In this document: in pieces, positions 1 through 45,961 of the stretch
How positions within the stretch are numbered: the first letter of the stretch is position 1
How the letters are laid out: each line of letters starts with the position of its first letter
DNA from: Vulcanococcus limneticus LL
Lineage (GTDB): Bacteria; Cyanobacteriota; Cyanobacteriia; PCC-6307; Cyanobiaceae
Direction of reading: 5' to 3'
DNA: 45,961 nt
Assembly (NCBI RefSeq): GCF_002252705.1
Contig: NZ_NQLA01000025.1
Location: 1 to 45,961, forward strand
Program-made: the position numbers and the translations under genes
Notes under the pieces: generated by a model
What the model was told of the DNA's origin: nothing
The model's database searches: none
The model's input: only the letters and a program-made list of their open reading frames with translations

Positions 1-10
1 CCCATGAGGT

Positions 11-286
11 CTACACTGAGACCAAACCCTGTTCTTCCCGCTCGGGGTTAACGATGTCAGGGGCCGAATCTGTCCAATAAAAGCCATCCACCTCAGTCTC
101 TAACCCCGGGCTTCGAGTGGTCACCACCAGAGAGAGGAACACAAGCTTATTGGAGAGGTTCGAGATCGTCAGGAAGTAGCCCTGGAGGATGGTTCGGGCG
201 AGAGGAGCGAGTTCAGGTCGAGCTTCGGTGATCGACTTTGGCAGCTGTGGCTTGAGAAGAATTTCGAACGTGGAGACGTGAGCCAT
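11..286 (-). CDS. Hypothetical protein, 91 aa, possibly frameshifted at its 3' end
   Basis: I do not recognise the family. The ORF starts with ATG at 284-286 and ends with TAG at 11-13. The body (a Leu/Pro-rich first half, then a hydrophobic beta-like stretch around NKLVFLSLVVTTRS) reads like real protein. The last ten residues (EREEQGLVSV) look less natural than the alternative frame of the same DNA, which reads GRTGFGLSVDLMG and runs off the window edge. A one-base shift near position 30-40 is therefore possible, and the real gene may continue beyond the window. Local base composition is less GC-rich than the core genes. There is no neighbour with a related role. Confidence 0.45.
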   Translation of the reverse strand: MAHVSTFEILLKPQLPKSITEARPELAPLARTILQGYFLTISNLSNKLVFLSLVVTTRSPGLETEVDGFYWTDSAPDIVNPEREEQGLVSV

Positions 287-408
287 GTCTTTCCATGAGG
301 GAATAAATCTTTATTCCGACTCGGGCAGAGGCGTGTAGCCTGGCCCACGCCGAGACGTGCCGTTAGCAATATCTGCTATAAAGTAGCGACCCAAAGAGCC
401 ATTGGCTG

Positions 409-576
409 TCATGGCCAATGCTGCGCAGGGATTGCCTCTGCTCCTATCCTAATCATTCTAGTGATGACCATTTGACGTTTACCTTCTCTCTGGGCGATTG
501 AATACGCGTCAACCAGAGACAGATGGGCCACCAACTCTTCGGTCAGCCATTGCCGCTGGCCACGGTAAGGCGACAT
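409..576 (-). CDS. Possible small protein, 55 aa
   Basis: This is a short reverse-strand frame beginning ATG at 574-576 and ending TGA at 409-411. The product begins MSPYRGQRQWLTEELVAHLS and has an amphipathic, charged composition that looks protein-like rather than random. An in-frame TAG lies about seven codons upstream, so the frame cannot be much longer. No family is recognised and no clear ribosome binding site is seen. It may be a remnant of a larger gene, because this 2.4-kb region is sparse and decayed. The rest of 287-819 shows no supported gene; a 7-bp inverted repeat (CATTGGC/GCCAATG, 400-420) overlaps the 3' end. Confidence 0.25.
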   Translation of the reverse strand: MSPYRGQRQWLTEELVAHLSLVDAYSIAQREGKRQMVITRMIRIGAEAIPAQHWP

Positions 577-819
577 TCGACCAACGCCAGTGAATACCTA
601 GGCTGGTTGTAGGCTGCTGTCTTTAGCGCTGTCACCCCAGTTGAGCGGGCAGGCTAACTCCCCTTCTTTTCCTTAGCGAATGAGCTGACATGGCTGCTTG
701 CCCTAAGCTCAAGGGCAATGAAGCAGCTGCATGATGTGCCCAGTTCAGCCCCTCGGGGATGCGCCCGCCTCGGCGCTTGGGCACCTGCGCGCTACATCAT
801 AGTCACGAGGACTCATTGC

Positions 820-1386
820 ATGTCAATCATCAACATTGCCTCAGCAGAGGAGATGCTATTTCAGTCACTCTTTCAAAGACGAGCAATAGAGATAGATGCC
901 TCAGTCAAGAGCAAAACCCTGGACCTCGGGTGCGGCCAGGTGCCGCGCAATCCATTTAAGTGCAACACAACTGTTGGGTGCGACATCAATAGCGGTCATC
1001 CCCTGGTTGTCGAATGTGACTTATTTCGAGAAAAGCTTCCATTCGAGACCGGTGATTTCTCAGCAATAACCGCATTTGACTTTGTAGAGCATGTGCCCCG
1101 GGTGTCAATAGGCGAGACGACTCGGTTTCCCTTTGTAGAGCTAATGAATGAGATCTTGAGGGTTCTCAGAACCGGTGGCTACTTCTACAGCAGAACGCCG
1201 GCCTACCCTCACGCCGAGGCGTTCCAGGATCCAACCCACGTCAACATTATTACGGATAAGACTTGGCCAACTTATTTCTGTGGGGACAATCCCGTGGGAG
1301 CATTGTATGGCTTCAATGGGGGCTTCAAGCTAGTATTTCAAGGCTGGCATGGCTTTTATCTGCTTACTATCCTGCAAAAGATATGA
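820..1386 (+). CDS. SAM-dependent class I methyltransferase
   Basis: The product (188 aa from ATG 820) carries a Rossmann SAM-binding motif I, LDLGCG, near residue 35. A second acidic turn follows (GCDINSGHPL), then FDFVEHV and a late conserved DPTHVN segment near residue 147. Small methyltransferases of this kind often sit in polysaccharide or glycan gene sets, but no such partners are here, so the substrate is unknown. An upstream ATG at 718 is in frame, but the added residues look non-coding. Base composition is clearly more AT-rich than the genes from 2417 onward, and the gene is isolated between decayed segments. This suggests acquisition by transfer. Confidence 0.7.
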   Translation: MSIINIASAEEMLFQSLFQRRAIEIDASVKSKTLDLGCGQVPRNPFKCNTTVGCDINSGHPLVVECDLFREKLPFETGDFSAITAFDFVEHVPRVSIGETTRFPFVELMNEILRVLRTGGYFYSRTPAYPHAEAFQDPTHVNIITDKTWPTYFCGDNPVGALYGFNGGFKLVFQGWHGFYLLTILQKI

Positions 1387-1675
1387 CTGAAATTTCACTG
1401 AGCCGGCCTTGGCATTCGCGAGAAGCATGAAGAGAGCAGAGTCTTGCAAAGATGCTTCTTGATGAACCTTTGAGCATTCAGGTTCTGGTCCGCTGCTGCG
1501 CGCGGATAGTGCCGATACTGGCCTACGCCTACGATCAGTAAGTCGTTTCTACTACTTTTCAAATTCGGCTCCCTTGGGGCTGCATTGATGGCCAGCTTGG
1601 CTTAACTCAACACGCTACCCCTGAGGCTAGTGATCACTCGCAGAGGCTGTGAGTCGTGACGGTGTTAGCGACGCT

Positions 1676-2221
1676 CTAGGGATTGGACACTTTGCTCGCC
1701 CCTTTGGCCTTGGCTACATCCGTCAATGAGGCCCATCGCACCAGCTCCATGGAGTAAGCCACCTCAACGGCTTGTCTGGTCTGGGGCTTGACTAGGGTGC
1801 CCTCGTCGCCCAAGGCGCTGTCCAAGCTCTTTGCCACAGTATCCATGGTCTGCGAATCCAGGTCGTCCAGCTCTCCACTGGCCTAAACGGAATAGGTTCC
1901 GTTCAAGCCGCCGGCCATCTCCCAACGGCGCTCGACCGCTTCGAGCATGCGGTCCACTGCAGGTTTGCTGACATGCTCCTGCCAGAGGGGCAGGGACTGG
2001 CGAAGCGATTTGAGGGGGTCGACTGGCAGCCCCTGAAGGGGCACATCATGGCGAAGAACCATGGCCGTGCAGTTGGCCAGGGCGTTCAGCTTGTCCTTAG
2101 CCGGCCTGCCGAGGACATCGAGACAGCACTCCCCGATGCAAGCGACAGGGAAGGCGGCCGGCCACAGACGGTGTTGGTACTGCGCCACGTTCTTCCCAAA
2201 CCAGAGCCCCATACCGCCCAT
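1676..2221 (-). pseudogene. Hypothetical gene interrupted by an in-frame TAG
   Basis: From ATG at 2219-2221 the reverse strand codes 112 residues to a TAG at 1883-1885. The same frame then continues for 68 more sense codons (starting ASGELDDLDSQT, ending GASKVSNP) to TAG at 1676-1678. Both halves look like genuine protein, and no shift of frame is needed to join them, so the simplest reading is one gene of about 180 codons with a nonsense mutation. An upstream stop ten codons before the ATG limits the 5' end, although the region before the ATG (ALAAVSGMGGMG) also looks coding, so the gene may be 5'-truncated too. The family is not recognised. Confidence 0.5.
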
Positions 2222-2374
2222 GCCACTGACGGCAGCAAGAGCCCCACGGGCCTACGCAGATGGAGCGGCCACGAGCCACCCCTCCAGGGGATTCGACCCT
2301 CGTCTAGCCGCCCAATCCAGCCCGCTTTCTAGCCCCCACAAGTAGCCTCGTAGGGTTGAGGAGGCCAGATAAGA

Positions 2375-2394
2375 GCCCCCTTCTCAGAGGAGGC
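2375..2394 (-). terminator. Possible terminator after glnA
   Basis: Reading the reverse strand, GCCTCCT (2394-2388) can pair with AGGGGGC (2381-2375), giving seven pairs including one G-U and a six-base loop. It is followed by a weak T-containing run (TCTTAT). It lies about 20 bases beyond the glnA stop, in the expected place, but the U-tract is poor. Confidence 0.35.
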
Positions 2395-2416
2395 TTTAGG
2401 CGGGAAAGCGTGATAA

Positions 2417-3835
2417 TCACGCGTCGTAATACATGGTGAACTCGTGGGGGTGGGGCCGCTGGCGCAGCTGCTGCACCTCCTCGTACTTCATACCGATCCA
2501 GTTGTTGATGAAGTCCTCGCTGAACACGCCACCGGCCAGCAGGTAGTCCTTATCGGCATCGAGGGCCTCCAGGGCGCCATTGAGCGAGGCGGGCACGGTG
2601 GAGATCCGGGCCAGTTCCTCCGCCGACAGCTCGAACAGATCCACATCGGTGCCGTCACCGGGGTCGATCTGGTTGCGGATTCCGTCCAGACCCGCCAGCA
2701 GCATCGCCGAGAAGGCCAGATAGGGATTGGCCAGGGCGTCGCCGGAGCGGAACTCCAGGCGCTTGGCCTTGGGGCTGGGGCCGGTGAGCGGAATGCGCAC
2801 GGCGGCCGAGCGGTTGCCCTGGGAATACACCAGGTTCACTGGCGCCTCGAAGCCAGGCACCAGACGCTTGTAGCTGTTGGTGGTGGGGTTGGTGAAGGCC
2901 AGGAAGCTGGGGGCGTGCCTGAGCAGGCCGCCGATGTACCAGCGGGCCGTCTGGGAGAGGTTGGCGTAGGTGCCCTCGCCGAAGAACAGGGGCTGGCCGC
3001 CTTTCCAGAGGCTCTGGTGCACGTGCATGCCGCTGCCGTTGTCGGAGAACACGGGCTTGGGCATGAAGGTGGCCGTCCTGCCGTATTTCTTGGCGACGTT
3101 GCGCACCACGTACTTGTAGATCATCACGTTGTCGGCCGCACTGATCAGCTCGGCGAACTTCATGCCCAATTCATGCTGGGCCGTGGCCACTTCGTGGTGA
3201 TGCTTTTCGATCGGTACCCCCAGGGACCCCATGGTGAGGATCATCTCGCTCCGCATGTCCTGGAGGGTGTCGTTGGGGGCCACGGGGAAATAGCCCTCCT
3301 TCAGCTGGATCTTGTAGGCCAGGTTGCCGCCCTCCTCCAGGCGGGCGGTGTTCCAGGGCGCCTCGATCGAATCCACGGCGTAGAAGCTGCTGCCGGGGCT
3401 GGAGTTGTAGCGGACGTCATCGAAGATGAAGAACTCGGGCTCCGGGCCGAAGTAGGCGGTGTCCGCCAGGCCCGTAGAGGCCAGGTAGGCGAGGGCCTTC
3501 TGGGCCAGGGCCCGGGGGCAGCGGCCGTAGGGCTGGCCGCTGCGGGGCTCCTGGATCGAACAGATCAGGCTGAGGGTCTTGTGGCGATAGAAGGGGTCGA
3601 TCCAGGCGGTGGCGGGATCCGGCACCATGGCCATGTCCGACTCGTTGATCGCCTTCCAGCCGCGGATCGAAGAGCCATCGAAGGCCAGGCCCTCCGTGAA
3701 GGCGGCCCCATCGACCAGGTCGGCACAGACCGTGAGGTGCTGCCACTTGCCGTGCAGATCGGTGAACTTCAGATCGATCAGTTCGATGCCCTCGTCCTTG
3801 ATCTGACGGAGCACGTCCTGGGCGGTCTTGGCCAT
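2417..3835 (-). CDS. glnA: Glutamine synthetase type I
   Basis: This enzyme condenses ammonium with glutamate using ATP and is the entry point of the GS-GOGAT pathway in the cytoplasm. The 472-residue product has the usual GSI length. It shows the N-terminal FDGSSIRGW signature near residue 51, the metal-binding [11 protein letters not shown] near 132, [12 protein letters not shown] near 270, the [10 protein letters not shown] loop, and NRSAAVRIP. The start ATG at 3833-3835 gives the conserved [15 protein letters not shown] opening; a frame open to 4138 is non-coding upstream sequence. The position of the enterobacterial adenylylation tyrosine (NLYDLPPEE) reads DLFELSAEE, so the Tyr is Phe. 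Control by adenylylation is therefore not expected, in line with cyanobacterial GS, which is controlled by inactivating factors. An NtcA-type promoter precedes it. Confidence 0.97.
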
Positions 3836-4003
3836 GACGGTGGGTACGGGGTGGGTGCGAAAGGGATGAACGGGCGAAGCTGGAAACGAAGGCGGTGGGG
3901 AGGCAGATCTCGACGGGAGGTGGGGCCGGATCCCGAAGGGATCGCCCGGGCCGCCTGAGGATTCCGCGACGCCGCCGCCGCCGATCTGAAATGACGCCGC
4001 CGG

Positions 4004-4046
4004 ACGGTACGGAGCGACCCGCGCAGCCCTGTGTAGCGCCTGTAAC
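4004..4046 (-). promoter_or_regulatory. NtcA-activated promoter of glnA
   Basis: On the glnA strand, GTT-N8-TAC lies at 4046-4033 (GTTACAGGCGCTAC), one base off the GTA-N8-TAC consensus. Exactly 23 bases later comes TACCGT (4009-4004), matching the TAN3T -10 box. The 22-23 base spacing is the classic class II NtcA promoter geometry. This predicts a transcript start near 3997 and a leader of about 160 bases. The leader contains a short perfect hairpin (GATCCC/GGGATC at 3929-3943). Confidence 0.75.
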
Positions 4047-4179
4047 CAAAACCCGCCCCTAGCTGCGATCGGCGTTTGCGTAACCGTTTCTGTCAACTTC
4101 ACCAGAACCGGGGCAGGGCAAGGGATCTGCCCCTTCACAGGTGCTACGTTCCGGCTCAGGTGCGTCGATTCTTCACGCC

Positions 4180-4710
4180 ATGCGCGATGCCATCACCGGT
4201 CTGATTGGTCGCTACGACCAACTGGGGCGCTACCTCGATCGCAACGCGATCGATCGCATCGCCACCTACTACGGCGAGGCCGAGCTGCGCCTTGCCGCCG
4301 TGGAGACGATCAACCGCGAGGCCGCCGAAATCGTGCGCGAGGCCAGCCAGCGCCTCTGGCAGGCCGATCCCGAGCTGCTGCTGCCCGGCGGCAACGCCTA
4401 CACCACCCGTCGCTGGGCTGCCTGCCTGCGCGACATGGACTACTTCCTGCGCTACGCCAGCTACGCGTTGGTGGCCGACGACAGCACGATTCTCAACGAG
4501 CGGGTGCTCAACGGTCTAGACGACACCTACAAGAGCCTCGGCGTCCCCACTGGCCCCACCGTGCGCAGCATCGCCCTGCTGGCGGATGTGCTGGTGGAGA
4601 AGCTGGCCGATGCCGGCGTGGCCGATGGCGCCAGCCTCGAGGCCGTGGTTCGCGCCCCCTTCACCCATCTGGCCCGCGGCCTGGGCGACACCAACGTGCG
4701 CGCCCGCTGA
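4180..4710 (+). CDS. apcF: Allophycocyanin beta-18 subunit (phycobilisome core)
   Basis: This is a phycobiliprotein of 176 residues that replaces one ApcB in the core trimer carrying the terminal emitters, helping pass energy to the photosystems on the thylakoid membrane. The opening [20 protein letters not shown] and the sequences GGNAYTTRR and [19 protein letters not shown] match ApcF better than ApcB. The cysteine in AACLRD is the bilin attachment site, and the Asn of GGNAYT is the usual methylated position. The start at ATG 4180 is set by the family N-terminus; an in-frame GTG at 4141 would add unrelated residues. The gene is divergent from glnA, and two palindromes follow it. Confidence 0.93.
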
Positions 4711-4744
4711 ACCGCACGCTGGATCTTGCCCATCCCTGAACATC

Positions 4745-4801
4745 GTGTCCAGGCGGACACTGTTCCAGGCCAGACAGAGCCCAGGCCTGGGCTCTGTCTG
4801 G
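4745..4801. repeat. Tandem palindromes: GTGTCC hairpin and 32-bp perfect palindrome
   Basis: GTGTCC-AGGC-GGACAC occupies 4745-4760. Ten bases later, CCAGACAGAGCCCAGG (4770-4785) is followed immediately by its exact reverse complement (4786-4801), a perfect 32-bp palindrome with no spacer. As RNA it would form a hairpin of about 14 pairs. No T-run follows on either strand, so it is not a standard intrinsic terminator, though it could end or stabilise the apcF transcript. It lies 60 bases after the apcF stop and about 110 bases before the aminotransferase start. Confidence 0.85.
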
Positions 4802-4909
4802 AGCGGCTGCCCGCCGAAGCGGCCGCTGTCCGGGGCACCCCCCGGCCGCTGCTTAGGCTTCCCCCACCCTGTTTGCCCCCAGGTCTTGGCTTCCCCCATC
4901 CCTGCTCCC

Positions 4910-6079
4910 GTGTCCGATCGCCATCGCCTGAGCCTCGGGCCGATCGCCACGCCAGATCGGCTGCTGCTGGGACCAGGACCCTCAAACGCCCACCCCACGG
5001 TGCTGCAGGCCCTCAGCCGCACACCGATCGGCCACCTCGACCCGCTGTACGTGGCCCTGATGGGCGAGGTGCAGGAGCTGTTGCGCTACGTGTGGCAGAC
5101 CGACAATCGCCTCACCCTGCCGATGAGCGGCACGGGCAGCGCGGCGATGGAGGCCACCCTCGCCAACATGGTGGAGCCGGGCGATGCGGTGCTGGTGGCG
5201 GTGAAGGGCTACTTCGGCCTGCGCCTGCAGGACATGGCCGGCCGCTACCGGGCCGATGTGCACACGATCCAGAAGCCCTGGGGTGAGGCCTTCAGTCTGG
5301 AGGAGATCGAGGCCGGCCTGAAGCAATACCGGCCCAAGATCCTGGCCATGGTCCACGCCGAGACCTCCACCGGCGTCTGCCAGCCGATGCAGGGCATCGG
5401 CGATCTCTGCCGCCAGTACGACTGCCTGCTGCTGCTCGACACGGTCACCTCCCTCGGGGCGGTACCGCTGTATCTGGATGAGTGGAAGGTGGACCTCGCC
5501 TACAGCTGCAGCCAGAAGGGGCTGAGCTGCCCGCCGGGCCTGGGTCCCTTCTCGATGGGGCTGCGCGCCGAGGAGAAGCTGGCCAATCGTCAGAGCAAGG
5601 TGCCCAACTGGTACCTGGATGTGAGCCTGCTCAACCAGTACTGGGGCAGTGACCGCGTGTATCACCACACGGCGCCCGTGAACATGAACTTCGGCATGCG
5701 CGAAGCCCTGCGCCTGATCGCCGAGGAGGGACTGGAGAACGTCTGGGCGCGCCACCGGAGCAACGCCGAGCGGCTCTGGACCGGCCTCGAGCGGCTGGGC
5801 CTGGAACCCCACGTGCCCCTGGAACTGCGCCTGCCGACCCTCACCACCGTGCGGATCCCCGATGGCGTGGACGGCAAGGCCTTCAGCCTCCACCTGCTCA
5901 ACAAACACGGCATCGAGGTGGGCGGCGGCCTCGGCGCCCTTGCCGGCAAGGTGTGGCGCATCGGCCTGATGGGCTACAACAGCCGGGCCGAGAACGTGGA
6001 CCTGTTGCTCAACCTGCTGGAGGAGGAGCTGCCCGCCTTCAAGCCCGCTTCCCCCGCTGTTGCCGCCGTCGCTGCCTGA
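4910..6079 (+). CDS. Class V aminotransferase (serine/alanine-glyoxylate type)
   Basis: This PLP-dependent transaminase of about 389 residues is of the serine-pyruvate / alanine-glyoxylate group. In cyanobacteria these are linked to photorespiratory glycolate and glycine metabolism. Visible landmarks are the LLGPGPSNAHP substrate-side loop near the N-terminus, SGTGSAAMEATLAN around residue 78, the ETSTGV segment near 151, DTVTSLGAVPL near 178, and the Schiff-base lysine in SCSQKGLSCPPG. The frame is open further upstream, but the family N-terminus fits GTG at 4910 (reading VSDRHRLSLG). The 3' end overlaps the convergent tadA gene by about 40 bases. Exact substrates cannot be read from sequence. 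Confidence 0.9.
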   Translation: MSDRHRLSLGPIATPDRLLLGPGPSNAHPTVLQALSRTPIGHLDPLYVALMGEVQELLRYVWQTDNRLTLPMSGTGSAAMEATLANMVEPGDAVLVAVKGYFGLRLQDMAGRYRADVHTIQKPWGEAFSLEEIEAGLKQYRPKILAMVHAETSTGVCQPMQGIGDLCRQYDCLLLLDTVTSLGAVPLYLDEWKVDLAYSCSQKGLSCPPGLGPFSMGLRAEEKLANRQSKVPNWYLDVSLLNQYWGSDRVYHHTAPVNMNFGMREALRLIAEEGLENVWARHRSNAERLWTGLERLGLEPHVPLELRLPTLTTVRIPDGVDGKAFSLHLLNKHGIEVGGGLGALAGKVWRIGLMGYNSRAENVDLLLNLLEEELPAFKPASPAVAAVAA

Positions 6080-6587
6080 ACCACTGCTGCAGTTGCTCCT
6101 GGCACTCCACTGAGCGCAGACCGCCCACTACCTGCATGGCGTGGTGGGCGCTGGGGTCATGGACGAGATCCAGGCAGCCGCCCATGGCGCCGCGCTTGGG
6201 GTCGCCAGCACCGAAGACCACGCGGCCCATGCGGGCCTGCACCAGGGCGCCGGCACACATCGGGCAGGGCTCCAGGGTCACCAGCAGGGTGCAGTCGTTG
6301 AAGCGCCAGTCCTGACGCAGGCGTGCCGCCTGGGCCAGGGCAGCCAGCTCGGCGTGGCCGAGGGGATCCTGATCCCGCTCGCGCCGGTTACTTCCCCAGC
6401 CGATCGCCCGACCAGCACCATCGAGCAGCACCGCCGCTACGGGCACCTCGCCGCGCTCGCCCACCCGGGCGGCCCGGCGCAACAGCCGCTCCATCCACAG
6501 CGCCTCGGCGGGGGTGGGGTCTGGACTGGAACTGGGGCTGCTCAGGGCCGGCTCGGGTGCTGCGGGCAGATTGGCACCGGCAGCCAC
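6039..6587 (-). CDS. tadA: tRNA-specific adenosine deaminase
   Basis: This enzyme deaminates A34 of tRNA-Arg(ACG) to inosine, and the product is a cytidine-deaminase-fold protein of up to 182 residues. The zinc and catalytic motif GHAEL and the paired cysteines in EPCPMCAGALVQARM are both present, with the following RVVFGAGDPKRGAMGG typical of TadA. A GTG at 6585-6587 starts the longest frame; the first 30 residues are Ala/Pro/Ser-rich and poorly conserved, so ATG at 6492-6494 (MERLLRRAARVG) is a credible alternative. It converges on the aminotransferase with a coding overlap at 6039-6079, and its 5' end faces the decarboxylase at 6674. Confidence 0.92.
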   Translation of the reverse strand: MAAGANLPAAPEPALSSPSSSPDPTPAEALWMERLLRRAARVGERGEVPVAAVLLDGAGRAIGWGSNRRERDQDPLGHAELAALAQAARLRQDWRFNDCTLLVTLEPCPMCAGALVQARMGRVVFGAGDPKRGAMGGCLDLVHDPSAHHAMQVVGGLRSVECQEQLQQWFRQRRRQQRGKRA

Positions 6588-6673
6588 GAGCTCCGGGACC
6601 CCGACAGCGGAGAATGGGGAGCCTTGATGCCAGGTCGTTGGCTCCAGCCCCCCAGCCCGAGCCAGCGGACTCC

Positions 6674-8146
6674 ATGCCGGGCCTGAGGTCAGCCCCGAGC
6701 CGCGCAGGCGCGGGATTGCAGGCGCCCGGCCCCGCCCTGTCGGTCCCGCCTGTGGCAGCTAGGCCCCTGGTGGCCTTTCCAGACCCCGCGACCCTCGATC
6801 CGGCCCTGGGCGCCTTCCTCAACCAGGCCAGCGAACAACTGGGCCGCTGGTGGGCCACTGCCGCCGAACGACCACCGCTTCCTGCACTGAGCGTGCTGCC
6901 GGAGGTGGCTCCCCAGGCCCGGGGCCTGGAGGCCGCAGCCCTGCTGGAGGATCTGCAGCTGGTGATGGACGGGGCCTACAACCCCTGCCACCCCGGTGCC
7001 CTGGCCCACCTGGACCCTCCGCCGTTGACCGCCTCGGTGGTGGCCGACCTGGTGGCAGCCGGGCTCAACAACAACCTGCTGGCCGAAGAGCTCTCCCCCA
7101 GCCTCAGCCGGCTGGAGCGGGCCCTCTGCAGCTGGATGGCCCAGACCCTGGGCCTGGGGGAGCGGGCCGGCGGGGTGTGTGCCAGTGGCGGCAGCCTCAG
7201 CAACCTGATGGCCCTGGTGGTGGCCCGCCACCACGGCGGCCTGCAGGGCCGCAGCGATGCGGTGGTGTTCTGCAGCGCCGATGCCCACGTGTCGATCGGC
7301 AAGGCCCTGGCGGTGATGGGGCTGCCGCCCAAGGCCCTACAGCCAATCCCCGTGGACGCGGAAGGCCGCCTGCAGGTGCCGCTGCTGGCCGAGGCACTGG
7401 AGCAGCAGACCCGCCGCGGTGAGCCCACCCTGGCGGTGGTGGCCACGGCCGGCACCACCGTGCGCGGGGCCGTGGATCCGCTCGGCCCCCTGGCGGAACT
7501 GTGCCGGAGCCACGGCGCCTGGCTGCATGTGGATGGAGCGATCGGTGCCGTCTGCGGGCTCACGGGGCGCCATGCACAGCGCGTGGCGGGGCTGGGCCTG
7601 GCCGATTCGCTCACGGTGAATCCCCAGAAGCTGCTCGGCGTTGCCAAGACCTCCTCGCTGCTGCTGCTGGCGGACCCACAGCGACTGGCCTCCTGCTTCG
7701 CCACGGGCCTGCCCTACATGGAGCCCAGCTGGGGCGAGGCCCACGGCGGCGAGTGCGGCCTGCAGGGCACCCGGCCCGCGGAGGCGCTCAAGCTCTGGCT
7801 CGGCCTGCGCCAGCTGGGCCTCGAAGGGATCGAGGCGGTGCTGGATGGGGCGATCGCCCGCCGCCGCCGGCTGCGACAGTTGCTGGAACCCCTGGATCTT
7901 GAGCTGCTAGGCGGCCCATTGCACCTGCTGGCCTTCACGCCACGGGGCTCGACGCCGCGCCAGGCAGAACTGTGGTCGGCGCTGACGCGGCAGCGGCTTC
8001 TGGAACAGCAGCTGATGCTCTCTAGGCCGCTGCATAACGGCCGCCACCACCTCAAGGCGGTGCTGGGCAACCCCCACACGGGCGAGAGCCAACTGCAGGC
8101 CATCGCCCGAGTGGTAGCCGCCTCCCTCCAGGAGCCTCTGGCATGA
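6674..8146 (+). CDS. Group II pyridoxal-dependent amino-acid decarboxylase
   Basis: The 490-residue product belongs to the PLP fold-type I decarboxylases (glutamate / aromatic / diaminobutyrate group). Landmarks are the YNPCHPGALAHLDPPP segment near residue 100, GVCASGGSLSNLMAL (cofactor phosphate side), VVATAGTTVRGAVDPL, WLHVDGAIGAV with the cofactor-contacting Asp, and the Schiff-base lysine in LTVNPQKLLG. The resemblance is nearest to L-2,4-diaminobutyrate decarboxylase-type enzymes, but substrate cannot be fixed. ATG 6674 is the first reasonable start; the frame before it is antisense to tadA. The first 30 residues are low-complexity, so a later start is possible. It overlaps the next small gene by four bases. 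Confidence 0.85.
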   Translation: MPGLRSAPSRAGAGLQAPGPALSVPPVAARPLVAFPDPATLDPALGAFLNQASEQLGRWWATAAERPPLPALSVLPEVAPQARGLEAAALLEDLQLVMDGAYNPCHPGALAHLDPPPLTASVVADLVAAGLNNNLLAEELSPSLSRLERALCSWMAQTLGLGERAGGVCASGGSLSNLMALVVARHHGGLQGRSDAVVFCSADAHVSIGKALAVMGLPPKALQPIPVDAEGRLQVPLLAEALEQQTRRGEPTLAVVATAGTTVRGAVDPLGPLAELCRSHGAWLHVDGAIGAVCGLTGRHAQRVAGLGLADSLTVNPQKLLGVAKTSSLLLLADPQRLASCFATGLPYMEPSWGEAHGGECGLQGTRPAEALKLWLGLRQLGLEGIEAVLDGAIARRRRLRQLLEPLDLELLGGPLHLLAFTPRGSTPRQAELWSALTRQRLLEQQLMLSRPLHNGRHHLKAVLGNPHTGESQLQAIARVVAASLQEPLA

Positions 8147-8415
8147 ACGACGATCCCCGCCCCCAGACCGCTCCGTTGAGCCCAAACCCCCGCGGCCGCT
8201 GGGTTGCGATCGTGACCGGTGCCCTGTCGGTGCTGATCGGAGTGCTCTATCTGGTGCTGATCACGGTGCTCGATTCCCGGGGCCCCCTGCTCCCCCCTCC
8301 GCCTGAGGCCCTGGGGATCGCGGTCCAGCCGGCGGCGGGCCCGGTGGCCGAGCGACCGGCCGGGGCGGCAACTGGGGATCCTTCCGCCGTTGCAACGGCT
8401 CCACCACCCGCCTGA
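8143..8415 (+). CDS. Small single-pass membrane protein, hypothetical
   Basis: The product has 90 residues: a polar Pro-rich start, one membrane segment at about residues 20-45 (VAIVTGALSVLIGVLYLVLI), then an Ala/Pro-rich tail. Its ATG overlaps the decarboxylase stop (ATGA), pointing to coupled translation. Its 3' 155 bases overlap the convergent GTPase gene in antisense, so the low-complexity tail may partly be dictated by the other strand. No family name is recognised. Confidence 0.6.
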   Translation: MNDDPRPQTAPLSPNPRGRWVAIVTGALSVLIGVLYLVLITVLDSRGPLLPPPPEALGIAVQPAAGPVAERPAGAATGDPSAVATAPPPA

Positions 8416-9910
8416 GGGCGGCATCGAGGAACAGGCGCAGGGCCGAGTCGCGCCGGTTGAGGTCGTACTGGCGCTGCACCACCTCCTGAACGCCGCCGTC
8501 GCCCCAGTCCTGGTCCTGCTGGAAGTAGGTGATGAAGCTGCGGCCAGCGACCCGCGTCAGCCAGGCAGCCCCCACGGCCTGTACCGCGCGGCTCAGCAGC
8601 AGGGCCGGCAGATTGAGGGTGAGCGCGGCCCCGATCAGGCTCAGGCCCCCCTTGATCACCCCCAGGCTGGCCAGGGTGCGCCCCACTGACACCGCCAGCT
8701 CCTGGGCCGTGGCCTTGCTGAGCGTCACGCCGTAGACCCGGCCAATCTCCACCACCATCTGGGCGTTCACCGCCGCGGCACCAAGCAGATCCACCACCGG
8801 CAGGGGCGTGGCGGCCAGCACACCGGCGCTGATCCAGGCGTAGCGGTCCACGATCGCCTCGGCGTCGCCCTGGCGCTGCTGGCCGAGCAGCTGGCGGCCT
8901 GCCTCGCTGAGGCGGCGGCTCTGCAGCAGGATGTTGTCGGCGATCAGCTCCTCGCCATCGCTGTGCAGCACCTGGGCGAGGCGACGCAGCAAGGCATCGA
9001 GTTCCGGCGGCGGCTGCACAGGCCGGCCACCGGGCATGGGCACGCTCTGGGGGGCGGCGCTGGCGGCCACCACGTCCTCCGGGGCGATGCGGCCGAGGCA
9101 GCGCTGGCGCAGCAGGGCCAGCAGGCGGCGCTCCTCCTCCTCGCCGCGCAGGTCAGCCTTGTTGAGCACCAGGATCAGCCGTTTGCCCAGGCTGGCCAGG
9201 GCATCAAACACCTCCTGCTCGGCGGCCCGCAGATCCCCATCCACCACCAGCAGCAGCAGGTCGGCGTTGGCGGCCTGCTGGCGGGCGACCTGCTCCCGAT
9301 CCCGGCCCGCGCTGCCGGCCTCGAGGATGCCGGGGGTGTCCACCAGCTGCAGACCCCTCGGCAGATCCCGAAGCCGCAGCCGGTAGGTGCTGCACACCCC
9401 GGTGGAGCCCATGGGGGCCCCCACCTGGCCCACCACCTCCTGGAGCAGGGCTCGGATCAGGGAGGTCTTGCCGGCGGATCCGCTGCCGAACAGCACCAGC
9501 ACCAGGTCGCCGCGCTGGAGTTCCGCCGCCACCCGCGCGCGCTCCTGCTGCAGGGCCTGGCGACCCACGTCGTCACGGATGCGGTTGAGCAACTGATCGA
9601 TGGCTTCGAGGTTCTGCTGGGCCGCCTCCTGGCGGCTGCCGGGAGCCGACGGCAACGGACGGCCAGTGGCCGACGCCGAGCCCTTCCAGCTCTGGCGGCG
9701 CAAGTCCACCAGCCAGGGCCAGGCCAGCCGCGCCAGCAGCAGGGCCCCGCCGCCGAACAGCAGCAGGGCAACCGGCCCCACCAACCAGCCCGGCAGCAGG
9801 TAGCTGAGCTGCCACAGCAGATTGTTCAGAGCCTGCAGCGCGGCCGTGATCGCCACCAGGGCAGCCAGCGCCACCCCAAGCCAGATCCACAGGCGCGGCG
9901 GGGTCTTCAC
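8261..9910 (-). CDS. Membrane-anchored GTPase with DUF697-type C-terminal region
   Basis: The 549-residue product starts with two hydrophobic segments (about residues 8-60). It is followed by a GTPase domain with G1 FGSGSAGKTSLIRALL near residue 142, G3 LVDTPGILE near 194, and G4 LVLNKADLR near 248. The C-terminal half is hydrophobic and Ala/Leu-rich (WISAGVLAATPLPVVDLLGAAA), typical of the YcjF/DUF697 group of Era-like GTPases. The tail (last 40 residues) is Pro/Gly repetitive. The start codon is GTG at 9908-9910. The role is probably at the membrane but undefined for this family. It lies downstream of the penicillin-binding protein on the same strand with a 36-base gap, so they may be cotranscribed. 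Confidence 0.82.
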   Translation of the reverse strand: MKTPPRLWIWLGVALAALVAITAALQALNNLLWQLSYLLPGWLVGPVALLLFGGGALLLARLAWPWLVDLRRQSWKGSASATGRPLPSAPGSRQEAAQQNLEAIDQLLNRIRDDVGRQALQQERARVAAELQRGDLVLVLFGSGSAGKTSLIRALLQEVVGQVGAPMGSTGVCSTYRLRLRDLPRGLQLVDTPGILEAGSAGRDREQVARQQAANADLLLLVVDGDLRAAEQEVFDALASLGKRLILVLNKADLRGEEEERRLLALLRQRCLGRIAPEDVVAASAAPQSVPMPGGRPVQPPPELDALLRRLAQVLHSDGEELIADNILLQSRRLSEAGRQLLGQQRQGDAEAIVDRYAWISAGVLAATPLPVVDLLGAAAVNAQMVVEIGRVYGVTLSKATAQELAVSVGRTLASLGVIKGGLSLIGAALTLNLPALLLSRAVQAVGAAWLTRVAGRSFITYFQQDQDWGDGGVQEVVQRQYDLNRRDSALRLFLDAALRRVVEPLQRRKDPQLPPRPVARPPGPPPAGPRSPGPQAEGGAGGPGNRAP

Positions 9911-9946
9911 GGGAATGGCGGGGTCACGGGGTCACGGGACCGGGTC

Positions 9947-12184
9947 TCACAGCTTGGCGCTGGCCGGGAGGCTGCCGCTGCCAGCGGAGCGGATGATGGT
10001 GCTCCATAGGCCGGCCGCCAGGGCACTGCTGCTGCCGGTGGGGCGGTTGTCGTCGTTGCCGAGCCAGATGCCGATCACCCAGTGGCGGCGTGGCTCGTAG
10101 CCCACGAACAGCAGGTCGCGGCCCTCGTTGGTGGTGCCGGTTTTGCCGCCCTCCTCGCCGCCGAGGCTGGCGGCGCCCCCGGTGCCGGCCCGTACCACCC
10201 CCCGCAGCAGGCCCTGCATCTGCTGGGCCGTGGCCGCCGCTGTCACGCGCCGTGCCGGGCTGATCGGCCGCTCGCTGGCTCCCTTGCGGCTGCGGCAGCG
10301 GCTGCTCTCGAGGCCGCCGCAGGTCTCGGCGTCGGTGAGGCGCCTCACCGTGCGCGGTGCATGCCAGACGCCGTTGTTGGCAATGGCGGCGTAGGCGGCC
10401 GTGAGTTCGATCAGGCGCACTTCGCTCTGGCCAAGGGCCAGGCCCGGCACGGGATCCAGGGGGGTGCTGATGCCCAGGTCGCGGGCCTTCTGGACCACCG
10501 CATCGAGCCCCACCCGCTTGGCCAGGCGCAGGGCGGCGGTGTTGCTGCTGGCGGCGAAGGCGGAGCTGAGGGACAGGCGGCCGCCGCAAGCGCTGGCAAA
10601 GGCCTGGCCGCCCCAGTCCAGGGGGGCACAGCTCACCGTGTCGCCCGGGCGGAGGCCCTTCTCCAGGGCCGCGAGATAGGTAAACAGCTTGAAGGTGCTG
10701 CCCGGCTGGCGCAGGGCCATCGAGGCCCGGTTGAACTGGCTGCGCCGGTAGTCGCGGCCGCCGGCGATGGCCAGCACGCCGCCGCTGCGGGAATCGAGCA
10801 CCACGACGGCGCCCTCGCTGACCGCCGGGGCGGTGCTGGCCAGCAGCTCCCGCAGGCGCCGCTCCACCACCTCCTGCAGCAGCGGATCGAGGTGCGTCTC
10901 CACCAGGAAGTTGCCCTCGGCGGCCACGTCTGGCCCCAGCAGGGCATCGAGGTCACGGCGTACCTGATCGGTGTAAAACGGCATGGGCCGGCGGACGGCG
11001 CTGCCGGAGCCGCCGCCAGCTGGGCCAGCTGTGGCACCTGCAGAGGCTCCACCCCCACTGCAGGCCGTGGGTGCGAGGGTGATCGGCTGCCGCCGGGCCC
11101 TGCGGGCGGCACCGGAATCGAGCCGGCCCGTGTCCGCCATCTTGTTGATCACGGTGTTGCGGACTTCCAGGGCCACCTGGGGGTTGACGCAGGGGTCATG
11201 GCCGTTGGGGGAGGGCAGCAGAGCCACCAGCAGGGCCGCCTCCTCCAGCCGCAGCTCTCGGGCCGGTTTGGCGAAGAAGCTGCGGGCGGCATCCTCAAAG
11301 CCCCAGCCCACCCCCAGGTACACCCGGTTGAGATAGCTGAGCAGCAGGTCTTGCTTGCTGAAGCGTGCCTCCAGCTGCAGGGCCACCAACAGTTCGCGCC
11401 ACTTGCGCGCCAGGGTCTCACCCTCGCCCACCTGCTCGGGATAGAGGCTGCGGGCCAGCTGCTGGGTGAGGGTGCTCCCCCCCTCCAGTACCCGGCCTCC
11501 GAGCACATTGGTCACCAAGGCGCGGCCGGTGCCGATCGGATCCACGCCCGGATGCCACCAGAAGCGGCTGTCCTCGCTGGCCAGCAGGGCGTCCACCAGC
11601 ACCGAGGGATAGCCATCAAGACTGCGGTTCTCGCGGTGCTGGCTCGTGTCGGCCGAGGGGATCGGCCGGTTGGCGCCATCGAACAGGGACAAGGGGCCTC
11701 GCACACTGGCCAGATTGCCCCGCAGCGGCTGGCCCAGCAGCGAGAGGCCCAGCAGGGCCAGGCCGGCAGCGGCCGCCGCCGCCAGACCCAGGCTGGCAAC
11801 GCGGGCCAGGGGCACCAGCGGCGAAGCCTGACGGCCGTGGAACACCAGTTCCGGCAGGTCGGGCTCAGAGGCGGGACCGAAGCGCACCCGATCGCCATCG
11901 GCCAGCAGCAGCTCGCCCACACGCCGGCCGCGCCACCAGAGGCCGTTGGTGGAGCCGGCATCCCGCAGCAGCCAGTGGCGGCCCAGCTGCTCCAGCAGGG
12001 CGTGCTGCTTGCTCACGGCCCCGTGGGGCAGGCAGATCTCCTGGCGCGGGTCGCGGCCGATCCGGTAGGTGCCGCCATGCAGCACGAGCTGCCGCGGCTC
12101 CTGGCCCGGACAGTGCAGCTCCAGCTGGGCCGCGGCGTCCGGACGGGCTGGCAGCAGCCAGCGGCGCAGGCCCTCAGCGGTCAT
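9947..12184 (-). CDS. FHA-domain bifunctional penicillin-binding protein (class A)
   Basis: This enzyme polymerises and cross-links peptidoglycan at the outer face of the plasma membrane. From the N-terminus it has a cytoplasmic forkhead-associated domain (YRIGRDP, then VSKQHALLE and DAGSTNG) and a membrane segment at about residues 125-150. The GT51 transglycosylase domain follows (LLASEDSRFWWHPGVD, GGSTLTQQLARSLYPE), then the transpeptidase with QPGSTFK (nucleophile Ser), ASSNTA and GGKTGTTNEG. All catalytic motifs are intact. The FHA domain implies recruitment by Thr-phosphorylated partners. ATG 12182-12184 is chosen; ATG 12206-12208 or GTG 12209-12211 would add up to nine residues and a longer overlap with lspA. 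It is probably cotranscribed with lspA and bioY. Confidence 0.93.
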   Translation of the reverse strand: MTAEGLRRWLLPARPDAAAQLELHCPGQEPRQLVLHGGTYRIGRDPRQEICLPHGAVSKQHALLEQLGRHWLLRDAGSTNGLWWRGRRVGELLLADGDRVRFGPASEPDLPELVFHGRQASPLVPLARVASLGLAAAAAAGLALLGLSLLGQPLRGNLASVRGPLSLFDGANRPIPSADTSQHRENRSLDGYPSVLVDALLASEDSRFWWHPGVDPIGTGRALVTNVLGGRVLEGGSTLTQQLARSLYPEQVGEGETLARKWRELLVALQLEARFSKQDLLLSYLNRVYLGVGWGFEDAARSFFAKPARELRLEEAALLVALLPSPNGHDPCVNPQVALEVRNTVINKMADTGRLDSGAARRARRQPITLAPTACSGGGASAGATAGPAGGGSGSAVRRPMPFYTDQVRRDLDALLGPDVAAEGNFLVETHLDPLLQEVVERRLRELLASTAPAVSEGAVVVLDSRSGGVLAIAGGRDYRRSQFNRASMALRQPGSTFKLFTYLAALEKGLRPGDTVSCAPLDWGGQAFASACGGRLSLSSAFAASSNTAALRLAKRVGLDAVVQKARDLGISTPLDPVPGLALGQSEVRLIELTAAYAAIANNGVWHAPRTVRRLTDAETCGGLESSRCRSRKGASERPISPARRVTAAATAQQMQGLLRGVVRAGTGGAASLGGEEGGKTGTTNEGRDLLFVGYEPRRHWVIGIWLGNDDNRPTGSSSALAAGLWSTIIRSAGSGSLPASAKL

Positions 12185-12689
12185 GGGGGGCTTGGTCGCC
12201 GGGGCCATCACGTCGCAGCAGGTCGATCAGCAGGCAGAGCACCGCCAGATTGATGGCCACATCCGCGCCGTTGAAGATCGGGAAGCGGACGGGCACGAAC
12301 TCCAGGAAGTCGACCACGGTGCCGAGGCGCCAGCGGTCGATGCCGTTGCCCAAGGCACCCCCGAGCAGCAGGCCGGCCGCCGGGAGCTGCCAGCGCCGCA
12401 GCGGCCCGCTGCCCTGGATCCACACCACCAGGGCCAGGCTCACCGCCAGGCTCACCAGGGCCAGGGCCAGGGTGGAATCCCGCAAGAGGCTGAAGGCGGC
12501 GCCCGTGTTGTAGGCCAGCTGCAGCCGCAGCACACCCGGCAGCAGGGGGGCGCTGCCGCGCACGGCCAGGTGCTCGACCACCCAGGCCTTGCTGAGCTGA
12601 TCCGCAAGCACCACCCCCAGGGCGATGCCGTAGGCGGCCAGGCGCCGACGGCCAGCCATGGCGCTGCGCGGGAGACCGGGTTGGCTCAT
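12174..12689 (-). CDS. lspA: Lipoprotein signal peptidase (signal peptidase II)
   Basis: This inner-membrane aspartyl protease cuts the signal peptide of diacylglyceryl-modified prolipoproteins. The 171-residue product has four hydrophobic segments and the family signatures DQLSKAWV, YNTGAAFSLL, GGALGNGIDRW with the first catalytic Asp, and FPIFNGADVAINLAV with the second. The first 20 residues are variable, so ATG at 12657-12659 (MAGRRRLAAYG) is an alternative start. It sits ten bases after bioY and overlaps the start of the FHA-PBP gene, which supports one transcription unit for envelope functions. Confidence 0.95.
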   Translation of the reverse strand: MSQPGLPRSAMAGRRRLAAYGIALGVVLADQLSKAWVVEHLAVRGSAPLLPGVLRLQLAYNTGAAFSLLRDSTLALALVSLAVSLALVVWIQGSGPLRRWQLPAAGLLLGGALGNGIDRWRLGTVVDFLEFVPVRFPIFNGADVAINLAVLCLLIDLLRRDGPGDQAPHDR

Positions 12690-12699
12690 CGGGTCTGCC

Positions 12700-13299
12700 T
12701 CATCGGGCCTCGATCAGCAGCAGGCGCCGCAGGGCCCGGGCCAGCACCGCCACCGCGCAGCAGAGCAGCACCTGGGGCAGCAGCGGGCCCACGCTGTAGC
12801 TCAGCAGAAGCTGGGGCAGGCCGCCGCCCCAGCGGCCCGCCAGGCCCCCGATCAGCAGGTTGGCGATGCCACAGAGCTGCAGCACCGCCAGACCCACCAG
12901 TGCCGCCATCGCCAGGCTGAGCACGTTGTCCATGCCCTGTTGCTTGGACAGCCGGCCCGTGACCCAGGCCGCCGGCAGGAAACCTGCCAGGTAGCCGAAG
13001 CCGGGATCCAAGAGGTAGGCCAGGCCGCCACCGGTGTGGAACACGGGCAGCTGGAACAGGCCGAGGCTGATGTAGGCCACCCCGGCCAGCAGGGCCGGCC
13101 GCGGGCCGCAGACCAGCGCCGTCAGCAGCAGGGCAGGCACCTGCAGGGTGATCGGCAGGCTCACCAGCTGGACCCCACCCGCGCCTGGCAGGGGCAGGGC
13201 CGCCTGGATCAGTCCACCTGTGAGGATCAGCAGCAGGCCGGCGACGGCACCAGTCCAGTTGGCAAGCGCTCGCAAAGGGGGGCCGAAGGCTGGGCCCAT
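12700..13299 (-). CDS. bioY: Biotin transporter substrate-binding subunit BioY
   Basis: This is the S-component of an energy-coupling-factor type biotin importer, an integral membrane protein of 199 residues with about six hydrophobic segments. Recognisable parts are LPITLQVPALLLTALVCGPR (BioY signature), YISLGLFQLPVF and GGGLAYLLDPGFGYLAGF. ATG 13297-13299 (MGPAFGPPLRAL) is chosen; the frame is open to 13413, but that part is antisense to the sipA-like gene start. No ECF ATPase or T-component gene is nearby, so BioY may act with a distant module or alone. It is first in the row bioY-lspA-PBP. Confidence 0.9.
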   Translation of the reverse strand: MGPAFGPPLRALANWTGAVAGLLLILTGGLIQAALPLPGAGGVQLVSLPITLQVPALLLTALVCGPRPALLAGVAYISLGLFQLPVFHTGGGLAYLLDPGFGYLAGFLPAAWVTGRLSKQQGMDNVLSLAMAALVGLAVLQLCGIANLLIGGLAGRWGGGLPQLLLSYSVGPLLPQVLLCCAVAVLARALRRLLLIEAR

Positions 13300-13336
13300 C
13301 CTGCAGGAGAGTGGGGCGGCTGCAACCCCGGATTCC

Positions 13337-13648
13337 ATGGACGGCACCGCCCCCGAGCCGCAGCCCACGCCAACGTCTGCCGCGGACGAAACCTCCCCCA
13401 CGGCCAGCGACACGCCGCCGCCCGCCCCGGCAGCGGCCCTGGAGGTGGGGGCGGCGGTGCGCCTGATCGCAGCTCCGGCCTACCTCAAGACGGCCGATCC
13501 GATGCCGATGCTGCGGCCACCCGATCTGGTGGATGCGGAGGAGGTGGGCCAGGTGGTGGGCCTGCGGGCCCTGGAGCAGCTGGCCGTGCGCTTCCGGCGC
13601 GGCACCTTCCTGCTGGAGCGCAGCCAGCTGGAGCTGGTGGCGAACTGA
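13337..13648 (+). CDS. sipA: SipA-like protein (DUF3148, NblS-interacting)
   Basis: The C-terminal 65 residues match the small SH3-like SipA family: AAVRLIAAPAYLKTADPMPM, LRPPDLVDAEEVGQVVGL, then RFRRGTFLLERSQLELV. In Synechococcus elongatus this protein binds the histidine kinase NblS, which controls high-light and nutrient-stress genes. Here the first ~35 residues are an unusual Pro/Thr/Ala-rich extension. The family core starts near residue 36, so the real start might be internal, but no ATG lies between. The gene is divergent from bioY with a 37-base gap and converges on the M16 gene, with a small hairpin between. Confidence 0.85.
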   Translation: MDGTAPEPQPTPTSAADETSPTASDTPPPAPAAALEVGAAVRLIAAPAYLKTADPMPMLRPPDLVDAEEVGQVVGLRALEQLAVRFRRGTFLLERSQLELVAN

Positions 13649-13655
13649 GGCGGGT

Positions 13656-13670
13656 AGGGGCAGTGCCCCT
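13656..13670. terminator. Small hairpin between convergent genes
   Basis: AGGGGC-AGT-GCCCCT forms a perfect 6-bp stem between the sipA-like stop (13648) and the M16 stop (13692). A pyrimidine run follows (TCCTTCCCCTTC) on the plus strand but no true T-run, so it is a weak candidate for a shared terminator. Confidence 0.3.
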
Positions 13671-13691
13671 CAGCGTGCAAGTCCTTCCCCT

Positions 13692-15014
13692 TCAGCCACC
13701 AGCGGCGTGGCGGCTCCAGGCCCGCTCCGCCTCCACCAGGGCCTGCTGGGGCCCGCAAAGGCTGAGGCAGGGCCGCGCCAGCAGCTGCCGCGCCGCTGCC
13801 TGGAGATCCGCCGCCGTGAGCGCCTCAGCGGCGGCCAGGGAGCGGTCGGCGAAATCGAAGGGGAGGCCGTGGCCCAGCACCAGGGCGTGGCGGTCGGCCA
13901 CCTGGCTGCAGGTCTGGCGGCCCAGGGCCTCCTGGCCGCGGAACTTGGCCTTGGCCAGCGCCAGCTCCGCGGCGCTGAGGGGCTGCTCCAGCAGCCGCTG
14001 CCACTCGTTGAGCAGCTCCCGGGTGGCCAGGCCGGCCCGATCGGCGGAGCTGGAGAGATGGAACACGAACGGGGCCGCCCCAAGGCGAGCCGGGTGGTGC
14101 ACACCCACGTCGTAGGCCAGGCCATGCTCCTCGCGCAGGGCGACGAACAGGCGGCTGGACATGCCGATGCCCAGATGGCAGTGCAACAGCCGCAGGGCCA
14201 GGGCCTGGGGTTCGCCCAGGGCCGTGGTGGTGGCCCCAAGCATCAGCACCAGCTGCTCGGTCTCATCGCTGGCGCTGGTGAGGCGATCGGCGCTGTGCCC
14301 CGCGGGCCCGGGCCGCCGCGCCGGAGCCTGCACCGCCCAAAGACCATCGCCCTGGCCCTGCAGCAGCAGCGGCTCCAGATCCGCGGGGGCCTGACCGGCC
14401 AGCACCAGTACGGCCCCCGCCTGGCCCAGGGCGCCCGCCTGGCTCAGCAACGCCTCGCGACCGAGGGTCTCCAGCTCCGCCTCCACCCCCAGCGGATCAT
14501 GGCCGTAGGGACCGGTGCCGTAGAGCAGCTCCCGCAGGCCGTCATGGGCCACCTGGAAGGGATCCTCCCGCTGGCGCTGCAGGGTCTGGAGGTTGAGCTG
14601 GCGCTCCAGATCGATCTGATCGGGCACCAGCCAGGGCTGCTGCACCAGGCTGAGCAGCAACGGCAGCAGGGCCGGGGCATCCGCCGAGGCGCATTTGAGG
14701 CTCACCAGCAGGCCATCCTCGGCCGCCTCACAGCGCAGGCCGGCCCCGCGGCCCTCCACCAGATCCGCCAGGGCCTCGCCGCTCCAGGGACCGCAGCCGC
14801 GGCTGAGAACGCCGGCAAGCAGCTGGTGCACGCCGCGCTCGCCGGCGGGGTCGGCGCTGCTGCCACCACGAATCCAGAGTTTGGCCGAGAGAATTGCCGG
14901 GCCGCTGCGCTCGATCACCCACACCGGCAGCCCGCCAGGCAGATTGAAACGGCGCAGGCCGGAGACCGCCACGCCAGGTTCGGGGAGAGTGGAGCTGGGA
15001 CGGGTACTGGTCAT
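13692..15014 (-). CDS. M16-family peptidase-like protein, non-catalytic partner
   Basis: The 440-residue product has the processing-peptidase fold: FNLPGGLPVWVIERSG at the start, GVHQLLAGVLSRG where the zinc motif should be, and the C-terminal SSRLFVALREEHGLAYDVGV typical of the M16 C-domain. The HxxEH motif is degenerate (HQLLA), so it should not bind zinc. Such proteins act as the structural half of a heterodimer, as with bacterial and mitochondrial processing peptidases. The catalytic partner lies immediately upstream and overlaps by four bases (ATGA), supporting coupled translation and complex formation. The substrate is unknown. Confidence 0.88.
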   Translation of the reverse strand: MTSTRPSSTLPEPGVAVSGLRRFNLPGGLPVWVIERSGPAILSAKLWIRGGSSADPAGERGVHQLLAGVLSRGCGPWSGEALADLVEGRGAGLRCEAAEDGLLVSLKCASADAPALLPLLLSLVQQPWLVPDQIDLERQLNLQTLQRQREDPFQVAHDGLRELLYGTGPYGHDPLGVEAELETLGREALLSQAGALGQAGAVLVLAGQAPADLEPLLLQGQGDGLWAVQAPARRPGPAGHSADRLTSASDETEQLVLMLGATTTALGEPQALALRLLHCHLGIGMSSRLFVALREEHGLAYDVGVHHPARLGAAPFVFHLSSSADRAGLATRELLNEWQRLLEQPLSAAELALAKAKFRGQEALGRQTCSQVADRHALVLGHGLPFDFADRSLAAAEALTAADLQAAARQLLARPCLSLCGPQQALVEAERAWSRHAAGG

Positions 15015-16459
15015 GCCGGCAGGGCCCGCAGGGTGAAGGCGCGGCGGGGATCCAGCTGCGGCACCAGCTCCCGCCAGAGCCGCTCGGCGCTCCAGCGCTG
15101 CATCAGCTCCAGCGGCGCCGCCAGCCCCTGGCGGCGGCCCCAGACGCTGTTGTTCCCAAGAAGCCCGGCCACCGAGCCCGCGGCCTCAAGGCCAAAGCGG
15201 TAGCCGTTGCCCACCAGCCGCTGGGCCCGCTCCAGCTCCGCCTCGGGAGGTGGCGTCTCCGCCAGCTCCTGCCACACCTGCTGCACCTCCCGCTGCACCG
15301 CGTCCAGGTGTTCGGGGTCGGCCACGGCCTCCAGCAGGACCAGGCTGCCGGCCTCCAGCACGTTCAGATCCAGATCCACGCTCTCCACTAGCCGGCGCTG
15401 CTCCCGCAGCCGCTCCACCAGCCGGCTGCGGCGCCCTTCCGCCAGCAGGGTGGTGAGCAGGTCGGCGCCCACCACAGCCTCCTGATCATGGGCGGGGGCC
15501 AGCTGCCAGGCCATCAGCAGCCGGGCCGCCTCCAGCCGGGGCAGCTCCAGCGTGTGCTCGCCGGGTTGCAGGTTCAAGGGCTGGGGACCGGCCAACGGAG
15601 CCTCGGGCCCCAGATCCGCGGCGGTCTGCAGGCCGGCCAGGGCGGAGTGGCGCACCCCCTCCAGCAAACTCTGACCTGATGCATCCCCCAGGGGCCCGGC
15701 CAGGGCCAGGCAGACCCGATCGGAGCGGTAGTGGCGCCGCTGGAAGGCCGCCATGGCCGCGGGGTCATGCCCCTCCAGGGCCTCGCGGCGCCCCAGGATC
15801 GGCCGGCCATAGGGATGGTCGGGGCAGGCCCGGCGCAGCAGCTCCTGGAAGGCCACCTCCTCGGGCTGGTCCTCGCTCTGGGCCAGCTCCTCGAGCACCA
15901 CTTGGCGCTCCATGGCGAAGTCGTCCGCGTCGAGGCGGGGGTGCAGCACCAGATCCAGCAGCAGCTCCAGAGCCCCAGCGGCGGCCGCCGGCGGGATCAG
16001 CACGTGGTAATGCACGTCGTCGAAGCCGGTGGCGGCATTGCTGGTGCCACCGAGGGCCTCCACCTGCAGGTCGAACTCACCGGCCGCCAGGTGCTCGCTG
16101 CCCTTGAACACCATGTGTTCCAGGAAGTGGGCCAGGCCCGATTCCGCCTGGGTCTCACTGGCGCTGCCTGCACGGCACCAGAAGTCGAGACACAGCACCG
16201 GAGCCTCGGGCAGATCCAGGGCCACCAGCTCCACCCCGTTGGCGAGCTGCTCGCGCTGGGGGTCCGGCAGGCCGTTGCCGGCCCCGCTTGGGCCGGTCCG
16301 GGCCGAAGTGGAGGGGCCGGAAGGGTTGGCCGTGGGGCCTGGGGGTTGGGCCTGGGGGCCAGGGGCCGGGGCCGTGGGGGCTGGAGGCAAAGCCGGTGGG
16401 GCCGTGTCGGAGCCCGCATTCTGCTGGCAGGATCGCGGCACTGCCGCCGCTGCCGCCAT
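15011..16459 (-). CDS. M16-family zinc peptidase, catalytic subunit
   Basis: This is a metallopeptidase with the inverted zinc motif HFLEH at residues 111-115 and the third ligand Glu near residue 191 ([12 protein letters not shown]), 76 residues later as expected. [17 protein letters not shown] lies between. The 482-residue frame opens with about 70 residues of Ala/Pro/Gly-rich sequence encoded by G-rich near-repeats (16320-16400) that do not look conserved. The family begins around residue 71 ([18 protein letters not shown]), and the true start may be an internal GTG/TTG. The nominal ATG (16457-16459) shares bases with the pcyA ATG. It forms a translationally coupled pair with the next gene. 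Confidence 0.9.
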
Positions 16460-17201
16460 GACCTCACCCGCCCTGGGGGTACACCCACTGGTGGACGCGC
16501 TGGCCGAGCGGATCCGCCAGTGCTGGGCTGAGCTGCCGGAATTGGAGCCCCTGGCGGTGGATCCGGCCCTGGAGGCGATCAGCGGCAGCCTGGACGGCGA
16601 GGACCTCTACATCCGCAACGAGCTGTGGCGCAGCCGTGGCCTGCGCAAACTGCACCTGGAAACCGCCCGGCTCGGGGCCGGCCTGCAGATCCTGCACTGC
16701 GTGTTCTTCCCCAACCCCCGCTACGACCTGCCGGTGTTCGGGGCCGACATCGTGGCCGGCCGTGGCGTGGTGTCCGCCGCGATCGTGGACCTCTCACCGG
16801 TGACCGGCAACCTGCCCCAGCCGGTGGAAGCGGCGCTGGAGGCCCTGCCGAAGCGCAGCTTCAGCCAGGAGCGGGAGCTGCCGGCCTGGGGCACGATCTT
16901 CTCCCCCTACGTGCGCTTCATCCGTCCGGCCGACCCGGCCGAGGAGCAGCTGTTCGTGGATCTGGTGGCCGACTACCTGCAGGTGCTTGCCGAGGCAAGC
17001 CGTCGTTGCGAACCGCAATCAGTGGACCATCCCTCTAGCGTTGTACGCCATCAGGGCCAGCTCTCCTATTGCCAGCAGCAGAAACGCAACGACAAGACCC
17101 GCCGCGTGCTGGAGAAGGCGTTCAACCCCCAGTGGGCGGACCGCTACATCGAGGAGCTGCTCTTCGACGACCCGGCGTCCCTAACCTCCTTCGCGGCATG
17201 A
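16458..17201 (+). CDS. pcyA: Phycocyanobilin:ferredoxin oxidoreductase
   Basis: This enzyme reduces biliverdin IX-alpha by four electrons from ferredoxin to phycocyanobilin, the chromophore of phycobiliproteins such as ApcF in this window. The 247-residue product has the normal length. Active-site landmarks are present: the Glu in [10 protein letters not shown], the His in [17 protein letters not shown], and the Asp in FGADIVAG. The C-terminus has [20 protein letters not shown], also typical. ATG 16458 fits the family N-terminus ([19 protein letters not shown]). Its stop overlaps the exporter gene that follows by four bases, an uncommon partnership. Confidence 0.96.
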
Positions 17202-18112
17202 ACCCCGAGGGCGGCTGGCCCAAACCGGCCCTGATCGGCGGCGTCGCCGTGCTGGCAGTGCTCACTGGGGCGCTGCTGCTGCGCAGCCGGCCGCCGGCCA
17301 GGCCCGCGGCGGCGCCCGCCCAGCCCCCGGCGACCCGCATCGAGGCGGTGTCCGCCCTGGGCCGGCTGGAGCCGGCCGGGGATGTGCGCAAGCTGGCGGC
17401 GCCGATCAGCGGCATGGGCGGCAGCCCCCGACTTAGCGCGCTGCTGGTGCAGGAGGGCGACCGCGTCAGCCAGGGGCAGTTGCTGGCCAGCTTCGACAAC
17501 CGCCCCGGCCTGCAGGCCGATCGCCAGGTGCTGCGCACCCGCATCGCCAGCCTGGATCGCCAGCTGGTGCTTCTGGAGCGCGACACCGCTCGCTACCGCC
17601 AGCTGGCCCGCCGCGGCGCCACCGCCGCCGGCGACCTGGAAAACCGCGAGATCAGGCTGCTGGAGCTGCGGGGCCAGCGCGACGAGGCCCGCGCCTCCCT
17701 GGCCAAGGTCGAAACCGACCTGATCCAGAGCGAGCTGCGGGCCCCGATCGACGGCACCGTGCTGCGGCTGCACGCCCGTACCGGCGAGCGCCCCGGCGAC
17801 GATGGCATCCTCGAGCTGGGTGCTGGCACGGCCATGGAGGCCGTGGCCGAGGTCTACGAGAGCGACATCGGCCGTGTGCGACCCGGCCAGGCCGTGACAC
17901 TCACCAGCGAGAACGGCGGCTTCAGCGGCCAGCTCAGGGCCCGGGTGATCCGGATCACCCCCCAGGTGCGCCAGCGCCAGGTACTCTCCACCGACCCCAC
18001 TGGCGACGCCGATGCCCGGGTGGTGGAGGTGCGGCTGGCGATCGATCCGGCCGACGCCGGGCGCGTGGCGCGGCTGGCGGGGCTGAAGATCATCGCCCGC
18101 TTCCAGCCGTGA
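17198..18112 (+). CDS. DevB-type membrane fusion protein of an ABC exporter
   Basis: The 304-residue HlyD-like periplasmic adaptor has an N-terminal membrane anchor (about residues 10-28). A lipoyl-like half-domain follows ([30 protein letters not shown]), then a coiled-coil hairpin (about 105-175), the second lipoyl half ([18 protein letters not shown]) and a beta-barrel segment ([17 protein letters not shown]). This matches DevB, the adaptor of the DevBCA exporter that moves glycolipids in heterocyst formers. In unicellular species the substrate is unknown. The ATG overlaps the pcyA stop, and its stop overlaps the permease GTG. Confidence 0.88.
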
Positions 18113-19296
18113 ACCCCCTGGCCTTGCTGCGCGGCTGGTGGGGATCGCGGCGCATCCCCCTGGCCTGGCTGCTGCTCACCCGCCAGCCGGTGCGCCTGGC
18201 GGTGGCCCTGGCGGGCATCAGCTTCGCCGGGATCCTGATGTTCATGCAGTTCGGCTTCCGCGACGGACTGTTCGACGCCAGCGTGACCATCCACAAGCTG
18301 TTCGACGCCGATCTGGTGCTGATCAGCCCCCGCTCCAGCAGCTCGGTGAGCATGGCCGGCTTCCCGCGACGGCGCCTGGTGCAGACCCTGGCCGACCCCG
18401 AAGTGACGGGCGTGACGCCGGTGCACTGGAGTCTGCTGCTCTGGCGCAACCCCCAGACCCGGGCGACCCGCTCGATCCTGACCCTGGGCTTCGAGCCCAC
18501 CGATCCCCTGTTCACCGATCCGGGCCTGGCCGCCAAGGCGCGGGTGCTGAGCGAGCGCGGACGGGTGCTGTTTGATGAGCTGTCGCGGCCGGAGTTCGGC
18601 CCGGTGGCCCAGTGGTTCAAGCAGGGCCGCACGGTGGAGAGCGAGATCTCAGGCAAGCGAATCCGTGTCGGCGGCCTGGTGAGCCTGGGCACCTCCTTCG
18701 GCGCGGACGGCAACCTGCTCACCAGCAGCGAGACCTTCCTGCAACTGATGCCGAACACGCCCCCCGGCAGCATCGAGGTGGGGCTGGTGCGGCTGCGGCG
18801 CGGGGCCGATGTGGCGGCGGTTCAGGCCCGCCTGCGCCGCGAGTTGCCATCCGATGTGCAGGTGCTGACCAAGGCGGGCTTCATCGCCTTCGAGCAGGAC
18901 TACTGGCGCAGCAGCACCTCGATCGGCTTCATCTTCAGCCTCGGAGCCGCCATGGGCTTCGTGGTGGGCTGCGTGATCGTGTATCAGATCCTCTATTCAG
19001 ATGTGAGTGACCACCTGCCCGAATACGCCACCTTGATGGCCATGGGCTACCGGCTCACCCATCTGCTGGGGGTGGTGGCGCGGGAGGGTCTGCTGCTGGC
19101 GATCCTTGGCTACATCCCCGCCTTCGCCGCCGGCCAGGGGCTCTATCTGGTGGTTCGCAACGCCACCAACCTGCCGGTGGCGATGGACACCAGCCGGGCC
19201 ACGCTGGTGTTCAGCCTGATCCTGGTGATGTGCATGGGCTCGGCGGCTCTGGCGATGCGGCGGCTGGGCGATGCCGATCCGGCGGAGATCTTCTGA
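18109..19296 (+). CDS. DevC-type ABC exporter permease
   Basis: The 395-residue integral membrane protein is of the MacB/FtsX-like permease kind. It has one N-terminal membrane segment (about residues 28-50, LAVALAGISFAGILMFMQFG), a large periplasmic domain, and three C-terminal segments (SIGFIFSLGAAMGFVVGCVI, the GVVAREGLLLAILGYIPAF region, and LVFSLILVMCMGSAALAMRR). QILYSDVSDHLPEYATLMAMGY is the characteristic DevC motif. The start is GTG at 18109, overlapping the upstream stop (GTGA). It works with the adaptor and ATPase on either side; the cargo is not known. Confidence 0.9.
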   Translation: MNPLALLRGWWGSRRIPLAWLLLTRQPVRLAVALAGISFAGILMFMQFGFRDGLFDASVTIHKLFDADLVLISPRSSSSVSMAGFPRRRLVQTLADPEVTGVTPVHWSLLLWRNPQTRATRSILTLGFEPTDPLFTDPGLAAKARVLSERGRVLFDELSRPEFGPVAQWFKQGRTVESEISGKRIRVGGLVSLGTSFGADGNLLTSSETFLQLMPNTPPGSIEVGLVRLRRGADVAAVQARLRRELPSDVQVLTKAGFIAFEQDYWRSSTSIGFIFSLGAAMGFVVGCVIVYQILYSDVSDHLPEYATLMAMGYRLTHLLGVVAREGLLLAILGYIPAFAAGQGLYLVVRNATNLPVAMDTSRATLVFSLILVMCMGSAALAMRRLGDADPAEIF

Positions 19297-20075
19297 TGGC
19301 CGACAGCCTGCTCACGCTCGCCCCCCAGGCCCCACCCAGCGGCGCCCCGATCGCCATTGCGGTGGAGGGCCTGAGCCACTGGTATGGCCACGGCAGCATG
19401 CGCCGCCAGGTGATCGATGGGCTCAACTTCCGCGTCGCCGCCGGCGAGGTCGTGCTGCTCACGGGCCCCTCGGGCTGCGGCAAGACCACCATCCTCTCCC
19501 TGGTGGGGGCCCTGCGCTCGGTGCAGCAGGGGCAGGTGCGGGTGCTGGGCCAGGAGCTGAACGGCTCTGGCCGGCGGACCCGCCAGCAGCTGCGCCGCTC
19601 GATCGGCATGATCTTCCAGGGCCACAACCTGCTCCGCTGCCTCTCGGCCGAGCAGAACGTGCAGATGGGTGCCGATCTGCTGCCGGGGCTCAGCTATCGG
19701 GTCCGCCGCGACCAGGCGCGGGAGTGGTTGCGGGCGGTGGGCCTGGGCGATGAGCTGCACAAGCTGCCCCATGACCTCTCGGGCGGCCAGAAGCAGCGGG
19801 TGGCGATCGCCCGCGCCCTGGCGGCTCAGCCGCGGCTGCTGCTGGCCGATGAGCCCACGGCCGCCCTCGACAGCCGCACCGGTCGCGAGGTGGTGGAGCT
19901 GCTGCAGCGGCTGGCACGGGAGCAGGGCTGCGCCGTGCTGATGGTGACCCACGACCCCCGCATCCTCGACCTGGCCGATCGGGTGCTGCGGATGGAGGAC
20001 GGCCGCCTCGTGGAGCCGGGCTCGGGCCAGCGCCTGTGGGGCCGTGATCAGCTGGCGGATGTCCCTGTTCAGTAG
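19296..20075 (+). CDS. DevA-type ABC exporter ATPase
   Basis: This is the ATP-binding subunit (259 residues) of the exporter with the two preceding genes. Walker A is GPSGCGKTT (about residue 60), the Q-loop is [11 protein letters not shown], the signature is LSGGQKQR (about 158), Walker B is [12 protein letters not shown], and the switch His is in MVTHDP. The start ATG overlaps the permease stop by one base. A Pro-rich leader of about 15 residues precedes the conserved [13 protein letters not shown] 7-bp hairpin (GGGTGGA/TCCACCC) at 20075-20094 begins inside its stop codon. Confidence 0.93.
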
Positions 20076-20094
20076 GGTGGAGGTTCTTCCACCC
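20075..20094 (+). other. Hairpin at the exporter stop codon
   Basis: GGGTGGA (20075-20081) pairs perfectly with TCCACCC (20088-20094) around a six-base loop. There is no T-run after it. It lies 14 bases before the ATG of the 51-residue gene and could limit ribosome access or mark an RNA end. Confidence 0.35.
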
Positions 20095-20108
20095 GATCCG
20101 CCGCCGCC

Positions 20109-20264
20109 ATGGCCAAGCGCCGCAACCTCAAGAAGGAAAAGCAGGAACGCAACCGCGCCTACGCCCGCAAGTTCAAGAAGCGCAAGCTGCGCAACGACGG
20201 CCGCGGTGAAGGTGCCGGCAACGGTGTAACCGGAACCGCCAACAACGGTGGCGCCGCTGATTGA
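20109..20264 (+). CDS. Small basic protein, 51 aa
   Basis: From ATG 20109 the frame codes 51 residues and stops at TGA 20262-20264. The first 30 residues are dense in Lys and Arg (MAKRRNLKKEKQERNR, then RKFKKRKLRND). The rest is Gly/Asn/Ala-rich and probably disordered. The charge pattern suggests nucleic-acid or ribosome contact, but this is inference and no family name is claimed. The gene is followed after about 77 bases by a strong terminator, which supports it as a real last cistron after the exporter genes. Confidence 0.6.
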   Translation: MAKRRNLKKEKQERNRAYARKFKKRKLRNDGRGEGAGNGVTGTANNGGAAD

Positions 20265-20341
20265 TCGGCAGCGCCGACTGATCGCCGTCGCCGACGGAAC
20301 CATTTCCGATCGCGCGCATCTGCCGATCACGGAGCTGGCTC

Positions 20342-20368
20342 GGGGATCCTGCGGGGTCCCCTTTTTTT
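20342..20368 (+). terminator. Strong rho-independent terminator
   Basis: GGGGATCC pairs with GGGGTCCCC's first-to-eighth partners to give an 8-bp stem (one G-U pair) with the tetraloop TGCG at 20350-20353, followed at once by seven T (20362-20368). This is the clearest intrinsic terminator in the window and should end the pcyA-exporter-small-protein transcript. Confidence 0.85.
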
Positions 20369-20411
20369 GACCCGTTCACGTTGACCCGTTCACACCTCAA
20401 GGGCCCGGGCC

Positions 20412-21359
20412 ATGTTCTTCAGCGTCGTCATCCCCACCTACAACCGCCGGCCAATCCTCGAGAAGTGCCTGCGGGCCCTGGAGCAGCAGCAGCTGAAGAC
20501 CCGCCTGGAGGGCGAGGCGATCGAGGGCTATGAGGTGGTGCTGGTGGACGACGGCTCCACCGATGACACCGTGGCCTGGCTTCAGCGCGAGGCGGCGCAG
20601 TTCCCCCACGTGCGTCTGATCCAGCAGGACCACGGCGGCCCGGCCGAGGGTCGCAACCGCGGCGTGGAGCAGGCCCGCGGCGATGTGATCGTGTTCATCG
20701 ACAGCGATCTGGTGGTGACTGAGGGCTTCCTGGCGGCCCACGCCACCGCCCTGGCCGCCCACTGGCGGCACAGTGGCAACCGGCTCTGCTTCACCTACGG
20801 CGCGGTGATCAACACCGCCAACTTCGAGAGCCCCAGCAGCGAACCCCACAAGCTGCGGGATCTCTCCTGGGCCTACTTCGCCACCGGCAACGTGGCGATC
20901 GACCGCCAGGTTCTGGAGACCAGCGGCCTGTTCGACACCCGCTTCCGGCTCTACGGCTGGGAGGACCTGGAGCTGGGCGAGCGGCTGCGCCAGCTGGGTG
21001 TGGTACTCGTGCGCTGCCCCGAGGCGGTGGGCTACCACTGGCACCCAGCCCTGAGCCTGGAGCAGATCCCGCGCCTGATCCAGGTGGAGCGGGAGCGGGC
21101 CAAGATGGGGCTGGTTTTCTACCGCAAGCACCCCACCCGGCGCGTGCGCTTCATCATCCAGTTCACCCTGCTGCACCGGCTGCTGTGGGAACTGCTGACG
21201 CTGGGGGGGCTGCTCAACGAGCGCAGCCTGCGGCCGCTGCTGGCCTGGCTGATCCGCCGCGGCAAGCCGGGGCTGGCGATGGAGCTGCTGCGGCTGCCGC
21301 TGAACCGCATCGGCGTGCGGGCCCTGTTCGCCGAGGCGCGGGCCGAGGGCCTCGCCTGA
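20412..21359 (+). CDS. Family 2 glycosyltransferase
   Basis: The 315-residue GT-A-fold enzyme uses a nucleotide-sugar to extend a glycan. It shows the opening FFSVVIPTYNRRPILEKCL, the nucleotide-binding VVLVDDGSTDDTVAW, the metal-site region VIVFIDSDLVVTEGFL, and the acceptor-side RLYGWEDLELGERL. The C-terminal 80 residues are basic with a hydrophobic stretch and may contact the membrane. It follows the strong terminator, so it has its own promoter, and it precedes rpsB by 180 bases. The sugar and acceptor cannot be told from sequence. Confidence 0.88.
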   Translation: MFFSVVIPTYNRRPILEKCLRALEQQQLKTRLEGEAIEGYEVVLVDDGSTDDTVAWLQREAAQFPHVRLIQQDHGGPAEGRNRGVEQARGDVIVFIDSDLVVTEGFLAAHATALAAHWRHSGNRLCFTYGAVINTANFESPSSEPHKLRDLSWAYFATGNVAIDRQVLETSGLFDTRFRLYGWEDLELGERLRQLGVVLVRCPEAVGYHWHPALSLEQIPRLIQVERERAKMGLVFYRKHPTRRVRFIIQFTLLHRLLWELLTLGGLLNERSLRPLLAWLIRRGKPGLAMELLRLPLNRIGVRALFAEARAEGLA

Positions 21360-21539
21360 GCTGGCGCCCGCCGGCACCAGAGCCCTGGCCTGACGGCCAT
21401 TTGATAGGGTTCGGGGGTCCAACTTCACTCCGCACACCTGCGTGTTTCGGGTGATCTGAGACCAGCCCCAGCCCAATCCCGGGCCGGTGGCCTCCCGGAT
21501 CCCTAGGCAGGTGGAGGCGAACCCGAAACCCCAACACCA
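21360..21539 (+). promoter_or_regulatory. Leader region upstream of rpsB
   Basis: This 180-base non-coding stretch contains an AT-richer core (CATTTGATAGGGTT at about 21399-21412) that could hold a -10 box, and GC-rich segments able to fold. Ribosomal protein S2 is autoregulated through its leader in other bacteria. A similar role here is inference only, and no specific structure is assigned. Confidence 0.35.
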
Positions 21540-22262
21540 ATGGCTGTCGTTACCCTCTCCGAAATGATGGAGGCGGGTGCCCACTTCGGGCACCAAACCC
21601 GCCGCTGGAACCCCAAGATGTCGCGCTACATCTATTGCGCGCGCAACGGTGTTCACATCATCGACCTCGTGCAGACCGCCGTCTGCATGAACAACGCCTA
21701 CAAGTGGACCCGCAGTGCCGCCCGCAGCGGCAAGCGTTTCCTGTTCGTAGGCACCAAGAAGCAGGCCTCTGAGGTGATCGCCCAGGAGGCGACCCGCTGC
21801 GGCGCCGCCTACGTGAACCAGCGCTGGCTGGGCGGCATGCTCACCAACTGGACCACGATGCGCGCCCGCATCGACCGCCTCAAGGACCTGGAGCGCATGG
21901 AGGCCTCCGGCGCCATCGCCATGCGTCCCAAGAAGGAAGGTGCCGTGCTGCGCCGCGAGCTGGAGCGCCTGCAGAAGTACCTCGGTGGTCTGAAGAACAT
22001 GCGCCGCCTGCCCGACGTGGTGGTACTCGTGGACCAGCGCCGCGAGACCAACGCCGTGCTCGAGGCCCGCAAGCTCGATATCCCCCTGGTGTCGATGCTC
22101 GACACCAACTGCGATCCCGACCTCTGCGACGTTCCCATCCCCTGCAACGACGACGCCGTGCGCTCAGTGCAGCTGGTGCTGGGTCGCCTGGCCGATGCCA
22201 TCAATGAGGGTCGCCACGGCGCAAACGACCAGCGCGGCGGCTACGAGGACGAAGAGGGCTGA
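21540..22262 (+). CDS. rpsB: 30S ribosomal protein S2
   Basis: This small-subunit ribosomal protein is needed for S1 binding and translation initiation. The 240-residue product has the standard S2 body: [19 protein letters not shown], the [14 protein letters not shown] segment, [26 protein letters not shown] and the late [20 protein letters not shown]. The C-terminal tail (GGYEDEEG) is acidic and disordered. ATG 21540 is the obvious start. tsf follows after 150 bases, with a strong hairpin between, the usual rpsB-tsf order. Confidence 0.98.
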
Positions 22263-22309
22263 ACCGTGTGGGGGCTGGCCGCTCCGGCGCCCCCTCCTAG
22301 GCCTTCCCT

Positions 22310-22331
22310 GGAGCTCCCTGGTGGGAGCTCC
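22310..22331 (+). other. Perfect 9-bp hairpin between rpsB and tsf
   Basis: GGAGCTCCC-TGGT-GGGAGCTCC is a perfect 9-bp stem with a four-base loop, followed by ATCTCTGTTTG, which is only weakly T-rich. It can act as a partial terminator or a processing site that lets rpsB exceed tsf. Confidence 0.6.
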
Positions 22332-22412
22332 ATCTCTGTTTGCACCCGCTGCCGGAAGCCTGGCCCGCGGTGGCTCCACGACCCAACCCATACCCCCTCC
22401 CCCTTTCCTCCC

Positions 22413-23072
22413 ATGGCTGAGATTTCCGCCAAGCTCGTCAAGGAACTGCGCGACAAGACCGGCGCAGGCATGATGGACTGCAAGAAGGCCCTGGCCGAGA
22501 ACAACGGCGACACCACCAAGGCCACCGAATGGCTGCGCCAGAAGGGCATCGCCACCGCCGAGAAGAAGTCAGGCCGCACGGCCGCTGAAGGCGCCATCGG
22601 CAGCTACATCCACACCGGTGCCCGCGTGGGCGTGCTGGTGGAAGTGAACTGCGAGACCGACTTCGTCGCCCGTGGTGACGTGTTCCAGGAGCTGCTGCGC
22701 AACGTGGCGATGCAGATCGCCGCCTGCCCCGGCGTGGAGTACGTGAGCACCGACGAGATCCCCGCCGAAATCGCCGAGCGCGAGAAGGCCATCGAGATGG
22801 GTCGCGACGACCTGGCCGGTAAGAAGGAGGAGATGAAGGTCAAGATCGTCGAGGGCCGCATCGGCAAGCGCCTCAAGGAGCTGGCCCTGCTGGACCAACC
22901 CTTCATCAAGGACAGTGCCTTCACCGTGGCCGAAGTGGTGAAGCAGGTGGCCGGCAAGGTGGGCGAGAACATCCAGGTGCGCCGCTTCGTGCGCTTCAAC
23001 CTGGGCGAGGGCATCGAGGTGGAGAAGGCCGACTTCGCCGCTGAAGTGGCCGCCATGGGCAAGGCCGCCTGA
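22413..23072 (+). CDS. tsf: Elongation factor Ts
   Basis: This is the guanine-nucleotide exchange factor for EF-Tu. The 219-residue product shows the N-terminal UBA-like domain ([20 protein letters not shown]), the core [20 protein letters not shown] and [16 protein letters not shown], and the C-terminal EVAAMGKAA. It is of the short bacterial type, lacking the dimerisation module seen in E. coli. ATG 22413 begins [11 protein letters not shown] as in the family; the frame extends upstream only as spacer DNA. It follows rpsB and precedes an unknown cyanobacterial gene by two bases. Confidence 0.98.
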
Positions 23073-23074
23073 CC

Positions 23075-24478
23075 TTGCACCCCAACGCCCGGCCCCTGGC
23101 GGAGGCCCAGCGCCAGTTGCAACTGCTGCAGCGCCAGCAGGACCAGCTGGCGCCCGCTCTGTACCGCGACCTGGCCCTCTACCTCCAGGTCCTGCGTGAA
23201 GGCCTGCTGCCCGCTGTGCAGCAGGCCTGTTTTCATCTGGCCACCCAGGTCCACCCTGAGCGCTACGCCCGCCTGGACGCCGAGCAGCGCCGGGCCCTGC
23301 AGGAGCGGCTGCGGGAGCTGTGCCAGCGCTGCTGCTGCCTACTCACTGTGGAGCAGCTGTTGAGCCTTGCCAACCAGCTGGAGCGGCAACGCCAGCGCCG
23401 CGAGCGGGCCGAGCAGCGCCGCCTGCTGGAGGCCCTGGCCGCCGATGCCGGCGAAGCCGATGGCGCAGGCGATGGGACCGCACTACCTGAGGGATCGATC
23501 AGCCTGGGGCTGGACCTGCCCCTCTCCGCCGACCTCTTCCTGGAGGGCATGCCGGGCCTGGCCGATCTTCTGGGACTGACGGAGAACGCCGAGTCAGCGC
23601 AGGACCTTGACGGGCCAAGCGAGCAGAAGCTACGCGGGGAGGAAGCGCCTGAGGCCGCTGCAGCGGACACCGCTGCGGCCTCACCCGACACCCCACCCCA
23701 GGCCCCACGGACGCCGGCATGCAGCCCCAACCCTGAAGAGTCTGGAGTTCAGGACGCTCAACGGCAGTCTGTGTTCCAGGCCCTGTTTGCCATGGCGGCC
23801 GAAGGCCTGGGCCAGCCGGGCAGCGCCGGCCTGCGCCCGACAGGCGGGCCTGGACTGCCAGGGGTCCCCGTGCGACTCGACGGCGAAAGGGCAGATCACC
23901 AACGGGACGGCGAGGAGCAAGGGAACGGGGAAGGAGACGACGACGGGCAGGAGCCGGATCCGAGTGCAGCCACCGTGCTGGAGCGGTCGTCCGCACCCGA
24001 GGCCAGCGACAGCAGTGACGGCCTGCTGCCCCGCGATCCGGCGGCGTTGCTGCGCTGGTGGCAGCAGCTGGATCGGGCCATGGAGCGGCGCCTGCGCAAC
24101 CTCTCGCACGCGCTCAACCTGGAGCTGATGCGGCTGCGGCTCAGTCGCAGCCTGCTGCCCCCCAACCTGCTGGATGCGGTGCTCGCCGGGCAGGTGGAGG
24201 CCCAGTCCGCTCCCGCCAACCTGCTGCGCCTTCCGTTGCCGTTCCCGGATGGCAACGGCCCGCAGGGGGCGCCGCCGCAGGTGCTGGCGGTGCTGGTGCG
24301 GTCCAGCGATCTGGAATACGAGCAGCCCAGGCTGCGTCGCTGCCGCCGCCGACTGGAGCAGCGGCGCAGCGAATTGCGCACAATGGCCAAGCGGCACCGC
24401 TACTGGCAGCAGCGGGCGCTGGCCCTCCAGGCAGAACAGCAGTGGTTGCAGGACAGCGTCCCGACACCGAACCCCTAG
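23075..24478 (+). CDS. Hypothetical cyanobacterial protein, 467 aa
   Basis: No function is recognised. The start is TTG at 23075, two bases after the tsf stop. Residues 1-130 are Gln/Arg/Leu-rich and predicted helical, with a Cys triplet (QRCCCLLTVEQLL). Residues 130-310 are low-complexity, rich in Ala/Pro/Glu/Gly and likely disordered. Residues 320-460 are again helical with many Arg (LRRCRRRLEQRRSELRTMAK), suggesting a coiled coil. A position between tsf and recG suggests a linked housekeeping or nucleic-acid role, but this is inference. The 3' end overlaps the recG start by about 37 bases. The disordered middle is partly set by GC-rich sequence. Confidence 0.7.
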   Translation: MHPNARPLAEAQRQLQLLQRQQDQLAPALYRDLALYLQVLREGLLPAVQQACFHLATQVHPERYARLDAEQRRALQERLRELCQRCCCLLTVEQLLSLANQLERQRQRRERAEQRRLLEALAADAGEADGAGDGTALPEGSISLGLDLPLSADLFLEGMPGLADLLGLTENAESAQDLDGPSEQKLRGEEAPEAAAADTAAASPDTPPQAPRTPACSPNPEESGVQDAQRQSVFQALFAMAAEGLGQPGSAGLRPTGGPGLPGVPVRLDGERADHQRDGEEQGNGEGDDDGQEPDPSAATVLERSSAPEASDSSDGLLPRDPAALLRWWQQLDRAMERRLRNLSHALNLELMRLRLSRSLLPPNLLDAVLAGQVEAQSAPANLLRLPLPFPDGNGPQGAPPQVLAVLVRSSDLEYEQPRLRRCRRRLEQRRSELRTMAKRHRYWQQRALALQAEQQWLQDSVPTPNP

Positions 24479-26988
24479 GCGGGCCCGCTGCGGCGGGGCA
24501 GGCCTGGTTCCGGCCGCTGCAGCAGGCCCTGCAGTTGGAGGCCGAGCGCGGCTTCGACGACCTGCAGGGCCGCCGCGAGCGCTTCAGCGCCTTCCTGGCC
24601 CGCCAGTGCCAGGAGGCTCCAGCCGGCCTGAACCCACCCCAGCGGCAGGTCTTGCAAGAGCTCGCCGCCGCCTACACCGGCTACGGCGGCCTGAGCATGG
24701 CCCGCCGCCAGGCCCTGGTGCGCCGCACCCGCCAGGCCCTGCACGAGCTGCAGCGGGCCCTGGAGCCCCCCTCCCCCGTGGCGCCACCCCGGCTGCGGCT
24801 GGCGGCGGAACCGGATCAGCCCCGCCCTGAACCGCTCCGCCCCGGCGCAACCCCGGCCCTGCACCCCGACACGCCCCTGGCGGACATTCGCGGCGTCGGG
24901 CCGAGGACCGCCCAGAAGCTGGCGGCCCTCGGCCTGTTCGTGGCCCGCGATCTGCTGCGCTACTACCCGCGCGACTACCTCGACTACGCCAACCTGGTGC
25001 GCATCGCCGCCCTGGAACCTGGCCGCACCGCCACGATCGTGGCCACGGTGCGGCGCACCAACAGCTTCACCAGCCCCCGGAACCCCAACCTCTCGATCCT
25101 GGAGCTGCAGCTGCAGGACATCACCGGGCGACTGCGGGTCACCAAGTTCTTCGCGGGCAAGCGCTTCTCCTCCCCCGGCTGGCTCAAGGCCCAGCAGCGC
25201 CAGTACCCGCTGGGGGCCACCGTGGCGGTGAGCGGTCTGGTGAAGGAAACGCCCTATGGCCCGGTTGTCCAGGACCCGCTCATGGAGGTGCTGGAGAGCC
25301 CCAATGCGCCGCTGCAGAACCAGCAGATCGGCCGGCTGCTGCCGGTCTACGGGCTCACCGAGGGGCTCACGGCCGAGCGGGTGCGGGCGGCGATCCAGCC
25401 CGTGCTGGCGGCGGCCGCCGCCTGGGGCGATCCGCTGCCGGCGGCGCTGCTGGAGCAGCAGGGGTTGGTGGCTCTGCCCACCGCCCTGATCCAGATCCAC
25501 CAGCCCGCCAACCAGGAGAGCCTCAGCGCCGCGCGGCGTCGGCTGGTGTTCGACGAGTTTCTGCTGCTGCAGCTGGGGCTGCTGCAGCGCCGCCGGGAAC
25601 TCACCAGCCGGCCAGCGCCCGCCCTGGCCCCGCCCGCACAGGCGCTGGCAGGAACCCTGGCCTGTGGCAGCCTGATGCAGGCGTTCCTTGAGCTGCTGCC
25701 CTTCCCCCTCACCGGCGCCCAACAGCGGGTGCTGGCGGAGATTCGGGCCGATCTGGCCCGGGAGCAGCCCATGGCCCGGCTCGTGCAGGGCGATGTGGGC
25801 AGCGGCAAGACCGTGGTGGCCATTGCCGCCTTGCTCACCGCCATCGACGCGGACTGCCAGGGCGCGCTGATGGCCCCCACCGAGGTGCTGGCGGAGCAGC
25901 ACTACAACAAGCTCTGCGAATGGCTGCCCCAGCTGCACGTGAGCTGCGCGCTGCTCACGGGCTCCACCCCGGCCCGGCGCAGGCGCGAGCTGCTGGCGGA
26001 TCTGGCCAACGGCAACCTCCAGTTGCTCGTGGGCACCCACGCCCTGTTGGAGGACCCGGTGCAGTTCGCGCGCCTTGGCCTGGTGGTGGTGGACGAGCAG
26101 CACCGCTTCGGGGTGGCCCAGCGCAACCGCCTGCTGGACAAGGGCCTGCAGCCCCACCTGCTGACGATGACGGCCACGCCGATTCCGCGCACCCTGGCCC
26201 TGTCGCTTCACGGCGACCTGGAGGTGAGCCAGATCGACGAGCTGCCGCCAGGCCGCACCCCCATCCGCACGGCGATGCTGAGGGCAAGCGAGCGGCAGGA
26301 GGCCTACGGCCTGATCCGCCAGGAGGTGGCCGCCGGCCAGCGGGCCTACGTGGTGCTGCCGCTGGTGGAGGAGTCGGAGAAGCTGGACCTCCGCTCAGCG
26401 GTGGAGGTGCATCGCCAGCTCAGCGAGGAGGTGTTCCCCGAGCTCTCGGTTGGCCTGCTGCATGGCCGCATGGCCAGCGCAGACAAGCAGGCCGCCATTC
26501 GCGCCTTCGCCAGCGGCGAGAGCCATGTGCTGGTGAGCACGACCGTGGTGGAGGTGGGCGTGGATGTACCGCAGGCCAGCGTGATGGTGATCGAGCACGC
26601 CGATCGCTTCGGCCTCGCCCAGCTGCACCAGCTGCGGGGCCGGGTGGGGCGGGGAGCGGCGGCCAGCCACTGCCTGCTGATCAACGACAGCCGCAACGCC
26701 CTGGCCCGCCAGCGGCTGGAGGTACTCGTGCACTCCAGCGATGGCTTCGAGATCGCCGAGATGGACCTGCGGCTGCGGGGGCCAGGGGCGGTACTGGGCA
26801 CCCGCCAGAGCGGCCTGCCGGATCTGGCCCTGGCCAGCCTCACCGACGACGGCGAGGTGCTGGAGCAGGCCCGCAGCGTGGCCCAGCGGCTGATGGCCAG
26901 CGACCCCGAGCTGCGCCGCCATCCGGACCTGGCCCAGGTGCTGGCGGATCAGCGCCAGCGGCTCAGCCAGGGGGCGCGGCTGAACTGA
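24442..26988 (+). CDS. recG: ATP-dependent DNA helicase RecG
   Basis: RecG reverses stalled replication forks and drives branch migration. The 848-residue product has an N-terminal extension of about 135 residues common in cyanobacterial RecG. The wedge domain follows (LADIRGVGPRTAQKLAALGL; LEPGRTATIVATVRRTNSF), then helicase motifs: Walker A LVQGDVGSGKTVVAIAAL, motif Ia APTEVLAEQHY, motif II VVDEQHRFGVAQR, motif III MTATPIPRTLAL, and VSTTVVEVGVDVPQAS with HQLRGRVGRG. GTG 24442 is the first workable start in frame; the frame is open from 24058, but that part is antisense or out of frame in the upstream gene. Confidence 0.95.
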   Translation: MVAGQRPDTEPLGGPAAAGQAWFRPLQQALQLEAERGFDDLQGRRERFSAFLARQCQEAPAGLNPPQRQVLQELAAAYTGYGGLSMARRQALVRRTRQALHELQRALEPPSPVAPPRLRLAAEPDQPRPEPLRPGATPALHPDTPLADIRGVGPRTAQKLAALGLFVARDLLRYYPRDYLDYANLVRIAALEPGRTATIVATVRRTNSFTSPRNPNLSILELQLQDITGRLRVTKFFAGKRFSSPGWLKAQQRQYPLGATVAVSGLVKETPYGPVVQDPLMEVLESPNAPLQNQQIGRLLPVYGLTEGLTAERVRAAIQPVLAAAAAWGDPLPAALLEQQGLVALPTALIQIHQPANQESLSAARRRLVFDEFLLLQLGLLQRRRELTSRPAPALAPPAQALAGTLACGSLMQAFLELLPFPLTGAQQRVLAEIRADLAREQPMARLVQGDVGSGKTVVAIAALLTAIDADCQGALMAPTEVLAEQHYNKLCEWLPQLHVSCALLTGSTPARRRRELLADLANGNLQLLVGTHALLEDPVQFARLGLVVVDEQHRFGVAQRNRLLDKGLQPHLLTMTATPIPRTLALSLHGDLEVSQIDELPPGRTPIRTAMLRASERQEAYGLIRQEVAAGQRAYVVLPLVEESEKLDLRSAVEVHRQLSEEVFPELSVGLLHGRMASADKQAAIRAFASGESHVLVSTTVVEVGVDVPQASVMVIEHADRFGLAQLHQLRGRVGRGAAASHCLLINDSRNALARQRLEVLVHSSDGFEIAEMDLRLRGPGAVLGTRQSGLPDLALASLTDDGEVLEQARSVAQRLMASDPELRRHPDLAQVLADQRQRLSQGARLN

Positions 26989-27024
26989 GCGCCCCACTGG
27001 AGGCCGTCGATGCGAACCAAGAGA

Positions 27025-27609
27025 TCACAGCCACTGCACCCCAGGACTCTCCAGCATCTCCCGCGTTGGCCAGTTCCCCAGGTCGCCGAACAGGGAACCC
27101 AGCACGCCCCAGGGGCCCTTGCGGGCGGTCAGCTCCTGCTCGGAAGCCCATTCGACCTCCTGGATCTGGGCCTCACCCAGGCCCAGACCCTCCACGAGCC
27201 GTCGGTAGGCCGCCTTCTCCTGGCTGTTGATCGGGGAGCTGTCCCCTGGGCGCTGGCCGACCCGGGCCATCAGGTATCCGAGCTTGAGGGCGAGCAGCCG
27301 GTCTTCCTCGCTCTCCAGCCGGGCGATCAGCCCGTCCAGCAGGGCGGAATCCTGGGCCCAGGCCGTGAGCTGTTCGGCCGCGGACTCCAGGGACTCCTGA
27401 CCCGGCTCCGCAGGGAAGTAGCGGGCCACCAGTTTCAGCAGCAGGCTGCGTTCCTCCGGCGACACCTCGCCATCGGCCCAGGCCACGCTGCAGGCGATCT
27501 TCAGCAGGGTGAGCTGGCGGTCGGCGCCGGGATCGCTGCTGGGGGCCATGGGGGCTGAGGGGGCAACGGGCCCATTCTGGGCGGAGTCAGCCAATCCCGA
27601 GGGGTTCAC
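27025..27609 (-). CDS. TerB-like domain protein
   Basis: The product has up to 194 residues with a helical TerB/DjlA-like core: LTLLKIACSVAWADGEVSPE, ERSLLLKLVARYF, then LDGLIARLESEEDRLLALKL. The ADGEVSPEE segment is the acidic loop typical of this metal-linked fold. The C-terminus adds a Trp-rich tail (EVEWASEQELTARKGPWGV). The longest frame starts GTG 27607-27609; ATG at 27547-27549 (MAPSSDPGADRQ) is an alternative that removes a disordered leader. It converges on recG with a 36-base gap. The function is unknown, probably stress or metal related. Confidence 0.75.
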   Translation of the reverse strand: MNPSGLADSAQNGPVAPSAPMAPSSDPGADRQLTLLKIACSVAWADGEVSPEERSLLLKLVARYFPAEPGQESLESAAEQLTAWAQDSALLDGLIARLESEEDRLLALKLGYLMARVGQRPGDSSPINSQEKAAYRRLVEGLGLGEAQIQEVEWASEQELTARKGPWGVLGSLFGDLGNWPTREMLESPGVQWL

Positions 27610-27947
27610 TCAAAACCCATCCGTCCAGGAGTCAGACCTGAGGCCTCCGCGATGCAGCGCGATGGCGTTGTGCCTCACCCACCGCCGCGGGGAGTAACGG
27701 ATCAGCGCGCGATAACCGTGGAACGCCTGCGTCCTGCTCCTCTCCGTTATTGACCCTGCCACCGTCCTTCTCGGCAGCGCCTCAGCCATCAGCAGCTGCG
27801 GCTCCTGATCAGGCTCGAATCAGGGCCAGATCGTCCAGCCCGATGGCCCCGATGTGCTGCCGGATACCACGGCCGACCCAGCGCTTGGCACCTCTCCAGG
27901 TGATGTCTACGGTCTGCAGGCCACCGTTGGCCCATCCCTCGATCACC
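27610..27947. other. Intergenic region between the TerB-like gene and the STAS gene
   Basis: This 338-base divergent region should carry promoters for both neighbours. The plus-strand frame reading QGQIVQPDGPDVLPDTTADP (about 27822-27881) looks faintly coding but has no ATG or clear start. I see no gene I can support. No RNA gene or strong hairpin is evident. Confidence 0.4.
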
Positions 27948-28310
27948 ATGAGCAGCGTTTCCCTTGAGCACGAGGATCTGGCGGAGGATCTGCGCCGGAT
28001 CCGCCTGGGCGGCCGACTGGACATGGTGGGGGTCGGCGAAGTCGAGATGCGCTTCACCTCCCTGGCGGCGAGCAAGCCGGTTGGCGTGCTTGTTGATCTG
28101 ACCGGGGTGACGTTCCTGGCCTCCGTGGGCCTGCGCTGCATCATCCACAGTGCCAAGGCGCTGGATCTGAAGGGTGGCCGCATGGTCCTGCTGGTGGGGG
28201 ACAACGCCCTGGTGCAGAGCACGCTGGAAACCGTCGGCATCGCCGACATCATCCCGGTGTTCTCCGATGAAGCTGCGGCTCTGGACGCTCTGGGGCGTGG
28301 CGACCACTGA
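27948..28310 (+). CDS. Anti-sigma factor antagonist (STAS domain)
   Basis: This is a single STAS domain of 120 residues, like SpoIIAA/RsbV. In the family it is dephosphorylated by a PP2C phosphatase and then captures the anti-sigma kinase. The core reads GVLVDLTGVTFLASVGLRCI. Ser59 in LASVGLR sits at the expected phosphorylation site, though the usual preceding Asp is Ala. ATG 27948 starts MSSVSLEHEDLAEDLRRIRL; the frame upstream is not coding. The partner kinase begins four bases after its stop and the phosphatase follows. Confidence 0.9.
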   Translation: MSSVSLEHEDLAEDLRRIRLGGRLDMVGVGEVEMRFTSLAASKPVGVLVDLTGVTFLASVGLRCIIHSAKALDLKGGRMVLLVGDNALVQSTLETVGIADIIPVFSDEAAALDALGRGDH

Positions 28311-28314
28311 GGTG

Positions 28315-28767
28315 ATGACCGCTCCTCCCGCGCCCGGCAGCCTGTCCCTGGAGATCCACGCGGATCCGCTGGAGTTCCGTCGCGCCTCCTCCTGGCTGCG
28401 GGAGAGCGGGGCGGCCCTGGCCGTTCCCGATGCGCAGATCGACCGGCTCGAGCTCTGCCTCAACGAGGTCCTGGCGAATCTCGTGGAGCATGGCGGTGCG
28501 GCGACGGCGCAGCATCCGATCCAGCTGCTGCTGGAGGCCGTTCCGCCGGCCGGTGGCTGCGGCGCGCAGCTTGTGGTCTCCGATCGGGGAGAGCCCTTCG
28601 ACTCGGGCCAGGCCGGCGTCAAGGCCATCCCGGGCAGCCTGGACGAGGCCTCCCCTGGCGGCCTGGGGCTGCGCCTGGTGAAGGCTTTCAGCGATGGCCT
28701 AGCTTACCAGGTCGTGGACGGGCGCAACGAACTCAGAGTCGCGATGCACTGGACGCCAGGATCCTGA
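28315..28767 (+). CDS. Anti-sigma regulatory kinase, RsbW/SpoIIAB-like (HATPase)
   Basis: The GHKL-type ATPase of 150 residues should phosphorylate the STAS protein encoded just upstream and bind a target such as a sigma factor. The N-box is ELCLNEVLANLVEHG (Glu and Asn present), G1 is LVVSDRGEPFD, and the ATP lid ends in GGLGLRLVKAFSDGLAY. The start is ATG 28315; the GTG three bases earlier is also possible. It is tightly linked to its antagonist (four-base gap) and followed after about 75 bases by a PP2C phosphatase. No sigma factor gene is in the window. Confidence 0.88.
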   Translation: MTAPPAPGSLSLEIHADPLEFRRASSWLRESGAALAVPDAQIDRLELCLNEVLANLVEHGGAATAQHPIQLLLEAVPPAGGCGAQLVVSDRGEPFDSGQAGVKAIPGSLDEASPGGLGLRLVKAFSDGLAYQVVDGRNELRVAMHWTPGS

Positions 28768-28841
28768 GCCCCGACGCTGCCGCACCCCACGCCGGCCCCA
28801 GGCACCCCCAAGGCTATGGCTGGATTCCCCTCTTCCGGGAG

Positions 28842-29981
28842 GTGGATGAAGCGTTACTGCTGCGGCTGCTCAGCCGGTGCGAGGTGCGCCGACTCAGCGC
28901 CGGCACCGACCTGCTGCGGCCGGGGGAGCCCAACGACAGCCTCTACATCCTGCTCAAGGGAGAGCTGATGGTGTATCTGTCAGCGGAGATCACAGCGGGC
29001 CAGGGCATTCCGATCCAGCCGGGACACTGCATCGGGGAGTATTCCGCCATCGATCGGCTGCCGGTGTCGGCGCTGGTGCGCTGCGAGGGGGAGGCGGAGG
29101 TGCTGCACCTGAGCGGCCCGTTCTTCTGGAAGCGGCTGGTGCCCCTGCCGGGGGTGGCCCGCAACATGATGCGGGGGCTCACGGAACGGGCCCGCACCAC
29201 CAACCAGCTGGCCTTGAGCAACCTGCGCGAGCGGCTCGAACTGGAGCATCTGCGCAAGGAGCTCGACCTGGCGCGGCAGCTCCAGGCCAGCATGCTGCCC
29301 CTGGGCCATCCCCTCTTCCCCCACCGCCCCGACCTGGATGTGTGCGCCCGGGTGGAACCGGCGGCCAGCGTCGGTGGCGACTTTTTTGACAGCTTCCTCA
29401 CCGCCGACGACCGGCTGTTCGTCTGCATCGGCGACGTGTCGGGCCATGGGATCGGCGCGGCCCTGCTGATGGCGCGCACGATCGGGCTGATGCGCAGCCT
29501 GGCCATGACCGCCACCGCTCCGGAGGCCGTGCTGGAGCAGCTGAACGCCTTCCTCTGCGAGGGCAATGACACCTGCCTGTTCGCCACCCTTTTCTGCGGT
29601 TACCTGGAGCCGAACAGTGGACGCTTCACCTACTCCAATGCCGGTCATCTGCCCCCCCTGCTGATCCAGGACGATCGCTGCACAGAGCTCCCCCTGCCCC
29701 GCGGTTTGCTGGCCGGCGTCGCCCCCCGGGCCAGCTACCGGGCCGAGACCGTGCAGCTGAACCGCGGTGATCTGCTGTTCGCCTACACCGACGGGCTCAG
29801 TGAGGCGGAGAACGGCGAGGGCCAGCCCTTCGGCATCGAGCCCTGCCGCGACCTGCTGATCCCGCGGAGGGAGGCTGCGCTCCCGACGATCCTGGATGAC
29901 GTGCGCGAGGCGCTCACCGCCTTCAGCGGCAGTGAAGCCCTGGAGGATGACTGCACCCTGCTGCTGTTGCGGCGGCCCTGA
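28842..29981 (+). CDS. SpoIIE/RsbU-type PP2C phosphatase with cNMP-binding-like domain
   Basis: Residues 1-110 form a cyclic-nucleotide-binding-like beta-roll (LRPGEPNDSLYILLKGELMV; CIGEYSAIDRLPVSALV). A short helix linker follows (LELEHLRKELDLARQLQASM), then a PP2C phosphatase domain with VGGDFFDSF, IGDVSGHGIGAALLMA, YTDGLSEAEN and LEDDCTLLLL. The ligand-binding Arg expected after the Pro of the phosphate cassette is Val (LPVSAL), so cAMP binding is doubtful. It should reactivate the STAS antagonist in response to a signal. The start GTG 28842 is the first usable; upstream residues (GYGWIPLFRE) could also be coding, but no start codon is seen there. Confidence 0.9.
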   Translation: MDEALLLRLLSRCEVRRLSAGTDLLRPGEPNDSLYILLKGELMVYLSAEITAGQGIPIQPGHCIGEYSAIDRLPVSALVRCEGEAEVLHLSGPFFWKRLVPLPGVARNMMRGLTERARTTNQLALSNLRERLELEHLRKELDLARQLQASMLPLGHPLFPHRPDLDVCARVEPAASVGGDFFDSFLTADDRLFVCIGDVSGHGIGAALLMARTIGLMRSLAMTATAPEAVLEQLNAFLCEGNDTCLFATLFCGYLEPNSGRFTYSNAGHLPPLLIQDDRCTELPLPRGLLAGVAPRASYRAETVQLNRGDLLFAYTDGLSEAENGEGQPFGIEPCRDLLIPRREAALPTILDDVREALTAFSGSEALEDDCTLLLLRRP

Positions 29982-30036
29982 GCTGCAGCCCAGCGGTAGC
30001 CGTGCTTAGGTGGAAGGGCTACCTACAGCACCCTTG

Positions 30037-30516
30037 ATGAGCGAAGCCTTTGCGCGCTTCCACCCCAACCCTGGATGGACCGCCCAGCAGACCCAATCCC
30101 AGACCACCCAAGCCCAAGCTCCAGTCACCGATACCGTCGGCAAACACTGCATCCTCGAGCTCTACGGCTGCAACGGTGCCAGGCTCGACGACGAACTCTT
30201 CCTCCGGTCCGCCATCACGAACGCAGCACTGCGTGCAGGCGCGACGCTTCTCAATCTGATCACCCACAGCTTTGAACCGCAGGGGGTGACGGGTCTGGCC
30301 TTGCTGGCCGAATCCCATATCTCCATCCACACATGGCCGGAGTCGGGCTATGCAGCCGTGGATGTCTTCACCTGCGGAGACCACACTATGCCGGAGAACG
30401 CCTGCCAGGTGCTGGTGGAGGAATTACAGGCTCAGAGTCATCTGCTCAAGAGCTTCCGCAGGGAAACGCCCTGCCAGATCGCCGGAGCGGAGCGCGAACC
30501 CTACACGCTGAACTGA
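30037..30516 (+). CDS. speD: S-adenosylmethionine decarboxylase proenzyme
   Basis: This enzyme makes decarboxylated SAM, the aminopropyl donor for polyamines. It cleaves itself at an internal Ser to form a pyruvoyl cofactor: the motif [14 protein letters not shown] carries that Ser. The catalytic Cys lies in [14 protein letters not shown]. The 159-residue product is the prokaryotic class 1B length with a Gln/Thr-rich N-terminal tail of about 30 residues. ATG 30037 is chosen; GTG at 30010 is also in frame. It faces a dehydrogenase-like gene, and a polyamine link between them is discussed as a finding. Confidence 0.95.
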
Positions 30517-30552
30517 GCAGGGTCTGATGGGCGTGGGCTCTGCGGCAGCGGC

Positions 30553-31896
30553 TCAGACCGTTGTCGCATCCCGCACGCTCTCAAACAGGTCGATATCCCA
30601 GGCCACGAGGTCACGGCGGATCGCTTCGACGCGGGCATTGGGGAGCAGGCGGGCCAGATCTTCGCCCGTGATCACGCCCTGGAGTTCTCCACCATCCTCC
30701 CGCACGAAGGCCATGGCATGCCAGGCCAGAATCGCGGCACCGACCGCTGTGGGATAGGAGATATAGGTGGCCCCGGCATAGGGGCTGTGCAGCAGCCCTT
30801 TGTAGCGCAAGTAGCTGAAGCCCACGGTTTCAATCGTTTCCTGGCGGTCGCTTCGCACCTGCTCCGTGTAGCGGATTTCAGCGGCGGCCGCAAAGTGGGC
30901 TCGACGGATCACGCCGTTGCGCAGGTATTCTTCAATGCAGCGGGGCTTGTTCATGCCCGGCAGGATCGCGCGCACCATCGCCTCCACGGTGAGTTCGCCC
31001 TGCTGCGGCAAGGTGCGCTTGGACAGCAGATTGAGCTTGAACAAGGCCTTGACCAGCTCCACCTCGGAACCGCCTGTATAGACGCCAATGGACTCGATCT
31101 CCGGGAATGAACGGTGCAGGGACAGCAGCTCTTCCTGGTAGAGGGGATACTGACGCGTTGGTGATATCTCGCCGGGGAAGGTATGATCGCGAGCAGCGCT
31201 GAACGGCTCCAGAATCTGGAGGCGACCCTCACGCAGCAATCGGGGCCGAGCCGCAAGCTCTTCCAGAGCAACGAGGGGAGACCAGGAGAAAACGATCTCA
31301 TCGGCATCGATGTCCTCGAGCAGAAAGAGATCAACACTCTCGATCTCGAGATCGCGGCGGCGTGCTGCACGCAGCTGATGCAGTCGCAGGCCGATCAGGA
31401 AGTTCGTCACCCCCGGAGAGATGCCGAAGTTGATCAGGGCCGCACGGCCGCGCCCACGGTAGGCCTGGTCAAATGAGTACTGGGAAAAGGTATGGGTGCG
31501 CTCGGTCTCGGCGTCGTACATATCCGAGGCCAGATCGAGCACGTTGGCGCCGAGTTCCAGCCCAAGCTTCAACATCGGCTGGTTGAAGCGTGGATGGGCC
31601 GCATTGACCAGCAGATGGGCGCCCTCCAGGTGGAGCAACTGGCCATCTGTTCCGTCAAGGAGGGCGTCGAAGTCTGACGCCTGAACAAAATCGATGCGAT
31701 CAAACAGCCACTCCGCATGGAACAGGGCATCGCGGGCCAGTTCCGGCTCCAGTACCACCACAACAAAGTGCATGGGCACGCCATCGCGCTCGGCCAGTTC
31801 CGCCAGGCAGATCAACATGGAAGAGCCCACGGCTCCGAGCCCGAAAAAGGCGACGGCGAGGGGATCGACTGCCTCCGATGGTCTGCTCATCGCCAT
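30553..31896 (-). CDS. Saccharopine-dehydrogenase-like protein
   Basis: The 447-residue NAD(P)-binding protein has the Rossmann motif AVAFFGLGAVGSSMLICLAE at the N-terminus and a catalytic-domain region with LINFGISPGVTNFLIGL, SWSPLVALEELAARP and GVYTGGSEVELVKALFKL. This fold covers saccharopine reductase, carboxynorspermidine dehydrogenase and homospermidine-related enzymes. The adjacent speD makes polyamine synthesis plausible, but the substrate cannot be assigned. ATG 31894-31896 is the longest start; MSRPSEAVDP two codons later is equal. The PstS-like gene upstream ends 12 bases away, so both belong to the row with the PspA-like gene. Confidence 0.75.
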   Translation of the reverse strand: MAMSRPSEAVDPLAVAFFGLGAVGSSMLICLAELAERDGVPMHFVVVVLEPELARDALFHAEWLFDRIDFVQASDFDALLDGTDGQLLHLEGAHLLVNAAHPRFNQPMLKLGLELGANVLDLASDMYDAETERTHTFSQYSFDQAYRGRGRAALINFGISPGVTNFLIGLRLHQLRAARRRDLEIESVDLFLLEDIDADEIVFSWSPLVALEELAARPRLLREGRLQILEPFSAARDHTFPGEISPTRQYPLYQEELLSLHRSFPEIESIGVYTGGSEVELVKALFKLNLLSKRTLPQQGELTVEAMVRAILPGMNKPRCIEEYLRNGVIRRAHFAAAAEIRYTEQVRSDRQETIETVGFSYLRYKGLLHSPYAGATYISYPTAVGAAILAWHAMAFVREDGGELQGVITGEDLARLLPNARVEAIRRDLVAWDIDLFESVRDATTV

Positions 31897-31908
31897 GGCT
31901 CCTCGGGC

Positions 31909-32868
31909 CTAGGGCCCCTGAATGGCCCCTGCAATTCCCGACTGTCCGTCCTGGGAGAGCGCAAAGCCAAGAAACGCCTTGGCGGCAGCATTCGGCGGCT
32001 CTCGATAGGCATAGAAGAGCGGGCGCTGGAATGGATAGGCCTCTGCCTCTGGCGTATTGCCATCAATGGGCAGCACTCGCACCGTCTGCTGATCAGCAAC
32101 CTGGCCATAGGTGGCGTAACCGATCCCATCAGGGCCGAGCATCCGCAGCATGGGCGTCGTCGCATCCCGCACAAGGGTCGTGATGTTGGGTGTCGTGCCA
32201 AAGTTGCCATCGCCTAGAACGATCGTGCGGAAGGTCTTGTTGGTGCCACTGACGCTGGGCCTGTTCAAGACCCGGATCGCACGATCAGGCCCGCCGAAGG
32301 TAGCCCAGTTCGTGATCTCGCCACGGAAGATCTGCACCAGCTGGCTGCGGGAAAGGCCGCGACGGAAGGGGTTGGCGACTCCCACAACGATGGCGATTCG
32401 ATCCTTGGCCACCGGCACAGCGCGCAGTCCACGCCCTTTCTCCTCTGACGTCAATGGGCGGGAGATGGCCGCCAGGTTGATGTTCCCAACCAGGAGAGCC
32501 TGAATGCCATTGTCAGAACCAGTGGCCGCAGTTTCTACCTGGCTATCGGGGTAGGTCTTCAGGAAGCCAGCCTTGAGGGCCTCATTGATGAGAACCATGC
32601 TCGTGGACCCATCAAGGCTGACCTTGGTGCCAGCAGGCACGCTCGCTTGCAGAGGAAAGAGGGTCGAGCTCTTGAGGGCACCATCGGTTGCCTGGCCACC
32701 GCCCGCAGCAGGGATGGACGGCGGACTGGGAAGCGAGGGGATGGATGGTTGCCAAGCCTTCAGCTTCGACCACTGGGACTGGAGCAGCCACAGATCAGCC
32801 AAGGCCAGAGCGATGAAGACAATCGGCGGCGGACCACTTCGCTGGCCTCCGGATGACTGCTGACTCAT
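31909..32868 (-). CDS. PstS-like substrate-binding protein, membrane anchored
   Basis: The 319-residue product has one N-terminal hydrophobic segment (PPIVFIALALADLWLLQS) and a Pro/Ser linker (about residues 35-75). A type II periplasmic-binding domain follows, related to phosphate-binding PstS: KVSLDGSTSMVLINEALKAG, VETAATGSDNGIQALLVGNI, SRSQLVQIFRGEITNWATFG and the SGTNKTF ligand loop. No PstC/A/B transporter genes are near, so it may act as a sensor or carry another anion. Its ATG overlaps the stop of the (frameshifted) PspA-like gene, ATGA, so the two were translated together. The dehydrogenase-like gene follows. Confidence 0.85.
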   Translation of the reverse strand: MSQQSSGGQRSGPPPIVFIALALADLWLLQSQWSKLKAWQPSIPSLPSPPSIPAAGGGQATDGALKSSTLFPLQASVPAGTKVSLDGSTSMVLINEALKAGFLKTYPDSQVETAATGSDNGIQALLVGNINLAAISRPLTSEEKGRGLRAVPVAKDRIAIVVGVANPFRRGLSRSQLVQIFRGEITNWATFGGPDRAIRVLNRPSVSGTNKTFRTIVLGDGNFGTTPNITTLVRDATTPMLRMLGPDGIGYATYGQVADQQTVRVLPIDGNTPEAEAYPFQRPLFYAYREPPNAAAKAFLGFALSQDGQSGIAGAIQGP

Positions 32869-33589
32869 GACTGCTTGGGTTCGGGACGTTGCGGTGCTGC
32901 CGCCGCCTCCAAGGCCTTGAGCCGTTGGGAGACCTGATCATCCAGAGTGAGCTGATCGAGATCAGCCGCCAGCTTCTCCTGGGGATTCTCAGACAGTTCT
33001 GCCAGGGCTCTGCTGGTCAGGTGGCGACCCTCAACAGCATGCTTAGCCGCCTAAAACTGGAGCGTGCCGAGCCGATGTCGAAATCACTGTTGACCTTGGC
33101 GATGGATTCGAGCGCGGCATTAACCTCGGCCAGGTCTTTCATATTCTGCATATCAGACTTATACTGCTCCAGCTTGATTCGCTCTCGATTCAGCTTGTCT
33201 TTTGATGCAGTGACGAAGACCTCTGCCTGCTGTACTTGCTGATCAAGCGTTGGTAGCAGCGTCTCGATCTGAACTGCACGCGTCATCGCCAGGCGGGCAG
33301 CATCTTCATGACCTGAGCTGAGCGCCAGTTGCGCTTGCTCTTCAAAGGTCTTGAGCTCGTTCGTCTTCTCCTGGTATTTGCTCTTGGCTCTTTCATAGGC
33401 ACCCACTTGCATGGCCACTGCCCTGGCCAGCTGCTGCACTGACTCCTGCATCGACTGCAGCGATTCCTCAGCCACAGCGACAGCCACCTTGCCACCGGCC
33501 TCCACAGGCAGGCCCCAGAGCCATCGCCAGCTGCCCACTATCACGCGACCAGCCCGCTCGCCCATCAGCCAATAGACGAAGCTCTTCAC
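32865..33589 (-). pseudogene. PspA/IM30-like membrane stress protein, frameshifted
   Basis: From GTG 33587-33589 the frame codes 190 residues: an amphipathic N-terminal helix (MGERAGRVIVGSWRWLWGLP), then coiled-coil helices such as VQQLARAVAMQVGAYERAKS, to a TGA at 33017-33019. The last residues of that frame (LSMLLRVAT) are off-family. The next frame over the same DNA then gives a good PspA C-terminus (SRALAELSENPQEKLAADLD, then LTLDDQVSQRLKALEAAA) and ends at 32865-32867, overlapping the PstS-like ATG. A single missing base between 33020 and 33053 restores one gene of about 240 codons. It is either recent loss of function or a sequencing error. Confidence 0.8.
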
Positions 33590-33721
33590 GCCTTGCCGCC
33601 AGCTTCAGGAAGGTTAGGTGGCAGCTGCTGGGACGTCATCGGGGGGTCTGGCCTCAGCCAACGATCGGCCTGGCGTGGAGCAGACAGGTCAGGATGGAGG
33701 CAACCAGCGCGCCTGGACCCC

Positions 33722-34009
33722 ATGGCGACCGATCCTTCCCCATCGCCTCCCCCCTTGGCTTGCGAAAGAGATCTGCCGGCGCTGCGCCACGTCGATGGAG
33801 CTGCCATCCTGCTGCTGCTCCTCGGTTGCCTCACTGGCCTGGTCCTGCTGATCCGTCGGGGTGACGAGGTGCCTAGACCGCAGGCCACTGCCCCCGCTCA
33901 GCAGCCATGGGACAGCCGTGAGGACCTGCGGCAGCGGATCGGAGAACTTGAACAGCGCCTGCTGGACACGGTGCCCCGCTCGATCGAGCAGAAGTATGGG
34001 GATCTCTGA
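33722..34009 (+). CDS. Small single-pass membrane protein, 95 aa
   Basis: The product has a Pro/Ser-rich start, a membrane segment (AAILLLLLGCLTGLVLLIRR, residues about 28-47) and a charged cytoplasmic or periplasmic tail ending in a helix (EDLRQRIGELEQRLLDTVPR). It is divergent from the PspA-like gene with a 132-base gap that must carry both promoters. No family is recognised. Coding use looks real, including a heptad-like pattern in the tail. The proximity to a PspA-like gene suggests a membrane-associated role, as inference. Confidence 0.6.
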   Translation: MATDPSPSPPPLACERDLPALRHVDGAAILLLLLGCLTGLVLLIRRGDEVPRPQATAPAQQPWDSREDLRQRIGELEQRLLDTVPRSIEQKYGDL

Positions 34010-34108
34010 GAATCATCCAGGCCAGGCGACCTGACTTTGCCGGATTAAGGCAAGGCAAGCCTGCGGTGTGCGGACCACCGTTGTTCTGGCCAGCCAATCG
34101 TCGCGTCT

Positions 34109-36049
34109 TTGTCAGCCCTTAGCCCAGTCTTTACTCGGCTTGCGGTGATCGTGCATCAGATTGGACCTGATCGTGAAATCTTCTTGGTGCCTGCTCCCTC
34201 CAGGGATGTGGACTGCAACCTTCGTGAGGAGCTCGAGCGCATCCAGTCCGCGATGCGTCAGATCGAGGACGAGGAGCAGAAGACCCTCGCTGCCGTGGAT
34301 GCCCGCTACCGCGCCAGCGCCCGCAACCTGCTCCACTTCATCGCCTTCCACCGCCACCATCACCCGGGTCTGGAAGCGGCGCTGCGGCAGCGGGGCCTGA
34401 ATTCACTGACGGGGTGCGATCCCCACCTCCAGCAGTCGCTCTCGGCGGTGCTGCGCTGGCTGAGCCCTCGCCAGGGCCACCCGGCCGAGCGCACGGGGCC
34501 GGACCAGCATGAGGGGGAGCTGCTGCTGCAGGCCCACTGCGATCTGCTCTTCGGCCTCGGTGACAGCGCTGATGGCAACCACGACGGTACGGCGATAATG
34601 GTGACGCTCCCCTCCGGAGCCACCCAACATCCCGAACTGATCCGGGAGCTGGTGCTGGCCGGCATGGGTCTGGCCCGGATCAACTGTGCCCACGACGGGC
34701 CAGACACCTGGCGGGATCTCGTGCGACAGGTGCACGCTGTCCGTGCCTGCACCGGTAAAGCCTGCCGGATCGCGATAGACCTTGCTGGCCCCAAGCTGCG
34801 CACCTGGGGTCTGCCCCACCAGGAGGGCGTGATGGATGGGCGTCCGCAGCGCGACCGTCTGGGCCGATTGGTCCGCCCCTTCCGGCTGCTGGCGCTCGAC
34901 GCATCCATCGACGCCCCGATTGACGCGGCCAGCCCAGCGAGCGACGTGGTGGTGGTGCCCGTGGTTGGCTCAGGGCTGCAACAGCTCCAACCTGGGGATC
35001 GGCTGCGGGGCCGTGACGCCTCCGGCCGCTGGCGCGACCTGTTGGTCGTGGAGACCCGCGCCGATGGGGTTCTGCTGAGCTGCAACCAGCGCTGCCGCTT
35101 CATCGCTGGCCTGCGCTTCCAGCAGGAAGGGGGCCTCGCCTCGCTGGAGGTGGCGAATCTCGCCCTCGAACCCGGGCAGTTGCTGTTGCGTCAAGGCGAC
35201 AAGCTGCGTCTCACGTCAACCCCCACAGGCGAACCCGCCTCGGTCGCCTGCAGCCTGCCGGAGGTGTTCGCCCAGCTGAAGGTTGGGGAACGGGTGCTGT
35301 TCGATGACGGCAGGATCGGCGGTGTGATCCACAGCGTCTCCACTGCGGAGGTGGGTGTGACGATCACCCAGGCCCGGCCCCGGGGCAGCCGGCTGCGGGA
35401 CGACAAGGGCATCAACTTCCCAGACAGCGCGCTGAGCCTTCCGGCGCTCACGGGCAAGGACCTCGAGGACCTGGCCTTCGCCACCGAGCATGCCGATCTG
35501 CTGAGTTACTCCTTCGTCAACTGCGCGGCCGACATTGAGGCCCTGGAGATCGCCCTGCGCCGCCTCGGTCGGGAAGATCTGCCGGTGGTGCTGAAGATCG
35601 AGACCCGCCGCGCCTTCCTGGATCTGCCGCGACTGCTGCTGGCGGCGATGCGACGGCCCGCGCCCGTCGGCGTGATGATCGCCCGGGGCGACCTGGCGAT
35701 CGAGTGCGGCTGGGAACACCTGGCGGAGATCCAGGAGGAGATCCTGCGCATCTGTGCCGCTGCCCATGTGCCCTGCATCTGGGCCACCCAGGTTCTGGCT
35801 GCCATGGCCCGGACCGGTCTGCCCACCCGGGCCGAAATCACCGATGCCGCCATGGGGGCCCGGGCGGAGGTGGTGATGCTGAACAAGGGCCCGAACATCA
35901 CCGCCACGGTCCGCACTCTGAAGGACATTGTTGAGCGGACGCACGGCGGCCAGCATGGAGACGGGACGGGGAGCGATCCGCTGCTCTCCTGCCTCTCCTT
36001 CCGTAGCAACTGCATTCCCAGCTCGGTCGGTCTGGCCGGGCAGCCATGA
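34109..36049 (+). CDS. Atypical pyruvate-kinase-like protein with N-terminal extension
   Basis: The first 150 residues are an unfamiliar helical domain. From about residue 165 the TIM-barrel of pyruvate kinase is clear: AIMVTLPSGATQHPELIREL, INCAHDGPDTW, the inserted beta domain, DKGINFPDSALSLPALTGKD and LSYSFVNCAAD. Next come PVVLKIETRRAF with the catalytic Lys, GVMIARGDLAIECGWEHLAE with the metal-binding region, and PTRAEITDAA. The C-terminal allosteric domain of normal pyruvate kinase is missing. The start is TTG 34109; a later GTG (34145 or 34151) is possible. Whether it has kinase activity is uncertain. Its stop overlaps the next gene (ATGA). Confidence 0.75.
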   Translation: MSALSPVFTRLAVIVHQIGPDREIFLVPAPSRDVDCNLREELERIQSAMRQIEDEEQKTLAAVDARYRASARNLLHFIAFHRHHHPGLEAALRQRGLNSLTGCDPHLQQSLSAVLRWLSPRQGHPAERTGPDQHEGELLLQAHCDLLFGLGDSADGNHDGTAIMVTLPSGATQHPELIRELVLAGMGLARINCAHDGPDTWRDLVRQVHAVRACTGKACRIAIDLAGPKLRTWGLPHQEGVMDGRPQRDRLGRLVRPFRLLALDASIDAPIDAASPASDVVVVPVVGSGLQQLQPGDRLRGRDASGRWRDLLVVETRADGVLLSCNQRCRFIAGLRFQQEGGLASLEVANLALEPGQLLLRQGDKLRLTSTPTGEPASVACSLPEVFAQLKVGERVLFDDGRIGGVIHSVSTAEVGVTITQARPRGSRLRDDKGINFPDSALSLPALTGKDLEDLAFATEHADLLSYSFVNCAADIEALEIALRRLGREDLPVVLKIETRRAFLDLPRLLLAAMRRPAPVGVMIARGDLAIECGWEHLAEIQEEILRICAAAHVPCIWATQVLAAMARTGLPTRAEITDAAMGARAEVVMLNKGPNITATVRTLKDIVERTHGGQHGDGTGSDPLLSCLSFRSNCIPSSVGLAGQP

Positions 36050-37131
36050 GAGGCGGCTGTTTGGTGGATGCTCACGCCGTGAGCTTCACGCCTGCGGTCA
36101 TCGGTCTGCTGGCCCTCCCCCTGGCGGGGCTCGCCAGGGCAGACGTCGCTGCCGCCCTGCCCCTTCCCTGCCCAATGACAGCCGGCTGGCAGGTAGACCG
36201 CCAGATCAGCCTCCCCAGGCGCAGCCCTGCTGGCGAAGCGATCGGCGGCTTCTCCGCGGTGCGGTACCACCTCGCCACAGACAGCCTGCTGCTGCTCAGT
36301 GATCTGCCGAGCGGCGCGGTGCTGCGCTGGAGCGGGCTGAGCAGGCCCGGGGGGCTGGATCTGCAGCAGATCACGGCCTTGCGCAGTGGCCCCCGCGAGG
36401 CCCTTCCGGCCGCGCTGGACGGGGAGGGCCTGGTGGTGCTCGGCGACCATTGGTGGGTGGCGAGCGAGGGCCGCCGCAGCCGCGAGCGTCCGCCCCAGCT
36501 GCTGCGCTTCTCCGCCACCAGCGGCGACTTGATCTCAGCCATCGCTTTGCCGGACGCCTGGCAACCCGGCGAGGGCCAGGGGCTGGCCAGCAACGCCGGC
36601 CCCGAATCCCTGCTGCTGCTGGGCAGCGCGGAGCGCTCGCGGCCGCCGGCCCTGCTGATGGCCGCCGAACAGCCCCTGCTGCAGGACCCGCCCCAGCAGG
36701 TGCGGCTGCTGCGCTGGCAGTGGCCGGCCGGCGCCGATCCAGCCCGGGTTGATCCCCAGCCGCAGCCCCAGGGCGCGCTGCTGCTGCCCCACGGGGAGGG
36801 CTGGGGCCTCACCGATCTGCTGGCTCCCGAGCCCGGCCGGCTGCTGGGGCTGTTGCGGCGCTTCGAGCCGCCGGATCGCTGGCAGATCCGCCTGGCGCTC
36901 TACCCGCTGCCGCCGGCCGGCAGCACGGCCCCCGTGCAGGCCCTGGCCCAGTGGGATCTGATCGCCATGGGCCTCAGCCCCGACAACTGGGAAGGGCTGA
37001 GCCTGGGTCCGCCCCTGCCCGACGGTCGCCCCAGCCTGCTGCTGGCGAGCGACGACAACCTCAACCCCCTGCAGGCGAACCGCCTCGCGCTGCTCACCGC
37101 CAACCGCCCCGGTCCCTGCCCCGCCCCGTGA
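36046..37131 (+). CDS. Phytase-like esterase domain protein
   Basis: The 361-residue secreted protein starts with a short basic segment and a hydrophobic signal (FTPAVIGLLALPLAGLARAD). The body resembles the phytase-like/esterase-like beta-propeller family: GEAIGGFSAVRYHLATDSLL, VASEGRRSRERPPQLLRFSA, and GLSPDNWEGLSLGPPLPDGR near the end. Such proteins are tied to phosphate ester or phytate use, but the exact activity is not proven by sequence. It overlaps the pyruvate-kinase-like stop by four bases and the phoX ATG by one base, so all three are coupled. Confidence 0.75.
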   Translation: MRGGCLVDAHAVSFTPAVIGLLALPLAGLARADVAAALPLPCPMTAGWQVDRQISLPRRSPAGEAIGGFSAVRYHLATDSLLLLSDLPSGAVLRWSGLSRPGGLDLQQITALRSGPREALPAALDGEGLVVLGDHWWVASEGRRSRERPPQLLRFSATSGDLISAIALPDAWQPGEGQGLASNAGPESLLLLGSAERSRPPALLMAAEQPLLQDPPQQVRLLRWQWPAGADPARVDPQPQPQGALLLPHGEGWGLTDLLAPEPGRLLGLLRRFEPPDRWQIRLALYPLPPAGSTAPVQALAQWDLIAMGLSPDNWEGLSLGPPLPDGRPSLLLASDDNLNPLQANRLALLTANRPGPCPAP

Positions 37132-39302
37132 TGAACCGCCGCAGCCTGTTGCTTCAGTTGCTCGGCCTCGGGGCCGCCGGGATCGGAGCGGCCACGGTGC
37201 CCGCCCTGGCCGGCTCGCCACGCCGCAACACCGCTGCCGCTGCCGGCCCCCTGCCCTTCAAACCGATCCGGGGACCGATCCCCCTGCCCACCGATGGCCT
37301 CAGCGCTGCCCAGCAGCGCCAGCACTACGCCCGCATCAACCTCGACGACCGGGTTGTGGTGCCCGAGGGCTACCGCAGCGAGCTGCTGCTCAGCTGGGGG
37401 GATCGGCTCGCCCAGGGGCGCTTCGGGTTCAACAACGACTATCTGGCCTTCACGCCGCTGAATCCGGACACGGCCCTGCTGACGGTGAACTTCGAATACA
37501 TCAGCCCCCGGCTCTGGTGCGAGGGCTACGCCGAGGTGATGGGCACCGAGCTGCCCTTCGCGGCCCTGCGGGAGGCGCTGGCCAGCCGTGGCGGCAGCGT
37601 GGATGTGCACACCCTGGCGGCCCAGGATCCCCTGCGGACCCTGGTGCTGGCGGTGGCCACCGCCGCCATGGACGACCTCGGCATCGGCGTGGCGGCCCTG
37701 GTGCGCGATGCGAGCGGCCAGTGGCGCCACCAGAGCGGCCCGCTGGAGCGGCGCATCACCGGCCTGAGCGGCTGGCAGCAGCCTGGCCAGCAGCTGCGCT
37801 GCACGGGGCCGGCCGCCGCCGTATTCAAACGGCGGCAGCGCCTCGGCTACGACGACGGTCTTGGGGATCGGATCATCGGCACCTTCGCCAACTGCGCCGG
37901 CGGCCAGACCCCCTGGGGCACGGTGCTCTCGGCCGAGGAGAACTACCAGACCCATGTGGTGGACCGGGTGTTCGCCGACGGCTCCTCACCCGCCCCGGGC
38001 GAACGCCGCTTCCGCTTCGATGGCGAGCGCCTGGAGGGGCTGGGCAATCCATTCGGCCTGGCCGGCAACAAGTACGGCTGGATGGTGGAGCTGGATCCGC
38101 GGCGCCCCGGGCAGCCGGCCGTGAAACACACCGGGCTGGGCCGCTTCCGCCATGAGGCTGTGGCGGTGCAGGCCCGGGCCGGTGAACCGCTCAGGGTGTA
38201 TTCCGGCTGCGACCGCCACGGCGGACACGTGTACCGCTTCGTGAGCGCCGGGATCGTTCGCGATCCCGCTGACCAGGCCAACTCCAGGCTGCTGGAGCAG
38301 GGGCGGCTCGAGGTGGCCCGGTTCAGCCCCGATGGCAGCGGGCGCTGGATCCCGCTCAGTCCCGACACGCCCCTGGCGCCGATGCGCCCCAGCCACTACG
38401 CCAGTCGTGGCCTTAGCCAGGCCACCCTGCTGCCCCACAGCGACCGGCGCCAACCGGGCGCCGAAGCCCTCGGGAGCGATGAAGCCGTCGACGCCTATCT
38501 GCAGCGCTACCGCACCCTCGCCGACCTCTACCCCGGTACCGGCGAGGAGCGCCTGGGCGCGATCCTGATCGACGCGCACCTGGCGGGCAATGCCGTCGGT
38601 GCCACAGCAGCCGCAAGGCCGGAAGATACCGAGATCGATCCCAGCAGCGGCGATCTGCTGATCACCTTCACCGCCGCCGGCTCCGATGGCGACGGCCGGG
38701 CGGACCCAGCGATCTTCCAGGGCCCCAAGGGTCAGACCAGCTGGCCCTATGGCTGGGTGATGCGTCTGCAGGACGGCGACACCAGCTTCCGCTGGCGGAT
38801 GGTGGCCACCGGCGGCACCCCCTGGCAGGGGGGCATGGGCTTCTCCAATCCCGACAACCTCGCGATCGACAGCCGTGGCAACGTGTGGATGGTCACGGAC
38901 CGAGCCAGCAGCAGCAGCGCCCTGGATGTGTTCGGCAACAACAGCTGCTGGGTGCTGCCGGCCGACGGTCCAGCGGCGGGTGGGGCGGGGCTGTTTGCAA
39001 CCGGGCCGATGGAGTGTGAACTCACCGGGCCGTGCTTTGACACCACGGAAACCACGCTGTTTCTGGCCGTCCAGCACCCCGGGGAAGACAGCGCCACCCA
39101 CCACAGGGGCGAGGAAGAGTTCCAGGCCCACACCTTGAAAAGCCGTGATGGTCAGCCGTTCGAACAGTTGCGCAGGGTGCCTCTGGGTTCGAACTGGCCA
39201 TCCGGTATCCCCGGCCGGAACCCGCGCCCCGGTGTCGTGGCGATCCGCCGGGTGGATGGTGCGGCGCTGCTCGCCCCCGATGCGCGGAAGAGGGAGGTCT
39301 GA
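37131..39302 (+). CDS. phoX: PhoX-type alkaline phosphatase, Tat-exported
   Basis: This calcium/iron phosphatase releases phosphate from organic esters outside the plasma membrane. The 723-residue product begins with a twin-arginine signal (MNRRSLLLQLLGLGAAGIGA). The beta-propeller follows, with NFEYISPRLWCEGY, ANCAGGQTPWGTVLSAEENY (the family's cofactor-binding signature), YGWMVELDPRRPG, KHTGLGRFRHEAV and FSNPDNLAIDSRGNVWMVTD. The length fits PhoX. ATG 37131 shares its A with the upstream stop. It is the third gene in the coupled row with the phytase-like and pyruvate-kinase-like genes, pointing to phosphate scavenging. No convincing Pho box was found before 34109. Confidence 0.93.
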   Translation: MNRRSLLLQLLGLGAAGIGAATVPALAGSPRRNTAAAAGPLPFKPIRGPIPLPTDGLSAAQQRQHYARINLDDRVVVPEGYRSELLLSWGDRLAQGRFGFNNDYLAFTPLNPDTALLTVNFEYISPRLWCEGYAEVMGTELPFAALREALASRGGSVDVHTLAAQDPLRTLVLAVATAAMDDLGIGVAALVRDASGQWRHQSGPLERRITGLSGWQQPGQQLRCTGPAAAVFKRRQRLGYDDGLGDRIIGTFANCAGGQTPWGTVLSAEENYQTHVVDRVFADGSSPAPGERRFRFDGERLEGLGNPFGLAGNKYGWMVELDPRRPGQPAVKHTGLGRFRHEAVAVQARAGEPLRVYSGCDRHGGHVYRFVSAGIVRDPADQANSRLLEQGRLEVARFSPDGSGRWIPLSPDTPLAPMRPSHYASRGLSQATLLPHSDRRQPGAEALGSDEAVDAYLQRYRTLADLYPGTGEERLGAILIDAHLAGNAVGATAAARPEDTEIDPSSGDLLITFTAAGSDGDGRADPAIFQGPKGQTSWPYGWVMRLQDGDTSFRWRMVATGGTPWQGGMGFSNPDNLAIDSRGNVWMVTDRASSSSALDVFGNNSCWVLPADGPAAGGAGLFATGPMECELTGPCFDTTETTLFLAVQHPGEDSATHHRGEEEFQAHTLKSRDGQPFEQLRRVPLGSNWPSGIPGRNPRPGVVAIRRVDGAALLAPDARKREV

Positions 39303-39394
39303 GCCCCGGAGCCGTTGCAGCCCCAGCACGGGCTGCGTAGGTTGATCACAGGGATCCCTGCCCCCATGCGTTCCACGCCTGCGTGGACCCGGAG

Positions 39395-40072
39395 ATGACA
39401 GCAGCCCGCGTGGGTGATGAGTGTGCACCCTCTGGTGCCGATCAGGCCTCCATGGCCCGGCGGCACGCCTGGCTCGGTGCCCTGCGGCAACTGGCCCAGG
39501 CGGATGACCAGATCGACGCGGCTGAGCAGAGCCAGCTTGAGGTGCTGCTGGCGGCTGAACTCCCTGGCGAGAGCCTGGAGCAGCTGCCCCTGCCCGGCGA
39601 TGCAGCCCTCTGCCATCGCCTGGGAATTGGCACCTCGATCGCCGAGGAGTTCCTGCGTAGCGCGGTGATCCTGGCGCTGGCAGACGGCTACCTCAGCGAG
39701 CGCGAGGTGGAGCTGCTGCGCCATTGGAGCCAGCTGCTGGCGGTGGGCGAGGACCTGGTGGGCAAGCTGGAGAGCGATTGCGGCGACAGCCCCAATCCCA
39801 ATCACCACCTACTCGACCCGCTACGCCACTGGCTCGATGCCATCCATCCCCACGACCCGGCGGTGGCCGAGTTGCTGGTGAAGCTGATTCCGGCCCAGTG
39901 CCCATTTGAGCGGGATGTGGTGATTCTGGGCCGCAAGGTGGGCCACATCCCACCGATGTGCAAAGTCAATCCCCTCTATGACGAGCTGATGGGCCTGCGG
40001 TTTCGCTGCCTTTGCTTCCTCGAGGGAGAGGACGTGCCGCCTGCCACGGCAGACCCTACCGCTTATGACTGA
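39395..40072 (+). CDS. TerB-like and Mo-dependent nitrogenase C-terminal domain fusion
   Basis: The product has 225 residues. Residues 20-125 form a helical TerB-like unit (AWLGALRQLAQADDQIDAAE; LALADGYLSEREVELLRHWS). Residues 135-215 match the 'Mo-dependent nitrogenase C-terminal' domain: LDAIHPHDPAVAELLVKLIP, AQCPFERDVVILGRKVGHIP, then PMCKVNPLYDELMGLRFRCL. This domain is common in cyanobacteria that do not fix nitrogen, and no nif genes are here, so the name is misleading; the conserved Cys residues suggest metal or cluster binding. ATG 39395 is chosen; GTG 39383 is in frame. It follows phoX by about 90 bases on the same strand. Confidence 0.8.
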   Translation: MTAARVGDECAPSGADQASMARRHAWLGALRQLAQADDQIDAAEQSQLEVLLAAELPGESLEQLPLPGDAALCHRLGIGTSIAEEFLRSAVILALADGYLSEREVELLRHWSQLLAVGEDLVGKLESDCGDSPNPNHHLLDPLRHWLDAIHPHDPAVAELLVKLIPAQCPFERDVVILGRKVGHIPPMCKVNPLYDELMGLRFRCLCFLEGEDVPPATADPTAYD

Positions 40073-40590
40073 ACGGCAGAACTGGCGGAGGGAGGCGCTG
40101 GGTGTGCGCGCCCGTGGTGGTGAAAGGTCCTTAGCCTCACGGTCAGTTCCTTCTGGGCTGCGACCAAGGGTGGGGTTCCCCTCCGTCTGAGGAATCGCCT
40201 CCGCCAGGGAGACCAGCTCGTGCTCCTTGGAGCGGGCCTTGATCCATCGCTCGATCGGATCAGCAGTCAACGCACCAGTCCGGCTGACTTGCAAAGCCCT
40301 TGAGGCCACCCCGGACCATGAGGAGGGCTGCGCGAAGCCGATCCACAGAGCGCCGGTGGGGCAGGCAGGGGCCCAGGCCTGTGGGTGGTGTCCGTGCTCC
40401 GCCTGAGGCCCTCGCGTGCCGCGCCCCGGATGCTCCCGTTGTCGGGTCGCTACTGGTTCCGTTTTTTGATGTCGCCTGACAGAGGGGGTAGCCAATCCAC
40501 CCGCCCAGATCCCGCCGGAGCCGGGTTGCATGGCCTATGCAGGGGATCGCCTGAGCGTTGTGTCCCACATCACAGGTCAGCGCCGGTTGC
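40073..40590. other. 518-base region without an intact gene
   Basis: No complete gene is supported. On the reverse strand, about 40115-40260 reads as plausible protein (DPIERWIKARSKEHELVSLA followed by EAIPQTEGNPTLGRSPEGTD), which may be a decayed gene or transposase remnant. The run CCGTTTTTTGATG near 40459-40471 could be part of a promoter or terminator. The promoter of the RCK gene should lie at its right end. Confidence 0.35.
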
Positions 40591-42540
40591 ATGGCTACAA
40601 CGCTGGTGGTTCCCGGCGTTCCTGCTCTGACGGATCTGAGCCAGCTGACGCCGGGTGAGGGGCCCGTGCTGGTGTGCGGTCTCGGGGCCCTCGGTCAGGC
40701 CTGTCTTCAGCGTTTGCTGCGCTTTGGGGTACCCCTGCGCTGTCTGGATCTCATCCAACCGATCTGGCGAGATCCATCACTGCAACAGCAATTGGATGCC
40801 ACCCTCACGATTGGTGATATGCGCTTCCCCCGAGTGCTGGAGGAGGCATCCGTTCAGCACTGCCGAGCAGTTCTCCTTCTCAGTTCCAACAGCACGGCCA
40901 ATTTCGAGGCTGCCCTCCAGGTGAGGCTGCTGAACCCCTCGGCCGAGATTGTGGTGCGCTCCACCAGTCAGCAGGCCGGTCTCGGCACCCTCCTGGAGCA
41001 GAGACTTCCTGGCATCGCTGTCATTGATCCGATTCTGCTCTGTGCCGGGGCTGTCACCACGGCCCTACGTCCAGGAACCGGCCCGGCCAGCCTGGAGATT
41101 GACGGTGAGACCTATCTGCTGCGGCAGGCCCTTCGGCGAGACCGCCAACTGGAGAAACCGATTCGCCTGCCGCAGGAACTCGCCAGCCCGCTGCCGGTCC
41201 TGCTCGAACCGAGATCTCTGCATCGCACCGCAACGCCAGATCGACGTTGGCAGAGCGTCTGGAAGCGATGCATTCGAAACCTGCGTTGGCTGCCAACGCG
41301 AAGCCTGGTGGCCTGGAGGTCGCGCTCGCCACTCCAGCAGCTGGCCATCCTTGTCCTCGTGCTGTTGCTATGGATTGGGGTGCACATTTTTGCCCGCTTT
41401 CAAGGCTGGACGCGGGGGTTATTCATTACCCTTGCTCTGCTCAAGGGAGAGTACGTTGATCCTGTCAACGTGCTTCTCGGTGGTGACCTGTCGGCCGGCG
41501 CTCCCAATGCTGGCTTGGTGATCATCACCCTGATTTATTCGCTGGTCGGAACACTCATTACATCTGCGATCGTGGCAGTCATGCTGGAGCGTCTACTGCG
41601 CGAACGATTGGGGTACAGCCGTCCCCGTCTCACCGAGCGGGACAGGCAGCCGGTGCTGCTGGTCGAGGGTAATGACTTGGCCCGAGAAGTCGGCTCTCAG
41701 TTAAAGCGTCAAGGGCATTCCGTTGTGCGTGTTGTTGGCAAAGCCACCGATGTTGGCGAGCCCCATGCGTTGGTTTTCGAGCAACTGGATCGTGCCATCC
41801 AGGCGCTGGCGGACCGGGATGTCTCCGCCATTGGTCTGCTGTCCACCGATCTGCTCCACAACCTGCAGGAGGCCCTGGCCTTGCAGCAACGCTGGCCTAG
41901 AGCCAGAGTTGCCGTGTTGGCCCATGCCTTCGGTGCTTCAGCGCAGCTGGGAGAGCTGCTTGGCGGGCTGGCCGTGATCTCCACCGTCGATCTGGTGGCG
42001 GATGCCGTGGTAGCCACGGCCTTCGGAGAACGGGTGGAAGGCGTCCTCCAGGTTCGAGGACTCAACCTTCTGATTGTGCGCTACCGCATTGACAGCGACG
42101 ACAGCCTCTGCGGCCTGGGGTTGGCTCGCCTGGAGAACGGTTACGGATTTACGATTGTGTCCCTGAAGCGGGCCCAGCACTCGGAGGCCATCCTTTTGCC
42201 AGCCCCCGAACTGGTTGTCGCAGCAGGGGATCAGCTCGTGGTTCTCGCCACAGCTGAGACCTTGCGGCGCGTCGAGCTCGCTGCGATTGTGCCGCCCCGT
42301 CATCGGCTCCGCCTGAAGTTCGCGCACCGGCGTGCCCTTGATCGCCGGTTTGAGATTCAGCACAGTCTGGCCCGCTGGATCGGTTGCTCACCAGCCCATG
42401 TGCTCAGCCTGCTGGATGGTGAGGAGTGCCTCACGCCTCCGCTGGATGAGGAAATCTGCGACCTGTTGAGTCGTGAGCTTCAGCGCCAGGGTGTCATCTG
42501 TGAGCTGGTGAGTGATGCACTCGCGAGTAGTGGTATCTGA
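40591..42540 (+). CDS. Two-RCK (TrkA-N) membrane protein, potassium-channel related
   Basis: The 649-residue product has a Rossmann domain at the N-terminus (GPVLVCGLGALGQACLQRLL), a membrane segment near 247-268 (LAILVLVLLLWIGVHIFARF) and a pore-like loop (GLFITLALLKGEYVDP). A second membrane segment follows near 305-335 (GLVIITLIYSLVGTLITSAI), then another Rossmann domain (PVLLVEGNDLAREVGSQLKR) and a TrkA-C-like end. The selectivity filter TxGYG of potassium channels is absent from the loop. The order RCK-2TM-RCK is unusual. Ion or ligand is not assigned. ATG 40591 fits well. The 3' end is intact before the insertion sequence. Confidence 0.8.
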   Translation: MATTLVVPGVPALTDLSQLTPGEGPVLVCGLGALGQACLQRLLRFGVPLRCLDLIQPIWRDPSLQQQLDATLTIGDMRFPRVLEEASVQHCRAVLLLSSNSTANFEAALQVRLLNPSAEIVVRSTSQQAGLGTLLEQRLPGIAVIDPILLCAGAVTTALRPGTGPASLEIDGETYLLRQALRRDRQLEKPIRLPQELASPLPVLLEPRSLHRTATPDRRWQSVWKRCIRNLRWLPTRSLVAWRSRSPLQQLAILVLVLLLWIGVHIFARFQGWTRGLFITLALLKGEYVDPVNVLLGGDLSAGAPNAGLVIITLIYSLVGTLITSAIVAVMLERLLRERLGYSRPRLTERDRQPVLLVEGNDLAREVGSQLKRQGHSVVRVVGKATDVGEPHALVFEQLDRAIQALADRDVSAIGLLSTDLLHNLQEALALQQRWPRARVAVLAHAFGASAQLGELLGGLAVISTVDLVADAVVATAFGERVEGVLQVRGLNLLIVRYRIDSDDSLCGLGLARLENGYGFTIVSLKRAQHSEAILLPAPELVVAAGDQLVVLATAETLRRVELAAIVPPRHRLRLKFAHRRALDRRFEIQHSLARWIGCSPAHVLSLLDGEECLTPPLDEEICDLLSRELQRQGVICELVSDALASSGI

Positions 42541-42684
42541 AGATCGGAGCCGTACCGAGCAGATCTCGTTCAGTTGTTGACGAGGACGCGCCAGCACTGT
42601 TCCTGTCGCCCGTCTTTCAGCCCACCGGCATCATGACCTCTTCCTAAGGAGACTCTGGAAAACCAAGCCCGATTGCGAGACAAT

Positions 42685-43738
42685 GGCCCTGTGAGTGCAG
42701 GACAGGGAAGGGCTGATGGGCGGCAAACAGCTCGGCTTCTCTGATTACGAGCAGACCACCGCCAAGAAGCTGACCAAGCGGGAGAAGTTCCTGGCGGAGA
42801 TGGAGGCGGTGGTGCCCTGGCAGGCACTGATCGAGCGGATCGAGCCCCACTACCCCAAAACCAGCAAGAAGGGCGGGCGCCCCCCGTATCCGCTGGCCAC
42901 CATGCTGCGGATCCACCTGCTGCAGCAGTGGTATTCGCTCAGCGATCCCGCCATGGAAGAGGCCCTGATCGAGGTGCCCACCATGCGACGGTTCGCTGGC
43001 ATCGACCTGATCAGTGACCGGATCCCTGATGAGACCACAATCCTGACCTTCCGCCACCTGCTGGAGAAGCACGGGCTTGGTGAGCAGATCTTTGAGACGG
43101 TCAAAGACCACCTGAGCAAGCGGGGCATGACGATGCGGCAGGGCACGATCGTGGATGCCACCTTGATCGCGGCACCCAGCTCCACCAAGAACAAGGCTGG
43201 CAAACGCGATCCGGAGATGCACCAGACCAAGAAGGGCAACCAGTGGTACTTCGGCATGAAAGTCCACATCGGCGTGGACAAGGACACCGGCCTGATCCAT
43301 TCGGTGGTGACCAGCGCCGCCAATGTGCATGACCTGACCGCAGCGGCTGACCTGCTGCACGGTGATGAGGACGTGACCTACGGCGATGCGGGCTACCAGG
43401 GAATCGAGAAGCGCGCTGAGATGGCGGGCAAGTCAGTCGAGTTCCGCGTCGCGATGCGGCCAGGCAAACGGAGAGTATTACCCGACACCCCGGAAGGCCG
43501 GCTACTGGAATTGGTGGAGGCAGCCAAGGCCCACATCCGCGCCAAGGTTGAGCACCCGTTCCGGGTGATCAAACAGCAGTTCGGCTTTCAGAAAACGCGG
43601 CTGCGGGGCATGACCAAGAACCGCTGCAAGGTCAATGTGATTGCTGCGCTAACGAATCTGTTCCTGGCCCGTCGATAATTGCTGGCAACAGCGTAAACAG
43701 GGATATCATGTGCCCAGATGGGCTCACTCTGCAGGGCT
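42685..43738 (+). mobile_element. IS5-family insertion sequence (bounds approximate)
   Basis: The element is about 1.05 kb and carries one intact transposase. Proposed ends are GGCCCTG-T-GAGTG (from 42685) and, inverted, AGCCCTG-CA-GAGTG (43738 back to about 43723), which differ by a one-base indel. No target-site duplication was found with these bounds, so the ends are tentative. It lies between the RCK gene and a frameshifted cNMP-binding gene; neither is cut by it. Confidence 0.55.
42716..43678 (+). CDS. IS5-family transposase
   Basis: The 320-residue DDE transposase starts MGGKQLGFSDYEQTTAKKLT from ATG 42716 (an upstream start at 42695 is possible). The N-terminal DUF772-type domain contains PPYPLATMLRIHLLQQWYSL. 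The DDE core follows with TIVDATLIAAPSS (first Asp), VTYGDAGYQGIEKR (second Asp) and RAKVEHPFRVIKQQFGF (Glu), the usual DDE spacing. The frame is intact, so the element may still be active. Its base composition is lower in GC than the core genes. Confidence 0.93.
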   Translation: MGGKQLGFSDYEQTTAKKLTKREKFLAEMEAVVPWQALIERIEPHYPKTSKKGGRPPYPLATMLRIHLLQQWYSLSDPAMEEALIEVPTMRRFAGIDLISDRIPDETTILTFRHLLEKHGLGEQIFETVKDHLSKRGMTMRQGTIVDATLIAAPSSTKNKAGKRDPEMHQTKKGNQWYFGMKVHIGVDKDTGLIHSVVTSAANVHDLTAAADLLHGDEDVTYGDAGYQGIEKRAEMAGKSVEFRVAMRPGKRRVLPDTPEGRLLELVEAAKAHIRAKVEHPFRVIKQQFGFQKTRLRGMTKNRCKVNVIAALTNLFLARR

Positions 43739-43793
43739 GATAAGCCCAAAAGGGGTCAGATATTGACCTTGAACAGACTCAGAACAGCCGAAA

Positions 43794-43830
43794 AGCAAAG
43801 CAGAAAGCGGAATCCACCACTTTCTTTGCT
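43794..43830. repeat. Imperfect inverted repeat between the IS and the cNMP gene
   Basis: AGCAAAG (43794-43800), a CAG bulge, AAAG (43804-43807), a 12-base loop, then CTTT (43820-43823) and CTTTGCT (43824-43830) give an 11-pair stem with one bulge. The 250-base gap (43679-43931) contains this, a GGTCA-GATAT-TGACC repeat near 43755-43769, and no gene I can support. Confidence 0.5.
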
Positions 43831-43931
43831 CAGAGGCCGCCCAACTCCCTGTTGCCCAGAGCTTCCCTAACTACCAATGATCCTAACTGTCCTAGGTTGG
43901 CGAGTACCTTTGCTGGCCAGGCGTCGCTCCC

Positions 43932-44329
43932 ATGGATACTCAGTCCAGTGACACGCTGATTCTGCGAAGCTTGCTAGCCCTCAAGCCCCGTGCACGGATT
44001 CAAGACCTCAATACGGGTGATGTGATGTTCAGCTCCGGTGACACCGGTGACTGCCTCTACGGCGTACTGGAAGGCCGTGTGGGCTTGTCCTGGCAGGCTG
44101 TGCCCCTTGCGAGCTGCTGGGTCCGGGTCGCTGTTTTGTCGAGGGAGCCGTGGTTCAACAAGGGCACACCCACCAGGGCACGGCGATTGCCATGGAGCCG
44201 ACCAAGCTGATTGTGATCAATCAAGAGCTGTTTCTCTTCGCCGAGGAAGCCCTGCCCATGTTTGCCGTTGAGCTGCTGGCCTCGCTTGAATCACGCCTCA
44301 GGGATTTACGGGATCCGGCCGCTCGTTAA
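43932..44329 (+). pseudogene. Cyclic-nucleotide-binding domain protein, frameshifted
   Basis: ATG 43932 opens a CRP-like beta-roll: LNTGDVMFSSGDTGDCLYGV and then LEGRVGLSW. After SWQ the frame becomes off-family (AVPLASCWVRVAVLSREPWF) and stops at 44210. The frame one base back gives the expected continuation: ELLGPGRCFVEGAVVQQGHT, IAMEPTKLIVINQELFLFAE, MFAVELLASLESRLRDLRD, ending TAA 44327-44329. One missing base at about 44090-44111 therefore breaks a gene of about 130 codons. The intact version resembles short Crp/Fnr-like sensor proteins without a DNA-binding domain. The next gene, TerB-like, is about 50 bases downstream. Confidence 0.75.
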
Positions 44330-44382
44330 CCCTTCCTTAGCCTGCCGGCGTCAGGTTGGCAGTGGTGAATGCCTCTGTTGCC

Positions 44383-44802
44383 ATGCCCGCTCTCGCCGAC
44401 CTGACCCCTATGCAAGCCTTTGCAGCCATTCCTTTGGCGGCCATCTGCTGTGATCAGACGTTTGCAACAGAGGAGGCTGAGGTCATTCGCCAGCAGCTCC
44501 TCAGCCGTGCTGCGTATCGAGCCATGGAACCCTATGCCTTTGGCATGTTGATTTCAGGCCTGCTGAAGCGTCTGCGGGAAGAGAGCTGGCAGGAGCTGAT
44601 TGCAGCCGCTGTTCCACAACTGAATCTGGATCAGCAGGAAACGGCTTTTGCTCTTGTCTGTCAGTTGATCCACTGCGATCGGAAGGTCGCAGCAGTTGAG
44701 CAAGAGTTTCTTCTTGCTCTTGCGGATCTGATGTCACTGGAGCCAAGCCGCACCCGCCAGATTCTCGAGGTCTGTGAGGTGATGCACCGCGATTGCCTTT
44801 GA
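44383..44802 (+). CDS. TerB-like protein, third of its kind in the window
   Basis: The 139-residue helical protein has the TerB-like core (AFAAIPLAAICCDQTFATEE with EAEVIRQQLLSR before the middle; ALVCQLIHCDRKVAAVEQEF and LLALADLMSLEPSRTRQILE at the end). The Asp/Glu-rich turns CDQTFATEE and CDRKVAAVE are the usual acidic loops. ATG 44383 is chosen; a TTG at 44356 is also in frame. It lies just downstream of the frameshifted cNMP gene, on the same strand. Function is unknown. Confidence 0.75.
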   Translation: MPALADLTPMQAFAAIPLAAICCDQTFATEEAEVIRQQLLSRAAYRAMEPYAFGMLISGLLKRLREESWQELIAAAVPQLNLDQQETAFALVCQLIHCDRKVAAVEQEFLLALADLMSLEPSRTRQILEVCEVMHRDCL

Positions 44803-44846
44803 TGCTCGGCCGCAGGGCTGGGATAGCCCGACTCATGCGGGCATGC

Positions 44847-45920
44847 CTATCGCCCATTGGTCAGTTCCGCCTCCCCCTGCCAGCAAAGGCGGGCGATCAT
44901 CCCCTCCTCGTCGGCCGGGATCTGCAGAAAGGTGACGGCCGGCCACCAGTGCAGGGCCTCCTGGAGCTCCCGCAGCAGGTGGCGGTCGTTGGCGCCGATT
45001 CCGCCGCTGAGCGCGACCACATCCACCCCGCCAGCGCTGGCGGCCATGGCGCCGATGCCCTTGATCAGGTTGTGGCGAAACACATCCAGGGCCAGGGCGG
45101 CACCGCTGTGGCCGGCGGCCGCCGCGCTCCGCAGCTCCCGCCAGTCGCCGCTGAGGTCCGAGAGGCCCAGCAGACCGCTCTCTTGGCTGAGCACCTGATC
45201 GAGCAGGCCGGGACTGATCCCCTGGCGCAGTTGGTGCAGCAGCAGCCCTGGATCCACCGCACCGCTGCGGCTAGCCATCACCAGTCCATCCAGCGGCGTG
45301 TACCCCATGGTGGTGTCCACGCTGCGGCCCTCACGGATGGCGGCCAGCGAACAGCCGGCCCCCAGGTGACAGCTCACCAGCCGCGGCAGCTTTTCCCCGC
45401 CGGCCGCGCGCCACTGGTCCGCTGCGCTGGCGGCCACATGTTGGTGGTTGAGCCCGTGGAACCCGAAGCGGCGCAGGCCCTGCTCGCGCCAGCTGCGGGG
45501 CAGGGCATAGCTGTATGCAGCCGGGGTGAGGCTGGAGTGAAAGGCTGTGTCGAAGCAGGCCCACTGGGGCAGCTGGGGCCGCTGGGCCGTGAGCCAGTGG
45601 ATCGCCTCAAGCGCTGGCCCGTTGTGCAGGGGAGCCAGGGGAACCACGGCCTCAAGCTGCTGTAGCACCGCAGGCCCTAGGCGGGTGGGGGCGATGAGAT
45701 CCGCGCCGCCGTGCACCACCCTGTGGCCCGCCAAGCGGATGCTCGGCCACCAGGCGGCCAGTGCGGGCTCCAGCCAGACCTCCAGCACCTGGCTCACGGG
45801 GCGACCTTGTAGGGCCTGCTCGCCGTGCCAAGGTCTGCAGGTGCCGCCCGCCCAGATCAGGGCGGCCTTGACGCTGGAGCTGCCCATGTTGAGCACCAGC
45901 ACCAGTTCGGGGGGCGCCAT
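44847..45920 (-). CDS. ackA: Acetate kinase
   Basis: This enzyme interconverts acetyl phosphate plus ADP and acetate plus ATP in the cytoplasm. The 357-residue product is somewhat shorter than usual acetate kinases (about 400), with small gaps but all family signatures: LVLNMGSSSVKAAL, GHRVVHGGADL, FDTAFHSSLTPAAYSYALP, RFGFHGLNHQHV, VSCHLGAGCSLAAIREG, DTTMGYTPLDGLVMASRSGA and VVALSGGIGANDRHL. ATG 45918-45920 is the start. It is preceded on the same strand after four bases by the end of another gene, likely the same operon, and converges on the TerB-like gene. Confidence 0.95.
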   Translation of the reverse strand: MAPPELVLVLNMGSSSVKAALIWAGGTCRPWHGEQALQGRPVSQVLEVWLEPALAAWWPSIRLAGHRVVHGGADLIAPTRLGPAVLQQLEAVVPLAPLHNGPALEAIHWLTAQRPQLPQWACFDTAFHSSLTPAAYSYALPRSWREQGLRRFGFHGLNHQHVAASAADQWRAAGGEKLPRLVSCHLGAGCSLAAIREGRSVDTTMGYTPLDGLVMASRSGAVDPGLLLHQLRQGISPGLLDQVLSQESGLLGLSDLSGDWRELRSAAAAGHSGAALALDVFRHNLIKGIGAMAASAGGVDVVALSGGIGANDRHLLRELQEALHWWPAVTFLQIPADEEGMIARLCWQGEAELTNGR

Positions 45921-45924
45921 GGCC

Positions 45925-45961
45925 TCAGGGCATGTCGCAGGTGATGGTGATCGGGAAGGGC
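45925..45961 (-). CDS. 3' end of an upstream gene (partial)
   Basis: Read on the reverse strand, the window edge gives the last 11 codons PFPITITCDMP and TGA at 45925-45927, four bases before the ackA ATG. The tight spacing suggests one operon with ackA. In some cyanobacteria ackA neighbours a phosphoketolase, but 11 residues are too few to identify the gene. Confidence 0.4.
   Translation of the reverse strand, partial: PFPITITCDMP

Follow-up and report, generated by a model that had tools for sequence, protein, structure and literature searches.

In the window, i.e. the whole stretch of 45,961 nucleotides analysed here (67.9% GC), a gene for a phycobilisome protein of the allophycocyanin-beta type, which we take, with the first-pass annotation, to be apcF, is followed on the same strand by a class-V aminotransferase gene. 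No NCBIfam model scores above its cut-off for either protein, the best one for the apcF-like protein being apcB (205.1 bits, under the cut-off of 228.15), and 22 of the other 24 genomes of the genus contain a relative at 84–98% identity. Since the tblastn matches of the aminotransferase in relatives begin at its first residues (position 4910), the palindrome lying between the two genes is read as non-coding, although mechanically called open reading frames run across it. The genome of Vulcanococcus limneticus LL, as analysed here, comprises 3,548,884 bases in 160 contigs, and the available part of its published description gives 3,548,882 bp, 160 contigs and 68.35% GC (PMC5902973). The features of the locus, all on the plus strand, are as follows, where G019 is the closest relative among the congeneric genomes at hand.

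4180–4710, plus strand: apcF-like gene, phycobilisome protein of the allophycocyanin-beta type (Pfam PF00502, E 2.4e-48).
4729–4757, plus strand: A1, upstream copy of a segment also present in G019, with 20 of 29 columns identical to G019; it overlaps hairpin 2.
4745–4760, plus strand: hairpin 2, GTGTCC-AGGC-GGACAC, read directly and present in both the minimum-energy and the centroid folds.
4770–4785, plus strand: left arm of the palindrome, CCAGACAGAGCCCAGG, read as an inverted copy (A').
4786–4801, plus strand: right arm of the palindrome, the exact reverse complement of the left; with its flanks (4780–4807) it makes up A2.
4803–4826, plus strand: hairpin 3, GCGGCTGC-CCGCCGAA-GCGGCCGC, from the predicted folds, with a counterpart in G019; missed by the first-pass annotation.
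About 4830–4845, plus strand: a weaker fourth hairpin, from the predicted fold, likewise missed before.
4854–4859, plus strand: TAGGCT, the probable -10 element of the aminotransferase gene's own promoter.
4910–6079, plus strand: class-V aminotransferase gene (Pfam PF00266, E 6.2e-29).

The palindrome had been described as perfect, 32 bp long and free of a spacer, as very unlikely by chance and as lacking the T-run of an intrinsic terminator, and all of this is borne out. Its 16-bp arms (4770–4801) are the longest perfect arms in the window, where the runner-up has 11 bp, and also in 845,961 bases of the LL genome with the window included, where the runner-up has 15 bp (hairpins with loops of 0–8 in both counts), while about 7e-5 zero-spacer palindromes with 16-bp arms are expected from independent letters at matched length and base composition. 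The letters that follow are AGCGGCTGCC, so that the hairpin of a canonical intrinsic terminator is present and its U-tract is not, and a terminator scan of positions 1–10000 did not list the palindrome. Such a length is not unheard of in the genus, as a 400-kb sample of the congener G013 contains five perfect hairpins with arms of 16–20 bp. The LL genome also holds palindromes inside predicted coding regions, with arms of 15 bp (L128, 2013–2043) and 14 bp (L117, 566–596).

The single 16-bp arm, searched in the LL genome with up to two mismatches, matches its own two sites and eight others, none of which yields the same palindrome when folded with its surroundings and judged by eye. The 30-bp core, with up to three mismatches, occurs in one of 400 family genomes drawn from a larger group, namely LL itself. 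Among the matches listed, the 103-bp stretch 4728–4830 finds in the LL genome itself and then a match at E 0.026, and its best match in the 24 congeners has E 3.1e-4 over 47 bases. The searches of the genome and its relatives proposed by the first-pass annotation thus returned a single occurrence of a sequence that is not conserved; this outcome is the sequence half of the annotation's test of refutation, which coupled it with the lack of a nearby RNA end. Plasmids and phages were considered as sources of the 103-bp stretch and rejected, as nine plasmid and four phage records gave short, weak matches, none covering 80% of it (E 0.3 to 1 in the best nine rows). The stem pattern with a free apex was found in 24 stretches of the genome contig database from scattered phyla, in a search from which records of the LL genome itself may have been left out. 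Cyanobacteria account for one of the 24 (Leptolyngbyaceae), and none is picocyanobacterial by title; all are read as convergent or chance hairpins. The palindrome is real and non-random, yet single and species-specific.

Among 25 congeneric genomes including LL, 22 have at least one gap between apcF and the aminotransferase gene, and 23 such gaps were aligned, as G020 has two; G003, where the contig ends too soon, and G004 and G005, which have lower-identity paralogues only, were left out. The gap measures 202 nt in LL, 152 nt in G019 and 68–86 nt at the other 21 loci, i.e. an expanded gap is common to LL and its closest relative, with 50 more bases in LL. The palindrome is absent from G019 and from the 21 shorter gaps, and because apcF is followed at these 21 loci of the genus by 68–86 nt without it, the element is dispensable for apcF. 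The gap of G019 contains two hairpins, CCCTGGAC/GTCCGGGG and GCGGTCGC/GCGACCGC, the latter at the place of hairpin 3, from which it differs in both members of one base pair and in a single member of another (two sequences compared by eye). At third codon positions, LL differs from G019 at 19 of 176 in apcF and at 61 of 389 in the aminotransferase gene. All 23 aligned gaps carry TAG[G/T]CT ahead of the aminotransferase gene, with TAG and CT invariant, and TAGGCT at 4854–4859 is probably the -10 element of that gene, judging from this alignment; a promoter scan of positions 1–10000 listed no promoter-like site. As a separate observation, one apcF–aminotransferase pair of G020 (L016) has 89–92% protein identity, while the second (L036, G020:C11:15018-15536), with a 68-nt gap, has 78–82% and is either contamination or a second copy.

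The palindrome was probably formed by inverted copying of a short DNA stretch, as judged from the comparison with G019. All 16 bases of the right arm are aligned to G019 in all 24 co-optimal global alignments at one gap-cost setting, whereas 11 of the 16 bases of the left arm fall in a gap and five are aligned in all 24; the upstream copy A1 has four of its 29 bases paired with G019 in all 24. The same picture, with the right arm aligned and the left arm mostly gapped, is given by the first of 24 co-optimal alignments at each of three gap-cost settings. The segment of G019 resembles both flanking copies, since none of 5000 dinucleotide shuffles is as good for A1, and none of 5000 for A2 (4780–4807; 20 of 28 identical), which ranks first of 91,866 28-mers on both strands of the window as a match to this segment. 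The A copies are only about 70% alike, and the match of A1 to A2 is the less convincing one, ranking 150 of 91,866, with two of 5000 shuffles equal to it. Since one and the same G019 segment corresponds to the right arm and to the copy upstream, the left arm has the look of a copy made locally in inverted orientation. A reading of 4740–4786 as a tandem repeat was tried and set aside as weak (170 of 5000 shuffles equal it).

Replication template switching is described as a source of perfect hairpins in the available text of Monttinen and Loytynoja 2022 (PMC8794818), and it could account for this arrangement: a short ancestral segment A would have been copied as A, inverted A and A in one or more such events, where a switch with backward re-entry could yield both the perfect palindrome and the about 50 extra bases. 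The perfect inverted copy adjoining its likely source is shared with the hairpins in the accessible portion of that study, while here the ancestor is reconstructed from one relative and the A copies are about 70% alike. Because there is only this one informative relative, to which either A1 or A2 may be orthologous, the template-switch origin is one that we infer.

As RNA, the palindrome is predicted to form a 14-bp stem with a 4-nt GGCC loop (-27.8 kcal/mol), and the fold of 4740–4805 reaches -38.6 kcal/mol (z = -4.89; none of 200 shuffles equally stable). Hairpin 2, which the first-pass annotation had placed ten bases upstream of the palindrome, is present, the distance being nine bases (4761–4769). 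Close to the stop codon, which ends at 4710, at least three hairpins (4745–4760, 4770–4801 and 4803–4826) thus follow one another at distances below 15 bases, all of them ahead of the probable promoter of the aminotransferase gene. The palindrome among them is most likely a species-specific predicted RNA hairpin.

To our knowledge, cyanobacteria are without Rho, and the Rho RNA-binding domain was not found in the LL genome by a search that was positive in nine of 14 control genomes. The frequency of hairpins behind genes was determined in an 846-kb sample of the LL genome, using gene calls made here from codon usage and not a published annotation. Of 224 gene 3' flanks, 47 contain a 34-nt window that folds at -20 kcal/mol or lower, compared with 18 in shuffled sequence, and six of the 47 have a T-rich tail. 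For divergent 5' flanks the count is 24 of 194, compared with 20 in shuffled sequence. Strong structure is thus moderately more frequent behind genes (Fisher p 0.026), while at -25 kcal/mol the contrast is not significant (11/224 against 4/194, p 0.19). Only two of the 158 tandem 3' flanks fold more strongly in this 34-nt window scan than that of apcF. When gaps were scored by their longest perfect arm and for T-tails on both sides, U-less perfect arms of at least 8 bp showed no significant excess after genes (27 of 242 gaps that are tandem or convergent, 7 of 97 that are divergent; p 0.32), nor did those of at least 10 bp (11/242 against 2/97, p 0.36).

Six other U-less hairpins with arms of at least 11 bp lie in tandem or convergent gaps of the sample; they are all the others with such arms, picked for strength and compared without a matched control, and four of the six have a hairpin at the corresponding site of G019. 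Two of them lie just after a gene, that of L101 (4888–4916) being nearly identical in G019 and that of L105 (5092–5119) keeping its stem base there with a changed apex. The stem is rebuilt in G019 in the case of L125, and the G019 hairpin is shorter, of different letters and followed by a T-rich tail in that of L127; the stem of L103 is broken in G019, where a different fold is predicted, and the G019 match of L119 stopped ahead of the hairpin. A literature search for Vulcanococcus with transcriptome or RNA-seq returned no paper. In Synechococcus elongatus, the accessible part of one study reports canonical intrinsic-terminator features for only 22% of transcription units and, in strain PCC 7942, strong structure at 75 of 163 U-less defined ends, over half being without it (PMC13289151). 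For PCC 7002, the text available from PMC7406221 gives shorter lifetimes to transcripts ending in I-shaped terminators than to those with a U-tract. Hairpin clusters nearly all lie within 80 bases of the stop codon and do without a U-tract, according to the available portion of Gupta and Pal 2021 (PMC8355165).

The best reading is that of a candidate U-less hairpin cluster in the 3' untranslated region that would influence the end of the apcF RNA to some degree, to which we give a probability of roughly 0.45. It is favoured by the strong predicted fold, the excess of structured windows behind genes at -20 kcal/mol, the hairpins kept at four of the six other sites in G019, the two hairpins in the apcF gap of G019 and the Rho RNA-binding domain not found in the genome. 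Against it count the 21 loci at which apcF does without the palindrome, the non-significant contrasts for perfect arms and at -25 kcal/mol, the U-less ends of PCC 7942 that mostly lack strong structure, the shorter-lived transcripts of PCC 7002 and the modest likeness of the A copies. Of the options offered by the first-pass annotation, an RNA-level 3'-end element is retained as the best functional one. The hairpin in the nascent apcF RNA would slow RNA polymerase, halt 3'-5' exonucleases or do both, and the apcF RNA would thereby end cleanly at the hairpin, leaving the aminotransferase gene largely to its own conserved promoter; U-less ('I-shaped') hairpins or hairpin clusters have been proposed to behave in this way.

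As a candidate I-shaped terminator, the palindrome has the stable, G+C-rich predicted hairpin, which starts 60 nt past the end of the stop codon, the lack of a U-tract and a genome in which no Rho RNA-binding domain was detected; it differs in its unusually long perfect stem and species-specific sequence. As a candidate hairpin-cluster terminator, as far as the available text of PMC8355165 describes these, the locus has at least three predicted hairpins separated by less than 15 bases, of which two begin no more than 80 bases past the stop codon, whereas the third begins here 93 bases after the stop codon. The REP elements by which RNA 3' ends are protected in Escherichia coli, in the part of PMC13289151 at hand, are likewise G+C-rich palindromic hairpins after a gene without a U-tract, while the palindrome is present here as a single copy and not as a repeat.

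The U-less hairpin cluster stands ahead of a neutral mutational product, which is nearly as likely. According to the latter, template switching would have duplicated a short stretch on the spot, in a gap under loose constraint, and left a perfect palindrome without particular function, which agrees with its uniqueness, its absence from the closest relative and the A-A'-A arrangement. Since palindromes of nearly equal length, with arms of 15 and 14 bp, lie within predicted coding regions (L128 and L117), such structures can arise without a 3'-end function, and the U-less perfect arms, being not significantly enriched after genes, point the same way. The moderate excess of strongly structured windows after genes speaks against this reading, as does the identity of the arms at 16 of 16 positions though the aligned segments differ by about 30% from G019, which a recent event would explain too.

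It is improbable that the stretch after apcF is a candidate 3'-end sRNA of the ApcZ type. ApcZ, the 3'-end sRNA of the apc operon, sets a precedent for such RNAs on genes of this kind in the accessible text of PMC8136909, and the locus resembles it in the structured 3' end behind an allophycocyanin-type gene. However, ApcZ follows apcC and not apcF, and the stretch differs from the conserved sRNA with its own U-tract terminator that is described there, as it has no such T-run and no conservation was found in the genus, in a comparison with the published description of ApcZ. Rfam gave no match at the gathering thresholds, and the 25 matches at an E-value threshold, mainly to microRNA models and all far under the cut-offs, are taken as chance.

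A DNA-level operator, at which a dimeric regulator would bind the dyad and control the aminotransferase gene, is if anything still less probable. The dyad symmetry is perfect and lies upstream of a probable promoter. Yet the palindrome has a single genomic copy, is absent from the shorter gaps of the relatives that keep the -10-like element and ends 52 bp upstream of that element in LL, so that these sequence comparisons lend no support to the protein-binding site suggested before. The palindrome is also longer than usual operators.

Membership of a dispersed palindromic repeat family, another of the earlier suggestions, is very improbable and is refuted at the sensitivity used, for although such a family exists in eight congeners, its sequence is different and its core has no match in the LL genome with up to one mismatch, and the palindrome, where many copies would mark a REP-like element, has one copy in LL and none in the 399 other family genomes. 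This family of the congeners consists of perfect palindromes of about 38–40 bp, roughly TGTCCAnnnn-GGATATCCATGGATATCC-nnnnTGGACA, the 18-bp core of which has, with up to one mismatch, 4–15 forward matches in each of eight of the 25 congeneric genomes (G001, G008, G011, G012, G013, G015, G016 and G023) and none in LL. Examples are L148 13779–13818 and L139 785–824 and 10778–10815. Among 20 copies read, eight reach arms of at least 19 bp with up to two mismatches, and the arm middles vary between copies; four copies in the G013 sample lie outside predicted genes. A literature search on the core together with 'palindrome' returned only an unrelated plant paper. A link of hairpin 2 to these TGTCC...GGACA palindromes was also tried and rejected, as such pairs show no enrichment in the gaps sampled from the LL genome (five pairs, with 8 of 29 permuted words doing equally well).

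Taken alone, the palindrome looks like an ordinary hairpin at the 3' end of a gene. The apcF hairpin bears on the way in which transcripts are ended in cyanobacteria, which are without Rho. A wider proposal, which is unlikely on present evidence, is that U-less hairpins of fast-changing sequence and fixed position may be a real, selected transcription-end signal in this lineage, which has no detectable Rho, with new ones born perfect by template switching and apcF a fresh example; if this were true, the U-less-hairpin signal would be part of the unexplained termination reported for cyanobacteria. As the closest relative at hand has the same flanking genes and lacks the palindrome, the two genomes provide a natural experiment with and without it.
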